This document shows, in pieces, positions 1 through 64,000 of a stretch of 64,000 nucleotides of DNA. Under the pieces are notes generated by a model that had not been told where the DNA came from, did no database searches, and saw nothing but the letters and a program-made list of their open reading frames with translations. Source of the DNA: Thermincola carboxydiphila. GTDB taxonomy: Bacteria; Bacillota; Thermincolia; Thermincolales; UBA2595. Each line of letters starts with the position of its first letter. The first letter of the stretch is position 1. The stretch is taken from NCBI GenBank assembly GCA_016841725.1, contig JAENYP010000006.1, positions 1-64,000 on the forward strand, written 5' to 3'. The translations under genes and the position numbers were made by a program.

Positions 1-420
1 AAATTTACTAAAAATTTTTGACCTTAGGGTCTTGACATATTACCATAGGTCTTTATTCCAGGACCCTGTTCAGATGCTCTTCACAGGTTGGCGATGTGAT
101 CCGGGCTCGAAGCCCAACCAGCTTAAACGTGATATGAACACCTTAAGAGGGATGGACACTTTAAGCGACGGGGTCAAAAAGCCCCAACAACAGCCACGTC
201 CTAAACCCTGGTTTTATTCCAGTGTAAAGGATAGAAATAAAACAAAAAAGGCCATACCAGTTTAAGCTGGTTATGACCGTATTATACCAACAACAGGCTA
301 AACGGCTTCGCTGCGCTCCGACCCAACTTCCCACGTCCTCGGCTGTCACGGTTTTTGCGATTGTGGGGCAGGGGTCTGGGGTAGCAAAAACCGCGCCAGC
401 CATGCGGGCGGGAAAAGTTC
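1..420 (-). mobile_element. Possible noncoding end of an IS110-type element (uncertain)
   Basis: No convincing protein is encoded here. The stretch is rich in short perfect hairpins: GGGCT/AGCCC with a 3-nt loop at 103-115 nested inside GGTTG/CAACC (86-90 with 115-119), ACCAG/CTGGT at 256-271, and GGGG/CCCC near 169-184. A structured noncoding flank of this size resembles the bridge-RNA end of IS110-group elements, whose recombinase would then lie off the left edge on the minus strand. That assignment is inference; it could equally be another repeat or an RNA leader. Confidence 0.22.
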
Positions 421-471
421 GTTTCTTGTATATGCATTAGGTGAAATGTCCTCCTAGGCGTTTCTTTGTAG

Positions 472-654
472 CTAAAAGATTTTCCGGGTATTCAATCTTT
501 TTAGAACCTTATTTATAAAGTTCTTTATGTTGTGAATGAAATCAAAGAAGTTTACATGTTTTTTACGTTTAACCATCTTTATATTTTCTTCACTTATGTA
601 GTCTATAACACCGAATTTGAAATACATTTCAATTCTTTCCTCGTCTTTGATAAT
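472..654 (-). CDS. Small lysine-rich hypothetical ORF (about 51-61 aa)
   Basis: An open frame reading leftward ends with TAG at 472-474. It encodes a basic peptide with clustered Lys/Arg and aromatic residues (KRKKHVNFFDF, KNFINKVLKRLNTRKIF). A GGAGGTG lies just upstream of an ATT codon at 652-654, so translation would need a rare ATT start. The first ATG in frame is at 625-627 and has no obvious ribosome binding site. I recognise no family. It may be the tail of a degraded gene, and it lies between the structured left end and the HxlR gene. Confidence 0.22.
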   Translation of the reverse strand: MIKDEERIEMYFKFGVIDYISEENIKMVKRKKHVNFFDFIHNIKNFINKVLKRLNTRKIF

Positions 655-719
655 TAAGCACCTCCAATCTTTATCTAAAGATTAAAGGTTAAGTTGCCTT
701 TTAGCAAGTACGCACATTA

Positions 720-747
720 TAGTATTATAGTTACTAAAATGATACTA
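720..747. promoter_or_regulatory. Candidate operator of the HxlR-type regulator
   Basis: TAGTAT at 720-725 and ATACTA at 742-747 form perfect 6-bp inverted arms around an AT-rich centre containing GTTACTAAAA. They lie just upstream of the regulator's ribosome binding site. HxlR-family proteins bind such AT-rich dyads and commonly repress themselves. Binding here is inferred from position and symmetry only. Confidence 0.4.
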
Positions 748-767
748 TTGTATTTGAGGTGATAGGT

Positions 768-1112
768 ATGATTAAGTTTAAAAATAAAGAATTCAAATGT
801 TCCTTAGACGTCAGCGTTGATTTAATTGGTGGTAAATGGAAGGTTTTAATTCTGTGGAGATTAAAGGATGGTATTATGCGCTTTAACGAATTGAAAAGAA
901 CAATTCCAAATGTAACGCAAAAGATGTTAACTCAGCAATTAAGGGAATTGGAAGAGGATGGTCTAATAAACAGGAAAGTGTATGCAGAAGTACCCCCAAA
1001 GGTTGAATATTCGCTTACTCAATGCGGGAAAAGTCTAATACCCATTTTTGAAGAAATATGCGATTGGGGTGACAAATATCTAATGCAAAAGTCCGGAGGA
1101 CACATCACATAA
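768..1112 (+). CDS. HxlR-family winged-helix transcriptional regulator
   Basis: A 114-residue protein with the compact HxlR fold: a Cys near the N-terminus (about residue 11), then the diagnostic LIGGKWKVLILW helix, a recognition region (RFNELKRTIPNVTQKMLTQQLRELEEDGL), and the wing (PPKVEYSLTQCGKSL). HxlR proteins are small homodimeric repressors that often sense aldehydes, quinones or redox stress through the N-terminal Cys. The ATG at 768 is preferred over an upstream GTG at 759 because GAGGTGAT lies 4 nt before it. An inverted repeat upstream (720-747) suggests autoregulation. The usual divergent target gene is absent, since its upstream neighbour is only a doubtful small ORF. Confidence 0.88.
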   Translation: MIKFKNKEFKCSLDVSVDLIGGKWKVLILWRLKDGIMRFNELKRTIPNVTQKMLTQQLRELEEDGLINRKVYAEVPPKVEYSLTQCGKSLIPIFEEICDWGDKYLMQKSGGHIT

Positions 1113-1150
1113 CATTTTAGCCGTGTTTCCGCAGTTGAGCATGCAAAAAC
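1103..1150. repeat. Dispersed repeat, copy 1 (partner at 7613-7664)
   Basis: The sequence around TTTAGCCGTGTTTCCGCAGTT shares most positions over about 45 nt with 7613-7664, including the flanking ACACATC and ATGCAAAAA blocks. Both copies start at the 3' end of an intact gene and precede a broken or unassignable stretch. The type of repeat is unknown. Confidence 0.5.
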
Positions 1151-1512
1151 ACCGGCTAGTGATATCCCTGCCTGTCAGTTTCGGGATTAATTCCGCAATG
1201 TCAGTGATTTTCGTCCTGGATGTACTCAATTTAAACAGCTGTTTACAGGTATTCAGCTTGGTATTACTGTTTCTGTTGCTTCTTATCACAGGCAAGTTCC
1301 TTCAGGGTATCTGAGGCCGCCTGGAACAGGATGGAATACACACCCCTGGCATTTGGGGCAGTGCCTGTTGCGGCAGGAATTATATGAAATTTTCACATGC
1401 TCTTCACGTTTAAAACATCATCCTGCGCAAATGAAGATAAATACAGGTAGTATCCGCAGGCTTGCGGGGGAAAAGCCAAAAAAATAACATTTCTTGTTGA
1501 GGTGGAAATTAG
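1151..1512 (+). other. Unassigned stretch, possibly degraded coding sequence
   Basis: No intact gene is seen. A hydrophobic frame (1123-1314, with LVLLFLLLLI) followed by other frames with coding-like content suggests a decayed membrane-protein gene, but no family could be named. The only clear signal is GAGGTGG at about 1499-1505, which is the ribosome binding site of the next gene. Confidence 0.3.
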
Positions 1513-2091
1513 TTGATTATAAAAAGATGTGAGTGGGTTGGTGATAGCCAAAATTGCAAAAAATACCATGATAAAGAATGGGGCATTCCGGAACATGATG
1601 ATAAGAAGCTTTTCGAACTTTTGACTTTAGAGGGGGCTCAGGCGGGATTAAGTTGGCTAACGATTCTCAAGAAGCGAGAAAATTACTTGGAAGCATTTGA
1701 CTATTTTGATATTAAGAAGGTAGCTAACTATAACCAAACAAAAATAGAAGAGCTTATGCAGAATAAAGGTATTGTACGGAACCGCTTGAAAATTGAGTCT
1801 ACCATCAAGAATGCTAATTCAATTCTTGCAATTCAAAAAGAATTCGGCAGTTTTGATACCTACATTTGGGGTTTTGTAGGCGGCAAGCCGAAAATAAATG
1901 CCTGGACAAGCTTGTCTGAAATACCTGCAAAAACTTGTGAATCAGATGCCATGAGTAAAGACTTAAGCAAAAGGGGATTTAAATTTGTTGGATCTACTAT
2001 TTGTTATGCCTTTATGCAAGCAATTGGGATGGTAAACGATCACATAACTGATTGTTTCCGGTATCAAGAAGTAAACAGATTAAATAGATAG
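1513..2091 (+). CDS. tag: DNA-3-methyladenine glycosylase I
   Basis: A 192-residue enzyme that excises 3-methyladenine from alkylated DNA, the first step of base excision repair. The Tag zinc-site signature is complete: a Cys at the N-terminus (RCEWVG), a His in YHDKEWG, and the C-terminal HITDC with the last His/Cys pair. The Tag core motif EGAQAGLSWLTIL and the lesion-pocket region GFKFVGSTICYAFMQAIGMVNDH are present. Length is normal for the family. The start is TTG at 1513, 7 nt after GAGGTGG; no in-frame ATG lies nearby. The gene stands alone between unassigned sequence and a converging membrane-protein gene. Confidence 0.95.
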   Translation: MIIKRCEWVGDSQNCKKYHDKEWGIPEHDDKKLFELLTLEGAQAGLSWLTILKKRENYLEAFDYFDIKKVANYNQTKIEELMQNKGIVRNRLKIESTIKNANSILAIQKEFGSFDTYIWGFVGGKPKINAWTSLSEIPAKTCESDAMSKDLSKRGFKFVGSTICYAFMQAIGMVNDHITDCFRYQEVNRLNR

Positions 2092-2192
2092 GTGATCTTT
2101 AAATAAAGTCATATACATATATGACTGCTAAAATTGAAGATTTATTAGAAATAGAGATACAGTGAAATTTAGCTGCCCCGGACCCATAACAA

Positions 2193-2663
2193 TTATATGT
2201 CTGAATATTTTTTGCCCAGTACCCGGGCAGCGCCGACAACCGTTAAACCGTAAATGAAATGAATAACCAGAGAAATTTCTATTTGCTCTATACTGGTTGG
2301 AGGGGATACCTTGCTTAAGAGTTTTGACAGGGTTATGTCAATAATGGTCCAGGCTAGCAGCCCCAGAACCAGACCTTTTAAGAACAGGTGCTCCCAGCTC
2401 ACCAGAGTTAGAACCGTTACTGCTGTGATTCCGACAATAATACTTACAGCAATATCAATTTGCAGTCCTATGACAGGCAAAATGCTATTAAGGGCAATTT
2501 CCGGATCAAGTATTATTCCTGCTGCCAAACGCGGACAGGTTTTAAATGAAGGAATGAAAAATAAAACCACCAATTCAAGCAGGTCTTTTACAAAAATGCC
2601 GGCAGTTCCGGCGGCGGCTCCCAAAATAAGAATATCCCATTGCTGCTTACTTTGCTTTCGCAT
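2193..2663 (-). CDS. Small four-helix membrane protein (paralogue group with 3923 and 42395)
   Basis: A 156-residue integral membrane protein with about four hydrophobic helices, an N-terminal GxxAGxxGxxxKDLLEL segment and a C-terminal HFIYGLTVVGAARVLGKK segment. The layout (Gly-rich first helix with an acidic/basic turn, a central KGLxLGxLxW helix, and a late H..YG helix) recurs in the genes at 3923-4495 and 42395-42847, so I treat them as one family of unknown function. The ATG at 2661-2663 is preferred because AGGAG precedes it by 8 nt; an upstream in-frame TTG overlaps that site. The gene converges with tag, with about 100 nt between the stops. Confidence 0.7.
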   Translation of the reverse strand: MRKQSKQQWDILILGAAAGTAGIFVKDLLELVVLFFIPSFKTCPRLAAGIILDPEIALNSILPVIGLQIDIAVSIIVGITAVTVLTLVSWEHLFLKGLVLGLLAWTIIDITLSKLLSKVSPPTSIEQIEISLVIHFIYGLTVVGAARVLGKKYSDI

Positions 2664-2735
2664 AGATGACACTCCTATCAACCGATGTTCGCAACTATTC
2701 CACTTTTGTCATTATGAACAATTTGGAGGTAAAAA

Positions 2736-2915
2736 ATGATTAGAAAATGTTGTGAGTCTGATTTTGATAGTATCCACTCCATAGTTAATGATGCCGCACA
2801 GGCATACAGGGAAGTAATTCCCGCAGACCGCTGGAACGAAGAATATATGACTAAAAAAGAACTTTGCGAAGAGATTAATGACGGTGTGGTTTTTTGGGGC
2901 TGGGAAGAGTATTAA
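2736..2915 (+). pseudogene. GNAT acetyltransferase, N-terminal fragment
   Basis: A 59-codon frame preceded by GGAGG begins IRKCCESDFDSIHSIVNDAA and continues through PADRWNEEYMTKKEL to VVFWGWEEY. This is the usual first third of a GNAT N-acetyltransferase (strands 1-3). The acetyl-CoA binding motif (R/Q-x-x-G-x-G/A) and all later parts are missing. The stop TAA (2913-2915) overlaps the stop of the opposing XRE fragment, so the break point is within a few bases of 2910. It is probably non-functional. Confidence 0.75.
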
Positions 2916-3090
2916 TCCTCTGTAAAGGTAAATATTTCGTCAATTGTTGTATTCAAAGTTTTGGCAACATCGTAGGCTAGCTTCAATGAAGGATTATATT
3001 TCCCCTTTTCCAAATGAACGATTGTTTGACGGCGTACGCCGACTGCTTTAGCCAGATCCTCTTGGAATGCCTCAATTGTTTTTTGAGCTT
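2912..3090 (-). pseudogene. XRE-family HTH regulator, C-terminal fragment
   Basis: Reading leftward, the frame encodes [20 protein letters not shown] followed by [18 protein letters not shown] and TTIDEIFTF, ending in TAA at 2912-2914. This is the recognition-helix half of the short (about 65-70 aa) XRE regulators. The first helix and the start codon are missing: an in-frame TAA lies upstream and the sequence changes character near 3095-3108, where the structured segment begins. The fragment and the GNAT fragment converge with overlapping stop codons. Confidence 0.75.
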
Positions 3091-3107
3091 ATTCCGGCAC
3101 AAATAGG

Positions 3108-3395
3108 GTGTACGACTTTCAACTTAGTATTCTTCAAGCTGCCGTCGCAAGGTTAGGCTCGGGTTTATCCCATGAGATTGGAAACGCCAATCGCGATAAC
3201 GCGCTCTTAATGCTGCCTATAAATTAATGATAAGGAATGGATAAAGGAAATAAAACCTATTTTCATGATTATTTATACCGCGAAGCCTTCGGCCGGCGCG
3301 GCTGGGCAAGGTTAGGTGAAATTGTCGCTAAACATCACCTAAACTACGAGGTGTTTATTGGGAAGAGGTTGGGAGTCAACCTACCTAATCTGCCC
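3108..3395 (+). ncRNA. Highly structured RNA segment of unknown class
   Basis: This 290-nt noncoding stretch contains an unusual density of perfect helices in one strand direction. They include CTC-GGG/CCC-GAG (about 3158-3176), GATTGG/CCAATC with loop AAACG (3176-3192), GCG/CGC with loop ATAA (3193-3202), CCGCG/CGCGG enclosing GCC-TTC-GGC (3278-3301), CACCT/AGGTG (3336-3353) and AGGTT/AACCT (3366-3382). A long closing stem pairs GGGCAAGGTTAGGT (3304-3317) with ACCTAATCTGCCC (3383-3395), leaving one bulge. The motif GCAAGGTTAGG occurs twice (3147, 3306). The segment starts near GTGTACGAC, where the XRE gene is cut, and ends 7 nt before the flavodoxin ribosome binding site. A group II intron remnant, an IscB-type omega/HEARO RNA or a cis-regulator are possible classes. 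Confidence 0.55.
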
Positions 3396-3412
3396 TTAAA
3401 AAGGAGGATAAT

Positions 3413-3895
3413 ATGAAAACCTTGATTGTTTATGATTCAAAGCACGGTATAGTTCGAGATTGTGCTGAAAAATTAGAACATAAGTTTAAGGAAAAAGTTA
3501 CTGTTATAAAAATATCTAAAAAGAAGCAATGGCCTAACATTGACGAATTTGACAGCATTATTATTGGCGCTTCGGTTCATATTGGGAAGATCCAGAAGTC
3601 AATAAAGGACTTTTGTGAGAAGAATTTAGATAAGTTAAAACATAAGAAAGTAGGTATATTTTTATGTTCTTTGACTGAACCGGCAGAAGCTTATCATTAT
3701 ATTGAAGAACAGTTTCCAGAAGAACTTCAAAAACATGCAATAATAAAAAGTTGTTTTGGTGGGGCTGTTATCTTTGAAAGAATGAATTTTGTTGAACGAT
3801 TCATGATGAAGAAAATTACCAAGAGTTCAGAAAACATAAATAATGTCTCGGAGGATGCAATAGAGAGTTTCGTTCGAACGTTTCAAAAAGAGTAG
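3413..3895 (+). CDS. Flavodoxin-domain protein
   Basis: A 160-residue FMN-binding protein of the HemG-like flavodoxin group. The phosphate-binding loop is degenerate but recognisable at residues 7-15 (YDSKHGIVRDCA). The second FMN loop region IIIGASVHIGKIQ matches the flavodoxin beta-3 loop, and later KKVGIFLCSL and FGGAVIFERMNFVERFMMKKI match protoporphyrinogen-oxidase-like flavodoxins. Proteins of this type carry out small redox reactions in the cytoplasm; whether this one acts in heme synthesis cannot be told. It has a strong AAGGAGG site and lies directly downstream of the structured RNA segment, which may control it. Confidence 0.8.
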   Translation: MKTLIVYDSKHGIVRDCAEKLEHKFKEKVTVIKISKKKQWPNIDEFDSIIIGASVHIGKIQKSIKDFCEKNLDKLKHKKVGIFLCSLTEPAEAYHYIEEQFPEELQKHAIIKSCFGGAVIFERMNFVERFMMKKITKSSENINNVSEDAIESFVRTFQKE

Positions 3896-3922
3896 TGGTG
3901 GGACCCACTTACATAACAGCAT

Positions 3923-4495
3923 TCAGCCTCTTTTGCTGTAGTGATGGTTTGGGATTATGGGTATTGATCTTGCTTTAGTTTTTATCTGTTCAGAAGTAGA
4001 TACAGTTGGTTGAAGGTAATTATTTACAGGTTTTATGTCAAATAACGATGAATCGCCAAGTTTAGCAGCAATAAAGGTCGTAACCATACCGTATGCGGCG
4101 TGACTAACCATATACGACAGGTTACTGGCAGCGTCTTTTGGCCTTACAGTATTTTGGGGTAGGGCTCCAAGAGCGAAGGTGATGAATGAACCCATTGTTA
4201 TTCCGGAAAGTAGTCCCTTAGTTACTAGGCTGTCTCGACCGGTTTTTGACAGCAAATATACTGTTCCGACTCCTCCTAAAGAACCCATTCCAAAATCTAA
4301 TAAGCCTCCAAGAAACTGACCTTTAATGTTTGTTGCTTCATTTTTGTTTTTGACCCAAACTCCCGCTGCAGTGCCACGGAATGATTGTTGAGAGATCTTC
4401 TTTTTGACAGATAGTTCGTCGATTATAGTTTTTACCATATTTCCTGCTAAACCAGCTACGATTCCTAATGTGACCCTATCCTTTATTTTAAACAC
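3923..4495 (-). CDS. Four-helix membrane protein (paralogue group)
   Basis: A 190-residue membrane protein with about four helices. Its N-terminus (RVTLGIVAGLAGNMVKTIIDE) and late segment (SHAAYGMVTTFIAAKLGD) match the layout of the genes at 2193 and 42395. This one is longer: it has a hydrophilic insert after helix 1 and a polar tail of about 40 residues after the last helix. Function is unknown. Related short membrane proteins are common in Clostridia. It converges with the flavodoxin gene, and no partner gene is evident. Confidence 0.65.
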   Translation of the reverse strand: MFKIKDRVTLGIVAGLAGNMVKTIIDELSVKKKISQQSFRGTAAGVWVKNKNEATNIKGQFLGGLLDFGMGSLGGVGTVYLLSKTGRDSLVTKGLLSGITMGSFITFALGALPQNTVRPKDAASNLSYMVSHAAYGMVTTFIAAKLGDSSLFDIKPVNNYLQPTVSTSEQIKTKARSIPIIPNHHYSKRG

Positions 4496-4801
4496 CTATA
4501 TCACCCCAATAGTTTATTTATTAGTATTTTTCCTGATTTAGGCCTTGTTATTACTGGAAAAATAGTGGAGTTGTGTTCTTAAAAATACGGTTGCTGGTAT
4601 GTTACTGCAAAACAACATTTGCCGGGCCGGAAAATGTCTCTTTTATCCTTTCAATATGCTCAATTGTGGCAGCACGTGTTGGACGAAGCCGCGTGTCTAG
4701 GAGCAGTTATGGGGATTCAAAGCAGATGATGAAAATGATGTGCGACAATAAAAGAACGTGTTAATTCCAGGTCAATTTGAAGGGAAAGAAGGGAGAGTTC
4801 G
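4496..4801. other. No clear gene; possible coding remnant
   Basis: The interval between the divergent membrane-protein and cupin genes holds no convincing gene. Around 4660-4716 one frame reads LWQHVLDEAACLGAVMGIQ before two stops, which looks like protein-coding sequence without a recognisable family. An AAGGGAGAG site at about 4790-4797 serves the next gene. Confidence 0.3.
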
Positions 4802-5182
4802 ATGAGCAAGCAACAAGTATATAAATCGGCTAATAATGACTACATAAAGGTTATCGATGGAATAGAACGAAAAACACTGGTTTATGGAGATAAAACTCTG
4901 CTAACAGAATTTAGGTTAGAGAAGGGTAAAACGCTCCCTTTTCATAAACATGAAAATGAGCAGACCGGATATTTAGTATCTGGACATATAGTGCTGATCA
5001 TAGATGGGGAAAAACATGAATTACTTCCTGGTGATGGTTGGTCTATACCAGGGAATATGGAGCATGGAGCAGAAATATTGGATGATTCTATTGCAATAGA
5101 AGTATTTTCGCCGGTTAGAGAAGATTACTTGCCTGAGAAAAGTAACAGTGCTCACGCTAGTGAGAGCGTAGGCGGGAGATGA
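4802..5182 (+). CDS. Cupin-domain protein with a possibly IS-derived tail
   Basis: A 126-residue single-domain cupin. The two metal-binding motifs are visible: motif 1 as LPFHKHENEQTGYLVSGHI (His, His, Glu, with the final His replaced or distant) and motif 2 as GDGWSIPGNMEHGAE (Pro, Asn, His). Related small cupins bind a metal ion, and many are sugar- or oxalate-related enzymes or sensors; no substrate can be given. Homologues usually end near SPVREDYLP. Here 14 extra residues (KSNSAHASESVGGR) are encoded by a palindromic stretch that looks like the left end of the adjacent IS200/IS605 element. Confidence 0.85.
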   Translation: MSKQQVYKSANNDYIKVIDGIERKTLVYGDKTLLTEFRLEKGKTLPFHKHENEQTGYLVSGHIVLIIDGEKHELLPGDGWSIPGNMEHGAEILDDSIAIEVFSPVREDYLPEKSNSAHASESVGGR

Positions 5183-5277
5183 ATTGCCGCCATTCTTTTC
5201 CGTGATAACCATTGATAAAAGACCCAAATTAAGGTAAAATATAATCAGTAGTAAATATAGAAAACGGAGATAAAACA

Positions 5278-5679
5278 ATGGAGTTAGATAATAATAACCA
5301 TTCAGTATTTCTCATGTATTACCACCTCGTTCTTGTTATAAAATACCGTAGAAAAGTAATTGATGATGTTATCTCAAATAGACTGAAAGAAATATTTGAG
5401 TATGTAGCACCTAGGTATAACATCACCTTACAAGAATGGAATCATGACAAAGACCATGTACATATCCTCTTCAAAGCTCATCCTAACACCCAATTATCAA
5501 AATTTATCAATGCCTATAAAAGTGCATCATCACGCCTGATAAAAAAAGAATACCGGCAAATACGTAGCTGCCTCTGGGAAGAAAACTTTTGGTCAAGAAG
5601 TTTTTGCATACTTACAACCGGTGGTGCACCGCTTGAGGTGATAAAAAGATATATTGAAAGCCAGGGTGAGAAGCTGTGA
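5278..5679 (+). CDS. tnpA: IS200/IS605 Y1 transposase TnpA
   Basis: A 133-residue HUH-superfamily transposase that cuts and joins single-stranded DNA at element ends. The metal-binding HxH motif is HVHILF at about residues 62-67. The catalytic Tyr is in the C-terminal helix (KRYIESQGEKL, about residue 126). Flanking family motifs YHLVLVIKYRRKV at the start and SFCILTTGGAPLEVI before the Tyr helix are intact. Length is normal and no stop interrupts it, so it may still be active. It overlaps tnpB by 4 nt, the usual arrangement. Confidence 0.93.
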   Translation: MELDNNNHSVFLMYYHLVLVIKYRRKVIDDVISNRLKEIFEYVAPRYNITLQEWNHDKDHVHILFKAHPNTQLSKFINAYKSASSRLIKKEYRQIRSCLWEENFWSRSFCILTTGGAPLEVIKRYIESQGEKL

Positions 5680-5927
5680 ATAAAGCATATAAATACCGCC
5701 TTTATCCGAACAAAGAGCAAGCCATTCTCATAAATAAAACCTTTGGCTGTGTTCGGTTTGTATACAATCGAATGCATGCTGACAGAAAGGCGATTTATGA
5801 GAAGTATAAAGACGATAGAGAAGCATTAAAGCGGCAAAAATATCCTATGCCGGCTGATTACAAAAAGGAATTTCCCTGGCTCAAAGAAGTGGATAGCCTG
5901 GCTCTTGCTCAAAGAAGAATGATATAA
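5676..5927 (+). pseudogene. tnpB: TnpB (RNA-guided nuclease) N-terminal fragment
   Basis: It encodes 83 codons beginning NKAYKYRLYPNKEQAILINK and TFGCVRFVYNRMHADRKAIY, the standard N-terminal domain of IS605 TnpB, ancestor of Cas12. The RuvC-like nuclease and zinc-ribbon regions, roughly 290 further residues, are missing. The frame changes after SLALAQ, where homologues continue with SLALANAQ, and ends in TGA/TAA-rich sequence. No reRNA-bearing right end is visible. It cannot encode an active nuclease. Confidence 0.9.
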
Positions 5928-5964
5928 TGTAGTTTAAATCATATTATATTGGAGGTAAAAATTT

Positions 5965-7215
5965 TTGACGAAGAAAAGCTTCAGCTTTGTACATTATGGG
6001 TGGGTAGTCCTCATCATGGGGACTTTTGCGATATTCGGTGCACTCGGACTTGCCCGTTTTGGTTACTCTGTAATACTTCCCAATATGCAGTCGGGTCTCG
6101 GAATGGATAATGGGCAGGCAGGACTGCTGGCCACAATGGGATTAGTTGGGTATTTAGCTTTAGCCATAATCGGAGGTGCATTAGCTTCACGGTATGGTGT
6201 AAGAATAATCGCCTCGGCAGGTCTTGCTTTGGCTGGATCAGGGATGCTCTTTATGGGCCTGTCCAATACATATCTTACGGTTGCCTTCTGGAGCGGGTTG
6301 TCCGGACTTGGCAGCGGCGCTGTGAATATAGCAATCATGGGACTTTGGCCGGCTTGGTTTTCGAGAAAAAGACGCGGTTTGGCATCAGGAATTGCGGTGT
6401 CAGGATCTTCGATGGGACTAATTATGACCGGTTTTGTTGTTCCCCGAATTATCAGTGCATATGGCGAAAACGCGTGGCAGATAAGCTGGTTAGTTTTTGG
6501 AAGTATTACACTTTTACTTGCAGTCGGTTCATTTTTAATTGTACGGAACAATCCTGCTGAGATGGGATTAAAGCCGATAGGTGATGATGAAGTAATACAA
6601 TATGGTTCGCGAAATGACAATGTTAATTGGCGGAGTGTCTATTTTTCTGCAACAGTTTGGTCTCTTGGCATTGTGTACATAGCCTTTGGATTTTCCTATA
6701 TTGTTTTCATGACCTTTTTTGTCAAGCACCTGGTATCTGATGCCGGGTTAACGGGAGCGGCTGCCGGGAAACTTTACGTGTTAATGGGATGGTTCAGCTT
6801 AGCTTCAGGGATAATATGGGGTATGCTGTCAGATAGAATTGGCCGCAAAAAAACCCTGACAATTTTATATCTGATTCATGGATTGGCATTTAGCCTGTTT
6901 GCGGTAGGGAATTCTCCGATACATTTCACTATTACGGCAATGTTGTATGGCATTTCGGCCTGGAGCATACCGGCAATAATATCAGCTACCTGTGGTGATT
7001 TGTTAGGTCCTAAACTAGCTCCGGCAGCATTAGGCTTTGTCACCCTGTTTTTTGGAATTGGGCAGGTTTTGGGACCTGTTGTGGCAGGGAGTATAGCAGA
7101 TGTTTATGGCTCGTTCTCACCGGTATTCCTTTTAACCGCAGCAGTAGCTTTTTTGGGAGCCTTGAGTTCAGCATTTTTGGTGAAGAGCGCCGCACATTAT
7201 CTGAACACTGATTAA
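5965..7215 (+). CDS. MFS transporter, YbfB/YjiJ-like
   Basis: A 416-residue major-facilitator permease with 12 predicted helices. The first helix carries GALGLARFGYSVILPNMQ, typical of the YbfB/YjiJ group. The loop 2-3 motif is modified (GGALASRYGVRI), and the second-half equivalent GMLSDRIGRKKTL is well conserved. Substrate is unknown. The TTG start at 5965 follows GGAGG by about 9 nt; no ATG lies nearby. The upstream IS605 fragment ends only 35 nt before it, so the original promoter may have been replaced by the insertion. Confidence 0.9.
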   Translation: MTKKSFSFVHYGWVVLIMGTFAIFGALGLARFGYSVILPNMQSGLGMDNGQAGLLATMGLVGYLALAIIGGALASRYGVRIIASAGLALAGSGMLFMGLSNTYLTVAFWSGLSGLGSGAVNIAIMGLWPAWFSRKRRGLASGIAVSGSSMGLIMTGFVVPRIISAYGENAWQISWLVFGSITLLLAVGSFLIVRNNPAEMGLKPIGDDEVIQYGSRNDNVNWRSVYFSATVWSLGIVYIAFGFSYIVFMTFFVKHLVSDAGLTGAAAGKLYVLMGWFSLASGIIWGMLSDRIGRKKTLTILYLIHGLAFSLFAVGNSPIHFTITAMLYGISAWSIPAIISATCGDLLGPKLAPAALGFVTLFFGIGQVLGPVVAGSIADVYGSFSPVFLLTAAVAFLGALSSAFLVKSAAHYLNTD

Positions 7216-7329
7216 AAGATTAAAATTTATTTTCTTTAATTCTAAAGGTGAAATGATAAAAGGAACGAATTTTTAAGAAAGGAAACAAAAATAGAATTTG
7301 AGTAATTTGAAAAAGAAAGGAAAATTAAA

Positions 7330-7605
7330 ATGAACACAAAAAAAATGTGGTTTAAACTGGCAGGTGTAATTGCAGACAATCTTCCTACCGTCTCCCAGGA
7401 CTGTCCGGCATGTGGGCAGGCTAAAATCGATTTTCAATATGTTGGTGAAAAGAAAGCCATGAGAGGATTTTTATGCATTTGGTGTACCTCGTGTTTGCAT
7501 GGTATTCACATTTCGGGGGTAAGAATTCCCGACCATGCTGAATTTTTACCAAAGGATCAGGTGGAACTAATTAAAAAAAGAATACCTAATTTCAAAGCAG
7601 GGTAA
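7330..7605 (+). CDS. Small CxxC-containing protein of unknown function
   Basis: A 91-residue protein with two Cys pairs: CPACGQ at residues 25-30 and CIWCTSC at 49-55. They are spaced as in a small zinc ribbon or a rubredoxin-like knuckle. The rest is hydrophilic and ends in a Lys-rich helix. A good AAAGGAAA site precedes the ATG. I recognise no family. It sits 114 nt after the MFS gene in the same direction and could be cotranscribed. A copy of the dispersed repeat follows its stop. Confidence 0.6.
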   Translation: MNTKKMWFKLAGVIADNLPTVSQDCPACGQAKIDFQYVGEKKAMRGFLCIWCTSCLHGIHISGVRIPDHAEFLPKDQVELIKKRIPNFKAG

Positions 7606-7612
7606 TTCATTG

Positions 7613-7664
7613 CCGGTACACATCGGCTGACATTTAGCCGTGTTTCAGCAGTTCAAATGCAAAA
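7613..7664. repeat. Dispersed repeat, copy 2 (partner at 1103-1150)
   Basis: The core TTTAGCCGTGTTTCAGCAGTT and its flanks match copy 1 at most positions. Here CGGCT/AGCCG (about 7624-7640) can form a hairpin, a feature not preserved in copy 1. It lies between the CxxC protein and a broken deacetylase gene. Confidence 0.5.
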
Positions 7665-7677
7665 AGGAGACATAAGG

Positions 7678-8004
7678 TTGGTTAAATCACTTAAAGTTAC
7701 ATTAATATCACTTGTACTATTTGCTATCATTTTCTTTGTAGTGTGGCAGGTAAGTAAATCAAGAGCATTTCAGTTTTTTGGAGGCATTATATCCAGTGCC
7801 CAAACAGACAAGATAATAGTAGCTTTAACTTTTGATGACGGTCCTACTAAAAATAGCCGAACTGCTCTTAATCTACTCGACCGGTTGAAAGTCAAAGCTA
7901 CTTTTTTTGCTACCTGCTTAGCAACTTATGAAGAACCCAGATTCCTGAGACTAGCGGTTAAAGTTCTGCCTCGGGGAAGATTATCAGATTCTTCTCCGCA
8001 ATAG
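7678..8004 (+). pseudogene. Polysaccharide deacetylase, N-terminal fragment
   Basis: It begins with a signal-anchor helix (VTLISLVLFAIIFFVVW) and continues into the NodB domain with the catalytic TFDDGP motif and LLDRLKVKATFFATC. It then loses homology after about residue 95 (LATYEEP), and its last residues are simply antisense to the yhhN-like gene. The zinc-binding HxxxxH motif and the rest of the barrel, usually about 150 residues more, are missing. TTG at 7678 is preferred because AAGGAG precedes it by 8 nt. In intact form such enzymes remove acetyl groups from peptidoglycan or other surface glycans. Confidence 0.85.
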
Positions 8005-8677
8005 TAACCACAATAAGGGTCCAGGCAGGTATGTATGACCCCCAAATAATGTTCTTTAACAAGGGAACGAAGGTCCCGCTAAACTGTGGATAAAATGAAG
8101 ACAGGCCAACTCCCAGGTCACATATCAGCATCAGGAATCCGGCTAATGCGATGCGATACGAACTTTTGGGGACAAAATAACCTCTGGACACTGTGCAAAT
8201 ACAAGTCCATGTACAATAACAGAGTATAGCGATAAAAATTAAAAGCCCAAATTTAAGAAATCCGCTTACAGAGGCCAAAAGAATAATAACCACCGGGATA
8301 GTAATTATCAGAACCGGCAGTGCAGCAACTGCCTCGAACCTGCCTGTTTTAAAATTTCTTTGAAATGCAAATACCACTAATAGATAGGCTATTGAAAAGC
8401 TCAGGACTCCAAATGGCAGGAATTTTCCGGAATCAAAAAAGGTCTTACAGAAGACCAAGAAGAGATCTCCTATCATAACAAGAAACATTGCAGCTGTTAG
8501 CAGTCTTTGTTCCGGATATGTTTTGTTAATTCGTAATGCTATCAGAAAAAGTGTGATTATAGTAACAAATTTAATATAGTTTACCAATGGAGCTCCGGGG
8601 AAAATATTATCTAATACGATAAAAAGCGCCGTTATGGGCAGAAAAATTGATAGCACCAGTTTTTGAACTTTATTCAT
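7958..8677 (-). CDS. YhhN-family membrane protein (lysoplasmalogenase-like)
   Basis: A 239-residue, roughly eight-helix protein of the YhhN/TMEM86 family. Family signatures are the paired short motifs MFLVMIGDLFLVF and GFLMLICDLGVGL, in which each Asp is set after a Gly/Cys in a helix, and the final WGSYIPAWTLIVV helix. Animal TMEM86 proteins hydrolyse the vinyl-ether bond of lysoplasmalogens; plasmalogens occur in strict anaerobes, so this role is plausible but not shown. Its 3' end overlaps the broken deacetylase, which marks the recombination point. Confidence 0.85.
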   Translation of the reverse strand: MNKVQKLVLSIFLPITALFIVLDNIFPGAPLVNYIKFVTIITLFLIALRINKTYPEQRLLTAAMFLVMIGDLFLVFCKTFFDSGKFLPFGVLSFSIAYLLVVFAFQRNFKTGRFEAVAALPVLIITIPVVIILLASVSGFLKFGLLIFIAILCYCTWTCICTVSRGYFVPKSSYRIALAGFLMLICDLGVGLSSFYPQFSGTFVPLLKNIIWGSYIPAWTLIVVTIAEKNLIIFPEAEL

Positions 8678-8799
8678 TTTTTAGGTCCCCCCTTAATTTC
8701 AAGGTAAAAGAAAATACTCGGTTAATTCCAGGGCATACTTTATTATATTACTGACATATCCCAAAATACAATAAGGGGCCAGGTTAGGAGGGCCGGAAA

Positions 8800-9609
8800 A
8801 TGTGTGAGTTTTGTACAAAGCATGGTGAAGGTAAGAAGTGGTATGAGGTGATGGACTACTACTCCAAGGAAATGCTGGCTCGGAATAACCGCCAAAAATA
8901 TATTAAGGAGTTCATACCAAATATTCAGCGTACCGCCGGCCCAAATTTGGCCAAATTGGAGTGGGCAAAAAGAAAGATGCCTGCTGTAGTATATCAGTTC
9001 ATTCGTAAAATCGGAACTGCCGGAATGAAAAAGAGGCACTTTGGGCAGGTTGTTCCGCTTGAGGACGCGGAAAGGATTATTGACATGGTCCATTCCATAA
9101 CCCGAATCGCCTGTGTGTGCCGGAGTGTCACCACAGGAAAAAATGATGCCAGGTATTGCCTGATGCTGGGTGTTGACCCGGAAGGTACAATCAACGATTA
9201 TTCCGATCTCCGGGCCAGTTTGGAAACCATATCAGCTACAGAGGCAAAAGAGCTTTTGCGGAAGTTTGACCAGGAGGGCCTGGTACATTCTGTGTGGACT
9301 TTTCAGACCCCATTTATAGGAGCGATATGCAATTGTGACCACGATTGTTTAGCATACAGGATACAGGTGAGTTCAGACTTACTTGAAATCATGTTTAAAG
9401 CGGAGTACATTGCTGTCATTGATGCCAACGAATGCACAGGCTGTCGTAACTGCCAAAGGCTTTGTCAATTCGGAGCTGTTGAGTATTCCACATCTAATAA
9501 AAAGTGCTATATAAATCCCAATAAGTGTTACGGGTGTGGCATTTGCCGCAGTGGCTGCATAAAAAATGCGGTATCTTTAGTAGATTTGACTCACCGTCAG
9601 GGCCTTTGA
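8800..9609 (+). CDS. Multi-[4Fe-4S] protein with a C-terminal diferredoxin domain
   Basis: A 269-residue cytoplasmic Fe-S protein. The C-terminal 65 residues form a 2[4Fe-4S] ferredoxin with CTGCRNCQRLCQFGA and CYGCGICRSGC. Upstream are further Cys clusters: an N-terminal CEFC, CVCRSV...YCL near 105-120, and CNCDHDC near 178, suggesting an additional cluster. The N-terminal 100 residues match nothing I can name. Similar proteins are found beside electron-transfer enzymes in Clostridia and sulfate reducers. The start ATG follows AGGAGG by about 9 nt. It is monocistronic here, so no redox partner can be suggested from context. Confidence 0.8.
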   Translation: MCEFCTKHGEGKKWYEVMDYYSKEMLARNNRQKYIKEFIPNIQRTAGPNLAKLEWAKRKMPAVVYQFIRKIGTAGMKKRHFGQVVPLEDAERIIDMVHSITRIACVCRSVTTGKNDARYCLMLGVDPEGTINDYSDLRASLETISATEAKELLRKFDQEGLVHSVWTFQTPFIGAICNCDHDCLAYRIQVSSDLLEIMFKAEYIAVIDANECTGCRNCQRLCQFGAVEYSTSNKKCYINPNKCYGCGICRSGCIKNAVSLVDLTHRQGL

Positions 9610-9671
9610 ACACCTGCAAATGCCCGTTATGCAAAAAAATAATGACTGCGGTCAGCAGTCATCAAAACTGG

Positions 9672-9983
9672 TTAAAAACTTACTTCATACATGGATGCCT
9701 GATCATACCCCATAAAAGTATGCAGATGCCCGTCATCAATTGTGGTCCTTAATCCAATGGGGTGGATATGATATCCCCCCGGAAGGTTTATACTCTGGCC
9801 GGAGTAAACATAATATTCATGGTAATGGTTATCTTCGAAGCTGGTGCGCCCCTGGATTAAATGAACATGAAATCCATTTGCCAGGGGAATGGCGGGACCG
9901 CTGACACCGGTGATAAAATGACAATGTCCGTCGTTACAGCTGCCCACACCACTGTAGTTATGAACGTGTATTTCTGGCAACAT
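9672..9983 (-). CDS. YmaF-family protein
   Basis: A 103-residue protein unusually rich in His, arranged as four imperfect repeats of about 25 residues: HxHxYSGxxS.xDGHCHFITGVSGPAIP, HVHLIQGRTSFEDNHYHEY and so on. Each repeat contains an H-x-H plus a DGHxH or DNHxH pair. This is the YmaF family, known from Bacillus and Clostridia, some members being sporulation-associated. The His pattern suggests metal binding, which is an inference. A strong GGGGGGA site precedes the ATG. It converges with the Fe-S protein gene. Confidence 0.88.
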   Translation of the reverse strand: MLPEIHVHNYSGVGSCNDGHCHFITGVSGPAIPLANGFHVHLIQGRTSFEDNHYHEYYVYSGQSINLPGGYHIHPIGLRTTIDDGHLHTFMGYDQASMYEVSF

Positions 9984-10109
9984 AAATCCCCCCTTTTGAT
10001 ACTATATTCGGGGGAAAAACAATGAGTTACAATGTTAACATAAACCCGGTGATACCAAAGGGGGCAAAAGGCCGAAACCGTGCCGCCATATGACAAGGGG
10101 GAGCAAAGA

Positions 10110-10214
10110 GTGCAGATAAAAATAGTTCAGGGGAATTTGGAACATATGGCTGACTGTATAGAAGCCCATAAGTATTCTCAACATCTTAAAAATCTGCCAT
10201 ATTCAATGGACTGA
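10110..10214 (+). pseudogene. Second GNAT-like N-terminal remnant
   Basis: A 34-codon frame with GGGGGAG upstream reads VQIKIVQGNLEHMADCIEA followed by HKYSQHL. It resembles the opening of a GNAT acetyltransferase but stops at TGA 10212-10214, 8 nt before the methyltransferase start. It could still act as a leader peptide coupled to the next gene, though truncation is the simpler reading. Confidence 0.45.
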
Positions 10215-10222
10215 GGTGAAAA

Positions 10223-10906
10223 ATGATGGACCTAAATCAAGTCAGTGAGCATTTTGAAAAAGAAGCCCCTATATATGATGATTTGATCCTGCGGTTAATA
10301 CCGTTTTATAAGGAACAGCATAATATAATGCTTGGGCTGCTGCCTCATCGGCCTGAGCAAACACTGAGAGCTCTTGACCTGGGATGTGGAACCGGGGTAT
10401 TGTCTTACCTGTTGTTGAGTCATTTCCCCAACATCCGGGTAACTGCTTATGATTTGGCAGAGAACATGCTTGCAACATGTAAAACAAACCTGGCCGGATA
10501 CTCAGAACGCCTTACACTAAAACAGGGAAATTTCGGGACTGACAGCTTTGGTGAGGGTTATGACGTTGTGTTATCGGGTTTTGCGATTCACCACTTGGAT
10601 AATCCGGGTAAAGCTGACCTCTATAAAAGAATTTACCGGAGACTGAACCCGGGAGGACTCTTTCTTAACCGGGATATCGTTTTGGGGGCAACTCCGGACA
10701 TTACCGAACAGTATCACCGGTTATGGCGGCAGTTTATAAGGTCCAATGGAGAAGATGATGAGAAGTGGTTTCAAAACTACCTTGAAGAGGATATCCCGGC
10801 TTCAGTCAGAGACCAGCTGGACTGGTTAACTGATGCCGGTTTTGCGGATGTGGGCTGTCACTGGAAATACCTGAATTTTGCTATTTTTGGGGGAAGAAAG
10901 CCTTAA
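10223..10906 (+). CDS. SAM-dependent methyltransferase (class I)
   Basis: A 227-residue Rossmann-fold methyltransferase. Motif I is LDLGCGTGVLSYLLL (about residues 50-64), motif II is VTAYDLAENML, and motif IV is YDVVLSGFAIHHLD, followed by the post-IV LNPGGLFLNRD. This small UbiE/Methyltransf_25-like type methylates varied small molecules; the substrate is unknown. ATG at 10223 follows GAGGTG. An intrinsic terminator (10951-10979) ends the unit. Confidence 0.88.
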   Translation: MMDLNQVSEHFEKEAPIYDDLILRLIPFYKEQHNIMLGLLPHRPEQTLRALDLGCGTGVLSYLLLSHFPNIRVTAYDLAENMLATCKTNLAGYSERLTLKQGNFGTDSFGEGYDVVLSGFAIHHLDNPGKADLYKRIYRRLNPGGLFLNRDIVLGATPDITEQYHRLWRQFIRSNGEDDEKWFQNYLEEDIPASVRDQLDWLTDAGFADVGCHWKYLNFAIFGGRKP

Positions 10907-10950
10907 GGGCGGTCAGAACCCCGGCCGGAAATACCGTTTGATGCCAAAAC

Positions 10951-10980
10951 AAAATCACCACCGAAACGGCGGTGATTTTA
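10951..10980. terminator. Bidirectional intrinsic terminator
   Basis: AAAATCACC and GGTGATTTT pair, with CCG-AAA-CGG stacked inside after one A-C mismatch, and an A/T tract on each side. It lies between the methyltransferase and the converging GyrI-like pseudogene and suits both. Confidence 0.8.
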
Positions 10981-11008
10981 AATATGTCTCCACGTAAAGT
11001 ATGTTTCT

Positions 11009-11411
11009 TTACCTGGTTGTCACAGGCACCTGGACTTCAGTTAACCATTCCTCGGGGTTTTCCTTATTCCAGATTCCGTCTATATAGGATTCCCTCGGCA
11101 GCCCGATGATTTCCAGGTTGTTTTCCTCAATCCACTTCATTACTGCGCTGTAGGCCATCCCAATAGTATTATAGGGTCCTCTGTGGATAACACAGGCGGC
11201 TGTTGCTACGGTATCAATTTTTTTGAATTTTACTTTATCTGAGTCTTTGGCAAAATCAGTTACAGCCTCACAAATTTCAACATCAATATTGCTGTCTTTA
11301 TATTCACCGTCATGGTATAGTGTGAAGCAATATGGGGGCATGGCGCATTACGGTCCTCATGGAAGCTACAATGACCTCAGGAAGTTCTTTGGTGATAATA
11401 TTGTAAGTCAT
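11009..11411 (-). pseudogene. GyrI-like (effector-binding domain) gene with internal deletion
   Basis: The N-terminal frame from ATG at 11409-11411 reads MTYNIITKELPEVIVASMRTV and is the normal start of small GyrI-like/AraC-effector proteins. The C-terminal 105 residues (CFTLYHDGEYKDSNIDVEIC to EEWLTEVQVPV) are also normal, but they lie in another frame. About 20 codons of the usual linker (around PEMGxEM) are missing at the junction near 11340, leaving a non-triplet length. Such proteins bind hydrophobic drug-like molecules. A shortened product could start at an ATG at 11341, but it would lack strand 1 of the fold. Confidence 0.8.
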
Positions 11412-11526
11412 ATACCTGGGAATGACAGCCGGCAAAAAGTCTGATATATTTATACTGGACTTGAATATAAAGGGAATCCTATTCCCTGGGAGATTTTAAT
11501 TTATGAGAAGGGGGAGAATGTAACAA

Positions 11527-12477
11527 ATGCAACCAACTGATAACACGGTATTACTGGATGAAAGAGAACTATCTCAATTTATCCGGGATATTTTGGATGA
11601 AGCCCGCAGCGTTATTCACCCAAACAACATTAACCTGTACCTGAGGGATGACCCGTCGGTACATAGTATTATCCAAACGTCAATCGATGCGACCACCGGT
11701 GACTATTCCATTTACATAAAAACGGAGGCAGTGAACGACGATTATACCCTGTCACATGAGCTGCTCCACATCTGTGTGAGAAAACACGTCCCCGGATTTA
11801 TCAAGGTTGTACAGTCTGATATTGTGGGCCTGATAGGCGCCGAACTTCAGGGATACCTGGATCATAAATGGATTTTGGCTGAACAGAAAAGAAGGGGCCT
11901 GGTGATTGATGAAGCGGCGCTTTATGCCGGTATTGAGGAAACCGTCGGGGCTGACCGGGAAAAGTTTGAAGAAAACATTGAGCAGATATTGATAATAAAC
12001 AATATCTTGCGTAACCACCCCAAGGTATTTGAACAGCACAGGGAGTTTTTTGCAAAGAATAATCCTGAATCCATGGAACTGGCACAGCGGATAATGTCCC
12101 ATTATCCTGAACAGGAGCTTTATACCAATTATGAAGCCAGGCGAATTACTGTAAGTGCTATCAGGGAATGGAACAATATATTTAAGGAAAAGGGGCTTAC
12201 CTCGGTGAACCTCAGTTTCCTTATCAGTGTTGAACCGGTTTTTTCAGCAAATCAGCTGCAGATGAAGGCAAATGTCGTGTTGGCCTTACTTCCATATGCC
12301 ATTGTGGATGCGTCGGATAAGACTCCCAGGCATGTGCTGGCTACCCTGGCAGACAACCAGTGCTGTGTTGTTTTCTCTATCGAGGACAACGCCCTCGGAC
12401 CTTTGAAAAATTATATGGAACGGAAGACACTGAAAGAATTCCTGGATACAATGAACATTTCCTATCTGCTCAGATGA
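11527..12477 (+). CDS. HELLH-motif protein (IpaB/EvcA-annotated family)
   Basis: A 316-residue protein without a signal peptide. Residues 77-82 carry SHELLHI, a zinc-metalloprotease-like HExxH motif, followed by CVRKHVP; a third ligand is not certain. The first 75 residues hold an acidic alpha/beta region, and the C-terminal 120 residues (SVNLSFLISVEPVFSANQLQ onward) form a separate alpha/beta part. Proteins of this layout in Desulfotomaculum-type genomes are often named IpaB/EvcA family, a label with no proven function. It ends 79 nt before pcrA in the same direction and may share its promoter. Confidence 0.6.
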   Translation: MQPTDNTVLLDERELSQFIRDILDEARSVIHPNNINLYLRDDPSVHSIIQTSIDATTGDYSIYIKTEAVNDDYTLSHELLHICVRKHVPGFIKVVQSDIVGLIGAELQGYLDHKWILAEQKRRGLVIDEAALYAGIEETVGADREKFEENIEQILIINNILRNHPKVFEQHREFFAKNNPESMELAQRIMSHYPEQELYTNYEARRITVSAIREWNNIFKEKGLTSVNLSFLISVEPVFSANQLQMKANVVLALLPYAIVDASDKTPRHVLATLADNQCCVVFSIEDNALGPLKNYMERKTLKEFLDTMNISYLLR

Positions 12478-12555
12478 GGAAAACTGCCGGAAAAGCACAA
12501 GGAAAATTTCCCGTCAGGGGCGAATTAAGAGGGATAGAATTAAGGGAGGATCATA

Positions 12556-14811
12556 ATGCAGCTAACACACAAACTTAACCCATCACAGGCCGAAGCCGTA
12601 GAATACTGTTCCGGGCCGCTGCTTATTCTGGCCGGCGCCGGAAGCGGCAAGACCAGGGTCCTGACCCACCGGATCGCCCACCTGATCAGGAACAAGGGGG
12701 TAGCCCCCTACAATATCCTGGCGATTACTTTTACCAATAAGGCAGCCCAGGAGATGAAAGAGCGTGTCGAGGGGCTTCTGGGAAATCAGGCTGGTCATAT
12801 GTGGATTTGCACTTTTCACTCAGCCTGTGTGCGTATCCTCAGGAAGGAAATTGGGGCGCTTGGTTATGACACCAGTTTTGTCATTTATGACAGTGCAGAC
12901 CAGCAGACCCTGATTAAACAGTGCCTTAAGGAACTGAATATTGATGACAAGCGCTTTCCACCCCGGGCAGTGGGTGCAGGTATCAGTCAGGCCAAAAACA
13001 GCCTGACGGGGCCTGAGGCTTATGAAAAAAAAGCCGCTGACCATTACCAGCAGACTGTGTCCAGCGTGTATCAGCTTTATCAGAAAAGGCTTTATACCAA
13101 CAATGCCCTGGATTTCGATGACCTGATAATGAAGACTGTTATCCTGTTTCAGAAATATCCCGATATTCTTGAAAGCTACCAGGAACGGTTTAAGTACATC
13201 CTGATAGATGAATACCAGGATACAAACCATGCCCAGTACAGGCTGGTCAGGCTCCTGGCTGAAAAATACCGGAATATCTGTGTGGTGGGTGATGATGACC
13301 AGTCGGTTTACCGTTTCAGGGGGGCCGACATCAAGAACATTCTTGATTTTGAACGTGATTATTCTGAGACCAGGGTAGTGCGTCTGGAGCAGAATTACCG
13401 CTCCACAAAAAATATTCTGGAAGCTGCCAATGAGGTCATCAGAAACAATATTGGCCGTAAGGAGAAACGGCTGTGGACCGAGAATCAGGAAGGAACCCCG
13501 GTCTGTCTTTTTACGGCTCAGGATGAGCACCAGGAGGCATATTACGCTGCCCGTAAGATTATAGAGGGCCATGACCTGCAGAACCGGGCCTATCGTGATT
13601 TTGCAGTATTATACAGGACCAATGCCCAGTCCAGGGTTGTTGAGGAAGTCCTGATGCGCAACAATATTCCCTATACCATTGTTGGCGGTCTGAAGTTCTA
13701 CGACCGCAAGGAAATTAAGGATATCATGGCTTATTTGAAGGTGGTCTGCAACACTGCGGATTCCGTCGGCCTGCAGAGGATTATAAATGTCCCCAGGCGC
13801 GGGATAGGGGATGCCAGCCTGGCCAGGGTCTATGCCCATGCCGCTGAAAATGGCCTCAGCCTTTATGAGGCCCTTAGTGAGGTTGAGCTGGTACCCAAAT
13901 TACAGGCACGGGCAGTTAAGCCACTGCAGGGTTTTTACAGCCTTATTGAAGAATTCAGGAAAAAAAAGGACGGGATTTCGGTTACTGACCTGACCAAAGA
14001 GATTCTTGACAAATCAGGTTACATGAAGGAACTCCAGGGTGAGAAAACCGTTGAGGCCGAAACCAGGATAGAGAATATCAAGGAATTCCTTACCGTTACC
14101 GCCGAGTACGACTCAGGCAGGGAGGAAGGCTCTCTGGAGGAATTTCTGGCTGAGGTTTCCCTGGTCTCCGATATTGACAGCATCAAGGAGGACACTGATG
14201 TTGTTGTCCTGATGACACTGCACAGTGCCAAGGGCCTGGAATTTCCCGTTGTTTTCATGATTGGTATGGAAGAGGGAATTTTCCCGCATTCCCGGTCAAT
14301 TGGTGAGGAAGCAGAGCTTGAGGAGGAACGCCGCCTCTGCTATGTGGGCATTACCCGGGCCCGGGAGGAGATTTACCTGTTAAATGCTTTCCAGCGCACA
14401 CTTTACGGGAATTATATGCATAATGCCCCTTCCCGGTTCATTAGGGAAATTCCGGAGGAACTGACAGAGACTGTAGATACCGGGGGGGCCGGCGGAGCCG
14501 ATATGCCGCGGGACGGTTTCCGCCAGGGAAGCCGTTGGGGCAGCAGGTCAACCGGTTCAGGCGGCAGGTCTGCCGGGTTAGGCGGCTTAAACAGTTATGG
14601 CAGCACATCAGGCGCTTCCGGAGGAACCGGAATGGGGAGTGTTGTCCCAGGAAATTACAGCCTCGGAGATAAGGTTGAACATGCCAAATGGGGACAGGGA
14701 GTAGTTGTCAGTGTAAAAGGGGAAAATGAGAATGCAGAGATTAGTGTGGCCTTTCCGGGACTGGGGATTAAAGCACTGATTGCCAAGTATGCCCCGCTCA
14801 GGAAGACATAA
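12556..14811 (+). CDS. pcrA: ATP-dependent DNA helicase PcrA/UvrD
   Basis: A 751-residue superfamily 1A 3'-5' helicase for nucleotide excision repair, replication restart and removal of RecA filaments. Motifs appear in order: Q motif LNPSQAEAV, Walker A GAGSGKT (about residue 28), Ia FTNKAAQEMKERV, Walker B/DExx LIDEYQDTN, III VVGDDDQSVYRFRGAD, IV QNYRST, V LMTLHSAKGLEF and VI YVGITRAREEIYL. The C-terminus has a Gly/Ser-rich linker (about 645-690) and the GDKVEHAKWGQGVV Tudor-like RNA-polymerase-binding domain typical of PcrA. GGAGG precedes the ATG. The ligA gene follows within 25 nt, a common Firmicute pairing. Confidence 0.98.
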   Translation: MQLTHKLNPSQAEAVEYCSGPLLILAGAGSGKTRVLTHRIAHLIRNKGVAPYNILAITFTNKAAQEMKERVEGLLGNQAGHMWICTFHSACVRILRKEIGALGYDTSFVIYDSADQQTLIKQCLKELNIDDKRFPPRAVGAGISQAKNSLTGPEAYEKKAADHYQQTVSSVYQLYQKRLYTNNALDFDDLIMKTVILFQKYPDILESYQERFKYILIDEYQDTNHAQYRLVRLLAEKYRNICVVGDDDQSVYRFRGADIKNILDFERDYSETRVVRLEQNYRSTKNILEAANEVIRNNIGRKEKRLWTENQEGTPVCLFTAQDEHQEAYYAARKIIEGHDLQNRAYRDFAVLYRTNAQSRVVEEVLMRNNIPYTIVGGLKFYDRKEIKDIMAYLKVVCNTADSVGLQRIINVPRRGIGDASLARVYAHAAENGLSLYEALSEVELVPKLQARAVKPLQGFYSLIEEFRKKKDGISVTDLTKEILDKSGYMKELQGEKTVEAETRIENIKEFLTVTAEYDSGREEGSLEEFLAEVSLVSDIDSIKEDTDVVVLMTLHSAKGLEFPVVFMIGMEEGIFPHSRSIGEEAELEEERRLCYVGITRAREEIYLLNAFQRTLYGNYMHNAPSRFIREIPEELTETVDTGGAGGADMPRDGFRQGSRWGSRSTGSGGRSAGLGGLNSYGSTSGASGGTGMGSVVPGNYSLGDKVEHAKWGQGVVVSVKGENENAEISVAFPGLGIKALIAKYAPLRKT

Positions 14812-14817
14812 CCTTAA

Positions 14818-16830
<2,013 letters not shown>

Positions 16831-16838
16831 ATCACCAC

Positions 16839-16873
16839 AAGGCCGGCAAAATTACGCCCGGTCTTATTTTTTT
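16839..16873 (+). terminator. Intrinsic terminator after ligA
   Basis: AAGGCCGG and CCGGTCTT pair (one G-U) around an AT-rich loop and are followed by a run of T. It separates pcrA-ligA from the AOR gene. Confidence 0.8.
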
Positions 16874-16970
16874 ATATAAGCTGTTTTCCCTGATTCGTCT
16901 TCAGATGAAATTATTTTCACCTCAATGGTTAATAATAATACGTATCACGAAATCGAGGAGGGAAAGATAA

Positions 16971-18695
16971 ATGAAAATATACCGGGTTAATATGAGTGAT
17001 TTGACGGTTAAACCAGAGGAGGTCCCTGATGAATGGAAGGGACTTGGCGGAAGAGCGCTGACCTCATCAATTGTGGCTAAGGAGGTAGAACCTGCCTGCC
17101 ACCCCTTGGGGAAAAAGAACAAACTGGTATTTGCCCCCGGCCTGCTGACCGGAACGGCAACGCCTAACTCAGGCAGGATGTCTGTCGGGGCTAAAAGTCC
17201 CCTGACAGGCGGGATCAAGGAAAGCAATGTTGGGGGGACGTCATCCCAGAAGCTTGCCCGCCTGGGCATAAAGGCAATTATTATAGAAGGACTGCCCGAT
17301 GGGACCAAATACTATAACCTGCATGTTGACAAAAACGGGATAAAAATTCAGGAAGAAACTGAACTGCTGGGAAAAGGCAATTATGAGGTAATCGACACCT
17401 TAAGCAAAAAACTCGGAGACAAAACAGGTGTGATTACCATTGGCCAGGCCGGGGAATACGGGCTGTCTTCTGCCAATATCTCGGTAAAAGACCCCCACGG
17501 CAATATCCGCAGCGCCGGCAGGGGCGGCCTGGGAGCTGTGATGAACTCCAAGAGAATCAAGTATATTACGGTTGATGACAGCAATGCTCCCGGTGTACCT
17601 GTGGCTGACCCCGAAAAATTCAAACAGGGTGTGCGGGTGTTTGCAGATGCCCTGAAAAGACACCCTGTTACCGGAGAAGGCCTGCCCAAATACGGCACCA
17701 ATGTACTTATAAATATCCTCAATGAAGCCGGGGGCTTGCCGACAAAGAATTTCCGCATGGGCCGTTTTGAAGGGGCCCATAAAATCAGTGGTGAATTTAT
17801 GTATGACACCATTGTCGAAAGAAAAGGAAAGCCGACCCATACCTGTCATGCCGGTTGTGTGATCAGCTGTTCACAGGTGTATAACGATAAGGACGGCAAC
17901 TATGTTACCGCCGGATTTGAATATGAAACCATATGGGGATTTGGGGCGGTCTGCTATATTGATGACCTGGATGTAATTGCCCAGGCGGACCGCATCTGTG
18001 ATGATATTGGCATAGATACCATTGAAACTGCTGTCGCTGTGGCAGTGGCCATGGAGGGCGGCTTACTGGAATTCGGTGACGGCCAGGGGATGCTCGGCCT
18101 GCTGCGGGAGATTGAAAAAGGAACACCCCTGGGACGAATAATCGGCAATGGGGCTTCTTTTACCGGAAAGGCCTTTGGGGTTACCAGGGTCCCCACTGTG
18201 AAGGACCAGGCTATCCCTGCTTATGACCCGAGGGCAGTAAAGGGTATCGGAGTGACTTATGCCACAACCCCCATGGGTGCCGACCACACTGCAGGATATT
18301 CGGTAGCCACTAATATCCTGAAGGTTGGTGGTGATATCAGTCCCCTTGAGAAGGGAGGCAATGTGGAACTCTCCAGGGACCTGCAGGTTGCCACAGCAGC
18401 TATTGACAGCGCCGGGCTCTGCCTCTTTGTGGCTTTTAGTATGCTGGACAACCCCGATGCCTTCCAGGCTGTGGTGGATATGCTTAATGCCCGGTATGGA
18501 CTAAGTCTGAGCGCTGACGACATTAATGAGCTGGGCAGGTCGGTACTGATAACCGAACGGGAATTCAACAGGGCTGCCGGGTTTACCGAAAAAGATGACC
18601 AGCTGCCCGAGTTCTTTGCGGAAGAGGTGCCGCCTCACAATGCCACCTGGGACTTTAGTGCTGAAGAACTGCAGGAAGTTTTTAATTTTCAGTAG
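16971..18695 (+). CDS. Aldehyde ferredoxin oxidoreductase (tungstopterin enzyme)
   Basis: A 574-residue AOR-family enzyme that oxidises aldehydes to acids with ferredoxin, or the reverse, using a tungsto-bispterin and one [4Fe-4S] cluster. The N-terminal beta domain carries GGRALTS, FAPGLLTGT and NSGRMSVGAKSPLTGGIKESNVGG, the pterin-binding stretch. Cluster ligands are CHAGCVISC (about residues 292-300) and the distal Cys in DSAGLCLFV. The GIEYET-like GFEYETIWGFG and AYDPRAVKGIGVTYATTPMGADHTAG motifs are intact. GAGGAGG precedes the ATG. Substrate type within the family cannot be assigned. A DUF3343 gene follows. Confidence 0.95.
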   Translation: MKIYRVNMSDLTVKPEEVPDEWKGLGGRALTSSIVAKEVEPACHPLGKKNKLVFAPGLLTGTATPNSGRMSVGAKSPLTGGIKESNVGGTSSQKLARLGIKAIIIEGLPDGTKYYNLHVDKNGIKIQEETELLGKGNYEVIDTLSKKLGDKTGVITIGQAGEYGLSSANISVKDPHGNIRSAGRGGLGAVMNSKRIKYITVDDSNAPGVPVADPEKFKQGVRVFADALKRHPVTGEGLPKYGTNVLINILNEAGGLPTKNFRMGRFEGAHKISGEFMYDTIVERKGKPTHTCHAGCVISCSQVYNDKDGNYVTAGFEYETIWGFGAVCYIDDLDVIAQADRICDDIGIDTIETAVAVAVAMEGGLLEFGDGQGMLGLLREIEKGTPLGRIIGNGASFTGKAFGVTRVPTVKDQAIPAYDPRAVKGIGVTYATTPMGADHTAGYSVATNILKVGGDISPLEKGGNVELSRDLQVATAAIDSAGLCLFVAFSMLDNPDAFQAVVDMLNARYGLSLSADDINELGRSVLITEREFNRAAGFTEKDDQLPEFFAEEVPPHNATWDFSAEELQEVFNFQ

Positions 18696-18922
18696 GATTT
18701 TTAATCATGGGACTCTCCTTCATGTTGAACACCAAAACCAGCAGTTGGTTTTGGCTTTGGTATTTATGGCGGCCGGGCTAATTTACACGCTCGCCAGGCT
18801 GCAGCCGCTGCTTCTGCCGCTTCGGCAGCAAGTTAAATCTGCTCCACTACCGGCAAAACTATTGAAATAAGTGCCTGCTGCTGTTATCATGATTATGGGT
18901 AAGATTTGCGGGGTGAATTCAT

Positions 18923-19246
18923 TTGGTACATAATCCAACTAAGATGTCAGAGTATAACAAAGTATTGTCAATAGGGGACCTGATTAAAATGGATGACTAT
19001 TGTGCCATTACATTCCCCAACACTCATAGTGCGCTGCAGGCCGAAAAAACACTTCAGGAGACCGGGAAAGTCCCTTTTGTGATTATGCCGGTGCCCAGAT
19101 TAATTTCTTCCAGCTGTGGTCTGGCTATCAAGATTCCTCCGGATAGTTTGCATGAGTCGGTGGAAATTATGAAGAATTCGGGTACTGCAATTGAAGGGGC
19201 TTACAGGATAGACAAAAACAGGAATACAGCGGACAGGTTAATCTAG
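18923..19246 (+). CDS. DUF3343 protein
   Basis: A 107-residue protein with the compact DUF3343 fold: YCAITFPNTHSALQAEKTL, then VPFVIMPVPRLISSSCGLAIK, where the SSSCGLA motif carries the conserved Cys, and a C-terminal helix. Family members are small cytoplasmic proteins common in anaerobes and often linked to selenium or sulfur handling; the Cys suggests a sulfur-carrier-like role, which is not proven. The TTG start at 18923 follows GGGGTGA by 7 nt. It is 228 nt downstream of AOR in the same direction. Confidence 0.85.
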   Translation: MVHNPTKMSEYNKVLSIGDLIKMDDYCAITFPNTHSALQAEKTLQETGKVPFVIMPVPRLISSSCGLAIKIPPDSLHESVEIMKNSGTAIEGAYRIDKNRNTADRLI

Positions 19247-19303
19247 CAAAAAACACAAGGCAAAAAGGATTTTATAACAGATGAAGGATAACAAATGAAT
19301 CTC

Positions 19304-19344
19304 AAGATTAAGAAGGTTAGGCTGGGCCTAACCTTCTTAATCTT
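19304..19344. terminator. Perfect 19-bp bidirectional terminator
   Basis: AAGATTAAGAAGGTTAGGC (19304-19322) and its exact complement (19326-19344) enclose a 3-nt loop, flanked by A and T tracts. It serves both the DUF3343 gene and the converging CBM gene, whose last codons lie inside the right arm. Confidence 0.92.
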
Positions 19345-19672
19345 TTATGACATAAGTCCAATTTTCTCCATTATTGTTGTCCCAGTTACTGGCGCTGTCC
19401 TTGAAACAGAAATTTAACTGATCGTCATTCATGTGCAGGACCGGTGATTCCCAACCCCTGTCCGACTTCTTTAGTGGGTGGTCATAGGTTGACTGCCAGC
19501 TGCGCCGGGTTCCAAAACCTGCCCTCATAAATACTTGGTCGGCACCCGACTTTGACAGTAACCCATCATAAATGATTTTAACATTTTTACCGTCGGAAGA
19601 TGTGGGATCAGCCTTGATATGTGACCAGGAAACGTAGTCGCCTTCACCGTTATGGGATTTTAGATATATCAC
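19337..19672 (-). CDS. Stand-alone CBM25-like starch-binding protein
   Basis: An approximately 111-residue single-domain protein without a signal peptide. Its core VKIIYDGLLSKSGADQVFMR, the GFGTRRSW segment, GWESPV, and the terminal LNFCFKDSASNWDNNNGENW match the CBM25/CBM53 beta-sandwich of amylases and starch synthases (aromatic and Asn residues of the last loop included). GTG at 19672 is preferred over an upstream ATG because GGAGGTGG sits 7 nt before it. The paralogue at 28638 lies inside the glucan block. It probably binds intracellular alpha-glucan, and no catalytic domain is attached. Confidence 0.8.
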   Translation of the reverse strand: MIYLKSHNGEGDYVSWSHIKADPTSSDGKNVKIIYDGLLSKSGADQVFMRAGFGTRRSWQSTYDHPLKKSDRGWESPVLHMNDDQLNFCFKDSASNWDNNNGENWTYVIKD

Positions 19673-19779
19673 ACTGCCACCTCCAATACAATTTTCAATC
19701 AATAGTGTTCCCATTGGAGGAATAGTTACACTTTGAAAAAAATGGGGCTAATCATTAGTTCAACCAATTTCGCCATTGC

Positions 19780-19808
19780 TTGTAATCATACCGCTAATCT
19801 GATATAAT
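19780..19808 (+). promoter_or_regulatory. Sigma-A-type promoter of gatCAB
   Basis: TTGTAA at 19780-19785 and TATAAT at 19803-19808 are separated by exactly 17 bp and face gatC, leaving a leader of about 80 nt. Confidence 0.7.
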
Positions 19809-19896
19809 AAAATATCGTGGAACCCTGATATATCAAGGTTTTAGGGCCGATGAACCTCATGCCGCCGGTCACTATTCTAACAAGGACGGTGAGACA

Positions 19897-20178
19897 ATGC
19901 TTACCAAGGAACAGGTTGAACATGTAGCTCTATTGGGCAGGCTTGAATTATCAGATGCAGAAAAAGAAACTTATGCGACTCAGTTGAGCGATATTCTGGA
20001 GTATTTTGAGGCTTTAAATAAAATTGATACAGAGAATATTCCGCCTACAGCCCACGTTCTTCCCATTAAAAATGTTTTCAGGGAGGACAAGGTGTCTGAG
20101 CACCTCGATAATGAAATGGCCCTGGCAAATGCGCCGGCAAAGGAAGGGAACAGTTTTAAAGTACCCCGGATTATATAG
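19897..20178 (+). CDS. gatC: Asp/Glu-tRNA amidotransferase subunit C
   Basis: The 93-residue small subunit that wraps around and stabilises GatA in the GatCAB amidotransferase. Family motifs [21 protein letters not shown] and [20 protein letters not shown] are clear, as is the C-terminal NSFKVPRII. The start follows AAGGACGGTGAG. It is the first gene of the gatC-gatA-gatB operon and has a near-consensus promoter upstream. GatCAB converts mischarged Glu-tRNA(Gln), and in many Firmicutes Asp-tRNA(Asn), to the correct aminoacyl-tRNA. Confidence 0.97.
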
Positions 20179-20201
20179 ATGTATGGCAGGAGGGATACAA
20201 G

Positions 20202-21659
20202 TTGCAGTTCAATGCATTAACCGCACATGAACTTCATGATAGACTGGCGAAAAAAGAGATAAGTTCTGTAGAAATTACAGAAGCTGTTTTTAAGAGGATT
20301 GATGAAGTCGAAGAAAAGGTAAGGTCTTTGGTAACCCAGACCAGAGACAAAGCCCTGCAAAAAGCCGCGGAAGTTGATATGAAAATTGCCCGTGGTGAGA
20401 AAATCGGCCCATTGGAAGGAATTCCGGTGCTAATCAAAGATAACATGTGTACAGAAGGTATTTTAACCACATGTTCCTCAAAAATGCTCCATAATTTTGT
20501 GCCTCCATATAATGCGACCGTTGTCGAAAAATTAAAGCAGGCCGGTGCGGTCATAATCGGAAAGGCTAATATGGATGAGTTTGCCATGGGTTCCTCTACC
20601 GAGAACTCAAGGTTTTTTGCCACCCGCAACCCGTGGGATAAGGAGCGGGTGCCTGGCGGCTCCAGCGGCGGCAGCGCTGCAGCTGTTGCTGCAGATGAGA
20701 CCATCTATTCCCTGGGCTCAGATACCGGAGGTTCTATCAGGCAGCCGGCATCCTTCTGTGGGGTGGTGGGGCTTAAGCCTACCTATGGCGCTGTTTCACG
20801 GTATGGATTGATAGCTTATGCTTCGTCCCTGGATCAGATTGGGCCTTTTGCCAAGGATGTCAGGGATTGTACCCGGGTATTCGGTACAATTGCCGGACAT
20901 GACCCCAAGGATTCCACTTCAGCGGAATTTGCCGTACCTGATTATACCTCATTCCTTACCGGTGATGTCAAGGGTTTGCGAGTAGGCATCCCCAGGGAAT
21001 ACTTTGTTGAAGGCACAGACTCCGGGGTTAAGGAACTGATAAACAATGCCATAAAAAAATTCGAAGAACTCGGGGCTATTTGTGAGGAGACCTCACTGCC
21101 GCACACCGAATATGCGCTGCCGGTATATTACATCATAGCTCCGGCTGAGGCCAGTTCAAACCTGGCCAGGTATGACGGGGTGAAGTATGGTTACCGGGAT
21201 GAGTCAGCTGAAGATATGGTGACCATGTATATGCGGACCAGAAGTGAGGGGTTTGGAACCGAGGTCAAGCGAAGGATTATGCTTGGTACATATGCTCTCA
21301 GTTCGGGTTATTATGATGCTTATTACCTCAAGGCACTGAAAGTAAGGACCCTTATTAAACAGGACTTTGACAGGGCCTTCGAAAACTTTGATATCCTGAT
21401 TTCACCCACAGCCCCGACACCGGCATTTAAATTCGGTGAAAAGTCGGATGACCCGATGCAGATGTACTTGTCTGACGTATTCACAATTTCGGTGAACCTG
21501 GCCGGTATTCCCGGGCTTACAATTCCATGCGGCTTTGTGGACGGGCTTCCTGTGGGGCTGCAGCTTATGGGCAGACCTTTCGGTGAAGGCACATTATTCA
21601 GGGCAGCTTATGCCTTTGAGCAGAACACCGAATTTCATTTAAGCAGACCTAAACTCTAA
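20202..21659 (+). CDS. gatA: Asp/Glu-tRNA amidotransferase subunit A
   Basis: The 485-residue amidase-signature subunit that releases ammonia from glutamine. The catalytic Ser-cisSer-Lys triad is recognisable: Lys in [10 protein letters not shown] (about residue 79), and both Ser residues in the [14 protein letters not shown] stretch and its following [16 protein letters not shown]. The TTG start follows GGAGG by 8 nt. It lies 23 nt after gatC and 31 nt before gatB, so the three subunits are made from one mRNA. Confidence 0.98.
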
Positions 21660-21690
21660 AAAAACTTAACCTTTAAAGAGGTGAAATTAT

Positions 21691-23142
21691 ATGGCGATAC
21701 AGTATGAGATAGTTATCGGCCTGGAGGTTCATTCTGAACTTAAGACAGCTTCGAAGATTTTCTGTTGTTCTTCAACTGAATTCGGAGGGGACCCTAACAC
21801 ACATATCTGTCCTGTCTGTCTGGGGCTGCCGGGTGTTTTGCCGGTGACCAATAAAAAGGTTGTTGAATTTGGCATCAAGGCAGGGCTGGCCTTGAATTGC
21901 ACGATAGCTGAGTTCAGCAAATTTGACAGGAAAAACTATTACTACCCTGACCTGCCTAAGAACTATCAGATTTCCCAGTATGACCTGCCCATAGCAGAAC
22001 ACGGGTATCTTGATATTACTGTTGACGGGCAGCAGAAGAGAATCGGCATTACCAGGGTCCATATGGAAGAGGATGCCGGCAAGCTTGTTCATGAGGGTGA
22101 AACAATGGCCACATCCCGTTATTCACTGGTGGACTATAACAGGACAGGTGTCCCTCTTGTAGAGATTGTTTCTGAGCCTGAAATCAGTTCCCCGGAGGAA
22201 GCCAGGCTCTATCTGGAGAAGATGAAGGCAATCCTGCAGTATACCGATGTTTCTGACTGCAAGATGGAAGAAGGGTCCCTGAGGTGTGATGCCAACATTT
22301 CGGTCAGGCCGGTTGGACAAAAAGAGTTTGGGACAAGGACTGAACTGAAGAACATGAATTCCTTCCGTGCCCTCCAGAAGGCCCTGGAGTACGAAGCTGA
22401 ACGGCAGATTGAAGTACTTGAGGACGGGGGCAGGGTAATCCAGGAAACCAGGACCTGGGACGAGGCCAGGGGAATTACTCTCTCAATGCGCAGTAAGGAA
22501 GAAGCCCATGACTACCGGTATTTTCCCGATCCTGACCTTGTACCTATGGTAATTTCCCAACAATGGATCGAAGAAATCAGGCAGACACTTCCGGAACTGC
22601 CGGATGCCCGCAAAGAGAGATATGTCACGGATTATGCCCTTCCCGTGTATGATGCTGAAGTGATTACGGGCTCCAAAGAACTGTCCGACTACTTTGACGA
22701 GGGACTTAAACATACCGCGAATGCCAAGGCCCTGAGCAACTGGGTCATGGGTGAATTACTGAAATATATCAATACTTCCGGACTAAGTGTAGCCGGTGTT
22801 GATTTTCCCATACCTCCTGCGAACCTTGCTGAGCTGGTTGAACTTATTGACAGGGGTGATATCAGCGGAAAGATAGCCAAGGATGTATTTGCAGATATGC
22901 AGGAAAAGGGTGAACGGCCTTCGGTGATAATTGAGGCCAGGGGCTTGAAGCAGATTAGTGATGAAGGTGCAATTGCGGCTGTTGTAAATGAGGTTATTGC
23001 CAAGAACCCGCAGTCGGTAGAGGATTTCAGAAACGGAAAAGACAAGGCCATTGGTTTCCTGGTAGGGCAGGTGATGAAGGCTACCAAAGGCCAGGCAAAT
23101 CCGGGTGTGGTTAATCAACTGCTTAGGGATAAAATGAAGTAA
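21691..23142 (+). CDS. gatB: Asp/Glu-tRNA amidotransferase subunit B
   Basis: The 483-residue subunit that binds tRNA, phosphorylates the misacylated amino acid and accepts ammonia from GatA. Signatures include [27 protein letters not shown] (zinc Cys pair), [21 protein letters not shown] and [16 protein letters not shown]. The C-terminal GatB/YqeY tail domain ends [20 protein letters not shown] precedes the ATG. A terminator follows at 23189-23214, closing the gatCAB operon. Confidence 0.98.
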
Positions 23143-23314
23143 AAGGGTGGCTTGTGATGTTCTCCCCTTTTTTGCTGAACTGGAAAAAGGAGCATTCACA
23201 CTGCTCTTTTTTTTCTTTGCAAAAAAAGTCACATTGATGACAGAAAGATGCACTGGAATAATTTTTGGTGGCCGGACAGCGGTCAATGCCAAACCTGATA
23301 AAAATACCCCGCAT
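23123..23314 (-). CDS. Small Cys-rich protein antisense to the gatB 3' end
   Basis: A 63-residue frame with six Cys: C13, then CHQCDFFC (25-32) and CEC (39-41). Supporting signals on the minus strand are TATAAT at 23351-23356 and AAGGAGG about 11 nt before the ATG. Against it, the coding region crosses the gatB terminator, and its 3' end overlaps the last gatB codons. If real, the Cys spacing suggests a metal-binding peptide. No family was recognised. Confidence 0.42.
23189..23214 (+). terminator. Terminator of the gatCAB operon
   Basis: GAGCA/TGCTC with a 7-nt loop is followed by eight or more T residues. Confidence 0.85.
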
Positions 23315-23390
23315 TTATAACCATACCTCCTTAAACCTTTTGGTAACATTATTATACAGTTAAAAGAATTTTATGCCCTGTCTTTCGCCG

Positions 23391-23417
23391 CCGCCTGAGG
23401 GCGGTTTTGCTTTTTTC
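23391..23417 (+). terminator. Intrinsic terminator
   Basis: CCGCC/GGCGG with loop TGAG is followed by TTTTGCTTTTTT. It lies between gatB and the Nal1-like gene. Confidence 0.75.
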
Positions 23418-23497
23418 TCCCTTCTGAATTCCCCAATAAACCTGTTCTGCATATAATGTATTGAATTTCAGGTTAGGAGTAGAGAGGAGGAAATCGT

Positions 23498-24517
23498 GTG
23501 GAAAAGATTCGTTCCGCTCTTGTCAAGCATCGGAACAAGCTGCTGGCAATGAAAAACGTGGTAGGAGTGGGAGTCGGATATAAGGAAACTGTTCGCGCCT
23601 CAACAGGGGTGCCTAAGCAGGGTATTGTAGTCCTGGTAAGGCATAAACTTCCCGAAAATGAGCTTGAGGCTCAGCACATTATACCCAAGGACCTTGATGG
23701 GATTGTTACAGATGTAATTGAGGTTGGGGATATCCGTCTCCTGGGCGCTGTTGATCGCACCAAAAGAGGCGGTCCGGCCCAGCCGGGAATGAGCATCGGC
23801 CATTATAAAATTACTGCCGGCACTTTTGGCGCTGTTGTTAAAGACCGGAAAACAGGAGAACTGCTGATACTTTCAAATAACCATGTTTTGGCCAATTCAA
23901 GCAACGGCAGGGATAACCGGGCCAAGGTCGGGGACCCGATACTTCTGCCCGGGCCTCATGACGGAGGGCTTTTAGAGAAAGATTTGATTGGCAGGCTGCA
24001 CCGGTTTCAGCCGGTTGATAAGGCGCTTAACCAATCATCCTGCCCTAAGGCTGCGGCTGCTGAATTCTGGGCAAATGTGGCTTGCCGGTTTATGGCGCCG
24101 CATTATGTGGTCAGGTTTTTACGGGAATCAAGCGCCGGGAATACTGTAGATGCAGCATTAGCCAAGCCGGAAAACCCGAAAAAGCTTAATCCTGAGATCC
24201 TGGAAGTTGGTAAGATAACCGGTGTGGCAGAAGCTGAACCCGGCATGACTATCATAAAGAGCGGCCGGACAACAGGAGTAACCAAAGGGACTGTGAAGGT
24301 TGTCAATGCAACTGTTTCAGTTGAAATGGGAGATGGCACAGAAGCGGAGTTTCACGACCAGATACTTGCCAGTGAGATGTCACAGGGAGGAGACAGCGGC
24401 GCTCTTGGGGTCAATGAACGGCGACAGGCTGTTGGACTGTTGTTCGCCGGATCAGATAAAGTGACAGTATTTAACAAGATACAAAATGTGATGGATAAAC
24501 TGGATATAACTTTTTAA
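23498..24517 (+). CDS. Nal1-like trypsin-fold serine peptidase
   Basis: A 339-residue protein of the chymotrypsin fold resembling plant NARROW LEAF1 and its bacterial relatives. The N-terminal region (MKNVVGVGVGYKE) is the recurrent cap. The catalytic His lies in LSNNHVLAN (about residue 129), the Asp in NTVDAALAKP (about 216), and the Ser in SQGGDSGALG (about 302), preceded by the family's IKSGRTTGVTKG loop. No signal peptide is seen, so it likely acts in the cytoplasm. Start is GTG 23498 with GAGGAGG 6 nt upstream. It is a single gene bounded by terminators. Confidence 0.85.
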   Translation: MEKIRSALVKHRNKLLAMKNVVGVGVGYKETVRASTGVPKQGIVVLVRHKLPENELEAQHIIPKDLDGIVTDVIEVGDIRLLGAVDRTKRGGPAQPGMSIGHYKITAGTFGAVVKDRKTGELLILSNNHVLANSSNGRDNRAKVGDPILLPGPHDGGLLEKDLIGRLHRFQPVDKALNQSSCPKAAAAEFWANVACRFMAPHYVVRFLRESSAGNTVDAALAKPENPKKLNPEILEVGKITGVAEAEPGMTIIKSGRTTGVTKGTVKVVNATVSVEMGDGTEAEFHDQILASEMSQGGDSGALGVNERRQAVGLLFAGSDKVTVFNKIQNVMDKLDITF

Positions 24518-24530
24518 GGAATTGTATATA

Positions 24531-24561
24531 TTGGTCTCTGGCAAAAGGGGCCAATTTTTTT
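24531..24561 (+). terminator. Intrinsic terminator
   Basis: TTGGTC/GGCCAA (one G-U) is followed by seven T residues, just after the Nal1-like gene. Confidence 0.75.
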
Positions 24562-24728
24562 ATTTAAAAGAGTGACTCGGCATAAAATGCTGATGCAGTA
24601 GATTTATATCTTCTCAATTAATGTCTTTCATGGTAAAATATTAACAAATGGCTCTCTGGAAAAAGGACCAATACATAAAATTAACGGCTGTTAAGCTAAT
24701 CAGACAGCCGAAGAAGAGGTGGATACAT

Positions 24729-25862
24729 GTGGCGGAGCAGAATATCAGGATAGTTGACACGACACTGCGCGATGGAGAACAAACTGCCGGAGTGGTATTT
24801 GCAAACAAGGAGAAAATAAGAATAGCTAGGTTTCTGGACGAAATCGGGGTTCACCAGATTGAAGCCGGAGTACCTGTAATGGGCGGGGATGAAAAAAAGG
24901 TTATTACAGATATCGCAAAACTCGGACTTAAGGCAAGCATTATGGGCTGGAACAGGGCAGTCATCTCAGATATTGAGCAGAGTATAGACTGTGGTGTGGA
25001 TGCAGTGGCAATATCAATTTCTACCTCAGACATACATATCCAGCATAAACTTCAGACAACCCGGGAGCGGGTTCTGGAAAATATGATCCGGGCAGCGGAG
25101 TTTGCTAAAAAAGCAGGGCTGTATATTTCGGTTAACGCTGAAGATGCTTCCCGGACCGACATGGATTTCCTGATCCGTTTTGCCGCCGAAGCCAAAAAGG
25201 CCGGAGCGGATAGGCTGCGCTATTGTGATACAATCGGGATTCTTGACCCTTTTACCACATATGACCGTGTTAAGACCCTGATAGAAAGTACGGGACTGGA
25301 AATAGAAATGCATACCCACAATGATTTTGGCATGGCAACTGCCAATACTCTGGCCGGGATAAAGGCAGGGGCCACACATGCCGGAGTTACGGTAATCGGC
25401 CTGGGTGAGCGGGCCGGTAATGCCGCACTGGAAGAAGTGGTCATGGCCTTAAAGCACATAGGTGGAATTGACCTGGGCTTCAAGACCGAGATGTTCCGGA
25501 CAGCAGCCGAATATGTCTCACTGGCTTCAGGACGGGAACTTCCTGCCTGGAAGGCCATAGTAGGTTCAAACATGTTTGCTCATGAATCAGGGATACATGC
25601 AGATGGGGCCATCAAAAACCCCTTGACTTACGAGGTGTTTACACCAGAGGAAGTAGGTCTGGAAAGACAGATTATAATTGGAAAGCATTCCGGCACTAAA
25701 GCATTGATATTCAAATTCGCTGAGTATGGGATCCATCTTACCGGTGAAGAGGCCAATGCGCTGCTGCGGAAGGTTCGCTCTACTGCAGTTGACCTTAAAA
25801 GGTCGTTGTTTGATAAGGAGCTGATATATATCTATGAGGATGTATATGGTTCCCAGGCATAA
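24729..25862 (+). CDS. Homocitrate synthase / Re-citrate synthase-like acyl-CoA aldolase
   Basis: A 377-residue DRE-TIM metallolyase of the NifV/LeuA group, condensing acetyl-CoA with a 2-oxo acid. The signature DTTLRDGEQTAG opens the barrel. Metal-binding HTHND is in MHTHNDFGMATANTL, and the Gly-rich GLGERAGNAALEEVV and HESGIHADGAIKNPLTYE lid are typical of NifV. It lacks the LeuA regulatory domain. GTG at 24729, 6 nt after AGAGGTGG, gives MAEQNIRIVDTTLRDG; the upstream extension lacks conservation and a ribosome site. No nif genes are nearby. The next gene is icd, so a Re-type citrate synthase role is a real alternative. Confidence 0.88.
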   Translation: MAEQNIRIVDTTLRDGEQTAGVVFANKEKIRIARFLDEIGVHQIEAGVPVMGGDEKKVITDIAKLGLKASIMGWNRAVISDIEQSIDCGVDAVAISISTSDIHIQHKLQTTRERVLENMIRAAEFAKKAGLYISVNAEDASRTDMDFLIRFAAEAKKAGADRLRYCDTIGILDPFTTYDRVKTLIESTGLEIEMHTHNDFGMATANTLAGIKAGATHAGVTVIGLGERAGNAALEEVVMALKHIGGIDLGFKTEMFRTAAEYVSLASGRELPAWKAIVGSNMFAHESGIHADGAIKNPLTYEVFTPEEVGLERQIIIGKHSGTKALIFKFAEYGIHLTGEEANALLRKVRSTAVDLKRSLFDKELIYIYEDVYGSQA

Positions 25863-25892
25863 AGATGTCTCTTTTGAGGCATCTTCTTTTTT
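25862..25892 (+). terminator. Intrinsic terminator
   Basis: AAGATG-CTC/GAG-CATCTT encloses TTTT and is followed by CTTTTTT. It separates the NifV-like gene from icd, so the two are likely transcribed separately. Confidence 0.85.
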
Positions 25893-25975
25893 AGTGGAAA
25901 AAATCCTCAATATAGGGTAAAATGTTTAAAGGGTAAAAAACCCGTTTGCAGACAAAGATGAAGAGGTGAGTGGTT

Positions 25976-27271
25976 GTGGCATTATTCAGGAATTATGACC
26001 TTCCAAAAGAAGGAGAAAAAATTACTTTTCAGAATAGTTGTTTAACCGTTCCTGACCATCCCATCATTCCATTTATTGAAGGGGACGGGACAGGTCCGGA
26101 TATCTGGGCTGCGGCATCAAGGGTGCTCGATGCTGCAGTGGACAAGGCATATGGAGGCAAAAAGAAAATTGCTTGGTTTGAGGTTCTTGCCGGGGAAAAG
26201 GCGTTTCACAAAACGGGTGAATGGCTGCCCGAGGATACCCTGACAGCAATCAGGGAGTATATCGTTGCTATTAAAGGCCCGCTGACGACCCCGGTCGGGG
26301 GCGGCATCCGTTCTCTGAACGTTGCCTTGAGGCAGGGACTCGACCTATATGTATGCCTGAGGCCGGTAAGATACTATGACGGAGTTCCATCACCGGTGAA
26401 AAATCCGGAGTTTGTGGATATGGTTATCTTCCGTGAAAATGCAGAAGATATTTATGCCGGTGTTGAATGGGCTGAAGGTAGTGATGAAGTCAAGAAGGTA
26501 ATTCGTTTTCTTACGGAAGAAATGGGAGTGAAAAAAATCCGGTTCCCGGAAACCTCAGGGATCGGCATTAAGCCTGTGTCTAAGGAAGGGACAGCCCGTC
26601 TGGTGAGGGCCGCTCTTGAATATGCCATAAAATACAATCAAAAGAGCGTGACTCTGGTTCACAAGGGCAATATTATGAAGTTTACCGAAGGGGCATTTAA
26701 GAACTGGGGCTATGAGGTTGCGGAAAAAGAGTTTAGTGACCGGGTATTTACCTGGACCCAATATGACAGAATCAGAGCTGAACAGGGTAAAGAAGCTGCC
26801 GACAGGGCTCAGAACGAAGCTGAAAATGCCGGAAAGGTCATTGTCAAGGATGTCATTGCAGATGCCTTCCTGCAGCAGATATTGACAAGGCCTGCCGAAT
26901 ATGATGTTATTGCCACATTGAACCTTAATGGCGACTATATTTCCGATGCCCTGGCAGCCCAGGTGGGAGGCATCGGTATTGCCCCGGGGGCAAATATAAA
27001 TTACATGACAGGCCATGCCGTATTTGAAGCAACTCACGGCACAGCTCCCAAATATACCGGCCTCGACAAGGTCAATCCGGGTTCTCTGCTGCTTTCCGGG
27101 GTTCTGATGCTGGAATACCTGGGATGGCAGGTAGCTGCTGACCTCATTTACAGGTCGGTGGAAAAGACTATTGAAAGTAAGGTTGTTACCTATGACTTCG
27201 CCAGGCTGATGGATGGGGCAACTGAAGTAAAGTGTTCCGAATTCGGTGATGAGCTGATAAAGAATCTGTAA
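25976..27271 (+). CDS. icd: Isocitrate dehydrogenase (NADP-type)
   Basis: A 431-residue enzyme of the oxidative TCA branch making 2-oxoglutarate from isocitrate. The substrate loop is [20 protein letters not shown], with the Ser that is phosphorylated in E. coli. Other landmarks are the Arg cluster [19 protein letters not shown], the catalytic Lys/Tyr region [20 protein letters not shown], and Asp residues in [18 protein letters not shown]. The cofactor loop [17 protein letters not shown] is of the NADP type. GTG 25976 follows GAGGTGA by about 6 nt and is preferred over the in-frame GTG at 25970. The neighbouring NifV-like gene may supply citrate. Confidence 0.96.
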
Positions 27272-27360
27272 TTTTATCAGAAATGCAATAAAAATACTAA
27301 TGTTAACATTAAAATTTGACGATATATAATTTGACGAATATATTTAATAGAAATAATTTT

Positions 27361-27453
27361 AAAACCGACAAGGCAAACCCTTCGAAAGGCGGGGACGCAA
27401 AGCCACGGGTCCTATAAAGGAATGTTTGTTCAAGGACAGCCGGGTTACCGAAG
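27361..27453 (+). promoter_or_regulatory. c-di-GMP-I riboswitch aptamer (GEMM-I)
   Basis: The conserved core is evident: AGGCAAACC, a GAAA-containing P2 hairpin, GGGGACGCAAAGCC, a P3 arm (GGGTCC...GGACAG), and the closing GCCGGGTTACCGAAG. P1 pairs ACCG (about 27364) with CGGT (about 27440). It lies 140 nt upstream of the lipoprotein gene and is followed by a terminator. The P1 3' strand (GGTTT) can alternatively pair with AAACC at the foot of the terminator. Ligand binding would therefore favour termination (an OFF switch); this direction is an inference from the pairing. Confidence 0.93.
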
Positions 27454-27472
27454 TTTAACGGTTTACTACCAA

Positions 27473-27522
27473 ACCAGTCTTTCTTCGGTCTTTTTCCGAG
27501 AAGACTGGTCTCCTTATTTTTG
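27473..27522 (+). terminator. Riboswitch-controlled terminator
   Basis: ACCAGTCTT..CTTCGG pairs with CCGAGAAGACTGGT (to 27509) and is followed by a T-rich run. It is the expression platform of the c-di-GMP-I riboswitch. Confidence 0.85.
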
Positions 27523-27592
27523 GGACAAGTTTTTGCCAAAAACCCTGAAGGGCTGCCGGAGAAATTAAAAGATTAAGGGAGGGCACTTTTTA

Positions 27593-28555
27593 ATGACAAG
27601 GAAACCATTTGTCTTAGGTCTGGTATTGATGACATCTTTTGTATTTGTCAGTGGATGTTCCTTTAACCTGTCCAAGTTGAGTTCCATAATTCCTTCCCGG
27701 GAAAAGCCGGAAGCTGTCTCAGACAAAGTCTATCAGAACAAGTCTGAAGCCAAAGCTCCTGCTAAGTCCCGTGAAGTGCTGCAAAAAGAACTGAATAGCG
27801 AAATTAACCGTGTTGTTGACCGGATAACGGACGGCAAATGGAATGAGGCAATTGCCTCAGGTGAACTTGCATATGAAAAGATACAGAAGACTAAGCTTGA
27901 TTCAGTAAGCAGTGCAGTTTATGATGCATATGGATATGATGCTGCCAAAGAAAAATTGTATGAGGTATTATCTGCTGCTTATGATTTTAAATATCATCTT
28001 GAGGGATTAAACACTACTGAAAAAGAAAGATATGTGAGAACCGCAAAAGCCCATTTTGATATCGACCCTTCAGATCCTTTCAAGAAACTGGCGCTGGCCA
28101 AGGCACAAACTGATACAGGTGACATGAATCAGAGTCTCAGGCTTCTGGGGGAACTCTATAATTCCCAGTTTAAAGACAAGGATATCACAGAATCTTATGC
28201 CTGGGCGCTCTATCTTTCAGGCAAAAAGGATGAGGCCTACAATATTTACAGGGCGTTTTATCCCCAGTCTGAGACACTAATTCAGCTTTTTCACAGCGCT
28301 CAGGTAATAGAGGAGAAAGACAAGGCCCTGGGACTGAATCTTTATAATGGCGTCACAGGCGCGGCAAACAACCTTATGGTAAAAGACCCAAATATTAACA
28401 ATATGAGCGCCCAGACGTACATAGACCTGGTGCGGACTGAGTCCCGCAATGCGTCGGAAAGGCTTCTGGCAGGAGGTTTCAAGATTAATTCCCAATACAA
28501 CCTTCAGAAGGTGGACCCGATTGTAAAATCAATCGTGAAGCTTTCGGGGGAATAA
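27593..28555 (+). CDS. Lipoprotein with TPR-like helical repeats, c-di-GMP controlled
   Basis: A 320-residue protein with a lipoprotein signal (VLMTSFVFVSGC, lipobox Cys at residue 22). It is followed by a Ser/Pro/Lys-rich linker and a long helical body with TPR-like spacing (DPSDPFKKLALAKAQTDTGD, ESYAWALYLSGKKDEAYNIY). It should be anchored on the outer face of the cytoplasmic membrane. The c-di-GMP-I riboswitch upstream ties it to the motile/sessile switch, so a role in surface assembly, pili or matrix is plausible. No specific family was recognised. Confidence 0.8.
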   Translation: MTRKPFVLGLVLMTSFVFVSGCSFNLSKLSSIIPSREKPEAVSDKVYQNKSEAKAPAKSREVLQKELNSEINRVVDRITDGKWNEAIASGELAYEKIQKTKLDSVSSAVYDAYGYDAAKEKLYEVLSAAYDFKYHLEGLNTTEKERYVRTAKAHFDIDPSDPFKKLALAKAQTDTGDMNQSLRLLGELYNSQFKDKDITESYAWALYLSGKKDEAYNIYRAFYPQSETLIQLFHSAQVIEEKDKALGLNLYNGVTGAANNLMVKDPNINNMSAQTYIDLVRTESRNASERLLAGGFKINSQYNLQKVDPIVKSIVKLSGE

Positions 28556-28637
28556 TCCTGGCTGTATTATTTACCACATATAAAAACCCCCTGGTATATG
28601 AATACTAATTACAGAAAAATATTAGGGGGGAATTTTG

Positions 28638-29000
28638 ATGGACCATTTAGATTATGACCATGTGAGCCATAGCAGTCCCGATGGCATGCATGACGTTAGC
28701 GGTGTCAATGTTTATCCGACTCCCATCACCCTTGGAGAGCACGTTAATATTATATATGATGGTCTCCTGTCAAGGTCCGGAGCACAGGATGTTTATTTAC
28801 ATGCCGGTTTTGGGTTTCACGATCAGTGGCATGGGATAAAAGACCTGAAAATGTTCCGTACCGGGCGCGGCTGGGAACAAACTCTACAGGCCGATGATGC
28901 TACCAGATTAAATTTCTGTTTTAAGGATGGGGCCGATCACTGGGACAATAACTGGGGTCATAACTGGAGTTTTGAAATTCATGACGGGAAGCAGTATTAG
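28638..29000 (+). CDS. Stand-alone CBM25-like starch-binding protein
   Basis: A 120-residue single CBM domain paralogous to the gene at 19337. The shared core is VNIIYDGLLSRSGAQDVYLH, an AGFGFHDQW segment, GRGWEQTL, and RLNFCFKDGADHWDNNWGHN. The N-terminal 30 residues are His/Asp-rich (MDHLDYDHVSHSSPDGMHD) and unlike the paralogue. There is no signal peptide. The ATG at 28638 follows GGGGGG by 7 nt. It stands at the head of the glucan gene block and probably binds the alpha-glucan made or degraded by the neighbours. Confidence 0.82.
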   Translation: MDHLDYDHVSHSSPDGMHDVSGVNVYPTPITLGEHVNIIYDGLLSRSGAQDVYLHAGFGFHDQWHGIKDLKMFRTGRGWEQTLQADDATRLNFCFKDGADHWDNNWGHNWSFEIHDGKQY

Positions 29001-29193
29001 GGCTGTAATTTTTGGAGCTGTTTAAACGAAATGTTAGATAGGGGCAGATGTATTCCTCCGGCGGGCTACGTCTCCGCCGGCATCCACTCCCGCTTCGCGG
29101 GTCGTGGGCCGGACGGACGACAGACACCGCCTTGCGGAACATATCTGCCCCTATCATTAATTAACCTTTAGATAGCTCCAAAAAACAGCCCTA
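28998..29193. repeat. Nested inverted-repeat element, copy A
   Basis: The outer arms are AGGGCTGTAATTTTTGGAGCT (28999-29019) and AGCTCCAAAAAACAGCCCT (29174-29192). Inside them sits a second palindrome with arms GATAGGGGCAGATGT (29037-29051) and ACATATCTGCCCCTATC (29139-29155). The inner unit recurs at 33319 and 43444. It resembles a MITE or a large intergenic hairpin and encodes no protein. Confidence 0.75.
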
Positions 29194-29270
29194 GCATACT
29201 GCCAGATATAGAGAGACGGGTATTTCGCCGAAGCCTGTTTCTGAGGTGGGTAGGTGATGAAAACATAAGC

Positions 29271-29317
29271 GGCAGGTAATCTCCCAAGTTACTCGGGAAA
29301 TTACCTGCCTTAATTTT
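29271..29317 (+). terminator. Terminator-like hairpin upstream of the GT4 gene
   Basis: GGCAGGTAAT/ATTACCTGCC, with TCCC/GGGA stacked inside and TTAATTTT after it, lies about 190 nt before the GT4 start. It may be an attenuator rather than a gene end. Confidence 0.65.
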
Positions 29318-29335
29318 ACTGCAGGAAAGTATATC

Positions 29336-29440
29336 TTTTCCACATGCGTGGAAAAGGTTAAATTACCCAGACCCGGTAATTTGGTGGCGTATTGTACAAG
29401 ATTTTCTGCGGCAGTGCGAAAAATCTGTACTATACGTTAC
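29336..29440 (+). promoter_or_regulatory. Series of leader hairpins before the GT4 gene
   Basis: Three further perfect or near-perfect hairpins follow the terminator: CTTTTCCAC/GTGGAAAAG (29336-29357), AAATTACC/GGTAATTT (about 29360-29382), and AGATTTT/AAAATCT (about 29399-29431). Together with 29271-29317 they form a structured leader of unknown type. Confidence 0.5.
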
Positions 29441-29507
29441 CATAGAGAATAAAGGATTGAATCAATAGTTAAAATAAGCTGGAGAGGAAATAAGGAGGAG
29501 TTCAAAG

Positions 29508-30773
29508 ATGAAGGTAGTGATGTTATCCTGGGAATACCCTCCCAAAAACGTTGGGGGATTGGCCCAGCATGTGTATCACCTGTCCAAAGCCCTTGCCAGG
29601 CATGGGGCGGAGGTTCATGTAATTACCATCGGCACAGATGATGCTGTGCCATATGAGGAAAATGAAGGTGTGCGTGTGCACCGGATTTATCCTTACAGCA
29701 TATCAGCTCCAGACTTCAGGACATGGATCCTGCACCTTAATTTTTCTATGCTTGAATATGCGGTAACTCTGCTTAATGCCATCAAGGGTGTTGATATCAT
29801 TCATGCCCATGACTGGCTGGCTGCATTTGCGGGGCGGGCGTTAAAGCACTCCTTCCGCGTGCCTCTGGTGGCTACAATTCATGCAACGGAATTTGGGCGC
29901 AACAACGGACTGCACAATGAGAACCAGAGGTATATCAGTGATGTTGAGTGGTATCTGACTTTTGAAGCATGGAAAGTAGTAGTCTGCAGTACTTATATGC
30001 AAAGAGAATTGAAGGGTTTTTTCCAGCTTCCAGAAGACAAGCTGAGGATTATACCAAACGGTGTAACTATTGAGGATTTCGAGCCAGATGCAGTTTATCG
30101 CAATAAGGGTGCAGAAAAATACATTTTCTTTATCGGCAGGCTGGTTCGTGAAAAAGGGGTACAGGTCTTAATAGATGCGGCACCCAAGATACTGTCATAC
30201 TTTCCTGAGGCCAGATTTGTTGTGGCCGGTACGGGCCCTTATGAAGAGCACCTGCGCAGTATGGTACGGGATAAGCGGCTGGGACATCGCTTTTATTTTG
30301 CCGGTTACGTGGATGATGTTACCAGAAACCGCTGGTTTGCTCAGAGCAGTGTCGCCGTATTCCCCAGCCTTTATGAGCCTTTCGGCATAGTTGCCCTGGA
30401 AGGGATGGCAGCTACGACACCGGTGGTAGTCTCGGACACCGGAGGGCTGAGTGAAATAATTGAACATGGCCGGGATGGAATGAAGTGTTATGTGGGTTCT
30501 GCCAATTCACTGGCAGACAACATTATGTCAGTACTTGGGGATGCGGCTCTGGCAAACCGCCTGCGCAAAAACGGTTACGAAAAAGCAAGAAATAAATATA
30601 GCTGGTTCTCGGTTGCCGGACAGACCCTGGAAGTATATGAAGAAGTTATCACTCAGTCAAAAAGGGCGGACTGGCATACTGATACCTGGAGGGCATCAGA
30701 CCCCCTCTCGGCTCTTTATGAAAAAGTGAAGAACCTTGGCAGGGCAAATGTTTCCGGGCAGAGGGCCCATTGA
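29508..30773 (+). CDS. GT4-family glycosyltransferase (glycogen/glucan synthase-like)
   Basis: A 421-residue GT-B retaining glycosyltransferase. The N-terminus [25 protein letters not shown] has the GGLA sugar-nucleotide loop of the glycogen-synthase-like GT4 group. [10 protein letters not shown] and [10 protein letters not shown] are family landmarks. The C-terminal domain has [19 protein letters not shown] and the E-x7-E catalytic segment [20 protein letters not shown] precedes the ATG. Products of this group include alpha-1,4-glucan and maltose-1-phosphate. The adjacent nucleotidyltransferase, GH57 and CBM genes argue for alpha-glucan synthesis. Confidence 0.9.
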
Positions 30774-30787
30774 AAGGAGAAGATACC

Positions 30788-33307
30788 TTGGTGCAGTCAA
30801 TCATTATGGCCGGTGGAGAAGGTTCACGCCTAAGGCCGCTGACCTGTAACCGGCCCAAGCCGATGGTGCCGATGCTTAACAGGCCGGTAATGGAATATGC
30901 GGTGGAACTTCTGAAACGGCATGGGATTAAGGAAATCGGTGTCACTCTTCAATATATGCCGCAGGAAATACAGAACTATTTTGGTGACGGTTCCGGTTTT
31001 GGAGTCAACATGGCATACTTTATCGAGAATACCCCTTTGGGTACCGCAGGCAGCGTTAAGAATGCCCAGGGATTTCTGAGAGATACCTTTGTTGTTGTCA
31101 GTGGAGATGCCCTGACTGATTTTGACCTGACAGAGGCGATCCGATTCCACCGTGAAAAGGGGGCTATGGCTACCCTTGTGCTTACACCTGTGGAAATACC
31201 CCTTGAATATGGTGTTGTGATCACGGAAGATTCGGGAGCAATCAGGCAGTTTCTGGAGAAACCGGGTTGGGGAGAAGTTTTCAGTGATACTGTGAATACC
31301 GGAATATATATTTTAGAGCCGGAAGTTTTGCAATACATTCCGGAAAACACGAAATTTGACTTCAGTAAAGACCTTTTCCCCTTTCTGCTGAGGGAGAATA
31401 TGCCTCTCTATGGAGTAAGCCTGAGGGGGTATTGGTGTGATATCGGAAACTTAAAACAGTATCAGGAAGCCCATTTTGCAGCCATGGAAGGAAGAGTTGG
31501 CATCGAGGTCAGGGCGGCTTCCGCGGGTAATGGGATATATACCGGTGAAAACTGCCGCATCGACCCTGCTGCTATGATAAAGGCCCCGGTTTTCATTGGC
31601 GATAACTGCCATATTGGCCAGGGAGCCCAAGTCGGCCCCTATGTGGTGGTTGGCAGCGGCTGCAGGGTGGACAGCCATGCTTCAATAAAGCGGGCGGTCA
31701 TCTGGAACGGCTCACATGTTGGCAAACAGGCGGAAATAAGGGGTGCTGTAATTTGTGACAGGGTCATAGTAAAGGATGGGGCAGCGGTATTTGAGGGTGC
31801 AGTTATCGGTGAAGAGAGTATCATCGAAGAAAATGCTAGGGTTAAACCCAATACCAATATCTGGCCTCACAAGTTCGTGGAAAAGGGTGTGGTAGTCGAT
31901 ACCCATCTTGTGTGGGGAACAAAGGCCTGCCGTAATCTCTTCGGAAGTGACGGTGTGTCAGGAAAAGTGAATATTAACCTCACAGCAGAGTGTGCCGCCA
32001 AACTCGGGGCTGTTTACGGGACTGTGACCGGTTCCGGGGCCACAGTACTGGTAAGCAGTGATTACCACCGGAGCACCAAAATGATTAAGAATGCCATCAC
32101 TGCGGGTCTGATGTCTGTCGGGGTAATGGTGACAGATGGCGGAACCCTGGTAACTCCGGTACACCGGCATGCTGTTCGGGCCGTTGCGGCCAAAGGAGGA
32201 ATTCACGTAAAATCCTCGGCTGCTGACCCGGAGACCATAAATATTAATTTCTTTACCGGAAACGGGGCCATGATTTCCAGAGATATGGAACGGAAAATTG
32301 AGAACCAGTTTGAGAGAGACGATTTCCAGCGCAAAACTAAATACCAGGTAGGTATTGCATCATATATGCCCGGACTCACCGAATCATATGTCCGCAGCCT
32401 GTTGGATATGGTCCGCAGGGATGATATCAGGAAAAAGCAGTACCGAATAGCAGCTATCCTTCCCGGAGACAGCCTTCAATCTATTGCTCCCTATGTTTTT
32501 GGTGAACTGGGCTGTAAATTGGTCAATTTTGGACCGGGGACAGGCCACGCCATGGAGAATGGCGCTGAAACCGCTGATGGCAGCTCTGATGGGTATGCCG
32601 GCTTTGAACAAATGATAACTGTTGCAGAGAGAATTGCGCCTGAACTGGCAGGGACAGGTGCAGATATGGGGGTTGTATTTGACAGTAACGCCGAACATGT
32701 CATTCTGTTAGATGGGACCGGGCAGATTCTGGATGAACCGCTGTTTACAGCCCTGATGTCAGCAGTAATCCTGGATTCATCCCGGGAACCGGTGGTAGCA
32801 GTTCCGGTAACGGGGAGCCGGGTGGTTGAAACTCTGGCAGAGACCAGAAATGGTAAAGTTATCAGGACGAAAACCTCACCTGTGGTATTTATGCATGAAA
32901 CCATGAAGCCTGATCTTGTTGCAGCCCAGGGAGATTTTAACCAGTCTGTAGTAACTTTTGACGCTATATCAACAGTTGTCCGGATTATGGATTACATGGC
33001 CGCCAGTGACACTAATCTTGCGGAAATGACTGCGGCTCTGCCTGAGATAAATATGATAAGGAAGGAGACGGACTGCGCGTGGACTGCCAAAGGCAGGGTA
33101 ATGAGAAAACTGATTGAGGAAAGCAGCGGTCAGGAAGTGGAACTGCTGGATGGGGTAAAGGTCTATCATGATAACGGGTGGGCCCTGGTACTTCCCGATG
33201 CGGAAGAACCCCGGTATCACGTTTATTCAGAGGGTTACTCTTACGAATTTGCGGAAAGCCTGGCTGACTTCTATATTGATAGGATTAATCAGTTGAAAAA
33301 TAGTTAA
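30788..33307 (+). CDS. Sugar-1-phosphate nucleotidyltransferase fused to a degenerate phosphohexomutase
   Basis: An approximately 839-residue fusion. Residues 1-235 form a nucleotidyltransferase with the [21 protein letters not shown] signature split around the pyrophosphate loop, [13 protein letters not shown], and [18 protein letters not shown]. Residues 245-370 are a left-handed beta-helix of hexapeptide repeats. The rest resembles phosphomanno/glucomutase, but the catalytic TASHNP serine loop is replaced ([13 protein letters not shown]) and the metal loop DGDGDR reads [13 protein letters not shown], so mutase activity is unlikely. TTG 30788 follows AGGAG by 8 nt. It follows the GT4 gene by 15 nt, so the two form an operon. 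It may supply NDP-glucose or GDP-mannose. Confidence 0.9.
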
Positions 33308-33318
33308 AATGTAACATG

Positions 33319-33384
33319 GAAATGGGCAGATGAGTTCTTCCGGCGGGCAACGTCTCCGCCTTCCAGAACACATCTACCCATTTC
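33319..33384. repeat. Intergenic inverted repeat, copy B
   Basis: GAAATGGGCAGATG and CATCTACCCATTTC enclose a TTCCGGCGGGCAACGTCTCCGCC core similar to copy A. It lies between converging genes and may act as a bidirectional terminator as well. Confidence 0.7.
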
Positions 33385-33404
33385 TTAATAAAATTTTTAA
33401 GTCT

Positions 33405-36068
33405 CTATTTTTTCTCTAATTCATATGCGGTATTATTCAGGATGTACAGTTCTACTGTATCATTTTGTGAGAAGTTATCCAGGCTCAGGGAAGCGCTGCC
33501 TGAATGGATATACGCGTCCTGACTCAGGTTGTAGGTGGACCAGGTAACGGTATCTTCCGTTATATAAATCTTGGTGCTGGCATCATTGCGGGACTGGAAT
33601 TTGCCGCTGCATTTCTCCAGCACGGTAAACGTTTTACCACCATCAATGTTTTCCTTAACCTCAACCCGGTCCCCTGAAGTGAGAACGGTTACCAGGCTGA
33701 ATTCCTCGTCGTCTTTGACAATTTCACTGTCACTGTCAAAAACAAAGGTTTGTGTTGTCCCTGTAAAGGTACTCATTGTAATGGATTTCGTATATGTATT
33801 GATCGAGGTTATTTTTCCTAAGGTGACTGGGACCGATTCCACCTTAACCAGCCTGCTGCCCATAAATAAGGCCCTTACCATATCCCCTTCGCTAAAGTCT
33901 TCGGCATCAGGGGAGCTTATTCCCGGGATAGAAAGGTCGACCTGGCTTTCCAGATAGAGATATGAGGAATCACCGTCATCATCTTCTACCTTGAGTTTGT
34001 CAGGGTCCTCATAAACCCTGACTACCCGGTAATTCAGGGTAGTTTTCGCATTTATATCTGCGACCACCTTGCTTTCACTGCTTTCAAACCTTAATTCCAC
34101 ATAATCGCCTTTATCCAGATCATCGAGGTCAGGACTGCTGACACCTTTGATGTTAACATCAATGTCATCTGACAGCACATAGGTTTTGCTTCCGGAATTA
34201 GTGGTATTAACGGTAATCAGGTCACGGTCGGTATCAATAGTGACAACAGTTCCTTCAACGGTATTTTTGGTTTCCAGGTAGATTATTTCATCATTGAGAA
34301 GCTGAACTTCTACTTTGAGGTTTCGCTCTACATCAGATATGTCTGAGGTGGAACGGTTATCAATAAAAAACTCGGCTCTGGAATAGACTTCGTAGATTTC
34401 CACATCCCCGTCTTCGGTCTCCAGAGTAATTATTCTGTTGGCGGTGTCAACTGCCAGCACAGTGCCTTTGATAGTATCCTTGACATTTCTGTTTTGGACG
34501 GTTATTTTGGTGACTGTTGCGTTCTGGACAGTCAGGATTACCTGGTCATTTACCAGGACATTGGAAAGCAGGGGATAGTCAAGTCCGGAAATAATTACTT
34601 CTACATCCTCTGCCACTTCAAATGCCTGCAGGCTATCATCTTCAGCGGAGATTGTAATAATGAGCTTCTCTTCAGAAAGCAGCAGCACTTTTCCGGACAC
34701 GGTCATGTCCTGTTTAGCTCTCAGCAGTTCGATTTCAGTGATAACATTGCCGTTAAAGGTGATTTTCACTTCATCTCCCGGTTCCAGGTCGGTTACTGCC
34801 GGGAACCTTATCTGGGGTATTGTGACTGTAGTTTGGTCCGAGTACTGGTATGTATCCAGGATGCCCTGTGAATTCTTAATTATAATCAGCCCTGCATCTG
34901 CATTAATCGAGAAAACAATGCCGGTATTGGCGGCGTTCTGCCCAGAGTTAAGCAGTAAGACAGATATTACAGCACCGGAAGAATTGCAGTTTAAGGTAAC
35001 ACTGTCACCTGTCTTGATATCTTCAAGTCTGCTTAAAGATCCTGTTTGAGCAGAAAAGGTGGCATAGTCTGTAAGTGTTTTGGTATGTAGTTTCAAGGCA
35101 GCATCCTGAATCACGATTACATTTTCAGCGGGAAGGACCTGGAGTACAGATCCGGTTAATGTGTCAACAACAGCATCTGCAGCCAGTATTTCCACCAGCC
35201 TGACAGTCTCACCGTCAACAATGACTTTTACCGGGTCGTTTTCCGAAATACCGTCCCAGTCGGTACAACTGCCGTCTTCTTTAAAGACCCAGGTATCTGA
35301 GCTGATATTAAAGTTTTCTATAGCGCCGTTTATCGAAAGAGACAGAGTCAGTCCTGACTGTCCGGCCACTCTTGCAGATAAAAATGTTTCACTGAGGTCA
35401 AGGTACTGCTCGCTTTCTCCCAGCAATTTGACCATTTCGGCCCTGGTGACATAACGATAAGGCTTAAAGGTATTGTCCGGATACCCGTTAACCAGTTTAT
35501 ATTTGATGGCTGCATTTATGTAACCCCGGGCCCATTCAGGAATTGCTGCGGCATCACTGACAGCCGGCATTTCCCCTGATAACTGGGAAGCCTCACTGTC
35601 TTTGCCAATAGACCTGACCATTAATTGTGTTACCCAGGATCTGGTGGCTCCTGCGGCTGAATTAAAATTGTTTTCCGAGGGAATGATAAGCCCTTCCTGT
35701 ACTGCAAAAAGCATTTCAGCTTTATAGTAGTCACTGACCCATTGAGGGACCTCTACCGGCAGTTCCTGTCCGGTATCTATGGTAGAGAGCTGGTCAGTGA
35801 TTCCCATGTTGCGGATTGTCATCAGGATGGCTTCTACCTGGGTGATTGCATTGTTAGGCTGAAAGGTGCCATCTGTATAACCGGTTACAACCCCCCGGAC
35901 ATTCATTTTTATTATATTTTTCAATCCCCAGTGGGTGGTATCAACATCTTTAAAGGGAGTGGCTCGCGATGCTGTATTGGCGAAGGCTGGGACAACAGAT
36001 ACAAGCAGGAACAGCAGGCAGAGTGTGATTGCAAAGAGGCGGTTTTTTTTGCAGGGCAGTCTGGACAT
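33405..36068 (-). CDS. S-layer-homology surface protein with tandem beta domains
   Basis: An 887-residue secreted protein. The signal peptide is residues 1-30 (LFAITLCLLFLLVSVVPAFA). Three SLH domains follow at about 36-85, 108-165 and 172-220 (the first with HWGLKNIIKMNVRGVVTGYTDG, interrupted here), which bind pyruvylated cell-wall polymer. The remainder consists of about eight or nine divergent repeats of 70-77 residues with a recurring core: GTVLxVDxxxRIITLxTxxG, a Tyr/Val strand, then DLxxGDxVxLxF. AAAGGAGAG precedes the ATG. It lies antiparallel to the GT4 operon. It may be a wall-anchored scaffold; carbohydrate binding is not shown. Confidence 0.9.
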   Translation of the reverse strand: MSRLPCKKNRLFAITLCLLFLLVSVVPAFANTASRATPFKDVDTTHWGLKNIIKMNVRGVVTGYTDGTFQPNNAITQVEAILMTIRNMGITDQLSTIDTGQELPVEVPQWVSDYYKAEMLFAVQEGLIIPSENNFNSAAGATRSWVTQLMVRSIGKDSEASQLSGEMPAVSDAAAIPEWARGYINAAIKYKLVNGYPDNTFKPYRYVTRAEMVKLLGESEQYLDLSETFLSARVAGQSGLTLSLSINGAIENFNISSDTWVFKEDGSCTDWDGISENDPVKVIVDGETVRLVEILAADAVVDTLTGSVLQVLPAENVIVIQDAALKLHTKTLTDYATFSAQTGSLSRLEDIKTGDSVTLNCNSSGAVISVLLLNSGQNAANTGIVFSINADAGLIIIKNSQGILDTYQYSDQTTVTIPQIRFPAVTDLEPGDEVKITFNGNVITEIELLRAKQDMTVSGKVLLLSEEKLIITISAEDDSLQAFEVAEDVEVIISGLDYPLLSNVLVNDQVILTVQNATVTKITVQNRNVKDTIKGTVLAVDTANRIITLETEDGDVEIYEVYSRAEFFIDNRSTSDISDVERNLKVEVQLLNDEIIYLETKNTVEGTVVTIDTDRDLITVNTTNSGSKTYVLSDDIDVNIKGVSSPDLDDLDKGDYVELRFESSESKVVADINAKTTLNYRVVRVYEDPDKLKVEDDDGDSSYLYLESQVDLSIPGISSPDAEDFSEGDMVRALFMGSRLVKVESVPVTLGKITSINTYTKSITMSTFTGTTQTFVFDSDSEIVKDDEEFSLVTVLTSGDRVEVKENIDGGKTFTVLEKCSGKFQSRNDASTKIYITEDTVTWSTYNLSQDAYIHSGSASLSLDNFSQNDTVELYILNNTAYELEKK

Positions 36069-36258
36069 ATATCCATCTCTCCTTTTTAGTAGTATGTCGG
36101 CTTGGAAGTATTCCTCATTGGAAACTTATTCCGTGGCAGACATTACTAAATTTCGACGGAGTATGCCTGAAATCCTTTTTTAAACTTATAAGTCTCTTGG
36201 AATTTCGCGATTCTGCAGACAAAGAAAGATGAGGGAGAACTCCTCATCTTTTACTGAT

Positions 36259-37878
36259 TTACAGGTTGACCGCAATCCTGCTTTTAACCGGCCGGTAAGG
36301 AAGAAAATGCCTGTAATTTATGTCAGGAAAAATATTATCTTTATATTCAAGCTCAGAGACCCATGAAGGATTTATCTTATTCCACTTGATATCTTCGTAA
36401 AGGCCGTTGAACCTGTGGATATGCTGTTTTGTCCTCTTCTGAGCATAATCGACCATAGTACCTGTTTTCATGATAAATGCCCAGTCACTGCTCTGGGCCA
36501 GCAGCAGTTCTCGGGCTGCTTGTTTAAGGGCTCTTAGCAGGTCACCTTCGGCTTGCGGGAACATCGCCGTCAGTTCTGTCATCCTTTCACTTGCTTTGTG
36601 CAGATGACGGTAAATCCAGTCATTGCTTCCCTCCAGCCATACTTCGTGGAAACCCTTATAGCCCCAGCTTGACGCCGAGGGAACAGTCATCTGGTTAACG
36701 GGATATTCATCCAGATAGTCACCTGGGGTTGCCAGTTTAACAACGTCCTGGTCACTGGCAATTTTCCTGATGAGATAATTCAGGAACTGCGGGCCCTCGA
36801 ACCACCAATGGCCAAAAAGCTCGGCATCATAAGGAGATATTATAAGGGGTTTGCGATCCAGTACACCTGTCAGGTATTCAATCTGTTTCTCCCTGTTGAA
36901 CATGAAATTCCCGGCGTGAAGAGCTGCTTTATGGTTTGCCCGGTATAAGTTATAGGGTTCCTTGTAATTGGATTTTCCCGTAATCCGATAATATTTGATT
37001 CCGGTGTTAATCCTTTGTCCGTTTGGATGAATATATGGCTTAATGTAGTCAAAACCAAGGTCCCAGCCTATGTCCCGGTAATATTCCCGGTAATCAAAAT
37101 CTCCGGGATAACCTTCATTAACACTCCAGACCTGTTTGGATGTTTCTGTATCCCTGCCAAAGGCCGCAACTCCGGACGGGCAGTAAACGGGTGCATAGAT
37201 GCCGTATTTTGGCTGTGTCTCTGCATGCATTATACCGTGAGTATCGACAAAAAAGTACTTTATGCCAAATTCCTCAAGGATGTGGTCATCACCGGGATTG
37301 TAACCGCATTCCGGCAGCCAGATGCCTTTCGGCTTTCTGCCCATCAGCTTTGTGTACAAGTCCACGGCAACACCTACCTGGGCCCGGATACTTTCTCTCT
37401 TTACCCCTATAAGGGGGAAATATCCATGGGTGGCGCCACATGTTATTACCTCTAGAACGCCAAGATCCTGAAACCTTCGGAAGGCATTTAAAAGGTTCCT
37501 CTGGTAACGGTCATGGAAAGCCCGGCTGGCATCTATGAACATATCCCGGTACATCTTGGCTGTCTCGTGAAAATGCGGTTCCCACTTGGTCCGGGCAACT
37601 TCTTTTTCAGCAAGCTCTATTAGATTTGTGATGTGTTTTGAATACCTCTGCTGCAGCAGTTCATCGGTAAACATGGACATCAACGGAGGAGTAATCGACA
37701 TGGTCAGCCGAAAGTTTATCCCGTCATTTACCAGTGATTCAAAAACATTAATCAGAGGGATATAGCACTCAGTGACAGCCTCAAAGAACCATCTTTCCTC
37801 CAAAAAAAACTCATGTTCGGGATGCCGAACATAAGGTAAGTGGGTGTGCAGGACCAATGCGAGGTATCCTTTAGGCAT
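36259..37878 (-). CDS. GH57 alpha-glucan branching enzyme-like (DUF1957)
   Basis: A 539-residue GH57 protein. The first conserved region is LHTHLPYVRHPE, and the nucleophile Glu is in IWLPECGY (about residue 190). The acid/base Asp lies in SPYDAELFGHWWFEGP (about 350), and the C-terminal helical region with SSDWAFIMKTGTMVDYA is characteristic of the 1,4-alpha-glucan branching enzymes (Thermus/Thermococcus type). The ATG at 37878 follows AAAGGA. It has no signal peptide and acts in the cytoplasm. It probably introduces alpha-1,6 branches into the glucan made by the GT4 enzyme. The upstream DUF4912 gene is cotranscribed. Confidence 0.92.
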   Translation of the reverse strand: MPKGYLALVLHTHLPYVRHPEHEFFLEERWFFEAVTECYIPLINVFESLVNDGINFRLTMSITPPLMSMFTDELLQQRYSKHITNLIELAEKEVARTKWEPHFHETAKMYRDMFIDASRAFHDRYQRNLLNAFRRFQDLGVLEVITCGATHGYFPLIGVKRESIRAQVGVAVDLYTKLMGRKPKGIWLPECGYNPGDDHILEEFGIKYFFVDTHGIMHAETQPKYGIYAPVYCPSGVAAFGRDTETSKQVWSVNEGYPGDFDYREYYRDIGWDLGFDYIKPYIHPNGQRINTGIKYYRITGKSNYKEPYNLYRANHKAALHAGNFMFNREKQIEYLTGVLDRKPLIISPYDAELFGHWWFEGPQFLNYLIRKIASDQDVVKLATPGDYLDEYPVNQMTVPSASSWGYKGFHEVWLEGSNDWIYRHLHKASERMTELTAMFPQAEGDLLRALKQAARELLLAQSSDWAFIMKTGTMVDYAQKRTKQHIHRFNGLYEDIKWNKINPSWVSELEYKDNIFPDINYRHFLPYRPVKSRIAVNL

Positions 37879-37924
37879 CAAATCATTCCTTTCAATATTG
37901 AGATTACCGGATAATCATATGAAA

Positions 37925-38632
37925 TCACTGGATAAAATTTTTGAATATCTCATATGAACTCATCCCATCCTTGCTTCCAATACGAGAATACAATTTGCGC
38001 TGGTTTCCGGACACCAGCATCCATTCCGGGTCAATCCTGTCTGACAGGGTATTCCGCGGAGTTGTAGTTAAGTTGGACCGGGCAATTGTAACAAATGTAC
38101 CATCATTAAGCACCCTGCCCAGGTCAACACAAAATGTTCGGTTCGGGATACCCACATGAAGATACCAGCAGCTGGCAGAGTCATTGACCACAACATCAAC
38201 AAAACTGTTGGCATTGAAACCGTTGAAATAATTAATACCGGTCACATCGTAAACCCTTAAAACAGGCAGGGATTCATTCCATCGGGGACCGTGGGTGAAC
38301 CCGAGGGTGTTCTGCAGTTGTTCGCTGATTTCCCAATACGCATAGAGTATTTCCGGGTCTCTTGCCATAATGGTTATTTTGTTGTCATCATATCCCCAGG
38401 GCAGTTCAGGAACCAAGTCGTGTTCGGAATCCGGTTCGGGTTCAGCTAAAAAATCCAGTCGGGGAAACAGTTCCTCTGCTGTTTCAGGTTCCGGTGTAGT
38501 TTCCCGGACCGATACCGGCCCAGGAAGCGCTTTATAAGACATGGGCTTCTTCTTGGACATTAAATAAATACCTCCGCCAAAAATAAGTATGCTGAAAAAC
38601 AGTATTAACATAAATGCCTCCAAATTATACAT
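37925..38632 (-). CDS. DUF4912 membrane-anchored protein
   Basis: A 235-residue protein with one N-terminal membrane helix (AFMLILFFSILIFGGGIYLM), a Pro/Glu-rich linker of about 50 residues, and a DUF4912 domain from PWGYDDNKITIMARDPEILYAYWE to the end. The DUF4912 fold is beta-sandwich-like, with the conserved YAYWEI motif and YLHVGIPN. Family members often sit next to GH57 genes in Firmicutes and cyanobacteria, implying a role in glucan handling or localisation; that link is genomic only. GGAGGAGGG precedes the ATG. It lies 47 nt upstream of the GH57 gene in the same direction. Confidence 0.85.
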   Translation of the reverse strand: MYNLEAFMLILFFSILIFGGGIYLMSKKKPMSYKALPGPVSVRETTPEPETAEELFPRLDFLAEPEPDSEHDLVPELPWGYDDNKITIMARDPEILYAYWEISEQLQNTLGFTHGPRWNESLPVLRVYDVTGINYFNGFNANSFVDVVVNDSASCWYLHVGIPNRTFCVDLGRVLNDGTFVTIARSNLTTTPRNTLSDRIDPEWMLVSGNQRKLYSRIGSKDGMSSYEIFKNFIQ

Positions 38633-38829
38633 GATCCCTCCTCCTTTTCCCCGTCAGGAAGATAGCAGCGAACCCGGTGAGTTTTTATATTTTACCGGGC
38701 TTTGTGGAATAATGATTAATGACCTTTTAGTGACTTTTTTATTATCTCACAGAAACTGAAATTTATTTAGGCAAAACCTTTATAGTCTTATGAATATACA
38801 GGAAAAACGAAGGAACGGAGCTGCAGAAC

Positions 38830-40803
38830 ATGCCCAGAGATATTGCGATTGGCAATGGTTCTATGTTGATCAACTTTGACCGCGGCCTGAACATGAGAGA
38901 TTTGTACTATCCGGTTGTCGGCCTGGATAATCACATCCTGGGGCATCACAACAGGCTTGGAGTATGGGTTGACGGAATTTTTTCGTGGATTGATGATGAT
39001 TTATGGTCAAGGAGAGCGGGATACCGAAAAAACAGCCTGGTAACACAGGTAGAGGCTGTTAATAATAATCTCGGAATTTCCCTGGAAATTACTGATGCTG
39101 TTCACTATAGGAAGGATTTGTATATAAAGAAAGTTCGCATTACTGATACAACCGGCAAAAACCGTGAGGTCCGCCTGTTTTTTACCCATGATCTTTCTAT
39201 AAACCAGACCGATGTAGGTGATACGGCGATATACGACCCAAGCCGAGATTGTATATGTCACTACAAGAGGGACAGGTATTTTCTCATTAATGGAAGAACC
39301 GGTGGGCAGGGGATTTACCAGTACGCAATGGGGATCAAGAGGTTTAAGGGCGCTGAAGGAACATGGAAAGATGCCGAGGACGGACTCTTGGAACAGAGCC
39401 CTGTTGCTCACGGGTCTGTGGACAGTGTTATCAGTTTCCGTTGTAATCCTAAAGAGGGGGGCACAGTTTCATTAGATTATTGGATTGCTGCCGGAGCAAA
39501 TATAAAAGAAGTCAGACGGGGTAACAAGTACATTCTGGAAAACGGGGCGGAAAAGATATTTGACGATATTGAAGCATATTGGTCTGCCTGGGTATATAAG
39601 AAAGGAAGGGGTTTTGCCGACCTTACTGATGAAGTCAAGGATATGTACCATCGCAGCCTGCTGCTTATCAGAACCCAGACCGATAATGGCGGCGCTATCC
39701 TGGCGGCTAACGATTCTGATGTATTGACATACCATAGGGACCATTACAGCTACATGTGGACCCGTGACGGCGCCCTGGTCGCTTATGCCATGGATGTGGC
39801 CGGTTATCCTGAAATTACTGAAAAATTTTATCAGTTATGTGCCGACATCATTACTGAAGGCGGTTATTTCCTCCATAAATATAATTCTGACGGGACCCTC
39901 GGCTCCAGCTGGCATCCCTGGTTCCGGGACGGTGAGGTCCAGATTCCGCTGCAGGAAGATGAAACTGCCTTGGTTCTGTTTGCTCTGGGCCATTATTACA
40001 GTATATACCGCAACCTTGAATTCATAGAGTCCCTGTATCCCCGGCTGATAACCAAGGCAGCCGATTTTCTGGTCGCGTACCGTGACCCGGTGACAAAGCT
40101 GCCTTTGCCTAGTTTTGATCTTTGGGAGGAACGCAGGGGAATATTCAGTTTCACCTCTGCCGCTGTTTACGGAGGCTTAAAGGCTGCTGCTTTTTTTGCG
40201 GAAACCTTCAATGACCTGAGGGCTGCGGCGAAATATGGACAGGCGGCCTCTGAGGTCAGAAGCGCAATGGAGAAATACCTATTCTGTCCTGAACTGGGAC
40301 GCTTCCTAAGGGGGGTATATCCCTGCAAAGACGGAACTCTGGAAAAGGATACCACTCTTGACAGCAGTTTGTACGGAATATTTGAATTCGGGGCATTTAC
40401 CCCTGAGGACAGCCGGGTTGTAAATACCATGAATGCGGTAATAGAACAGTTGTGGGTAAAAACTGAAGTGGGGGGGATTGCCAGGTACGTTAATGATTAC
40501 TACTTCAAAAAGAGTGATGATATTGAAAATGTCCCCGGAAACCCGTGGGTGATATGTACCCTTTGGATGGCCGAATGGTTTGCCGATGCCGCCAAAGACT
40601 CAGAAGGCCTGGCCAAGTGCCGGGATATTATAAACTGGGCTGTCAGGTATGCTCTGGACAGCGGAGTTTTTGCAGAACAGGTCCACCCGTATACAGGTGA
40701 GGACCTCTCAGTATCGCCCCTGACCTGGTCCCATGCCACATTCGTCCTGGCGGTGGAAAAATACCTTTATAAGTACAGGCAGTTAGAGAAACCCCTGAAT
40801 TAA
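38830..40803 (+). CDS. GH15 glucoamylase-like glycoside hydrolase
   Basis: A 657-residue two-domain enzyme. The N-terminal 270 residues are a beta-sandwich (starting IAIGNGSMLINFDRGLNMRDLYYP), and the C-terminal part is an (alpha/alpha)6 barrel. Barrel landmarks are YSYMWTRDGALVAYAMD, the catalytic acid region FDLWEERRGIFSFT (about residue 430), and the base region VFAEQVHPYTGE (about 622). There is no signal peptide, so hydrolysis of internal alpha-glucan or maltodextrin is expected, releasing glucose. It is divergent from the DUF4912-GH57 operon; their shared 197-nt intergenic region probably holds both promoters. Confidence 0.93.
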   Translation: MPRDIAIGNGSMLINFDRGLNMRDLYYPVVGLDNHILGHHNRLGVWVDGIFSWIDDDLWSRRAGYRKNSLVTQVEAVNNNLGISLEITDAVHYRKDLYIKKVRITDTTGKNREVRLFFTHDLSINQTDVGDTAIYDPSRDCICHYKRDRYFLINGRTGGQGIYQYAMGIKRFKGAEGTWKDAEDGLLEQSPVAHGSVDSVISFRCNPKEGGTVSLDYWIAAGANIKEVRRGNKYILENGAEKIFDDIEAYWSAWVYKKGRGFADLTDEVKDMYHRSLLLIRTQTDNGGAILAANDSDVLTYHRDHYSYMWTRDGALVAYAMDVAGYPEITEKFYQLCADIITEGGYFLHKYNSDGTLGSSWHPWFRDGEVQIPLQEDETALVLFALGHYYSIYRNLEFIESLYPRLITKAADFLVAYRDPVTKLPLPSFDLWEERRGIFSFTSAAVYGGLKAAAFFAETFNDLRAAAKYGQAASEVRSAMEKYLFCPELGRFLRGVYPCKDGTLEKDTTLDSSLYGIFEFGAFTPEDSRVVNTMNAVIEQLWVKTEVGGIARYVNDYYFKKSDDIENVPGNPWVICTLWMAEWFADAAKDSEGLAKCRDIINWAVRYALDSGVFAEQVHPYTGEDLSVSPLTWSHATFVLAVEKYLYKYRQLEKPLN

Positions 40804-40896
40804 TACCATATAGAAAGCATCTTGCCAGCCAAAGCAAAATCTGTTATTCTTGGCAGGAGAACTTGGAAATTAAGTAAAAAGTACAGGGGTAATTAA

Positions 40897-41628
40897 ATGG
40901 AATCAAAAAATGTTGTTCTACCCCCGCCGTGCCCCAAGTGGTCATGGTGGGATCTGGTCCTGGTTCTGGTTATGCTGCTGGCTCTGATACCGGTGACAGG
41001 CTTCCTGAAAAATTATATTATGCAGGCCATTGCAGCCCTGGAAGTAACCGGAAACAGTCCCCAGACTCTGGCCCTTTTTATGGGCGCTTTTATCCAGGCG
41101 GCAGTTATAATTCTGGCGGTAAGTCTGCTCACCTGGCGCAAGCGAGGCACCCGAAAAGACCTTGGCCTGATTAGTGATGACTTGATATATAACTTATTTA
41201 TGGGAGTTGCCGGTGGCGCTGTCCTGGCAGTAGTAATCTGGATAATGGGACTTATAGTTTTCTGGATTTTTGGACCTCCACCTCCCCAGGATATAGAGAA
41301 ACTGCTTACAGGTGTGAAGTCAGGCGGGGATTTGCTGCTTCCTTTTATTTCAGTTGCAGTGCTGGCGCCCCTGAGTGAAGAAATATACTTCCGTGGTATG
41401 GTATTTCCCGTAGTCAGAGCCCGGTTTGGTCCGGCTGCCGGAATGCTTCTGTCAGGCTTGTTTTTTGGAGCCCTGCACATGGATATTTACCGGGTGCTCC
41501 CCATTTCGGCGATGGGCTTTGTATTGGCTTACTTTTATGAAAGAACGGGTTCCCTGGTTACACCTATTATTGCCCATAGTGCATGGAATTCAATTATGCT
41601 TCTTATCTTGTATATTGGCAGCAGATAG
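40897..41628 (+). CDS. CPBP-family intramembrane glutamic protease
   Basis: A 243-residue, six- to eight-helix protein of the CPBP/Abi (Rce1-like) family. The catalytic EExxxR motif is LSEEIYFRGMVFP (about residue 164). The FxxxH helix is FFGALHMDIYR, and the last conserved helix is GSLVTPIIAHSAWN. Such proteases cut membrane-embedded substrates; bacterial members are linked to peptide immunity or protein processing. An AGGGG site precedes the ATG. A second CPBP gene follows in the same direction 39 nt later, giving a tandem pair of divergent paralogues. Confidence 0.9.
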   Translation: MESKNVVLPPPCPKWSWWDLVLVLVMLLALIPVTGFLKNYIMQAIAALEVTGNSPQTLALFMGAFIQAAVIILAVSLLTWRKRGTRKDLGLISDDLIYNLFMGVAGGAVLAVVIWIMGLIVFWIFGPPPPQDIEKLLTGVKSGGDLLLPFISVAVLAPLSEEIYFRGMVFPVVRARFGPAAGMLLSGLFFGALHMDIYRVLPISAMGFVLAYFYERTGSLVTPIIAHSAWNSIMLLILYIGSR

Positions 41629-41647
41629 TTTTGTATATTGGCAGCAG
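41608..41647 (+). repeat. Tandem 17-bp duplication at the CPBP stop codon
   Basis: TTGTATATTGGCAGCAG occurs exactly at 41608-41624 and 41631-41647, a 23-bp period. The first copy encodes the C-terminal LYIGSR, and the second lies just before the next gene's ribosome binding site. Confidence 0.85.
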
Positions 41648-41667
41648 TTTATTGAGAGGTGAGAATC

Positions 41668-42354
41668 TTGTCCTCCGACGGACCGGTGAATGAAGCAGCA
41701 ATCTGGGGACTGAAAGAGATTATTTATATTTTTGCCTTCCGGGCCATTTTCGGGTACGTAACAGCCCGGTTAGCCGGGCCGTATGCAGGTGAGTTGACCG
41801 GAGTGGTGGTTACCCTGGCAGACAGGGCGCTGACGATTATCCTGATTTACCTGATAGTACGCAGGCTGACTGAAGGGTGGCAGCAGGCATTAGGGTTGAA
41901 AACCGGCGGGCTGGCCCGGCAGATAGTAATTGGACTGGCCGCAGGTGTTGGCCTGCTGGCAGCGCTAAGTATTGGGGAAAAGGCGCTTTATCGTTTCCTG
42001 GCTGTGGAACTGCAGACACACCCGCTGATTGGTTCCGCTTTTGGGGCCGGCAGTTTTTCGCAATTCCTCTGGCCCCTTTTGGCAGGGGGGATATTCACTC
42101 CCGTGGCGGAAGAAATGCTGTACAGGGGGATGATTTATCCTGCTGCTGCCCGCCGGGCAGGGGTTACTGGCGGAGTTATTATTTCTGTGATAGTGTTTAC
42201 CGTATTTCATTTTAATTTGTATTGGCTGGGGGAGATAGTTTTTGCCGGACTGGTCTTTACCCTGTTGTATATCAAGACCCGTTCAATAATTCCGGGCATT
42301 ATCGCACATGCTGCGGTCAATTCATGGCGGCTGATAATGGCGTTCCTGGCGTGA
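41668..42354 (+). CDS. CPBP-family intramembrane protease (second copy)
   Basis: An approximately 228-residue membrane protein with the same CPBP layout: PVAEEMLYRGMIYPAA carries EExxxR, IVFTVFHFNLYWLG the helix His, and SIIPGIIAHAAVNSW the terminal motif. Similarity to the upstream copy is confined to these motifs, so the pair is old. TTG at 41668 is preferred because GAGGTGA lies 5 nt before it; the GTG at 41659 overlaps that site. Substrate is unknown. Confidence 0.88.
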   Translation: MSSDGPVNEAAIWGLKEIIYIFAFRAIFGYVTARLAGPYAGELTGVVVTLADRALTIILIYLIVRRLTEGWQQALGLKTGGLARQIVIGLAAGVGLLAALSIGEKALYRFLAVELQTHPLIGSAFGAGSFSQFLWPLLAGGIFTPVAEEMLYRGMIYPAAARRAGVTGGVIISVIVFTVFHFNLYWLGEIVFAGLVFTLLYIKTRSIIPGIIAHAAVNSWRLIMAFLA

Positions 42355-42394
42355 TTAACCGCAACAGGGAGCCATACAGTTCTTAAAGAGGACT

Positions 42395-42847
42395 TTAGAG
42401 TAACTCTGTTCTTTGATCAAGGTATTTCAGAATAAAAGCAGTAGAAAAACCGAACACAATTGAACCGATGTAGAGATCGAGCGCTGCACGAGGCGGGATA
42501 TTGATCCACATCGGCATTTTAAAGAGAGTGCCGATTCCTGTCAATAACACCCAAAGAACAGAACCATAAATCATTCCCTTGAGCCACCAATAGTTGCTCG
42601 TAGCGTATCTAAAGAGAGCGGCAAATACTATTCCAAACAGGGCGCCGACACTAACGTGTGCCACCAACTGCATAAAATGGGCAAGAAGTCCCTGGTAGTT
42701 CTGGCTCATTACCAGAACACCTGCATAATCACCGAAATCCCTGGTGGAAAAGCCAAGCACTGTGGTCAGATTGGCATAAATCTCCTGGATTACACTGGCC
42801 AGCATTCCCGAAATTGCTCCGGCAATCATACGGTCATTTTTTAGCAT
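42395..42847 (-). CDS. Four-helix membrane protein (paralogue group)
   Basis: A 150-residue membrane protein. It has RMIAGAISGMLASVIQEIYA at the start, HFMQLVAHVSVGALFGIVFA in the middle, a WWLKGMIYGSVLWVLLTG helix, and a final AFILKYLDQR. The order of Gly-rich helices and the KGxxxG..W helix matches the genes at 2193 and 3923. An AAAGGGTGAT site precedes the ATG. It converges with the CPBP pair. Function is unknown. Confidence 0.7.
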   Translation of the reverse strand: MLKNDRMIAGAISGMLASVIQEIYANLTTVLGFSTRDFGDYAGVLVMSQNYQGLLAHFMQLVAHVSVGALFGIVFAALFRYATSNYWWLKGMIYGSVLWVLLTGIGTLFKMPMWINIPPRAALDLYIGSIVFGFSTAFILKYLDQRTELL

Positions 42848-43022
42848 GGCAGATTATCACCCTTTCAAGCGTGTTTAAGCCATATGAGCAGCTTGAAACA
42901 TAGTATTGTATATTTTTATCATAATAATTCGTCGACTCATAATATGTTAGCTGAATGATTTGCAGCCCGCCGTTAATTGGATGAGGCGCCAATTGGTTTT
43001 TAGCAGACAGGGGAGGTAGGAT

Positions 43023-43385
43023 ATGAGGTTTTTGCGGGTCTATGCTTCCGGTTCCATAGCAATAGGCATTTTGCAGGTGATTGACGGAATCCTTCTGGTA
43101 TTGGGTAAAGGTGACCCAGTGCAGTTCAACTATGTTGTAGCTATTTTTGAGCTTCTTTGGATTCCTGTTTGTACCATCATGGTTTTTTTGTTTAAGAGAA
43201 ATAAAATAAGCATGTTGTCTCCGTATTCATACGTCCTCTACAACTTTATCGGCTGGACAATTGCGGCATTGCTGCTAAAACCGGATGCTGCCGCGATACC
43301 GGTATGGTTTGCAGGTGTGGGAGCTTTATTTGGAATTTATTATGTAATCATTAATGACCGGTTGTTAAGAAGGTTATCGCGATAG
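43023..43385 (+). CDS. Hypothetical four-helix membrane protein
   Basis: A 120-residue, very hydrophobic protein with about four helices and charged turns (LVLGKGDPVQ, LFKRNKIS, NDRLLRRLSR). AGGGGAGG precedes the ATG. No family motif was recognised. It is followed by copy C of the intergenic inverted repeat and converges with the yidC-like operon. Confidence 0.6.
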   Translation: MRFLRVYASGSIAIGILQVIDGILLVLGKGDPVQFNYVVAIFELLWIPVCTIMVFLFKRNKISMLSPYSYVLYNFIGWTIAALLLKPDAAAIPVWFAGVGALFGIYYVIINDRLLRRLSR

Positions 43386-43443
43386 ATTTCTGATTTAGTG
43401 TTAGATCAATATTGGGTTGACCGGTTGACGGGTTGAAAACAAA

Positions 43444-43506
43444 GATAGGGGTAGATGTGTCCTGAAGACGTAATCTGTCATCCGTCCGAGGAACATCTAC
43501 CCCTAA
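43444..43506. repeat. Intergenic inverted repeat, copy C
   Basis: GATAGGGGTAGATGT and ACATCTACCCCTA form a 13-bp stem around a diverged core. The arms match those of copy A (GATAGGGGCAGATGT). It lies between converging genes, as do the other copies or their neighbours. Confidence 0.7.
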
Positions 43507-43522
43507 TTATGTTACAAATCGC

Positions 43523-44176
43523 TTATCCCACCGATTTCAGCATTTCTTCAGGAGGGGCCACTTTAAAAAACCGCGTCCTGAAAAATTCCATGGCCAGTAT
43601 TTTCTTTTCGGCCAGGCTCAGCAGAGAACTGATACCCCAGTAAACACTAAGCGCTGCCGGAGCCTTCCAGAGGAAAAAGAGCCCTATTAAAGCAGGTATA
43701 ATGAATATTAACAGGTTTCTGTCCGCAGAGGCGAGCGCACCCAATCCCTGGAGCAGGCCGGCTGCAGTTGGCAGAATATGCAGGTTATCACTGCTGCCTG
43801 CATTTACCACCCATGGGATGAGGATACTGCCTGCTGTAGTCCCAAAGTTAACTAAGGCAAAATAGAGGGAAAACAAAATCGGGGCCTGCAGCAATATCAT
43901 AATTAACGGCATCAGCGGGTTTATTCTGTGTTTTGCAGCAATTTTGACCAGTTCACTGTTAATCATGTCAGAGCGGTTTTTAAACTTTTCTGACAGAAGT
44001 GACTGAACTTGACCAAGGTTCTTAGATAACAGGACAGCTTTTTGCTGTTTTATGGTCACAGGAAACAGCAAAACCTTTACCGCCAGGGTGAGCAGGACAA
44101 TGGCAAGAACCCAGTCACCGGTGAAACTTATCAGAAAATCCAACAGTTGGCTAAACACAGTGCCTAATATATTCAC
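43523..44176 (-). CDS. YidC/Oxa1-family membrane insertase (second type)
   Basis: A 217-residue Oxa1-superfamily protein, without a lipoprotein signal. The family core is LLTLAVKVLLFPVTIKQQKAVLLSKNLG followed by KHRINPLMPLIMILLQAPILFSLY; here the positively charged groove residue is the Lys of TLAVK or KQQK rather than a clear Arg. The C-terminal three helices are present. The main yidC of Firmicutes is normally beside rnpA at the replication origin, so this is probably an accessory insertase. The start is GTG after GAGGAGG. It is the last gene of a four-gene minus-strand operon. Confidence 0.85.
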   Translation of the reverse strand: MNILGTVFSQLLDFLISFTGDWVLAIVLLTLAVKVLLFPVTIKQQKAVLLSKNLGQVQSLLSEKFKNRSDMINSELVKIAAKHRINPLMPLIMILLQAPILFSLYFALVNFGTTAGSILIPWVVNAGSSDNLHILPTAAGLLQGLGALASADRNLLIFIIPALIGLFFLWKAPAALSVYWGISSLLSLAEKKILAMEFFRTRFFKVAPPEEMLKSVG

Positions 44177-44197
44177 AATATCTTACCTCCTCAGTTT

Positions 44198-44467
44198 TCA
44201 GTTGTAAGAAAAACCAGAGGAAGTAAAGTATGGTGTTTCATCATCATTATCACTGATTTTAATTTTTCTCCTGACAATCAGGTATTTGCGCATTGCAGGA
44301 GGCATGCCGGCTGAAGTCCGAAATCTTTCCGAGGAACCGTTGTCATCACAGAGTTTCTGAACTGCACAGGGGTTTTTGGATAAAAATCGAAAACCCAGCC
44401 AGGAAAATACCACAATTAAACTTACATTAAGTGAAACAACTAATAGTATATGGCTGTCCAGATGCAT
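44198..44467 (-). CDS. Small single-helix membrane protein
   Basis: An approximately 89-residue protein with one N-terminal membrane helix (ILLVVSLNVSLIVVFSWLGF) and a polar, basic tail (MRKYLIVRRKIKISDNDDE). It lies 22 nt before the yidC-like gene, so it is likely cotranscribed and may be its partner or substrate. ATG at 44467 follows AGGTGGTGGG; a GTG farther upstream (44479) is in frame. No family was recognised. Confidence 0.55.
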   Translation of the reverse strand: MHLDSHILLVVSLNVSLIVVFSWLGFRFLSKNPCAVQKLCDDNGSSERFRTSAGMPPAMRKYLIVRRKIKISDNDDETPYFTSSGFSYN

Positions 44468-44575
44468 TTGACCCACCACCTAAAGGGATTATACATGTAT
44501 TTGAAAATATTATATATTGATTCCGGCCAGATTACAAGCTGTATGCACATGCGAGGTAATCATTTAAAATTGGTT

Positions 44576-45667
44576 TCATTCAATATATATATCATCTGCA
44601 CAGTTGTATGCATTTTCCGGCTGGAATGGTTCATTACAGGCATACCTGCCGGTGTTTAACACCGCAGTTCCCACCAAGCTGCGGAAAAACGGGATATCGG
44701 CGTTTTCTTCAATTACCCGGAACCGGTCTTTGTCAATGTGGTAAGTCATCATATAATTGACAGAAATCTCCGGCTCCTCAGCCATGACAAAAATGTTCCC
44801 CTGCTTTTTAAGTTTAAACAGGTATTCCAAAGGGTGTTTCTCTCCTCTGGGGAAGATAAAAAATCTTGCCTCGTACTCATCATGTGTCAGGCTCGCAAAG
44901 GGAATGTAGCCCAAGGGGATGTTTACGTTTTTGGCTGCAGGGATGGGTTTACCCGTAATTGTTTCATTCCCGAAGCTTATTTTGAGCTCACCATAAGCCA
45001 CGAAAACAGGGTTGTCCTCCCTGACAATTAAAAGGTAATAAAAGTAATCATCAAAGGATAATTCCTCTTTTAACACCACTTTCGCCTTATCCCCGTTATG
45101 AGGTTTTATCAGGAGTCTCAGCCGGGCCTGTCTCAGGATTGATTTAACGGAAACATTTACATAACTGGAGAGAAATGACACACTCCTCAGCATGACAGGA
45201 GGCGGAATCAGGGGACTCATCAGGTAATTCCCGAAAGGGTAAATGGTGTTTTTCAGCAGGTAGCGGTAAAACACCAAGATACCAAGTCCCATAAATATGG
45301 GCAGTAAATAGAACAGCAGGGATATGCTGAACGTCCACTGGAAGCCCAAGGTTAAAATGCTCATCCAGGATATTATTACCACAGCTATGGTTAAATTAAT
45401 ATACTGGATAATCAGGCGTCCGGGGGTATCGGGGAACAGGTAATGCATCTGATACTTTTCAATAAGCTTGTACATCTTTCCGGTAATATTGATATCACTT
45501 TGATAGGAGAGGTCAAGGAATTCCTCCAGGATGTCCTGAAGTCGTTCAACTCTCCGCTGTACTGTCAGGGAAACAAATATGCCCACAGAACCCAGCAGAG
45601 TTGTCAGGGCTGCGTTTATAGAAGTAAGGACACGTAAATATGACTGAGTATCAAACAATAACAACAC
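44576..45667 (-). CDS. Hypothetical membrane protein with a cytoplasmic beta-rich region
   Basis: A 363-residue protein. An N-terminal membrane helix is followed by a coiled-coil-like stretch (QRRVERLQDILEEFLDLSYQ), two further helices near 100-160, and a soluble C-terminal 200 residues with beta-strand character (EELSFDDYFYYLLIVREDN, GNIFVMAEEPEISVNYMMTY). GTG at 45667 follows the upstream gene by only 5 nt, so it is in the same operon. The family was not recognised. Confidence 0.6.
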   Translation of the reverse strand: MLLLFDTQSYLRVLTSINAALTTLLGSVGIFVSLTVQRRVERLQDILEEFLDLSYQSDINITGKMYKLIEKYQMHYLFPDTPGRLIIQYINLTIAVVIISWMSILTLGFQWTFSISLLFYLLPIFMGLGILVFYRYLLKNTIYPFGNYLMSPLIPPPVMLRSVSFLSSYVNVSVKSILRQARLRLLIKPHNGDKAKVVLKEELSFDDYFYYLLIVREDNPVFVAYGELKISFGNETITGKPIPAAKNVNIPLGYIPFASLTHDEYEARFFIFPRGEKHPLEYLFKLKKQGNIFVMAEEPEISVNYMMTYHIDKDRFRVIEENADIPFFRSLVGTAVLNTGRYACNEPFQPENAYNCADDIYIE

Positions 45668-45672
45668 CCCGG

Positions 45673-46284
45673 TTAAATTTCAAGGTTAAAGCGGGCATTT
45701 TTGGCTGCAGATGCAAGCTGCTTTTCGCCGTGTTCCAAGGCCTTGTTTTCCAGAATCCTCAGTGAAGACTGAGTATTTCCGGTGGGAAGCCCCTTAAGGG
45801 CGGCAATGCGTCCCATGCCTGCAGTGGAATCAATAATCTCCCGGCAGGCTTCGTAATAACCGTTTTGCACCAGAAAGGAACCGGCAGTGCGCAGGCACTC
45901 ACATATATAGTTCCAAACCTCTTCCGAGAAGGGGAAATCGGGCATCAGGCATCTGCCGAATATCATTCGGAGCCGGTACATATAAAGTTCTGCCATGGTT
46001 TCTTCGTTCTCCTCGCTGATTCGTGCCAGGAGATGTTTAAGCAGTTCATTGATACCTGTTATTATTTTGTCCAGGTGGCATTTGGCGATTTCTTCCATCA
46101 TGATTTCCTGGAAGCTGCTCAGCCCTTCAGGAGGCATCACAGGGGACAGCAGTTCCTCCGGCGAAGGGACAGCCTCCAATTTGGCCAAGTCTATGTAGCC
46201 ATTGTTATTGGCGGTTTGTGAGCGCTCCAGTTCTAACCTGATTTTGGCCAGGAACCTGTCTGTGTTTTCCATTACATGCACCAT
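45673..46284 (-). CDS. Hypothetical helical cytoplasmic protein
   Basis: A 203-residue, largely helical acidic protein: FLAKIRLELERSQ, then EEIAKCHLDKIITGINELLKHLLARI, and a C-terminal helical pair (NGYYEACREIIDSTAGMGR, LRILENKALEHGEKQL). It has no membrane segment and no known motif. The real start may be the ATG at 46272 (MENTDRFLAKI); neither start has a good ribosome site. It is the first gene of the operon that ends in the yidC-like gene. Confidence 0.55.
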   Translation of the reverse strand: MVHVMENTDRFLAKIRLELERSQTANNNGYIDLAKLEAVPSPEELLSPVMPPEGLSSFQEIMMEEIAKCHLDKIITGINELLKHLLARISEENEETMAELYMYRLRMIFGRCLMPDFPFSEEVWNYICECLRTAGSFLVQNGYYEACREIIDSTAGMGRIAALKGLPTGNTQSSLRILENKALEHGEKQLASAAKNARFNLEI

Positions 46285-46458
46285 AGGTAAATAATATTTT
46301 CTTCTATTATGTCAAAGGTTTGATAAAGGTATACCGCTGTCTGGACGGTCCTGTGAGATGAAAGCCGCAGCAGCAGGCGTTTTGCGGTTGGCAGGAATTT
46401 TTTTAGTGACAATAGAAAAATATAGTAATAATTAAAGAGCCGGAAATGGAGGAAGCAG

Positions 46459-47829
46459 ATGAGCCGGGAGATGGTTGTAAATCCGGGAGATCATATTGAA
46501 CTGAGGATAGATTCAGTTAATCACCAGGGGGAAGGTGTCGGAAGATACCGGGGCTTGGCGGTTTTTGTGCCCTTTACCGTCCCGGGAGAAGTGATTCTTG
46601 CTAAGATTAACATTGTTAAAAAAAACTTTGCCCAGGGTGAAATAGTTCAGGTTCTCTCTTTAAGTGAAAAGAGAATTGAGCCCAGGTGTCCGGTATTTGA
46701 AACCTGTGGCGGGTCAAAATTTCAGCACATGGACTACGGGCTGCAGCTTGAACTGAAGAAGCAGCTTGTTGAGGATTCCCTGAAGCGCATCGGGAGGATT
46801 ACCGGTGTCGAGGTCAGGCCGGTAATCGGGATGGAAAACCCGTGGGGTTACCGCAATAAGGCCCAGTTCCAGGTTGATATGATTAACGGTACAATAAAGC
46901 TGGGCTTCTTTGAAGAAGGCACCCATGTTCTGGTCCCGACAACAGACTGCCATTTGCTTGACGAGCAGGTACGGGGAATTGCTGCAGTTACCGAAGCGCT
47001 GCTGGATAAATTCCGGCTGTCTGTTTACAGCTTGGAAACCGGTAAGGGACTGCTGCGTCATGTGATTATCAGGAAGGGGTGGTTTACCTCAAAGGTGATG
47101 GTGGTCCTGGTAACTTCAGGTGAAAAGTTCCCGGAGGCTTTTACGATTGCCAGGGAGCTGCGGGCAAAAGTCCCGGTTGTGGTCTCGGTTGTCCGCAATA
47201 TTAACCACCAACCGACCCGGCAGGTATTTGGCCGGGAATCACAGGTCCTGTCAGGGCAGTCCACAATAACAGATCATATCGGGAAATATGTTTTCGCTAT
47301 CTCCCCGGCGTCATTTTTTCAGGTGAATTCCCAGCAGATAGAGATTTTGTATGCAAAAGCTCTTGAATATGCGGCTTTGACTGGAGAGGAAACAGTCCTG
47401 GATGTATACTGTGGAATTGGGACGATTTCACTGCTTTTGGCGGAAAGGGCCGGCCGGGTGATTGGCTATGAGGAGTCTGTACAAGCTGTGCATGATGCCG
47501 GGGCCAATGCCAGGATAAACAAGGTGACCAATGTGGAATTTGTCTCCGGCAGGGCTGAGGACCGCCTGCCCAGGCTTGCTGAGCAGGGTTTCAGGCCAGA
47601 TGTGATTGTAGTTGACCCGCCAAGGCAGGGTATTGATAAAAAGGCTCTACAGGCAATAGCTGATATGCAGCCGAAAAGGATGGTGTATATCTCCTGTGAC
47701 CCCGGCACATTAGCCAGGGACCTGCAGTTTTTGTCCCACCGGGGATACAGGGCGGTGGAAGTGCAGCCGGTGGATATGTTTCCGCAGACGAGCCACACAG
47801 AATCAGTTTGCTTGATTGAGAGGGCATAA
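46459..47829 (+). CDS. 23S rRNA (uracil-5)-methyltransferase RlmD/RumA-like
   Basis: A 456-residue enzyme that methylates uracil C5 in rRNA. The N-terminal TRAM domain contains RIDSVNHQGEGVGRYRGLAVFV. Three Fe-S ligands are in CPVFETCGG, with a further Cys in TTDCHL. The methyltransferase domain has LDVYCGIGTISLLLAERAG, GYEESVQAVHDAGANAR and VVDPPRQGID, and the catalytic Cys lies in YISCDPGTLARDL. Its C-terminus is FPQTSHTESVCLIERA. GGAGGAAG precedes the ATG. Two RlmD-tail-like relics of a different sequence lie 1.1 and 5 kb downstream. Confidence 0.93.
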   Translation: MSREMVVNPGDHIELRIDSVNHQGEGVGRYRGLAVFVPFTVPGEVILAKINIVKKNFAQGEIVQVLSLSEKRIEPRCPVFETCGGSKFQHMDYGLQLELKKQLVEDSLKRIGRITGVEVRPVIGMENPWGYRNKAQFQVDMINGTIKLGFFEEGTHVLVPTTDCHLLDEQVRGIAAVTEALLDKFRLSVYSLETGKGLLRHVIIRKGWFTSKVMVVLVTSGEKFPEAFTIARELRAKVPVVVSVVRNINHQPTRQVFGRESQVLSGQSTITDHIGKYVFAISPASFFQVNSQQIEILYAKALEYAALTGEETVLDVYCGIGTISLLLAERAGRVIGYEESVQAVHDAGANARINKVTNVEFVSGRAEDRLPRLAEQGFRPDVIVVDPPRQGIDKKALQAIADMQPKRMVYISCDPGTLARDLQFLSHRGYRAVEVQPVDMFPQTSHTESVCLIERA

Positions 47830-48022
47830 AGCCTTGTAAATAAAGGGTTTACGCGGTTTGAAGCTTCGAGGATTGTATAGGTATCCTTGAGGAGATAAAA
47901 AAGATGACATTGATAAATACTTGTGTTACAGACTGTTTGTTTTTCATGTGAACCCATATAATATCACCATAAGTTCTGTCAAAAGTCCTTATTAATAAAT
48001 ATTTAAAAGGGAGAATAGAATC

Positions 48023-48937
48023 ATGGTTATTAAGCAAGTTTACGATGAAGAAAGCGTTCAAAATGTTGGTCCTTCGAAAATCAAAATAGTTTACCAGCGT
48101 TTCGGTAATCCTGCCCTTACACCTGTCTTATTGATGATGGGTGCCGGCGCACAGATGATTGCGTGGCCTGAAGGTTTCTGTATAGAGTTGGCTAGCCTTG
48201 GTCTGCATCCCATAAGGTTTGATAATAGAGATACTGGACTATCTACACACTTCGATAATGCTCCAATACCAGACTTTTCTGCGGTACAATCCGGGAATTT
48301 TTCTACAGTTACCTATACGATTTCTGATATGGCAGCAGACACAGTTGGTCTAATGGATGCACTTGGATTCGATAGTGTACACCTTGTTGGTGCATCAATG
48401 GGCGGAATGATTGCCCAGACTGTTGCTATAGAATATCCGGAAAGGGTTAGGTCGCTGACTTCTATGATGTCCACTACCGGAGATCCTTCCGTGGGGCAGC
48501 CCGACTACGCAGCTTTGGCTAATTTAGGAGAACCTCCAAGTAATGACAGACAAGGCTTTATTGATTGGCAGGTTCGATCGCTAAAAGCGATTGGGTCTCC
48601 GAAATACCCTTTAGATGAAATTGTTGCTGCCGAGAATGCAGGACGCGCGTGGGATCGTGATCATGATCCACTAAGTATGTTACGGCAGGCTGTGGCGGTT
48701 CTAAAATCAGGTGACCGCACAGAAAAGCTCCACTCTTTACGTATACCTACGCTTGTAATCCATGGTGAAAGTGACAAGATGATTGATGTTAGTGGGGGAC
48801 GGGCCACTGCGGAGGCCATAACAGGCGCAGAACTGATAACCTATGAAGGGATGGGGCACGGCCTACCAAAGCCTTTGTGGACAGAGTTCGCCAAGCAAAT
48901 TGCCAACCTTATACACCGAGCAGAGTCATCCCGATAA
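48023..48937 (+). CDS. Alpha/beta-fold hydrolase
   Basis: A 304-residue serine hydrolase. The oxyanion region is LLMMGAGAQMIAWPEGF. The nucleophile elbow is GASMGGM (Ser about 124, after SVHLV), the acid lies in IPTLVIHGESDKMIDV, and the His in EGMGHGLP. This DoxA/aclacinomycin-methylesterase-like group acts on various esters or lactones; the substrate is unknown. An AAAGGGAGA site precedes the ATG. It stands between rlmD and the mobile-element region and may be part of the acquired segment. Confidence 0.88.
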   Translation: MVIKQVYDEESVQNVGPSKIKIVYQRFGNPALTPVLLMMGAGAQMIAWPEGFCIELASLGLHPIRFDNRDTGLSTHFDNAPIPDFSAVQSGNFSTVTYTISDMAADTVGLMDALGFDSVHLVGASMGGMIAQTVAIEYPERVRSLTSMMSTTGDPSVGQPDYAALANLGEPPSNDRQGFIDWQVRSLKAIGSPKYPLDEIVAAENAGRAWDRDHDPLSMLRQAVAVLKSGDRTEKLHSLRIPTLVIHGESDKMIDVSGGRATAEAITGAELITYEGMGHGLPKPLWTEFAKQIANLIHRAESSR

Positions 48938-48960
48938 ATTTCCTGCCGCCAAGACCCCAC

Positions 48961-49037
48961 CAGGTTCAAACGGCATCTTTTTTGTACCCTCAAGGCATGT
49001 TGAGGCCGTAATCCTGTTGCAACGGCGAAATACCTGA
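48961..49037 (+). repeat. RlmD/RumA C-terminus-like relic, copy 1 (candidate att remnant)
   Basis: In one frame the sequence ends GIFFVPSRHVEAVILLQRRNT, which resembles the conserved end of RumA-type methyltransferases (FPxTSHVExVVLLxR). About 60 nt are closely similar to 52873-52945, and a CCTCA/TGAGG hairpin lies in the core. It is not a copy of this genome's own rlmD end (SHTESVCLIERA). Some integrative elements with large serine recombinases insert into the 3' end of rumA, so this may be an attachment-site remnant. Confidence 0.55.
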
Positions 49038-49078
49038 TAAAAAGAGGGCTTGCGGGATTATAGATGAAAATATGTTTT

Positions 49079-49112
49079 GACGTGGGAGGATGCTTTCACG
49101 TCTTTTCTTTTT
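49079..49112 (+). repeat. Hairpin directly upstream of recombinase relic A
   Basis: GACGTG/CACGTC around GGAGGATGCTTT, followed by TTTTCTTTTT. The same unit, almost base for base, lies at 54620-54650 before recombinase relic B. It is a shared module, terminator-like in form. Confidence 0.8.
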
Positions 49113-49164
49113 GGTAGAATATAAATGGGATTACCTGTTTTACATATACGACAAAGGAAGGCAA

Positions 49165-50066
49165 ATGAAAAATGTAAGGATCATACCGGGAAAGCGGCGA
49201 AGGGCAAAATTGATTACATCATCACAAAGTCAATCAGCAGGGTGTCAAGAGATACCTTGGAGGTTTTGAAAATTATAAGATTTTTAAGAGAGCGAGGGAT
49301 CAATATGTATTTTGAAAATGAGAAGCTGGATTTGATCAATGTGGATAAGGAATTTGAGATTACGTTGAGGGGTATGCTGGCACAGGACGAAAGCAGGAAT
49401 ACCACCGAGAATATTCAGTGGGGGTTTCAACGCAAGTTTGAAAAGGGAGATATCTTCACAAAGTATAAGAATTTTATGGGATATGCCTGCGTAGGCGGGG
49501 AGATTTTCATTGTACAAAAGACCTTTACGGAAGATTTTATGACAGGTAAAAAAGTTCAGAATATAGGACAACGCAGTCGGTATTATGTAAGGGACAGCCA
49601 TCCGGCGATTGTCTCTACCGAAATATATGATAAGGTTCAGGAAGAAATGGCACGGCGTGTAAGATTAGTGCATAAAGAAGATGGCACAGTAGAAGCCAGC
49701 ACCAGTAAATATAACGGAAAATACCTTTTGTGGAATTTACTTGTGTGCGGTAATTGTGGAGCATCTTATCGGAGAAGAACGGAACAAGGCAAAGTCGTCT
49801 GGAGATGTGCGACAAGGGTTGAAAAAGGAAAAGCGGCGTGCATGGATTCTCCCACATTGAATGAAGAGTGGGTTCAGAACGTTTTAGGCAAAATGGTTTG
49901 TGAGAACGGCATTTATGATGAAGAGATAATTAGAAATAACGTTGAAGAGATTCTGATTTTTAAAGAGCATTTAGAAATCTGCTGCAGGGACGAAACAGCA
50001 GCCTTTCGGGAATATTGTTTGCAAATAGAGGATGGCGGAATAAAAAGCTCTATTATTGTTACCTAA
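49165..50066 (+). pseudogene. Large serine recombinase relic A
   Basis: A GGAAGG site and ATG at 49165 begin KNVRIIP, after which the frame shifts and about 75 codons including the catalytic YxRVS serine are missing. Homology resumes with KGKIDYIITKSISRVSRDTL (resolvase domain end) and FRKFEKGDIFTKYKNFMGY-like sequence. About 60 codons of the recombinase domain are lost after GEIFIV, and the zinc-ribbon region (CGNCGASYRRR...C...C) and C-terminal helix follow intact. The protein cannot be catalytic. It once mediated site-specific integration of a mobile element. Confidence 0.88.
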
Positions 50067-50125
50067 ATATGGTATAACCTGAATATGGTATAATAAGTAA
50101 AAAAAGATTTTAATTAAAATCATTC

Positions 50126-50157
50126 AATTGAGCCATGCAGATTTGTATGGCTCAATT
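50126..50157. terminator. Hairpin after recombinase relic A
   Basis: AATTGAGCCAT and ATGGCTCAATT pair perfectly around a 10-nt loop. There is no long T run, so it may be an element end rather than a terminator. Two AATATGGTATAA direct repeats precede it (about 50066-50095). Confidence 0.5.
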
Positions 50158-50315
50158 AGATAAATAATGAAAAATCAATTTCCCTGACCAATGACGGCGG
50201 GAAAATACGCTTCAAACTCCAGTATGAGAAACTAGCCTTAAATTTATGAACTAACAGCATAATTTATAGGCTTTTTTGGTAAAATAATGGACATAAAAAA
50301 GTTAAAGGAGTATCA

Positions 50316-51509
50316 ATGGTGCAAATGGTATTTTTCGATAAAATCCTGAACCGCCTGCCTGAAGACGCTGTAGCCATCAACTACTGGGACGGGACATATA
50401 AACAGTACGGAGAGGGCCAGCCAAAATTTACTTTAAAAATAAACAAGCCTCTTTCCACATACAAAGTAGCAAAAGACCCCGTCCTGGAGCTGGGAGAAGC
50501 TTATATGGACGGAGTCATCGATGTAGAAGGAGACCTGACTGATGTTATCAAATGTGTTTTCGAGAACCAGAACCGTTTACTTTCCATGCCGTCCGGCAAA
50601 TTGGCCAAACAGGTGTTTTTCAGGGTAAACAAGCGCAGTTCATGGAGCAGCCGGAAAAAAGATGTTCAGTACCATTACGACCTTGGTAATGATTTTTTCG
50701 CTCTATGGCTGGATGAGACCATGAGCTATTCCTGTGCGTATTTTAACAGCCCTGAGAATACTTTAGAGGAAGCACAGTTACAAAAGATTGACCATATCCT
50801 GAAAAAGCTGCAGCTAAGACCGGGGCAGACCCTGCTGGATATCGGCAGCGGGTGGGGGTGGCTGATCATCCGGGCCGCCCAGCAGTATCAGGTGAAGGCT
50901 CTGGGGATTACTTTAAGCGAGGAACAGTATCAGAAGACAAAAGAGCGCATATCTGAATTAGGTTTGAAGGAATTAGTTGACGTACAACTGGTTGATTACC
51001 GAGAGCTTGCCGCCGGTAACCGGACCTTTGACCGGGTGGCCAGTGTGGGCATGCTGGAGCATGTGGGTAAAGCCAACCTTGGGCAGTATATGGAGGCTGT
51101 CCGGAAATTCCTTAAACCAGGGGGCCTTGCTCTGATTCACAGTATCACTCATCTCACTGAGGGAGAACCGAACAACTGGATAAAAAAACATATCTTTCCG
51201 GGCGGCTATGTACCTTCGCTCAGAGAAATGGTCTGGCTGCTGCCGGAACACGGATTGCATCTTCTGGATATCGAAAGCCTAAGAATGCATTACGCCATGA
51301 CCCTGGATCGCTGGGCAGAAGGGTTCGAAAAGAATTACGACCGGGTACGACAGGAACGTGGCGAGCGTTTTGCCCGCATGTGGCGGCTGTACCTTCGTTC
51401 CTGTGCTGAATCGTTCCGGACTACGGGCTTGGATATACACCAAATATTGGTATCCAAAGGCCTCAACAACAGCCTGCCTTTGACCAGGCAGCACCTGTAC
51501 CATGCCTGA
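50316..51509 (+). CDS. cfa: Cyclopropane-fatty-acyl-phospholipid synthase
   Basis: A 397-residue SAM-dependent enzyme that adds a methylene bridge to unsaturated acyl chains of membrane phospholipids. The N-terminal lipid-binding domain (residues 1-120) is followed by the methyltransferase domain with VQYHYDLGNDFFALWLDETMSYSCAYF. Motif I is LLDIGSGWGWLIIRAA, and DRVASVGMLEHVG carries the bicarbonate-site Glu. IHSITH and FPGGYVPSL are also typical. AAAGGAG precedes the ATG. It is a single gene inside the mobile-relic region, so it may be cargo. Confidence 0.95.
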   Translation: MVQMVFFDKILNRLPEDAVAINYWDGTYKQYGEGQPKFTLKINKPLSTYKVAKDPVLELGEAYMDGVIDVEGDLTDVIKCVFENQNRLLSMPSGKLAKQVFFRVNKRSSWSSRKKDVQYHYDLGNDFFALWLDETMSYSCAYFNSPENTLEEAQLQKIDHILKKLQLRPGQTLLDIGSGWGWLIIRAAQQYQVKALGITLSEEQYQKTKERISELGLKELVDVQLVDYRELAAGNRTFDRVASVGMLEHVGKANLGQYMEAVRKFLKPGGLALIHSITHLTEGEPNNWIKKHIFPGGYVPSLREMVWLLPEHGLHLLDIESLRMHYAMTLDRWAEGFEKNYDRVRQERGERFARMWRLYLRSCAESFRTTGLDIHQILVSKGLNNSLPLTRQHLYHA

Positions 51510-51665
51510 CATTCTGGCAGTATTCGTCACAAAAGCTTCAACTCCATGGGATACAATGAAGTAGCAGTCAAAATGATTCTAAAAAGGTGTTGATGAATCG
51601 ACAATGATGAAATCGCCAACTTAAAATAGCTATCACACTGAAATGAATATTTTTTGTATTAACCC

Positions 51666-51719
51666 TTGACATGAAACCTTATGGTGTCATATAATTAAAA
51701 TGAAACCATAAGGTTTCAT
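51666..51719 (+). promoter_or_regulatory. Promoter and two operator palindromes of the AHSA1-ArsR operon
   Basis: TTGACA (51666-51671) and TATAAT (51690-51695), with an 18-bp spacer, form a near-consensus promoter. The spacer is filled by ATGAAACCTTATGGTGTCAT (51671-51690), and a second site, ATGAAACCATAAGGTTTCAT, lies at 51700-51719 with perfect 8-bp arms. The centres are 29 bp apart. Both sites would block RNA polymerase when bound, consistent with autorepression by the ArsR protein encoded at 52169. Confidence 0.85.
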
Positions 51720-51747
51720 TTTAAAACTTTTAAAAGGAGGTGAATAA

Positions 51748-52200
51748 ATGGAAAGTAATCAAAAAAGACTGCCGGATATTTTCCGTTCTATCAAAATTGA
51801 TGCCGATATACAAAAAGTCTGGCAAGCTGTCTCAACGTCTAAAGGTTTATCAAGCTGGTTAATGCCGTGTACACTTGAAGCAAAGCTTGGTAACTGCTTT
51901 ACACTTAAGAGGGAGCCTATGGGTGAATGGGATGGCACAATTCAATGTGTAGTCAAGGAATTGGAACCACCATATAAAATTGGGTTTACATGGAGTGGTA
52001 ACGGCTTAGAGCATTATGTGTCCTTTCAACTTAAGCCGGCTAATGGTGGAACACAATTTATTTTAATCCATTCCGGATGGCTTGAAGGCACAGAACAGAT
52101 TCGCAATACTATGTATGATGGCTGGGGACATATTCTGGACGGGTTTAAACAATCGCAAGAGGCAGGTGATGAGCATAATGAAAGCCCGGGTACAAAATGA
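51748..52200 (+). CDS. SRPBCC (AHSA1-type) domain protein
   Basis: A 150-residue START-like protein: IDADIQKVWQAVSTSKGLSSWLMPC at the start, GEWDGTIQCVVKELEPPYKIGFTW in the middle, and a C-terminal helix with GWGHILDGFKQSQ. These bind hydrophobic ligands in a deep cavity; AHSA1-like versions paired with ArsR regulators are widespread and poorly characterised. AAAGGAGGTG precedes the ATG. Its end overlaps the ArsR gene by 32 nt, implying coupled translation. It is transcribed from a promoter with two operator palindromes. Confidence 0.88.
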   Translation: MESNQKRLPDIFRSIKIDADIQKVWQAVSTSKGLSSWLMPCTLEAKLGNCFTLKREPMGEWDGTIQCVVKELEPPYKIGFTWSGNGLEHYVSFQLKPANGGTQFILIHSGWLEGTEQIRNTMYDGWGHILDGFKQSQEAGDEHNESPGTK

Positions 52201-52501
52201 TGTTTTCTTTGCAATTGCCGACCCAACCCGCAGAAGAATATTGGATATGCTTACTTGTGGTAATTTGGCTCTTAAAGATATTTCAAGCAACTTTCCTATT
52301 ACACGGACAGCGGTATCAAAGCATCTGAGGATCTTAGAAGAAGCAGATCTAATAGGATCAAAAAAAATTGGCAGGGAAACAATTTATCAAATATTTCCAA
52401 AACCGCTGATTGAGGTACAGGAGTGGCTTAAAACCTATTCAGAGTTTTGGGATAAAAAACTCAATGATTTAAAAATTTTTGTAGAAAATAATGACTTATA
52501 A
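52169..52501 (+). CDS. ArsR-family repressor (AHSA1-linked)
   Basis: A 110-residue winged-helix protein: VFFAIADPTRRRILDMLTCGNLALKDISS, then the recognition helix ITRTAVSKHLRILEEADLI and the wing IGRETIYQIFPKPL. It lacks the CxC metal site of true arsenic sensors, as expected for the SRPBCC-linked subgroup. The start is ATG 52169 (AGAGG 6 nt before) or ATG 52178 (AGGTGA 8 nt before). It probably binds the ATGAAACC palindromes upstream of the operon and represses both genes. Confidence 0.9.
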   Translation: MSIMKARVQNDVFFAIADPTRRRILDMLTCGNLALKDISSNFPITRTAVSKHLRILEEADLIGSKKIGRETIYQIFPKPLIEVQEWLKTYSEFWDKKLNDLKIFVENNDL

Positions 52502-52531
52502 TATCTAAAATATTGAAAGGAATGTTGATAT

Positions 52532-52762
52532 ATGAACCAAGGTCAAGAATTGTTTTATAATTTTTTTATTGAACGAGTAAAGGATGACAACAAGGAAGAA
52601 GCCAAATCACTGTTAGAGGATAGTTTTGAAAAACAAGCTGAAGGGACATTCGATAGAACCTATTTTCAGGAAATAATGCCTAAGTTTTTTGCAATAGTAA
52701 AACCTGAAGCAGTAGAAGAAGTCAAGAAAGCGATGGACCACTTTGCATCAAGTTTAAAATAA
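52532..52762 (+). CDS. Small hypothetical protein
   Basis: A 76-residue, charged helical protein (EELFYNFFIERVKDD-like start, then SLLEDSFEKQAEGTFDRTYFQEIMPKFFAIVKPE, interrupted by no motif known to me). GAAAGGA precedes the ATG. It lies 30 nt after the ArsR gene in the same direction, so it belongs to the same operon, and a terminator follows it. Confidence 0.65.
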   Translation: MNQGQELFYNFFIERVKDDNKEEAKSLLEDSFEKQAEGTFDRTYFQEIMPKFFAIVKPEAVEEVKKAMDHFASSLK

Positions 52763-52775
52763 AAGTGTAATGAGC

Positions 52776-52811
52776 GGGCGTATTACTGAACGAAGATGCG
52801 TCCGTTTTTAT
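52776..52811 (+). terminator. Intrinsic terminator of the AHSA1-ArsR operon
   Basis: CGGGCG and CGTCCG (one G-U) pair around an AT-rich loop and are followed by TTTTTA. Confidence 0.65.
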
Positions 52812-52872
52812 ATGCCCATGAATCGTCAAGACAGATTTTCAATAATAAACCCTACCACCAAGGAGCTACCAG

Positions 52873-52945
52873 CTTCAACCGGCATCCTTTTTGTATCCTC
52901 AAGGCATGTGGAGGCCGTAGTATTGATGTCAAGGGTGGAGAAGTG
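52873..52945 (+). repeat. RlmD/RumA C-terminus-like relic, copy 2 (candidate att remnant)
   Basis: The frame reads GILFVSSRHVEAVVLMSRVEK and stops; it parallels copy 1 at 48961. The run TCCTCAAGGCATGTGGAGG differs from copy 1 at only a few positions. The two copies point the same way and bracket 3.9 kb that includes relic recombinase A, cfa and the AHSA1-ArsR operon. Confidence 0.55.
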
Positions 52946-53113
52946 AGCGTGTCAAAAACCAGTAAATAAGCCATTCGTGCGATTTTGACATCCAAAGCGT
53001 AAGCCAGAAAATCATCATTTTATCGGTTCGTGGAAACAATATATAGTTGAGGTAGGTCGCAATTGTAGAATCTATTGCACTTATAACCCAAATGAATGTA
53101 GAGGATGATATTT

Positions 53114-53437
53114 ATGGAAATCTTTGGTTTAATAGCATTTGTATTAGTTTTAGGCAATTCTTCAAAGTTTAATAAACTTGAAAGGGAAATTAAGTTTTTA
53201 AAGGAAAATCGTAGGGGGAAGAGTGAAATGACAAAACTAATAAGTGATTTAAAAGGACAAAAATGTATAATTAGATGTGAGGAGTTACATCCATTTACAG
53301 GGAAAAAAGTAAGTATTGAATGCGAAATATGTGATGTTGATAATGAATGGGTTAAGGGAACTTTCGTAGATAAAAAGGGAATTTCCAAGACCAAAATAAT
53401 ACGTTTAGAAAACATTTATGATATTGAATTGCTATAA
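53114..53437 (+). CDS. Small membrane-anchored hypothetical protein
   Basis: A 107-residue protein with one N-terminal helix (EIFGLIAFVLVLGNSS), a short coiled-coil (KFNKLEREIKFLKEN), and a C-terminal beta-rich domain (LISDLKGQKCIIRCEEL to IIRLENIYDIELL). Similar short proteins occur in Bacillus and Clostridium with no known role. ATG at 53114 has GAGG 9 nt upstream and is preferred over the one at 53105. Confidence 0.65.
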   Translation: MEIFGLIAFVLVLGNSSKFNKLEREIKFLKENRRGKSEMTKLISDLKGQKCIIRCEELHPFTGKKVSIECEICDVDNEWVKGTFVDKKGISKTKIIRLENIYDIELL

Positions 53438-53475
53438 ACTTTCATGCGCGGCTCTCCTATTTAACTGTGAAGTAT

Positions 53476-53640
53476 ATGCAGGAAATTGCGTACTATGGTG
53501 TACCGAAGGATATAAAGGAAAAAGCTCTCGCCTATCTTGATGAGGAGCTTCGGGCGATTTATGATGAGTGGACTGCTTTTGCTCCACCGGGCAGTGAGCG
53601 GTTTAGATTGGTAAGTCACCGATGGGTGATTATAAAATAG
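53476..53640 (+). CDS. Short acidic ORF, probably a gene remnant
   Basis: A 54-codon frame reads MQEIAYYGVPKDIKEKALAY then LDEELRAIYDEWTAF and ends in TAG. It lacks a ribosome binding site, and a coding-like stretch precedes its ATG, which suggests the 3' end of a larger degraded gene. No family was recognised. Confidence 0.4.
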   Translation: MQEIAYYGVPKDIKEKALAYLDEELRAIYDEWTAFAPPGSERFRLVSHRWVIIK

Positions 53641-53675
53641 ATATCAGCGGCACAATTACAAGGAGCGTGGGTGAA

Positions 53676-53747
53676 ATGTGGAAATGTCCAAAGTGCGGTC
53701 GTGAGTTCAAAAACACGGAATCACCGACATCGTGCGGTGGAGAGTAA
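53676..53747 (+). pseudogene. Zinc-ribbon fragment
   Basis: A 23-codon frame after AAGGAG reads MWKCPKCGREFKNTESPTSC, then GGE and stop. The CPKCGREF start is that of many small zinc-ribbon or DUF1801-type proteins. It seems to be only the first module. Confidence 0.45.
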
Positions 53748-53775
53748 ATCGGGAAGCGAAAAGGAGTGACACTTT

Positions 53776-54126
53776 ATGACAAATGAGCGCGTGTACAGGA
53801 TGGCGTTTTCAAGAGTCTACCCGCTGCTCGTCCAAAAGGCGGAGCGCAAAGGGCGCACCAAATTGGAGGTTGATGCTGTGATTTGTTGGCTGACGGGGTA
53901 TGACGATTCTGGCTCACAAGCGCAAATTGTGAAGAATATAGATTACGAAACCTTCTTTAGCGAAGCCCCTCAGATAAACCCGAACGCTGCCAAAATTTCA
54001 GGCGTGATTTGCGGGCATCGCGTCGAGGAAATCGAAGACCCGCTCATGCAGAAAATCAGGTGGCTGGATAAGTTAGTTGATGAGCTGGCGAAGGGCAAGC
54101 CGATGGAGAAGATATTGAGGTGTTGA
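53776..54126 (+). CDS. DUF2200 protein
   Basis: A 116-residue cytoplasmic protein with the full DUF2200 sequence pattern: VYRMAFSRVYPLLVQKAERKGRTK, VICWLTGYD, FFSEAPQINPNA, ISGVICGHRVEEIEDPLMQKIRWLDKLVDEL. Function is unknown; the family is widespread in gut and soil bacteria as single genes. AAAGGAGTGAC precedes the ATG. It sits among cargo genes between the two recombinase relics, which suggests acquisition with the element. Confidence 0.9.
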   Translation: MTNERVYRMAFSRVYPLLVQKAERKGRTKLEVDAVICWLTGYDDSGSQAQIVKNIDYETFFSEAPQINPNAAKISGVICGHRVEEIEDPLMQKIRWLDKLVDELAKGKPMEKILRC

Positions 54127-54143
54127 AGTAAGTGGGGATGATT

Positions 54144-54521
54144 ATGGCAGACTTTACACCAAAAGAGTTGGGCGAAGCGCACCGGGCGATATTATCGCTA
54201 AGAAATAAATCAGAAAAGGCATCTGGCAAGCTAAAAGAAGGTTCTTGGCAGAAGACTCTATTGGACTCCTACGTCAAAGCCGCCGACACTGCTTTGAAGC
54301 TCATTGACGGCGATATGGCTATGCCATTTGAGTGTGAAGCACTTAAAGAAGCTAATAAATCCTTGGGAGACGCACTGGATCGTGCCGAGGAAGTTATCGG
54401 AAAATTTGTTGCTGGCAGTTCCCAACATACATTACAAAAGAATAGAATCGCCGCTTTGAAGATTGCGCTGACGCTGATTGAGAAGGAGCAACGCTTATGC
54501 AAAGATTCTAATTGTCGGTAA
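54144..54521 (+). CDS. Hypothetical helical protein
   Basis: A 125-residue, mostly helical protein with a Lys/Glu-rich sequence: DFTPKELGEAHRAILSLRN, an internal pair of helices (SYVKAADTALKLIDGDM), and ALDRAEEVIGKFVAGS near the end. It is 17 nt after the DUF2200 gene. The ATG at 54144 has a GGGG stretch before it; GTG 54132 is also in frame. The family was not recognised. Confidence 0.6.
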   Translation: MADFTPKELGEAHRAILSLRNKSEKASGKLKEGSWQKTLLDSYVKAADTALKLIDGDMAMPFECEALKEANKSLGDALDRAEEVIGKFVAGSSQHTLQKNRIAALKIALTLIEKEQRLCKDSNCR

Positions 54522-54619
54522 GATGGTTACTGTAAAAGAAAATGTGTCTGCAGAGGAAATTGATTCAAAGAGTGGGATAATAATCTAACGTAATTCAAAG
54601 GCAAACTGTCACGTGCTTT

Positions 54620-54650
54620 GACGTGAGAGGATGCTTTCACGTCTTTTTCT
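54620..54650 (+). repeat. Hairpin directly upstream of recombinase relic B
   Basis: GACGTG/CACGTC around AGAGGATGCTTT, followed by TTTTTC. It is nearly identical to 49079-49112. Confidence 0.8.
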
Positions 54651-54653
54651 TTA

Positions 54654-56137
54654 ATGAAGAATGTACGGATCATACCTGCTATAACCAAAGAGAATAAAAA
54701 GCTTAAGGTTGCCGCATATTGCCGGGTTAGTACATCCGGACCGGAACAACTACGCAGCCTTGAGATTCAGATAAAAAGATTTTTAAGAGAGCGAGGGATC
54801 AATATGCATTTTGAAAGGGGATTTCGACGCAAGTTTGAAAAAGGCGATATTTTTACGAAGTATAAGAATTTCATGGGATATGACTATGTTGACGGCGAGA
54901 TTGTTATTGTTCCTGAGCAGGCAGAGGTTGTCAGAAAGATGTCTGAATTGTATTTGCAAGGACTGTCATTGGGACAGATAAAGGCTTATCTGGAATCTCA
55001 TGGGATTAAAACTGCAACTGGCAAGGGAATTTGGGATACAAAAACGATTCAGAATATGCTTAAGAATGAGAAATACAAGGGTGATACGTTACTGCAAAAG
55101 ACCTTTACCGAGGATTTCATGACCGGTAAGAAGAGCAAGAATATCGGCCAACGGAACAAATATTGTGTTAAGAATAGCCATCCGGCTATTGTTTCTGCTG
55201 AAGTATTTGATAAGGTACTGAGCTGTCCCCCTAAAAATAGAACATTTTACTCGTATATTCTCACTAATTCGCAATGTTACAGTTTATTTCGCAGTTATCC
55301 TTGGGGCCCTGCCCTGGGCCCAGCCCCAAACCCCGTCCTCGCCGGAGGGCAAGCGGTCTGTTGTCAGACCGCTAAACAATAGGATTGGGGATTCAGGGCG
55401 AATCAAGGGTCAAGATAAACTCGCTCCGCAAGCCCTAGATTCGCGCCAAATGGTCATTTGCTCTTTAACAGGGGACCTGGGCTCAACGTTTTTGGAAGCA
55501 TGATTATGCAGCACAGTGTAACAGCAACTTTTCCCTATAATATGCCTCGGGGGTTCTATAGTCATAGCTGGCATGTAGTCTTTTTCTATTGTAGAAAATC
55601 ATTATGTATTCAAAAATCTTGGATTTCGCTTCAGCCCTTGTTCTATATTTTTGGTCATTAAGCCATTCTTGCTTCATTTTCCCCCAGAAAGATTCCATCG
55701 GCGCATTATCCCAGCAGTTGCCTTTTCGAGACATACTGCAGATGTAGCCATATTTCGTCAATTGCTCTCGGTAGGCATATGAGCAGTATTGCGACCCTCT
55801 GTCAGAATTATGACGAATTCGTCATAGGTCTGCCAGAGGTCTTATAAGCATCATGTGGATTTTGTCTATCAAATGGGGTATGGGTCAGCCAGAAAGAGGC
55901 AAGGTCGTCTGGAGATGTGCGATACGAATTGAAAAAGGCAAAGATGCTTGTTCACATTCCCCTACTCTGGATGAAGAATGGATACTGGATACTCTGAAGA
56001 AGGCTGTATGCACAAACGGAGTTTATAATGAAGCTATTATCAGAAATAAAGTTGACAAAATTCAGGTTTTTGATGCCTTTATTATGATTTTCCGAACAGA
56101 TGGGTTTCAGGACAAAAGGTTATTCCAGAATGGTTAA
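54654..56137 (+). pseudogene. Large serine recombinase relic B, interrupted
   Basis: The N-terminus is intact with the catalytic-serine motif AAYCRVSTSGPEQLRSLEIQ, but the next roughly 75 codons are deleted and it jumps to RFLRERGINMHFE and then FRRKFEKGDIFTKYKNFMGY. The recombinase domain is complete (QAEVVRKMSELYLQGLSLGQ). After VFDKVLS, near 55215, about 650 nt of foreign sequence with an IS3 fragment interrupts it. The zinc-ribbon end resumes near 55885 with RGKVVWRCAIRIEKGKDAC. Relics A and B keep different parts of the same ancestral protein. Confidence 0.88.
55504..55826 (-). pseudogene. IS3-family (IS150-type) transposase fragment
   Basis: Reading leftward, the C-terminal part of a DDE integrase: NSDRGSQYCSYAYREQLTKY (second Asp), then SMSRKGNCWDNAPMESFWGK (catalytic Glu), FYNRKRLHASYDYRTPEAY and stop. 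The first Asp region and OrfA are missing. The fragment is embedded in recombinase relic B, together with IR-rich noncoding DNA. Confidence 0.9.
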
Positions 56138-56223
56138 ACTTATGATATGCTAATAATTGTAAGTAAGAGTAGAGGGTAAAGCCTCTGCATAGATTGACTA
56201 GGGTAAATCCCAATGCTGAAGAA

Positions 56224-56246
56224 ACAAGCTGAAAGGCTTGTTTTAT
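56224..56246 (+). terminator. Short intrinsic terminator
   Basis: ACAAGC/GCTTGT with a 6-nt loop is followed by TTT, after recombinase relic B. Confidence 0.5.
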
Positions 56247-56265
56247 GCTATGACTGTCTCTTTGA

Positions 56266-56310
56266 CCTTGCGGCAGTGGAATGAAATATAAAAAATGCTG
56301 CGGAAAGTGA
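56266..56310 (+). pseudogene. SEC-C motif remnant
   Basis: Fourteen codons read PCGSGMKYKKCCGK before TGA. This is the zinc-binding SEC-C motif found at the end of SecA and many small proteins, with an in-frame stop just upstream. It is a leftover of a lost gene. Confidence 0.55.
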
Positions 56311-56323
56311 TGGGGTTATTATA

Positions 56324-56872
56324 ATGGTTATTATGCTTTTTGGTATAACGAATGTAGGAAAGACTGTAACGGGTGAGAAGCTTGCCGAAAAATTGAATTA
56401 TTCTTTTTTTGATGTGGATGAAGAAATAAAAAAGAGATTTCAGACGACCTTAGAAAAATTTATGCAAGATCACCCATTTTCATATGAACGAGGTCAAATA
56501 AAGGGTAAGATATTAAGGGATTTACTGAAAGAATATAGAGATAACATCGTTATTGCAGTAAGTCCAATTTATTATGCAAGGCATTTTAACTCACTTTTAG
56601 ACTTGGAACAGGTAATTGCTATTGAATTACAGGATTCAGAAGAACACATTTTTGAGAGAATGGTTTTTTCTGATGAAAATGACAATATATATAAAGATGA
56701 TGCATATAAGGAAGAACATAAAGATTATTATATTAAAGATATACATGAAGATATTGTATATGCAAGAAGGATTTTTAAAAAAATAGAGAATAAGTATTTC
56801 ATAAATAATCGTTCTGTAGATCAAGTTGTTGATGAATTGATGGCCATAATTCATAATATATCTATTGAATAA
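56324..56872 (+). CDS. Shikimate-kinase-like P-loop protein
   Basis: A 182-residue nucleotide kinase fold. The P-loop is LFGITNVGKTVTGEKLA (about residues 5-21), followed by FFDVDEEIKKRF, where shikimate kinases have the substrate Asp. The rest lacks the usual shikimate-binding Arg/Gly pattern and instead has a Lys/Asp-rich C-terminal half (KDDAYKEEHKDYYIKDIHED). The substrate is unlikely to be shikimate. It is AT-rich and lies in the relic region, so it was probably acquired. The ribosome site is weak (GATGGGG). Confidence 0.75.
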   Translation: MVIMLFGITNVGKTVTGEKLAEKLNYSFFDVDEEIKKRFQTTLEKFMQDHPFSYERGQIKGKILRDLLKEYRDNIVIAVSPIYYARHFNSLLDLEQVIAIELQDSEEHIFERMVFSDENDNIYKDDAYKEEHKDYYIKDIHEDIVYARRIFKKIENKYFINNRSVDQVVDELMAIIHNISIE

Positions 56873-56995
56873 ATATGCTCAAAAATGGAATAATCATGCA
56901 GATTAAAGCGTCGAATTCAACCGTATACAAATTGTAAGCAGTTGAAAACGAAGGTGGCGGACAACAATAAATTCAAGGTGGTGGAAGTAAATCTT

Positions 56996-57446
56996 ATGGC
57001 AAAGAAAAAAACGAAATCACCATTCGTTCCAGTGCTGCGGAATACCTGACATATGTGGCAGCTACTGGCGATAATCCTCAAGTTTTGAAATGCGCTATGA
57101 AGATGAAAACATCTGGCTTACGCAGAAGATGCTGGCAACGCTATATGACGTAGAAACGCACACGATTAATTATCATATTAAAAAAATTTTTTCAGATTCT
57201 GAGCTTGAGGAGAATTCAGTTATTCGAAATTTTCGAATAACTGCGGCTGATGGCAAGCAATATAACACGATACATTATAATCTGTAAATGATTATTGCTT
57301 TGGGTTTTAAAGTGAATAATGAACGTGCTGTCCAATTCCGAAAATGGGCAAATCAGATTGTAAAGGATTACACTATCAAAGGCTTTGCTATTATCGATAA
57401 ATATGTTGATAAATTCATTGGTAACACATATAATAATATCAAATGA
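56996..57446 (+). pseudogene. RhuM-family (virulence/Fic-type neighbour) gene with frameshifts
   Basis: The product would read ITIRSSAAEYLTYVAATGD and continue with RYEDENIWLTQKMLATLYDV and TINYHIKKIF, as in RhuM. The frame shifts twice near 57018 and 57085, a stop follows HYNL, and the family resumes with IIALGFKVNNERAVQFRKWA. The last third is missing. The wild-type family carries a DNA-binding-like N-terminus. Confidence 0.85.
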
Positions 57447-57483
57447 ACTTTCGTAGTTAGGTGAAAGGAAAGGGTTTGATAAA

Positions 57484-57813
57484 ATGACTGAGAATACCTC
57501 AGTGAGGAACGTTATGAATTCTTTAGTACCAATATCCCGCTTTAATAAGGGGGAGGCTAATAAAATCTTTGATGAAGTTAAGGAAGCTGGATTTAAGATT
57601 GTGTTGAAAAATAATACGCCGACTTGTGTACTCTTAACGCCCGAAGTCTACGAACAAATGCTCGAAACAATAGAGGAATACCGGTTGTTACTCGAAGCGG
57701 AAAAACGTATGAAAAATGCAAAACCTGATGACTTAATTTCGCAAGACAAAGTGTTAGCCGAGCTTGGTATTAGCAAAGCAGACTTGGATAGTATAGAAGT
57801 GGAGCTTGAGTAA
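57484..57813 (+). CDS. YefM/Phd-type antitoxin
   Basis: A 109-residue antitoxin: VRNVMNSLVPISRFNKGEANKIFDEVK (DNA-binding Phd fold), VLKNNTPTCVLLTPEVYEQMLE, and a C-terminal toxin-binding tail (ISQDKVLAELGISKADLDS). It neutralises the RelE-type toxin encoded immediately downstream and represses the operon. The GAAAGGAAAGGG site precedes ATG. The stop TAA abuts the toxin's ATG. Its insertion of about 25 residues before the tail makes it longer than typical YefM. Confidence 0.88.
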   Translation: MTENTSVRNVMNSLVPISRFNKGEANKIFDEVKEAGFKIVLKNNTPTCVLLTPEVYEQMLETIEEYRLLLEAEKRMKNAKPDDLISQDKVLAELGISKADLDSIEVELE

Positions 57814-58131
57814 ATGTGGCAGGTGGAGTATTTAAGAGAAGCTGTTGAGGATTTAAAACGACTTGATTACAGCCAGCGTTTACAAGTACTTAAAGCGATT
57901 GATAAGGTAGCAGGCAATCCTTTGCCGCAGACCGAGGGCGGTTACGGCAAACCTCTGGGCAACAGGAATAATACAAAACTGGCTGGTTATCTCAAAATAA
58001 AGTTGAAAAAGCTTGGTTTGCGGGTGGTGTACAAGTTAGTAAGAGAAAATGATTTAATGAAAGTTATCGTAATATCTGCACGAGCAGATGACGAGGTCTA
58101 CCTTATGGCGCAAAATCGAACAGACAAATAG
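57814..58131 (+). CDS. RelE/ParE-family toxin
   Basis: A 105-residue mRNA interferase or gyrase-type toxin of the RelE/ParE fold: VEYLREAVEDLKRLDYSQRLQVLKAI, then KPLGNRNNTKLAGYLKIKLKKLGLRVVYKLV, and VIVISARADDEVYLMA. The LAGYLKIKL..LRVVYKL core and the final strand are complete. It begins on the base after the antitoxin stop, so the two are translationally coupled. A terminator (58149-58172) follows, so the pair looks intact in an otherwise decayed region. Confidence 0.9.
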   Translation: MWQVEYLREAVEDLKRLDYSQRLQVLKAIDKVAGNPLPQTEGGYGKPLGNRNNTKLAGYLKIKLKKLGLRVVYKLVRENDLMKVIVISARADDEVYLMAQNRTDK

Positions 58132-58148
58132 CGGAAGTTTTATAAACT

Positions 58149-58172
58149 CGTCCGGTAGTCTCGGACGTTTTT
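58149..58172 (+). terminator. Terminator of the toxin-antitoxin operon
   Basis: CGTCCG/CGGACG with a 7-nt loop is followed by TTTTT. Confidence 0.88.
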
Positions 58173-58296
58173 GCTGTGAAAGGAGTAAATTACGGAGCAA
58201 AGTTTGACTGTAACTACTCGTCTAAAATGGCGGGAAGAAGATGCTGCAGGCGTTGCAAACATGATACTAGAGAGGGGTACATGTTTTTTGAATCGC

Positions 58297-58352
58297 TTAA
58301 GGTGAGTATTCCGGTCACAGTTGAGCCACCATTCCGGCAAAATTGAGCCATA
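58297..58352. mobile_element. Possible IS21-type terminal remnant
   Basis: GGTGAGTATTCCGGTCACA, followed by GTTGAGCCACCATTCCGGCA, resembles the noncoding flank seen beside IS21-type transposase genes. No istA or istB is present. The identification is from pattern memory only. Confidence 0.25.
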
Positions 58353-58951
58353 TACTTTATGCCATAGCCGTGGGTTATGGAGAAGCCAGATTGTTTTCGG
58401 CGGTCTGGTTTTTTGCTTTTTCTTGGGAGCAGAGTAATTTTATACGCAAAATTAAAAGGAATATCTGGAAATATGTTGAATGCTTGGTTGGGAAATTATT
58501 TATTGGATTGTCGGTGGAAAAACTGTATGAGATGTTGTGCTATGCTTGCGGTTACTATATTTTTAATACAGATGACCCTTTTAGGTCGGTTGGAATAGAA
58601 CAAACTGCTTTGCTTGATATGGTTATCACTAGAAAATTAGGAAGCAGTATAAGCAAAGAATCGGTAAAGTCAGCTATTGCACTGGTTATTAATAGCAGAG
58701 TTGACAGGGAAACGCTGCATTCATCTTTGATTTGTGTATTGGTGGAGAATCTCAAAACTCCGGATTCTAAAGAAATTGCTATTGAGCAGTGTGTAGCTTT
58801 AAAAACAGAATTGAAGTAACTAAAACCAAATCAATCAAAGAAAGTATGGAGTGCGGATTTTTCTGATTACGAGCGGAGAGAAAGGCTTAATAACCTGACT
58901 GAAATGGTTTTCAGGATAAATATAGCATTATGCGAGTATGAAAAAGGATAA
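58343..58951 (+). pseudogene. Unknown ORF with an in-frame stop
   Basis: The frame codes a 158-residue product that ends at TAA 58817-58819. It contains KLYEMLCYACGYYIFNTDDP and ESVKSAIALVINSRVDRETL. In the same frame, coding-like sequence continues for 43 more codons (KPNQSKKVWSADFSDYERR, LTEMVFRINIALCEYEKG) to TAA 58949-58951. Either the stop is a mutation or a second small protein starts there without a visible ribosome site. The N-terminal 45 residues look non-coding, so the true start is unclear. The family is unknown. Confidence 0.45.
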
Positions 58952-58970
58952 TAGTCACAGTCCCAATTGT

Positions 58971-61850
58971 TTAAAAGGGGCATCGGAGTGGATAATACTT
59001 TGCGGCTTCTTCATAAATTTCGTGATATCTGATTCTTTTCGCAGCAGCCCAAAGTGCTTCGAAATCTGATAAGTATTCTCCTTTATATAGGGATAAAAGC
59101 TTTTTTACTTGTTCTTTGGTATTATGAAGCTTAAATTCTTCATATGCCCTTTCAAAAAGGTCGATATCACACGCAATTTCGTCTCGGCAAATAAAATAGC
59201 GGTTTTCCCGGCAGATGACTGATTCCCCTATGCCGGCACATTCAAGGTCATTTTTCAGATGCCTCAGATTAACTGCAATCAAGTTTTTTATATTATTTGA
59301 ATTTGAATCCCACCAAATAGCATTATATATTTGTTCTTTTGTAGCCCCCTGGTCGCCTGCATCAAGCAGAAAGGCTAAAAGCTCGCGTTCCTTTTTTGTC
59401 CTAAATTTTAAAAGTGTTTGCCTGTCTCTGTCCTGGTAAACGGTAAAGGCTCCCAAGGTCTCAATATATACTTTCTTCGGTCTGTATCCGGCAAATTCCA
59501 TCATCTGTTTTGTAATTTCAGGCTCTATTCCGTTGTTGTACGCAAATTCAAGGACAGGATCATAAGCCTTCCGCATCCTGAAATATTCATAGAGCCCATG
59601 GTCGAAGCAAAGCTTAAGATAATGCCCTGTCAGGCTGATCGAATTTTCATAATCCTTTGTCTCGATTGCCGCTCTTACAAGTACTCCGTATGCCAGCGAC
59701 GAATGAAGGAGCATACCGGCCCTCTCTCCTGTTTCTATGCATAGTTTTGCGCATTTAAGCGAGTTGGGATAATCGGATATGGCGGAAAAATACCCCATCA
59801 GTCTGGCAAGGACAAGGCTTTTTAAATAAGCTCCCGCTTTGTCAAGATTTTCAAAAATTTCCTGCACGCGTTCTTCCTTCGGAGCATTAGTAAAAACGAG
59901 GCTGTAGGTAAGACGCTGCAGTTTTGCCCACTGCATCTGAAAATCAGTTTTACGGTAAAGAGGTGCGTACTCGTCGGCCAGAGTAAAATACTTTATACAG
60001 GTTTCAAAGGGTGCGTTTTCGCCGTTCATTTTGTCTATGAAGTTATTCTGATAATGGATTTCAGCTGCCAACAGATAGCCTGCCCACATTTCTTCATAGT
60101 TGCCCGTACTCCTAAGCCGTTGCAGCTCCGCAGAAAGTATGGACAGGGAGCGGCTTCTTTCTCCCAGCATCTGATAAGCCTTGGCCACATAGATGCCGGT
60201 ACTGTGCATACCCAAATATTTCTGTTCATCCTCAGGAATCTCAAGAGATTTTTCGTAATAATAAACTGACTCCTTCATCCTGCCTGCGAAAAATTGTATT
60301 GTGCAAAGATACCTTTCGAACCAACCCATGACCTTAATATTGCCGGTCTTGGCGCAGAGTTCTATCATATGCCGTGCAAGAGCATAGGCTTCGCTGATCT
60401 GGGAATTCCAGCACAGGTTGTACAGCTTTTCGATGACTACAGAATATGCCAGTTCGCTGGTCTGGTTGTCAAGCTTGGTGACCAGCTCATCAAGCAGCCT
60501 GTTTGATTCCTCGAATGAAACGAAATTACGGAGAACTCTTGCCTTATGTATCATAGCCTCAAAAAAAAGCTCTTTATCGTCTCTGTTCATTAAGGGTATC
60601 GCTGCCTCAAGGCATGCTTTGGCCTGTACAAAATTTCCGAGAACGGACAGGAAAGCACCCTTGGCCACAAGAACTCTTGGACTTAGTTTGACCACTAAAT
60701 CATTAAGCGCCCGGAACCATATCCGGAGCTCATTGTAATTGCCGGCTTTTATATAATCCCTGTAGCATGCAAGAATGATCTTTTCAAGCAGTTCACCATC
60801 CTTTGAATCCATAGCGCAGCGGGCTGCCCTTGAATACTGCTTTTTATCAGAATAATACCGGGCGGCTTTCTGCTGCAGCAAAGGTATTTGGGCTTTGTCC
60901 CCCGTTTCCAGCAGACTGCTTTTGAAAAGCGCATGGTAGCGGTAAAACCCGCTGCTCGTTTTAATTGTAAAAATATTTCTGGTTGCAAGGCTTTCCAGCA
61001 TGAGCCTTGTATTTTTTTTATTCAGGACATCATCCAGCATCTGTGCGTCCAGCTCGTCAAAGCAGGAGGATTTTTTAAGGAAATCCACCATGTCGGGGTT
61101 CAGATTGGCGATGCATTCACGGAAAAGGTAGGCATATAAAGTTTCTTTGCCGTAAGAGGGAATGTCGCCAATGGATATACCGTTCTCCAGCAATATCTTG
61201 AAGAAGCTGATGGCCAGAGGCCACCCCTCCGTGGAACCGTAAAAGGCAGGATCGTCAAAACCTAGGATATCGGCGGCGTCCTCCCTTGTAAACGCAAGCT
61301 CCTTTTGGGTCAGCTCTGTGATGTCGCCCTTTACTTTAAACGATAAAAAATCCTGCCAAGGAGCCTCCCTACTGCCAAAACAAAGCTTAACATTTTTAGG
61401 GAGATACTTGATCAGGCAGGCGATAAGCTTTTTGACCTCGTTTTCCTCTATGGTATGCAGATCGTCCATGACCACGATAAAATTACCGGAGATATTTTCA
61501 ATACTGCAGATCAGTGTACCCGCAATCATGGAGATGAAATTGTTCTTTTCGGAAAAGGGCAGGTATTCCGACACAGAGAAGTCAAATTCTGGGAAGGGCT
61601 GCTTTACGGCTTCGCACAGCGTATTTATGAAGGTAAAAATATCGTCCTCCCCGTCCAGAGAGAGCCAGACGGCGTTTCCGGCGCTGTTTGCAACTTGCGA
61701 AAGAAGGGTCGTCTTGCCGTGACCCGCACCTGCATGGATATACACAAGCTTTGTGGGACTGTTAAGGATGGTATCTATTAAATTTTTACGTATGATTTCT
61801 CCTGCGAAGGCTTCAGGTACCGTCAGCCTCGCACTGGGTATATTGAGCAT
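58971..61850 (-). CDS. MalT/SARP-like ATP-dependent transcriptional regulator
   Basis: A 959-residue regulator. Residues 1-320 are a STAND-type NTPase: Walker A HAGAGHGKTTLL (about 40-51) and Walker B NFIVVMDDLHT (about 140). Residues 330-790 form TPR/MalT-like helical repeats. The last 160 residues hold an OmpR-type winged helix (LGAFTVYQD, FRTKKERELLAFLLDAGDQG, NLIAVNLRHLKNDLE) and a short BTAD-like segment, as in SARP activators; there is no LuxR HTH. ATG 61850 follows GGAG by 9 nt. Ligand is unknown. The divergent secreted repeat protein is a candidate target. Confidence 0.88.
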   Translation of the reverse strand: MLNIPSARLTVPEAFAGEIIRKNLIDTILNSPTKLVYIHAGAGHGKTTLLSQVANSAGNAVWLSLDGEDDIFTFINTLCEAVKQPFPEFDFSVSEYLPFSEKNNFISMIAGTLICSIENISGNFIVVMDDLHTIEENEVKKLIACLIKYLPKNVKLCFGSREAPWQDFLSFKVKGDITELTQKELAFTREDAADILGFDDPAFYGSTEGWPLAISFFKILLENGISIGDIPSYGKETLYAYLFRECIANLNPDMVDFLKKSSCFDELDAQMLDDVLNKKNTRLMLESLATRNIFTIKTSSGFYRYHALFKSSLLETGDKAQIPLLQQKAARYYSDKKQYSRAARCAMDSKDGELLEKIILACYRDYIKAGNYNELRIWFRALNDLVVKLSPRVLVAKGAFLSVLGNFVQAKACLEAAIPLMNRDDKELFFEAMIHKARVLRNFVSFEESNRLLDELVTKLDNQTSELAYSVVIEKLYNLCWNSQISEAYALARHMIELCAKTGNIKVMGWFERYLCTIQFFAGRMKESVYYYEKSLEIPEDEQKYLGMHSTGIYVAKAYQMLGERSRSLSILSAELQRLRSTGNYEEMWAGYLLAAEIHYQNNFIDKMNGENAPFETCIKYFTLADEYAPLYRKTDFQMQWAKLQRLTYSLVFTNAPKEERVQEIFENLDKAGAYLKSLVLARLMGYFSAISDYPNSLKCAKLCIETGERAGMLLHSSLAYGVLVRAAIETKDYENSISLTGHYLKLCFDHGLYEYFRMRKAYDPVLEFAYNNGIEPEITKQMMEFAGYRPKKVYIETLGAFTVYQDRDRQTLLKFRTKKERELLAFLLDAGDQGATKEQIYNAIWWDSNSNNIKNLIAVNLRHLKNDLECAGIGESVICRENRYFICRDEIACDIDLFERAYEEFKLHNTKEQVKKLLSLYKGEYLSDFEALWAAAKRIRYHEIYEEAAKYYPLRCPF

Positions 61851-61865
61851 GCCCATACACTCCAC

Positions 61866-62091
61866 AACTAATATATGATTGTTAAATTATAACATAAATT
61901 AGGAAAATATGCGGGGAAAAACGAATATTTATGATGAAAAAGTCGAAAGGTGGAAGTTTTTATGAAAATTTGTAGTTATGTTCACGGTTTTGTTAATTGC
62001 CGGTGTTTTATAATTATCTAAATAGCAATATGTACTGCTGATATACGGCTAGGTCGCAAAAGCGAGGTGAATACACATAAATACTTATATT
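61866..62091. other. AT-rich divergent intergenic region
   Basis: The stretch between the regulator and the rightward genes contains no convincing gene. It is AT-rich and is the likely site of the promoters for both directions. A short frame (MKICSYVHGF, about 61962) has no support. Confidence 0.3.
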
Positions 62092-62310
62092 ATGAAAAAA
62101 ATCCCAGATGAGGACTGCGGCGTGAATGAGGAAATGTTTCCCTGCCTGGGGAAGTGCTGCCGCAAAAATGATGCCGCATTCATGGCTTCATATGAAAAGA
62201 TTTGCCCGTACTGTGACCTATCAGCTTCTCTTCCATATGGAGCAAGCTTGAAGATAGTGACTATTTTTGAATGTAGTAGATTTAGTTATGGCAAAAGGGT
62301 AACGGAATGA
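62092..62310 (+). CDS. Small Cys-rich hypothetical ORF
   Basis: A 72-codon frame with six Cys: a single C9, CLGKCC (18-23) and CPYC (38-41), then a Cys near the end. No good ribosome site precedes the ATG. The sequence EEMFPCLGKCCRKNDAAFMA looks like protein, so it may be a real zinc-binding peptide or the relic of one. No family was recognised. Confidence 0.4.
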   Translation: MKKIPDEDCGVNEEMFPCLGKCCRKNDAAFMASYEKICPYCDLSASLPYGASLKIVTIFECSRFSYGKRVTE

Positions 62311-62363
62311 CCAAATATTTAAAAAAATAAGGAGAAATGAAACGGATTGGGGGAAGATGAGTG

Positions 62364-64000
62364 ATGAAAAAAAACATTTCTTTATTGATTATGTTAATGC
62401 TCTTGCAATTGTTTGTTGGTGTGACACCAGTGATTGCAGAAGAAGAAAAGGTTGAAAAGGGTATTGAAAAAGGTATTGAAAAAGAAGAGCCGGTTCAAGA
62501 CATGATGATGCTTAATATTGCGCCTATGTCTGGGGAGCCCTTTACCGGAGCAATAGATTCTGATGGAACCTATCAACTGCCCGAGGAATTTACAGGAGCT
62601 ATTACCATTGGGAATGAAGTAACATCGGTTACGGTCATTGGCAATGGTGTGGAGAGCCAGCATATAAATACATATATTGTCGTAGCAAGTGGGAGAATCG
62701 ACCCTTTAACTCTTACGATTGAAAATTTGAATATAAAAGCACTATACAATAAACCGGGAATAGATTTCGGTTCCGGCGGATCTTATGACCATATACTATA
62801 TATAAGTGGTGCCTCCAAAGTAGCAGGAGGTGGAAACTGTGCAGGGATACATGTACCTGAGGGGGTATCTCTGGCTATTGCATCAGGATCCGATGAATCA
62901 TCACTTGAAGCTGTAGGAGGCGAATATGGAGCGGGTATCGGCGGTGGCGGAAGTTTAGATGGAGATGGAGGCTCAGGAGGCACAATAACAGTCTCCGGTG
63001 GAACTGTAACAGCCACAGGAGGTCGTTTGGGAGCGGGGATCGGCGGTGGAGGAAGTCAGTATGAAAATGGAGGCTCAGGAGGCACCATAACAATCTCCGG
63101 TGGAAGTATAGAAGCCACAGGAGGCGGTGCTGCAGCGGGCATCGGCTGTGGAGGAGGAGCGTTTGGAAATGGAGGCTCAGGAGGTGAAATAACAATCTCC
63201 GGTGGAACTGTAACAGCCGCAGGAGGTCATTTGGGAGCAGGCATTGGCGGTGGAAACAAAGGCTCAGGAGGCAGAATAACAGTTTTTGGTGGAAGTGTAT
63301 CAGCCGCAGGAGGAAACTATGGAGCAGGCATCGGCGGCGGTGGTAATGGAGATATGGGAACGTGGCAGGTAATCCCAGGAGGTTCAGGAGGCACCATAAC
63401 AGTCTCCGGTGGAAGTGTAACAGCTACAGGAGGATACTATGGAGCGGGCATCGGCGGTGGAGGATGTTACAAGGATGGTGGAGGCTCAGGAGGCATAATA
63501 ACAATCTCCGGCGGAACTGTAACAGCCACAGGAGGATCATCTGATATGGAATTAGAAGGAGAAGGCCATGCGGCAGTGGGCATCGGCGGTGGAGGAAGTC
63601 ACAAAAATAATGGAGGCGCAGGAGGCACCATCATCATCAATAACCACCCTACAGTCATAGCTACCCATGGAACAGCTGCTGGTATCGCTGATATTGGAAA
63701 TGGATATAATGCTGCAGGATCAACTATTATAAAGCGTGATAATGAAAGTGGCCCAGATTTAACATATATAAGACTAGAAGTTCAAAATTTGCCGCCTGAT
63801 ACGGGAAATAAGATAAGCTTCAATGAACAGGAACATGAAATCGATAACGGTGGGCTGACTGGATTCTTTGTTGAAAAACCGACAGCGAGCATGGATATTA
63901 CCCTGAAACTTGCAGAAGATGAAGCAGAAACTGTAATAAATATAAATCCGGGAGATGTTCAAAACAGCAGGATAACGTTAAATGAAAACATAACCATCAC
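62364..64000 (+). CDS. Secreted glycine-rich tandem-repeat protein (3' end beyond window)
   Basis: An open frame of at least 545 codons with no stop to the window edge. It starts with a signal peptide (LLIMLMLLQLFVGVTPVIA, cleavage near residue 26) and an EKxEKGIEKG linker. From about residue 190 to 410 there are seven or so imperfect repeats of 25-40 residues. Each combines an AGIGGGGS-type block with a GGSGGTITISGGTVTATGG-type block, as in parallel beta-helix surface proteins. A further beta region follows (TYIRLEVQNLPPDTGNKISF). The ATG is about 7 nt after GGGGGAAG. Its likely location is the cell surface. Function is unknown. Confidence 0.85.
   Translation, partial: MKKNISLLIMLMLLQLFVGVTPVIAEEEKVEKGIEKGIEKEEPVQDMMMLNIAPMSGEPFTGAIDSDGTYQLPEEFTGAITIGNEVTSVTVIGNGVESQHINTYIVVASGRIDPLTLTIENLNIKALYNKPGIDFGSGGSYDHILYISGASKVAGGGNCAGIHVPEGVSLAIASGSDESSLEAVGGEYGAGIGGGGSLDGDGGSGGTITVSGGTVTATGGRLGAGIGGGGSQYENGGSGGTITISGGSIEATGGGAAAGIGCGGGAFGNGGSGGEITISGGTVTAAGGHLGAGIGGGNKGSGGRITVFGGSVSAAGGNYGAGIGGGGNGDMGTWQVIPGGSGGTITVSGGSVTATGGYYGAGIGGGGCYKDGGGSGGIITISGGTVTATGGSSDMELEGEGHAAVGIGGGGSHKNNGGAGGTIIINNHPTVIATHGTAAGIADIGNGYNAAGSTIIKRDNESGPDLTYIRLEVQNLPPDTGNKISFNEQEHEIDNGGLTGFFVEKPTASMDITLKLAEDEAETVININPGDVQNSRITLNENITI

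What the first reader, a model, noticed from the sequence alone, without database searches (positions are those of the whole stretch)
3108..3395. Large, highly structured RNA-like segment of unknown class before a flavodoxin gene
Seen: at least seven perfect or near-perfect helices in one orientation, including a 13-bp closing stem (3304-3317 with 3383-3395) that ends 7 nt before the flavodoxin ribosome binding site, plus a repeated motif GCAAGGTTAGG (3147, 3306). Known: such density is typical of self-splicing introns, IscB-associated omega/HEARO RNAs and large cis-regulators. Inferred: it may have inserted here, because the XRE gene is cut at its left edge. I cannot name the class.
Basis: partly seen in the sequence, partly recalled or inferred. 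Interest (0 to 1): 0.62.

Follow-up and report, generated by a model that had tools for sequence, protein, structure and literature searches.

The report
Broken IS110 transposon end, bridge-RNA remnant
The supposed unknown structured RNA before the flavodoxin gene is the broken-off left end of an IS110-family jumping gene, on the opposite strand, with about half of its guide ("bridge") RNA; it is an ordinary decayed relic of a recently discovered system, lying in what looks like an array of gene cassettes.

Summary
Minus strand 3322 to 3123 is the non-coding left end of an IS110-family (DEDD) insertion sequence. A profile from six homologous left ends, none from the window, hits the 64-kb window once, there (E 2.2e-32). 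Immediately downstream the minus strand reads MKVVHPICAGI, the first 11 residues of the transposase (intact relatives: MKVIHPICAGIDIHKK). The frame then breaks and runs into a truncated XRE gene. Relatives, including an intact 406-aa element in a same-genus genome (G002), carry a bridge-RNA-like region there, its ends closed by a co-varying helix. This copy also lost about 90 nt, including the donor-binding region and the RNA's 3' end, so it probably cannot act on its own.

The block ends at 3322; 3323-3395 is not part of it. Positions 3279-3322 resemble the 3' half of an attC site, and the surroundings look like an integron cassette array. The repeated GCAAGGTTAGG joins this attC-like core to a stretch inside the bridge RNA, as expected of a guide sequence (inference). 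Folding is only marginally better than shuffled sequence. Rfam release 15 gave no hit for this RNA even in the intact element.

The parts
2918..3085 (-). truncated XRE/HTH_3 gene, 5' end missing, abutting the IS relic
   Evidence: Pfam HTH_3 E 4.9e-13, profile positions 12-55 only; sequence
3090..3122 (-). first 11 codons of an IS110 transposase (TTG start; MKVVHPICAGI), frame broken just before the first catalytic Asp
   Evidence: translation; intact relatives read MKVIHPICAGIDIHKK; Pfam DEDD_Tnp_IS110 on relatives
3123..3322 (-). IS110 left end (non-coding), outer end at 3322
   Evidence: nhmmer profile from six other copies, single hit 3322-3133, E 2.2e-32; alignments; copies in the same genome and relatives
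3123..3130 (-). junction of an internal deletion of about 90 nt that removed the donor-binding region and the 3' strand of the RNA's closing helix
   Evidence: comparison with L013 8727-8915, 100% identical over 18 + 80 nt on either side
3227..3232 (-). possible -10 box (TATCAT) of the bridge-RNA promoter
   Evidence: conserved position in the alignment; inference
3128..3220 (-). remaining 5' part of the bridge-RNA region (starts near TATAGGCAGC; hairpin 3192-3176; 3' part deleted)
   Evidence: alignment; closing-helix co-variation in relatives
3147..3157 (-). guide-like stretch (CCTAACCTTGC) identical to the attC-like core at the element's outer end
   Evidence: exact repeat; matches of 6-11 nt between outer end and RNA of the same copy in nine copies; role is inferred
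3279..3322 (+). attC-like 3' half (core box GTTAGGT at 3311-3317), either target-derived or built into the IS end
   Evidence: 82% over 44 nt to an uninterrupted attC-like site in a relative, E 4.4e-4; local score 27 versus 13 anywhere else in the window
   Evidence: 0 of 200 shuffles score as high; the right arm lies outside every aligned homologue
3413..3895 (+). flavodoxin (Flavodoxin_5), probably a gene of the cassette-like array
   Evidence: Pfam E 2e-33; a 67%-identical homologue in G003 has no such leader

Best explanation
The segment is a decayed fragment of an IS110-family insertion sequence on the minus strand. It comprises the outer end of the left end, the promoter region and roughly the 5' half of the bridge-RNA gene, and the first 11 codons of the transposase. 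The rest (90 nt of RNA, the transposase body and the right end) is gone. In intact relatives the left end should make a bridge RNA of about 180 nt that binds the transposase; [quoted passage not shown] The motif shared by the left end's outer edge and the RNA fits a target guide aimed at an attC-like core site (RYYYAAC/GTTRRRY). Shown here: homology, element edge on the flavodoxin side, truncation, deletion, and a co-varying closing helix in relatives. Inferred: bridge function, the guide role, and present inertness.
For: The block recurs at five further places in the same genome and in four relatives, 72-100% identical. Several copies sit directly upstream of genes matching DEDD_Tnp_IS110, PF01548. 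G002 has an intact 406-aa transposase with the same left end. Independent profile: one hit in 64 kb, E 2.2e-32, minus strand. The transposase start codons are present in the window. Homology stops at 3322 in all copies that reach it while flanks differ. In 64 related IS110 loci the RNA ends pair better within than between elements (mean longest stem 9.4 versus 7.5 bp; 0 of 2000 permutations). The donor-side core CACAAATAAGTG is nearly invariant in 20 relatives. Layout (long non-coding region upstream of tnp, about 177-nt RNA) matches the published IS110 group (PMC11208160, PMC11187229).
Against: Within the six closest left ends the co-variation test is inconclusive, and RNAalifold gives only 14 pairs. 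The intact G002 RNA folds no better than shuffled sequence. No transcript or binding data exist. The right end of this subfamily could not be fixed. Guide assignment rests on matches of 6-11 nt among related sequences.
Confidence: 0.93

Rival explanations
1. The block is mainly a cassette-recombination site (attC): the conserved hairpins are attC structure and the flavodoxin is simply the next cassette; the IS110 similarity reflects an IS that carries or inserted into attC.
For: 3279-3322 matches the 3' half of uninterrupted attC-like sites in relatives. Other attC-like fragments lie at 1100-1171, 4644-4691 and 7619-7665. The repeated GTTAGG boxes look like cassette core sites.
Against: Only about 44 of 200 nt are attC-like; the rest aligns with the region between the left edge and the transposase start of intact IS110 copies. 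Transposase codons follow directly. The attC-like site folds only modestly (z -1.43). No integrase over the NCBIfam cut-off was found.
Confidence: 0.25
2. The segment is still a functional trans-acting bridge RNA or MITE-like unit used by transposases elsewhere in the genome.
For: Same-genome copies with transposase remain; several copies in relatives also lack the transposase.
Against: The donor-binding core and the 3' strand of the closing helix are deleted here; no right end was found beside it.
Confidence: 0.04
3. A cis-regulatory leader of the flavodoxin gene on the + strand, as first proposed.
For: The closing stem ends just before the ribosome-binding site and exceeds 200 shuffles.
Against: The closest flavodoxin homologue (67%) has no such leader. 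The right part, 3324-3412, has no homologue in the 61 genomes searched. The + strand fold is near random. No Rfam match.
Confidence: 0.04

Closest known systems
IS110-group insertion sequences with bridge RNA (IS621; Durrant et al. 2024, PMC11208160)
   Same: DEDD transposase family, long non-coding left end upstream of tnp, RNA of about 180 nt expected in relatives, conserved donor-side loop
   Different: this copy is truncated; transposase of about 400 aa; apparent helix between the two RNA ends; guide matches an attC-like core
ISEc21 seekRNA (IS110 type; Siddiquee et al. 2024, PMC11187229)
   Same: upstream non-coding region encoding a guide RNA
   Different: a different target (a site in IS3-family genes)
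IS1111-attC group (ISKpn4, ISPst6; Tetu and Holmes 2008, Post and Hall 2009, as cited in PMC11187229)
   Same: insertion sequences of the wider family that target attC sites
   Different: those have the non-coding RNA downstream of tnp and long subterminal inverted repeats; here it is upstream
Chromosomal integron cassette arrays
   Same: repeated sites with RYYYAAC and GTTRRRY boxes between unrelated genes
   Different: only partial sites in this window; site of about 165 nt is longer than the 57-142 nt given in PMC2727003; no confident IntI

Membership tests
IS110-family insertion sequence (IS110 group) | DEDD transposase PF01548 | tested here: met
   in homologous copies; the window copy keeps only the first 11 codons
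IS110-family insertion sequence (IS110 group) | long non-coding region upstream of tnp (not downstream, as in IS1111) | tested here: met
   302 nt upstream in G002 and C3 copies; about 300 nt in relatives
IS110-family insertion sequence (IS110 group) | complete element with both ends | tested here: not met
   transposase body and right end absent in the window; hence a relic, not an element
Bridge RNA | structured RNA supported by co-variation | tested here: inconclusive
   closing helix supported in 64 relatives, but not in the six nearest left ends
Bridge RNA | target and donor loops matching the flanking DNA and element ends | tested here: inconclusive
   6-11 nt match to the outer end; donor loop deleted in the window copy
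Bridge RNA | binds the transposase and directs recombination | not testable with these tools
   needs bench work
Group II intron, HEARO (RF02033), omega RNA | match to the family covariance model | tested here: not met
   no gathering hit; the only sub-threshold hits are unrelated families
Integron attC site | R'' (RYYYAAC) and R' (GTTRRRY) boxes in one site between cassettes | tested here: inconclusive
   both boxes present in relatives, only a 3' half at 3279-3322 in the window
Complete integron | integron integrase | tested here: not met
   best 220 bits versus cut-off 265 for the C3 recombinase; none over the cut-off in 13 genomes

The most novel reading that the evidence does not exclude
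An IS110-group subfamily whose bridge RNA is programmed for the attC core site lives in cassette arrays of a lineage where integrons are hardly known, and its left end carries an attC half-site, so that transposition and cassette recombination could exchange parts.
Probability: 0.35. Interest if true: 0.55.

Novelty: new member of a known kind. Interest (0 to 1): 0.3.

Why it matters
It closes a potential new RNA class and shows how bridge-RNA relics look to structure-based readers: Rfam release 15 did not detect this RNA even in an intact element, so such fragments will keep appearing as unknown structured RNAs. The attC link, if confirmed, would extend attC targeting from the IS1111 group to the IS110 group and offers naturally programmed target guides to test.

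Tried and rejected
Rfam at gathering and permissive thresholds: nothing credible. Group II intron, HEARO, omega RNA: no match at the finding. Flavodoxin leader: not conserved. RNAalifold and pair counts on the close set: too few distinct sequences. Empty-site search with the pattern ATTTCRYCTAACCATAAAT: hits little different from the reversed-pattern control. Plasmid collection: no match. Class-level transposase search reached only 10 genomes. I first placed the IS right end at CATAAAT from two copies, but their flanks do not show a common target, so the right end stays open.

Full report
What is there. The two GCAAGGTTAGG repeats, several hairpins and the 13-bp closing stem exist. The + strand segment folds only slightly better than shuffled sequence (z -1.26); the minus strand does somewhat better (z -2.07). 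Rfam has no credible match.

Homology. Searching the window's own genome with 3060-3416 gave five further places with 72-100% identity, clustered on two contigs; relatives have more. In copies at C3 and C37 the block lies directly upstream of genes for DEDD_Tnp_IS110 transposases, on the strand that is minus in our coordinates. In the window, the minus strand reads MKVVHPICAGI right after the block and then breaks into an XRE fragment. All copies that reach it share the outer edge ATTTC(A/G)(C/T)CTAAC, at window 3322, and have unrelated sequence beyond it. A profile built without the window finds only this place, on the minus strand, E 2.2e-32.

What was lost. A second partial copy (L013 8727-8915) is identical to the window over 18 and 80 nt but has about 90 nt between them. 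That stretch holds the part that aligns with the nearly invariant CACAAATAAGTG/GAGCACG core of the relatives and the 3' strand of the closing helix. The window RNA is therefore incomplete.

The RNA in intact relatives. A genome-collection scan gave 80 related IS110 loci. Same-genome pairs show elements of about 1,660-1,680 nt with about 300 nt before tnp. The RNA region begins and ends with complementary stretches that differ among elements, for example GGATAAGCAGA/TCTGCTTATCC, AGGGATA/TATCCCT, GAGAAGC/GCTTCTC. Stems within elements are longer than between elements (9.4 versus 7.5 bp, 0 of 2000 permutations); shared ancestry inflates such a test somewhat. On the six nearest left ends the pair count is inconclusive. 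The layout fits the published bridge RNA / seekRNA of IS110-type elements (PMC11208160, PMC11187229).

The repeat and the attC link. The outer edge contains RYYYAAC and its complement GTTAGGT (3311-3317), the attC core-box consensus (from general knowledge). A scan for attC gave a repeated site in relatives, starting ACATCRYCTAACA close to gene ends and, in L140, ending GTTAGGTG before the next gene. Partial sites lie in the window at 1100-1171, 4644-4691 and 7619-7665. The 3' half of the L140 site matches window 3279-3322 (82%, E 4.4e-4). The RNA contains the same motif in the same sense; in nine copies the motif in the RNA tracks the outer edge of the same copy in most cases (G1a and WIN/G7 are not the best match to their own). 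This is what a left target guide would look like in the IS621 scheme. Two readings remain open. Either the attC half is target DNA next to the IS, supported by uninterrupted sites in G009 and G006. Or it is built into the IS end, supported by the similar left-end hairpin of L040/L041, whose local repeat has a different 3' half but, in L041, the same core box GTTATCTG. Integron status itself is unproven: the tyrosine recombinase next to one copy scores 220 bits against a 265-bit cut-off for integron integrases, and none passes in 13 genomes.

The closing stem. Its left arm is the attC-like end and its right arm (3383-3395) lies in sequence without homologues. It exceeds 200 shuffles. A degenerate ACATCACCTAAAC at about 3339-3351 suggests further attC remnants, which are quasi-palindromic; I could not resolve this.

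Verdict. An IS110 left-end relic with a truncated bridge-RNA gene: confidence 0.93 for the identity, about 0.35 for the attC-programmed reading. Ordinary as an object, mildly interesting for its setting.

Noticed in passing
window 1100-1171, 4644-4691, 7619-7665: Fragments of an attC-like repeat on the + strand; the first starts at the stop codon of an HxlR gene. The first 8 kb looks like a decayed integron cassette array (HxlR, methyladenine glycosylase, GNAT-like fragment, XRE fragment, flavodoxin, cupin).
   Followed up: partly
window 2736-2915 and L013 11874-12407: A 59-aa N-terminal fragment of an acetyltransferase-like gene; a full-length relative (177 aa) is in the same genome on contig C3.
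   Followed up: no
window 5278-5927: IS200/IS605-type TnpA (Y1_Tnp) followed by a short TnpB N-terminal fragment (HTH_OrfB_IS605).
   Followed up: no
window 27363-27453: c-di-GMP-I-GGC riboswitch aptamer, 68 bits, above the gathering score.
   Followed up: no
L052, L057, L074, L077, L089, L090 (left end near 2685-2702, right end near 4351-4385): Related IS110 elements appear inserted antisense between start codon and Shine-Dalgarno sequence (..CAT[IS]..CCTCC), suggesting bridge RNAs aimed at ribosome-binding sites.
   Followed up: partly
L016 4258-4328: Sub-threshold group II intron domain hit (32.4 bits, E 0.002) just beyond the intact IS110 element.
   Followed up: no
L013 3165-4313: Tyrosine recombinase with an N-terminal extension, 220 bits to the integron integrase model (cut-off 265), directly beside an IS110 copy.
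   Followed up: partly
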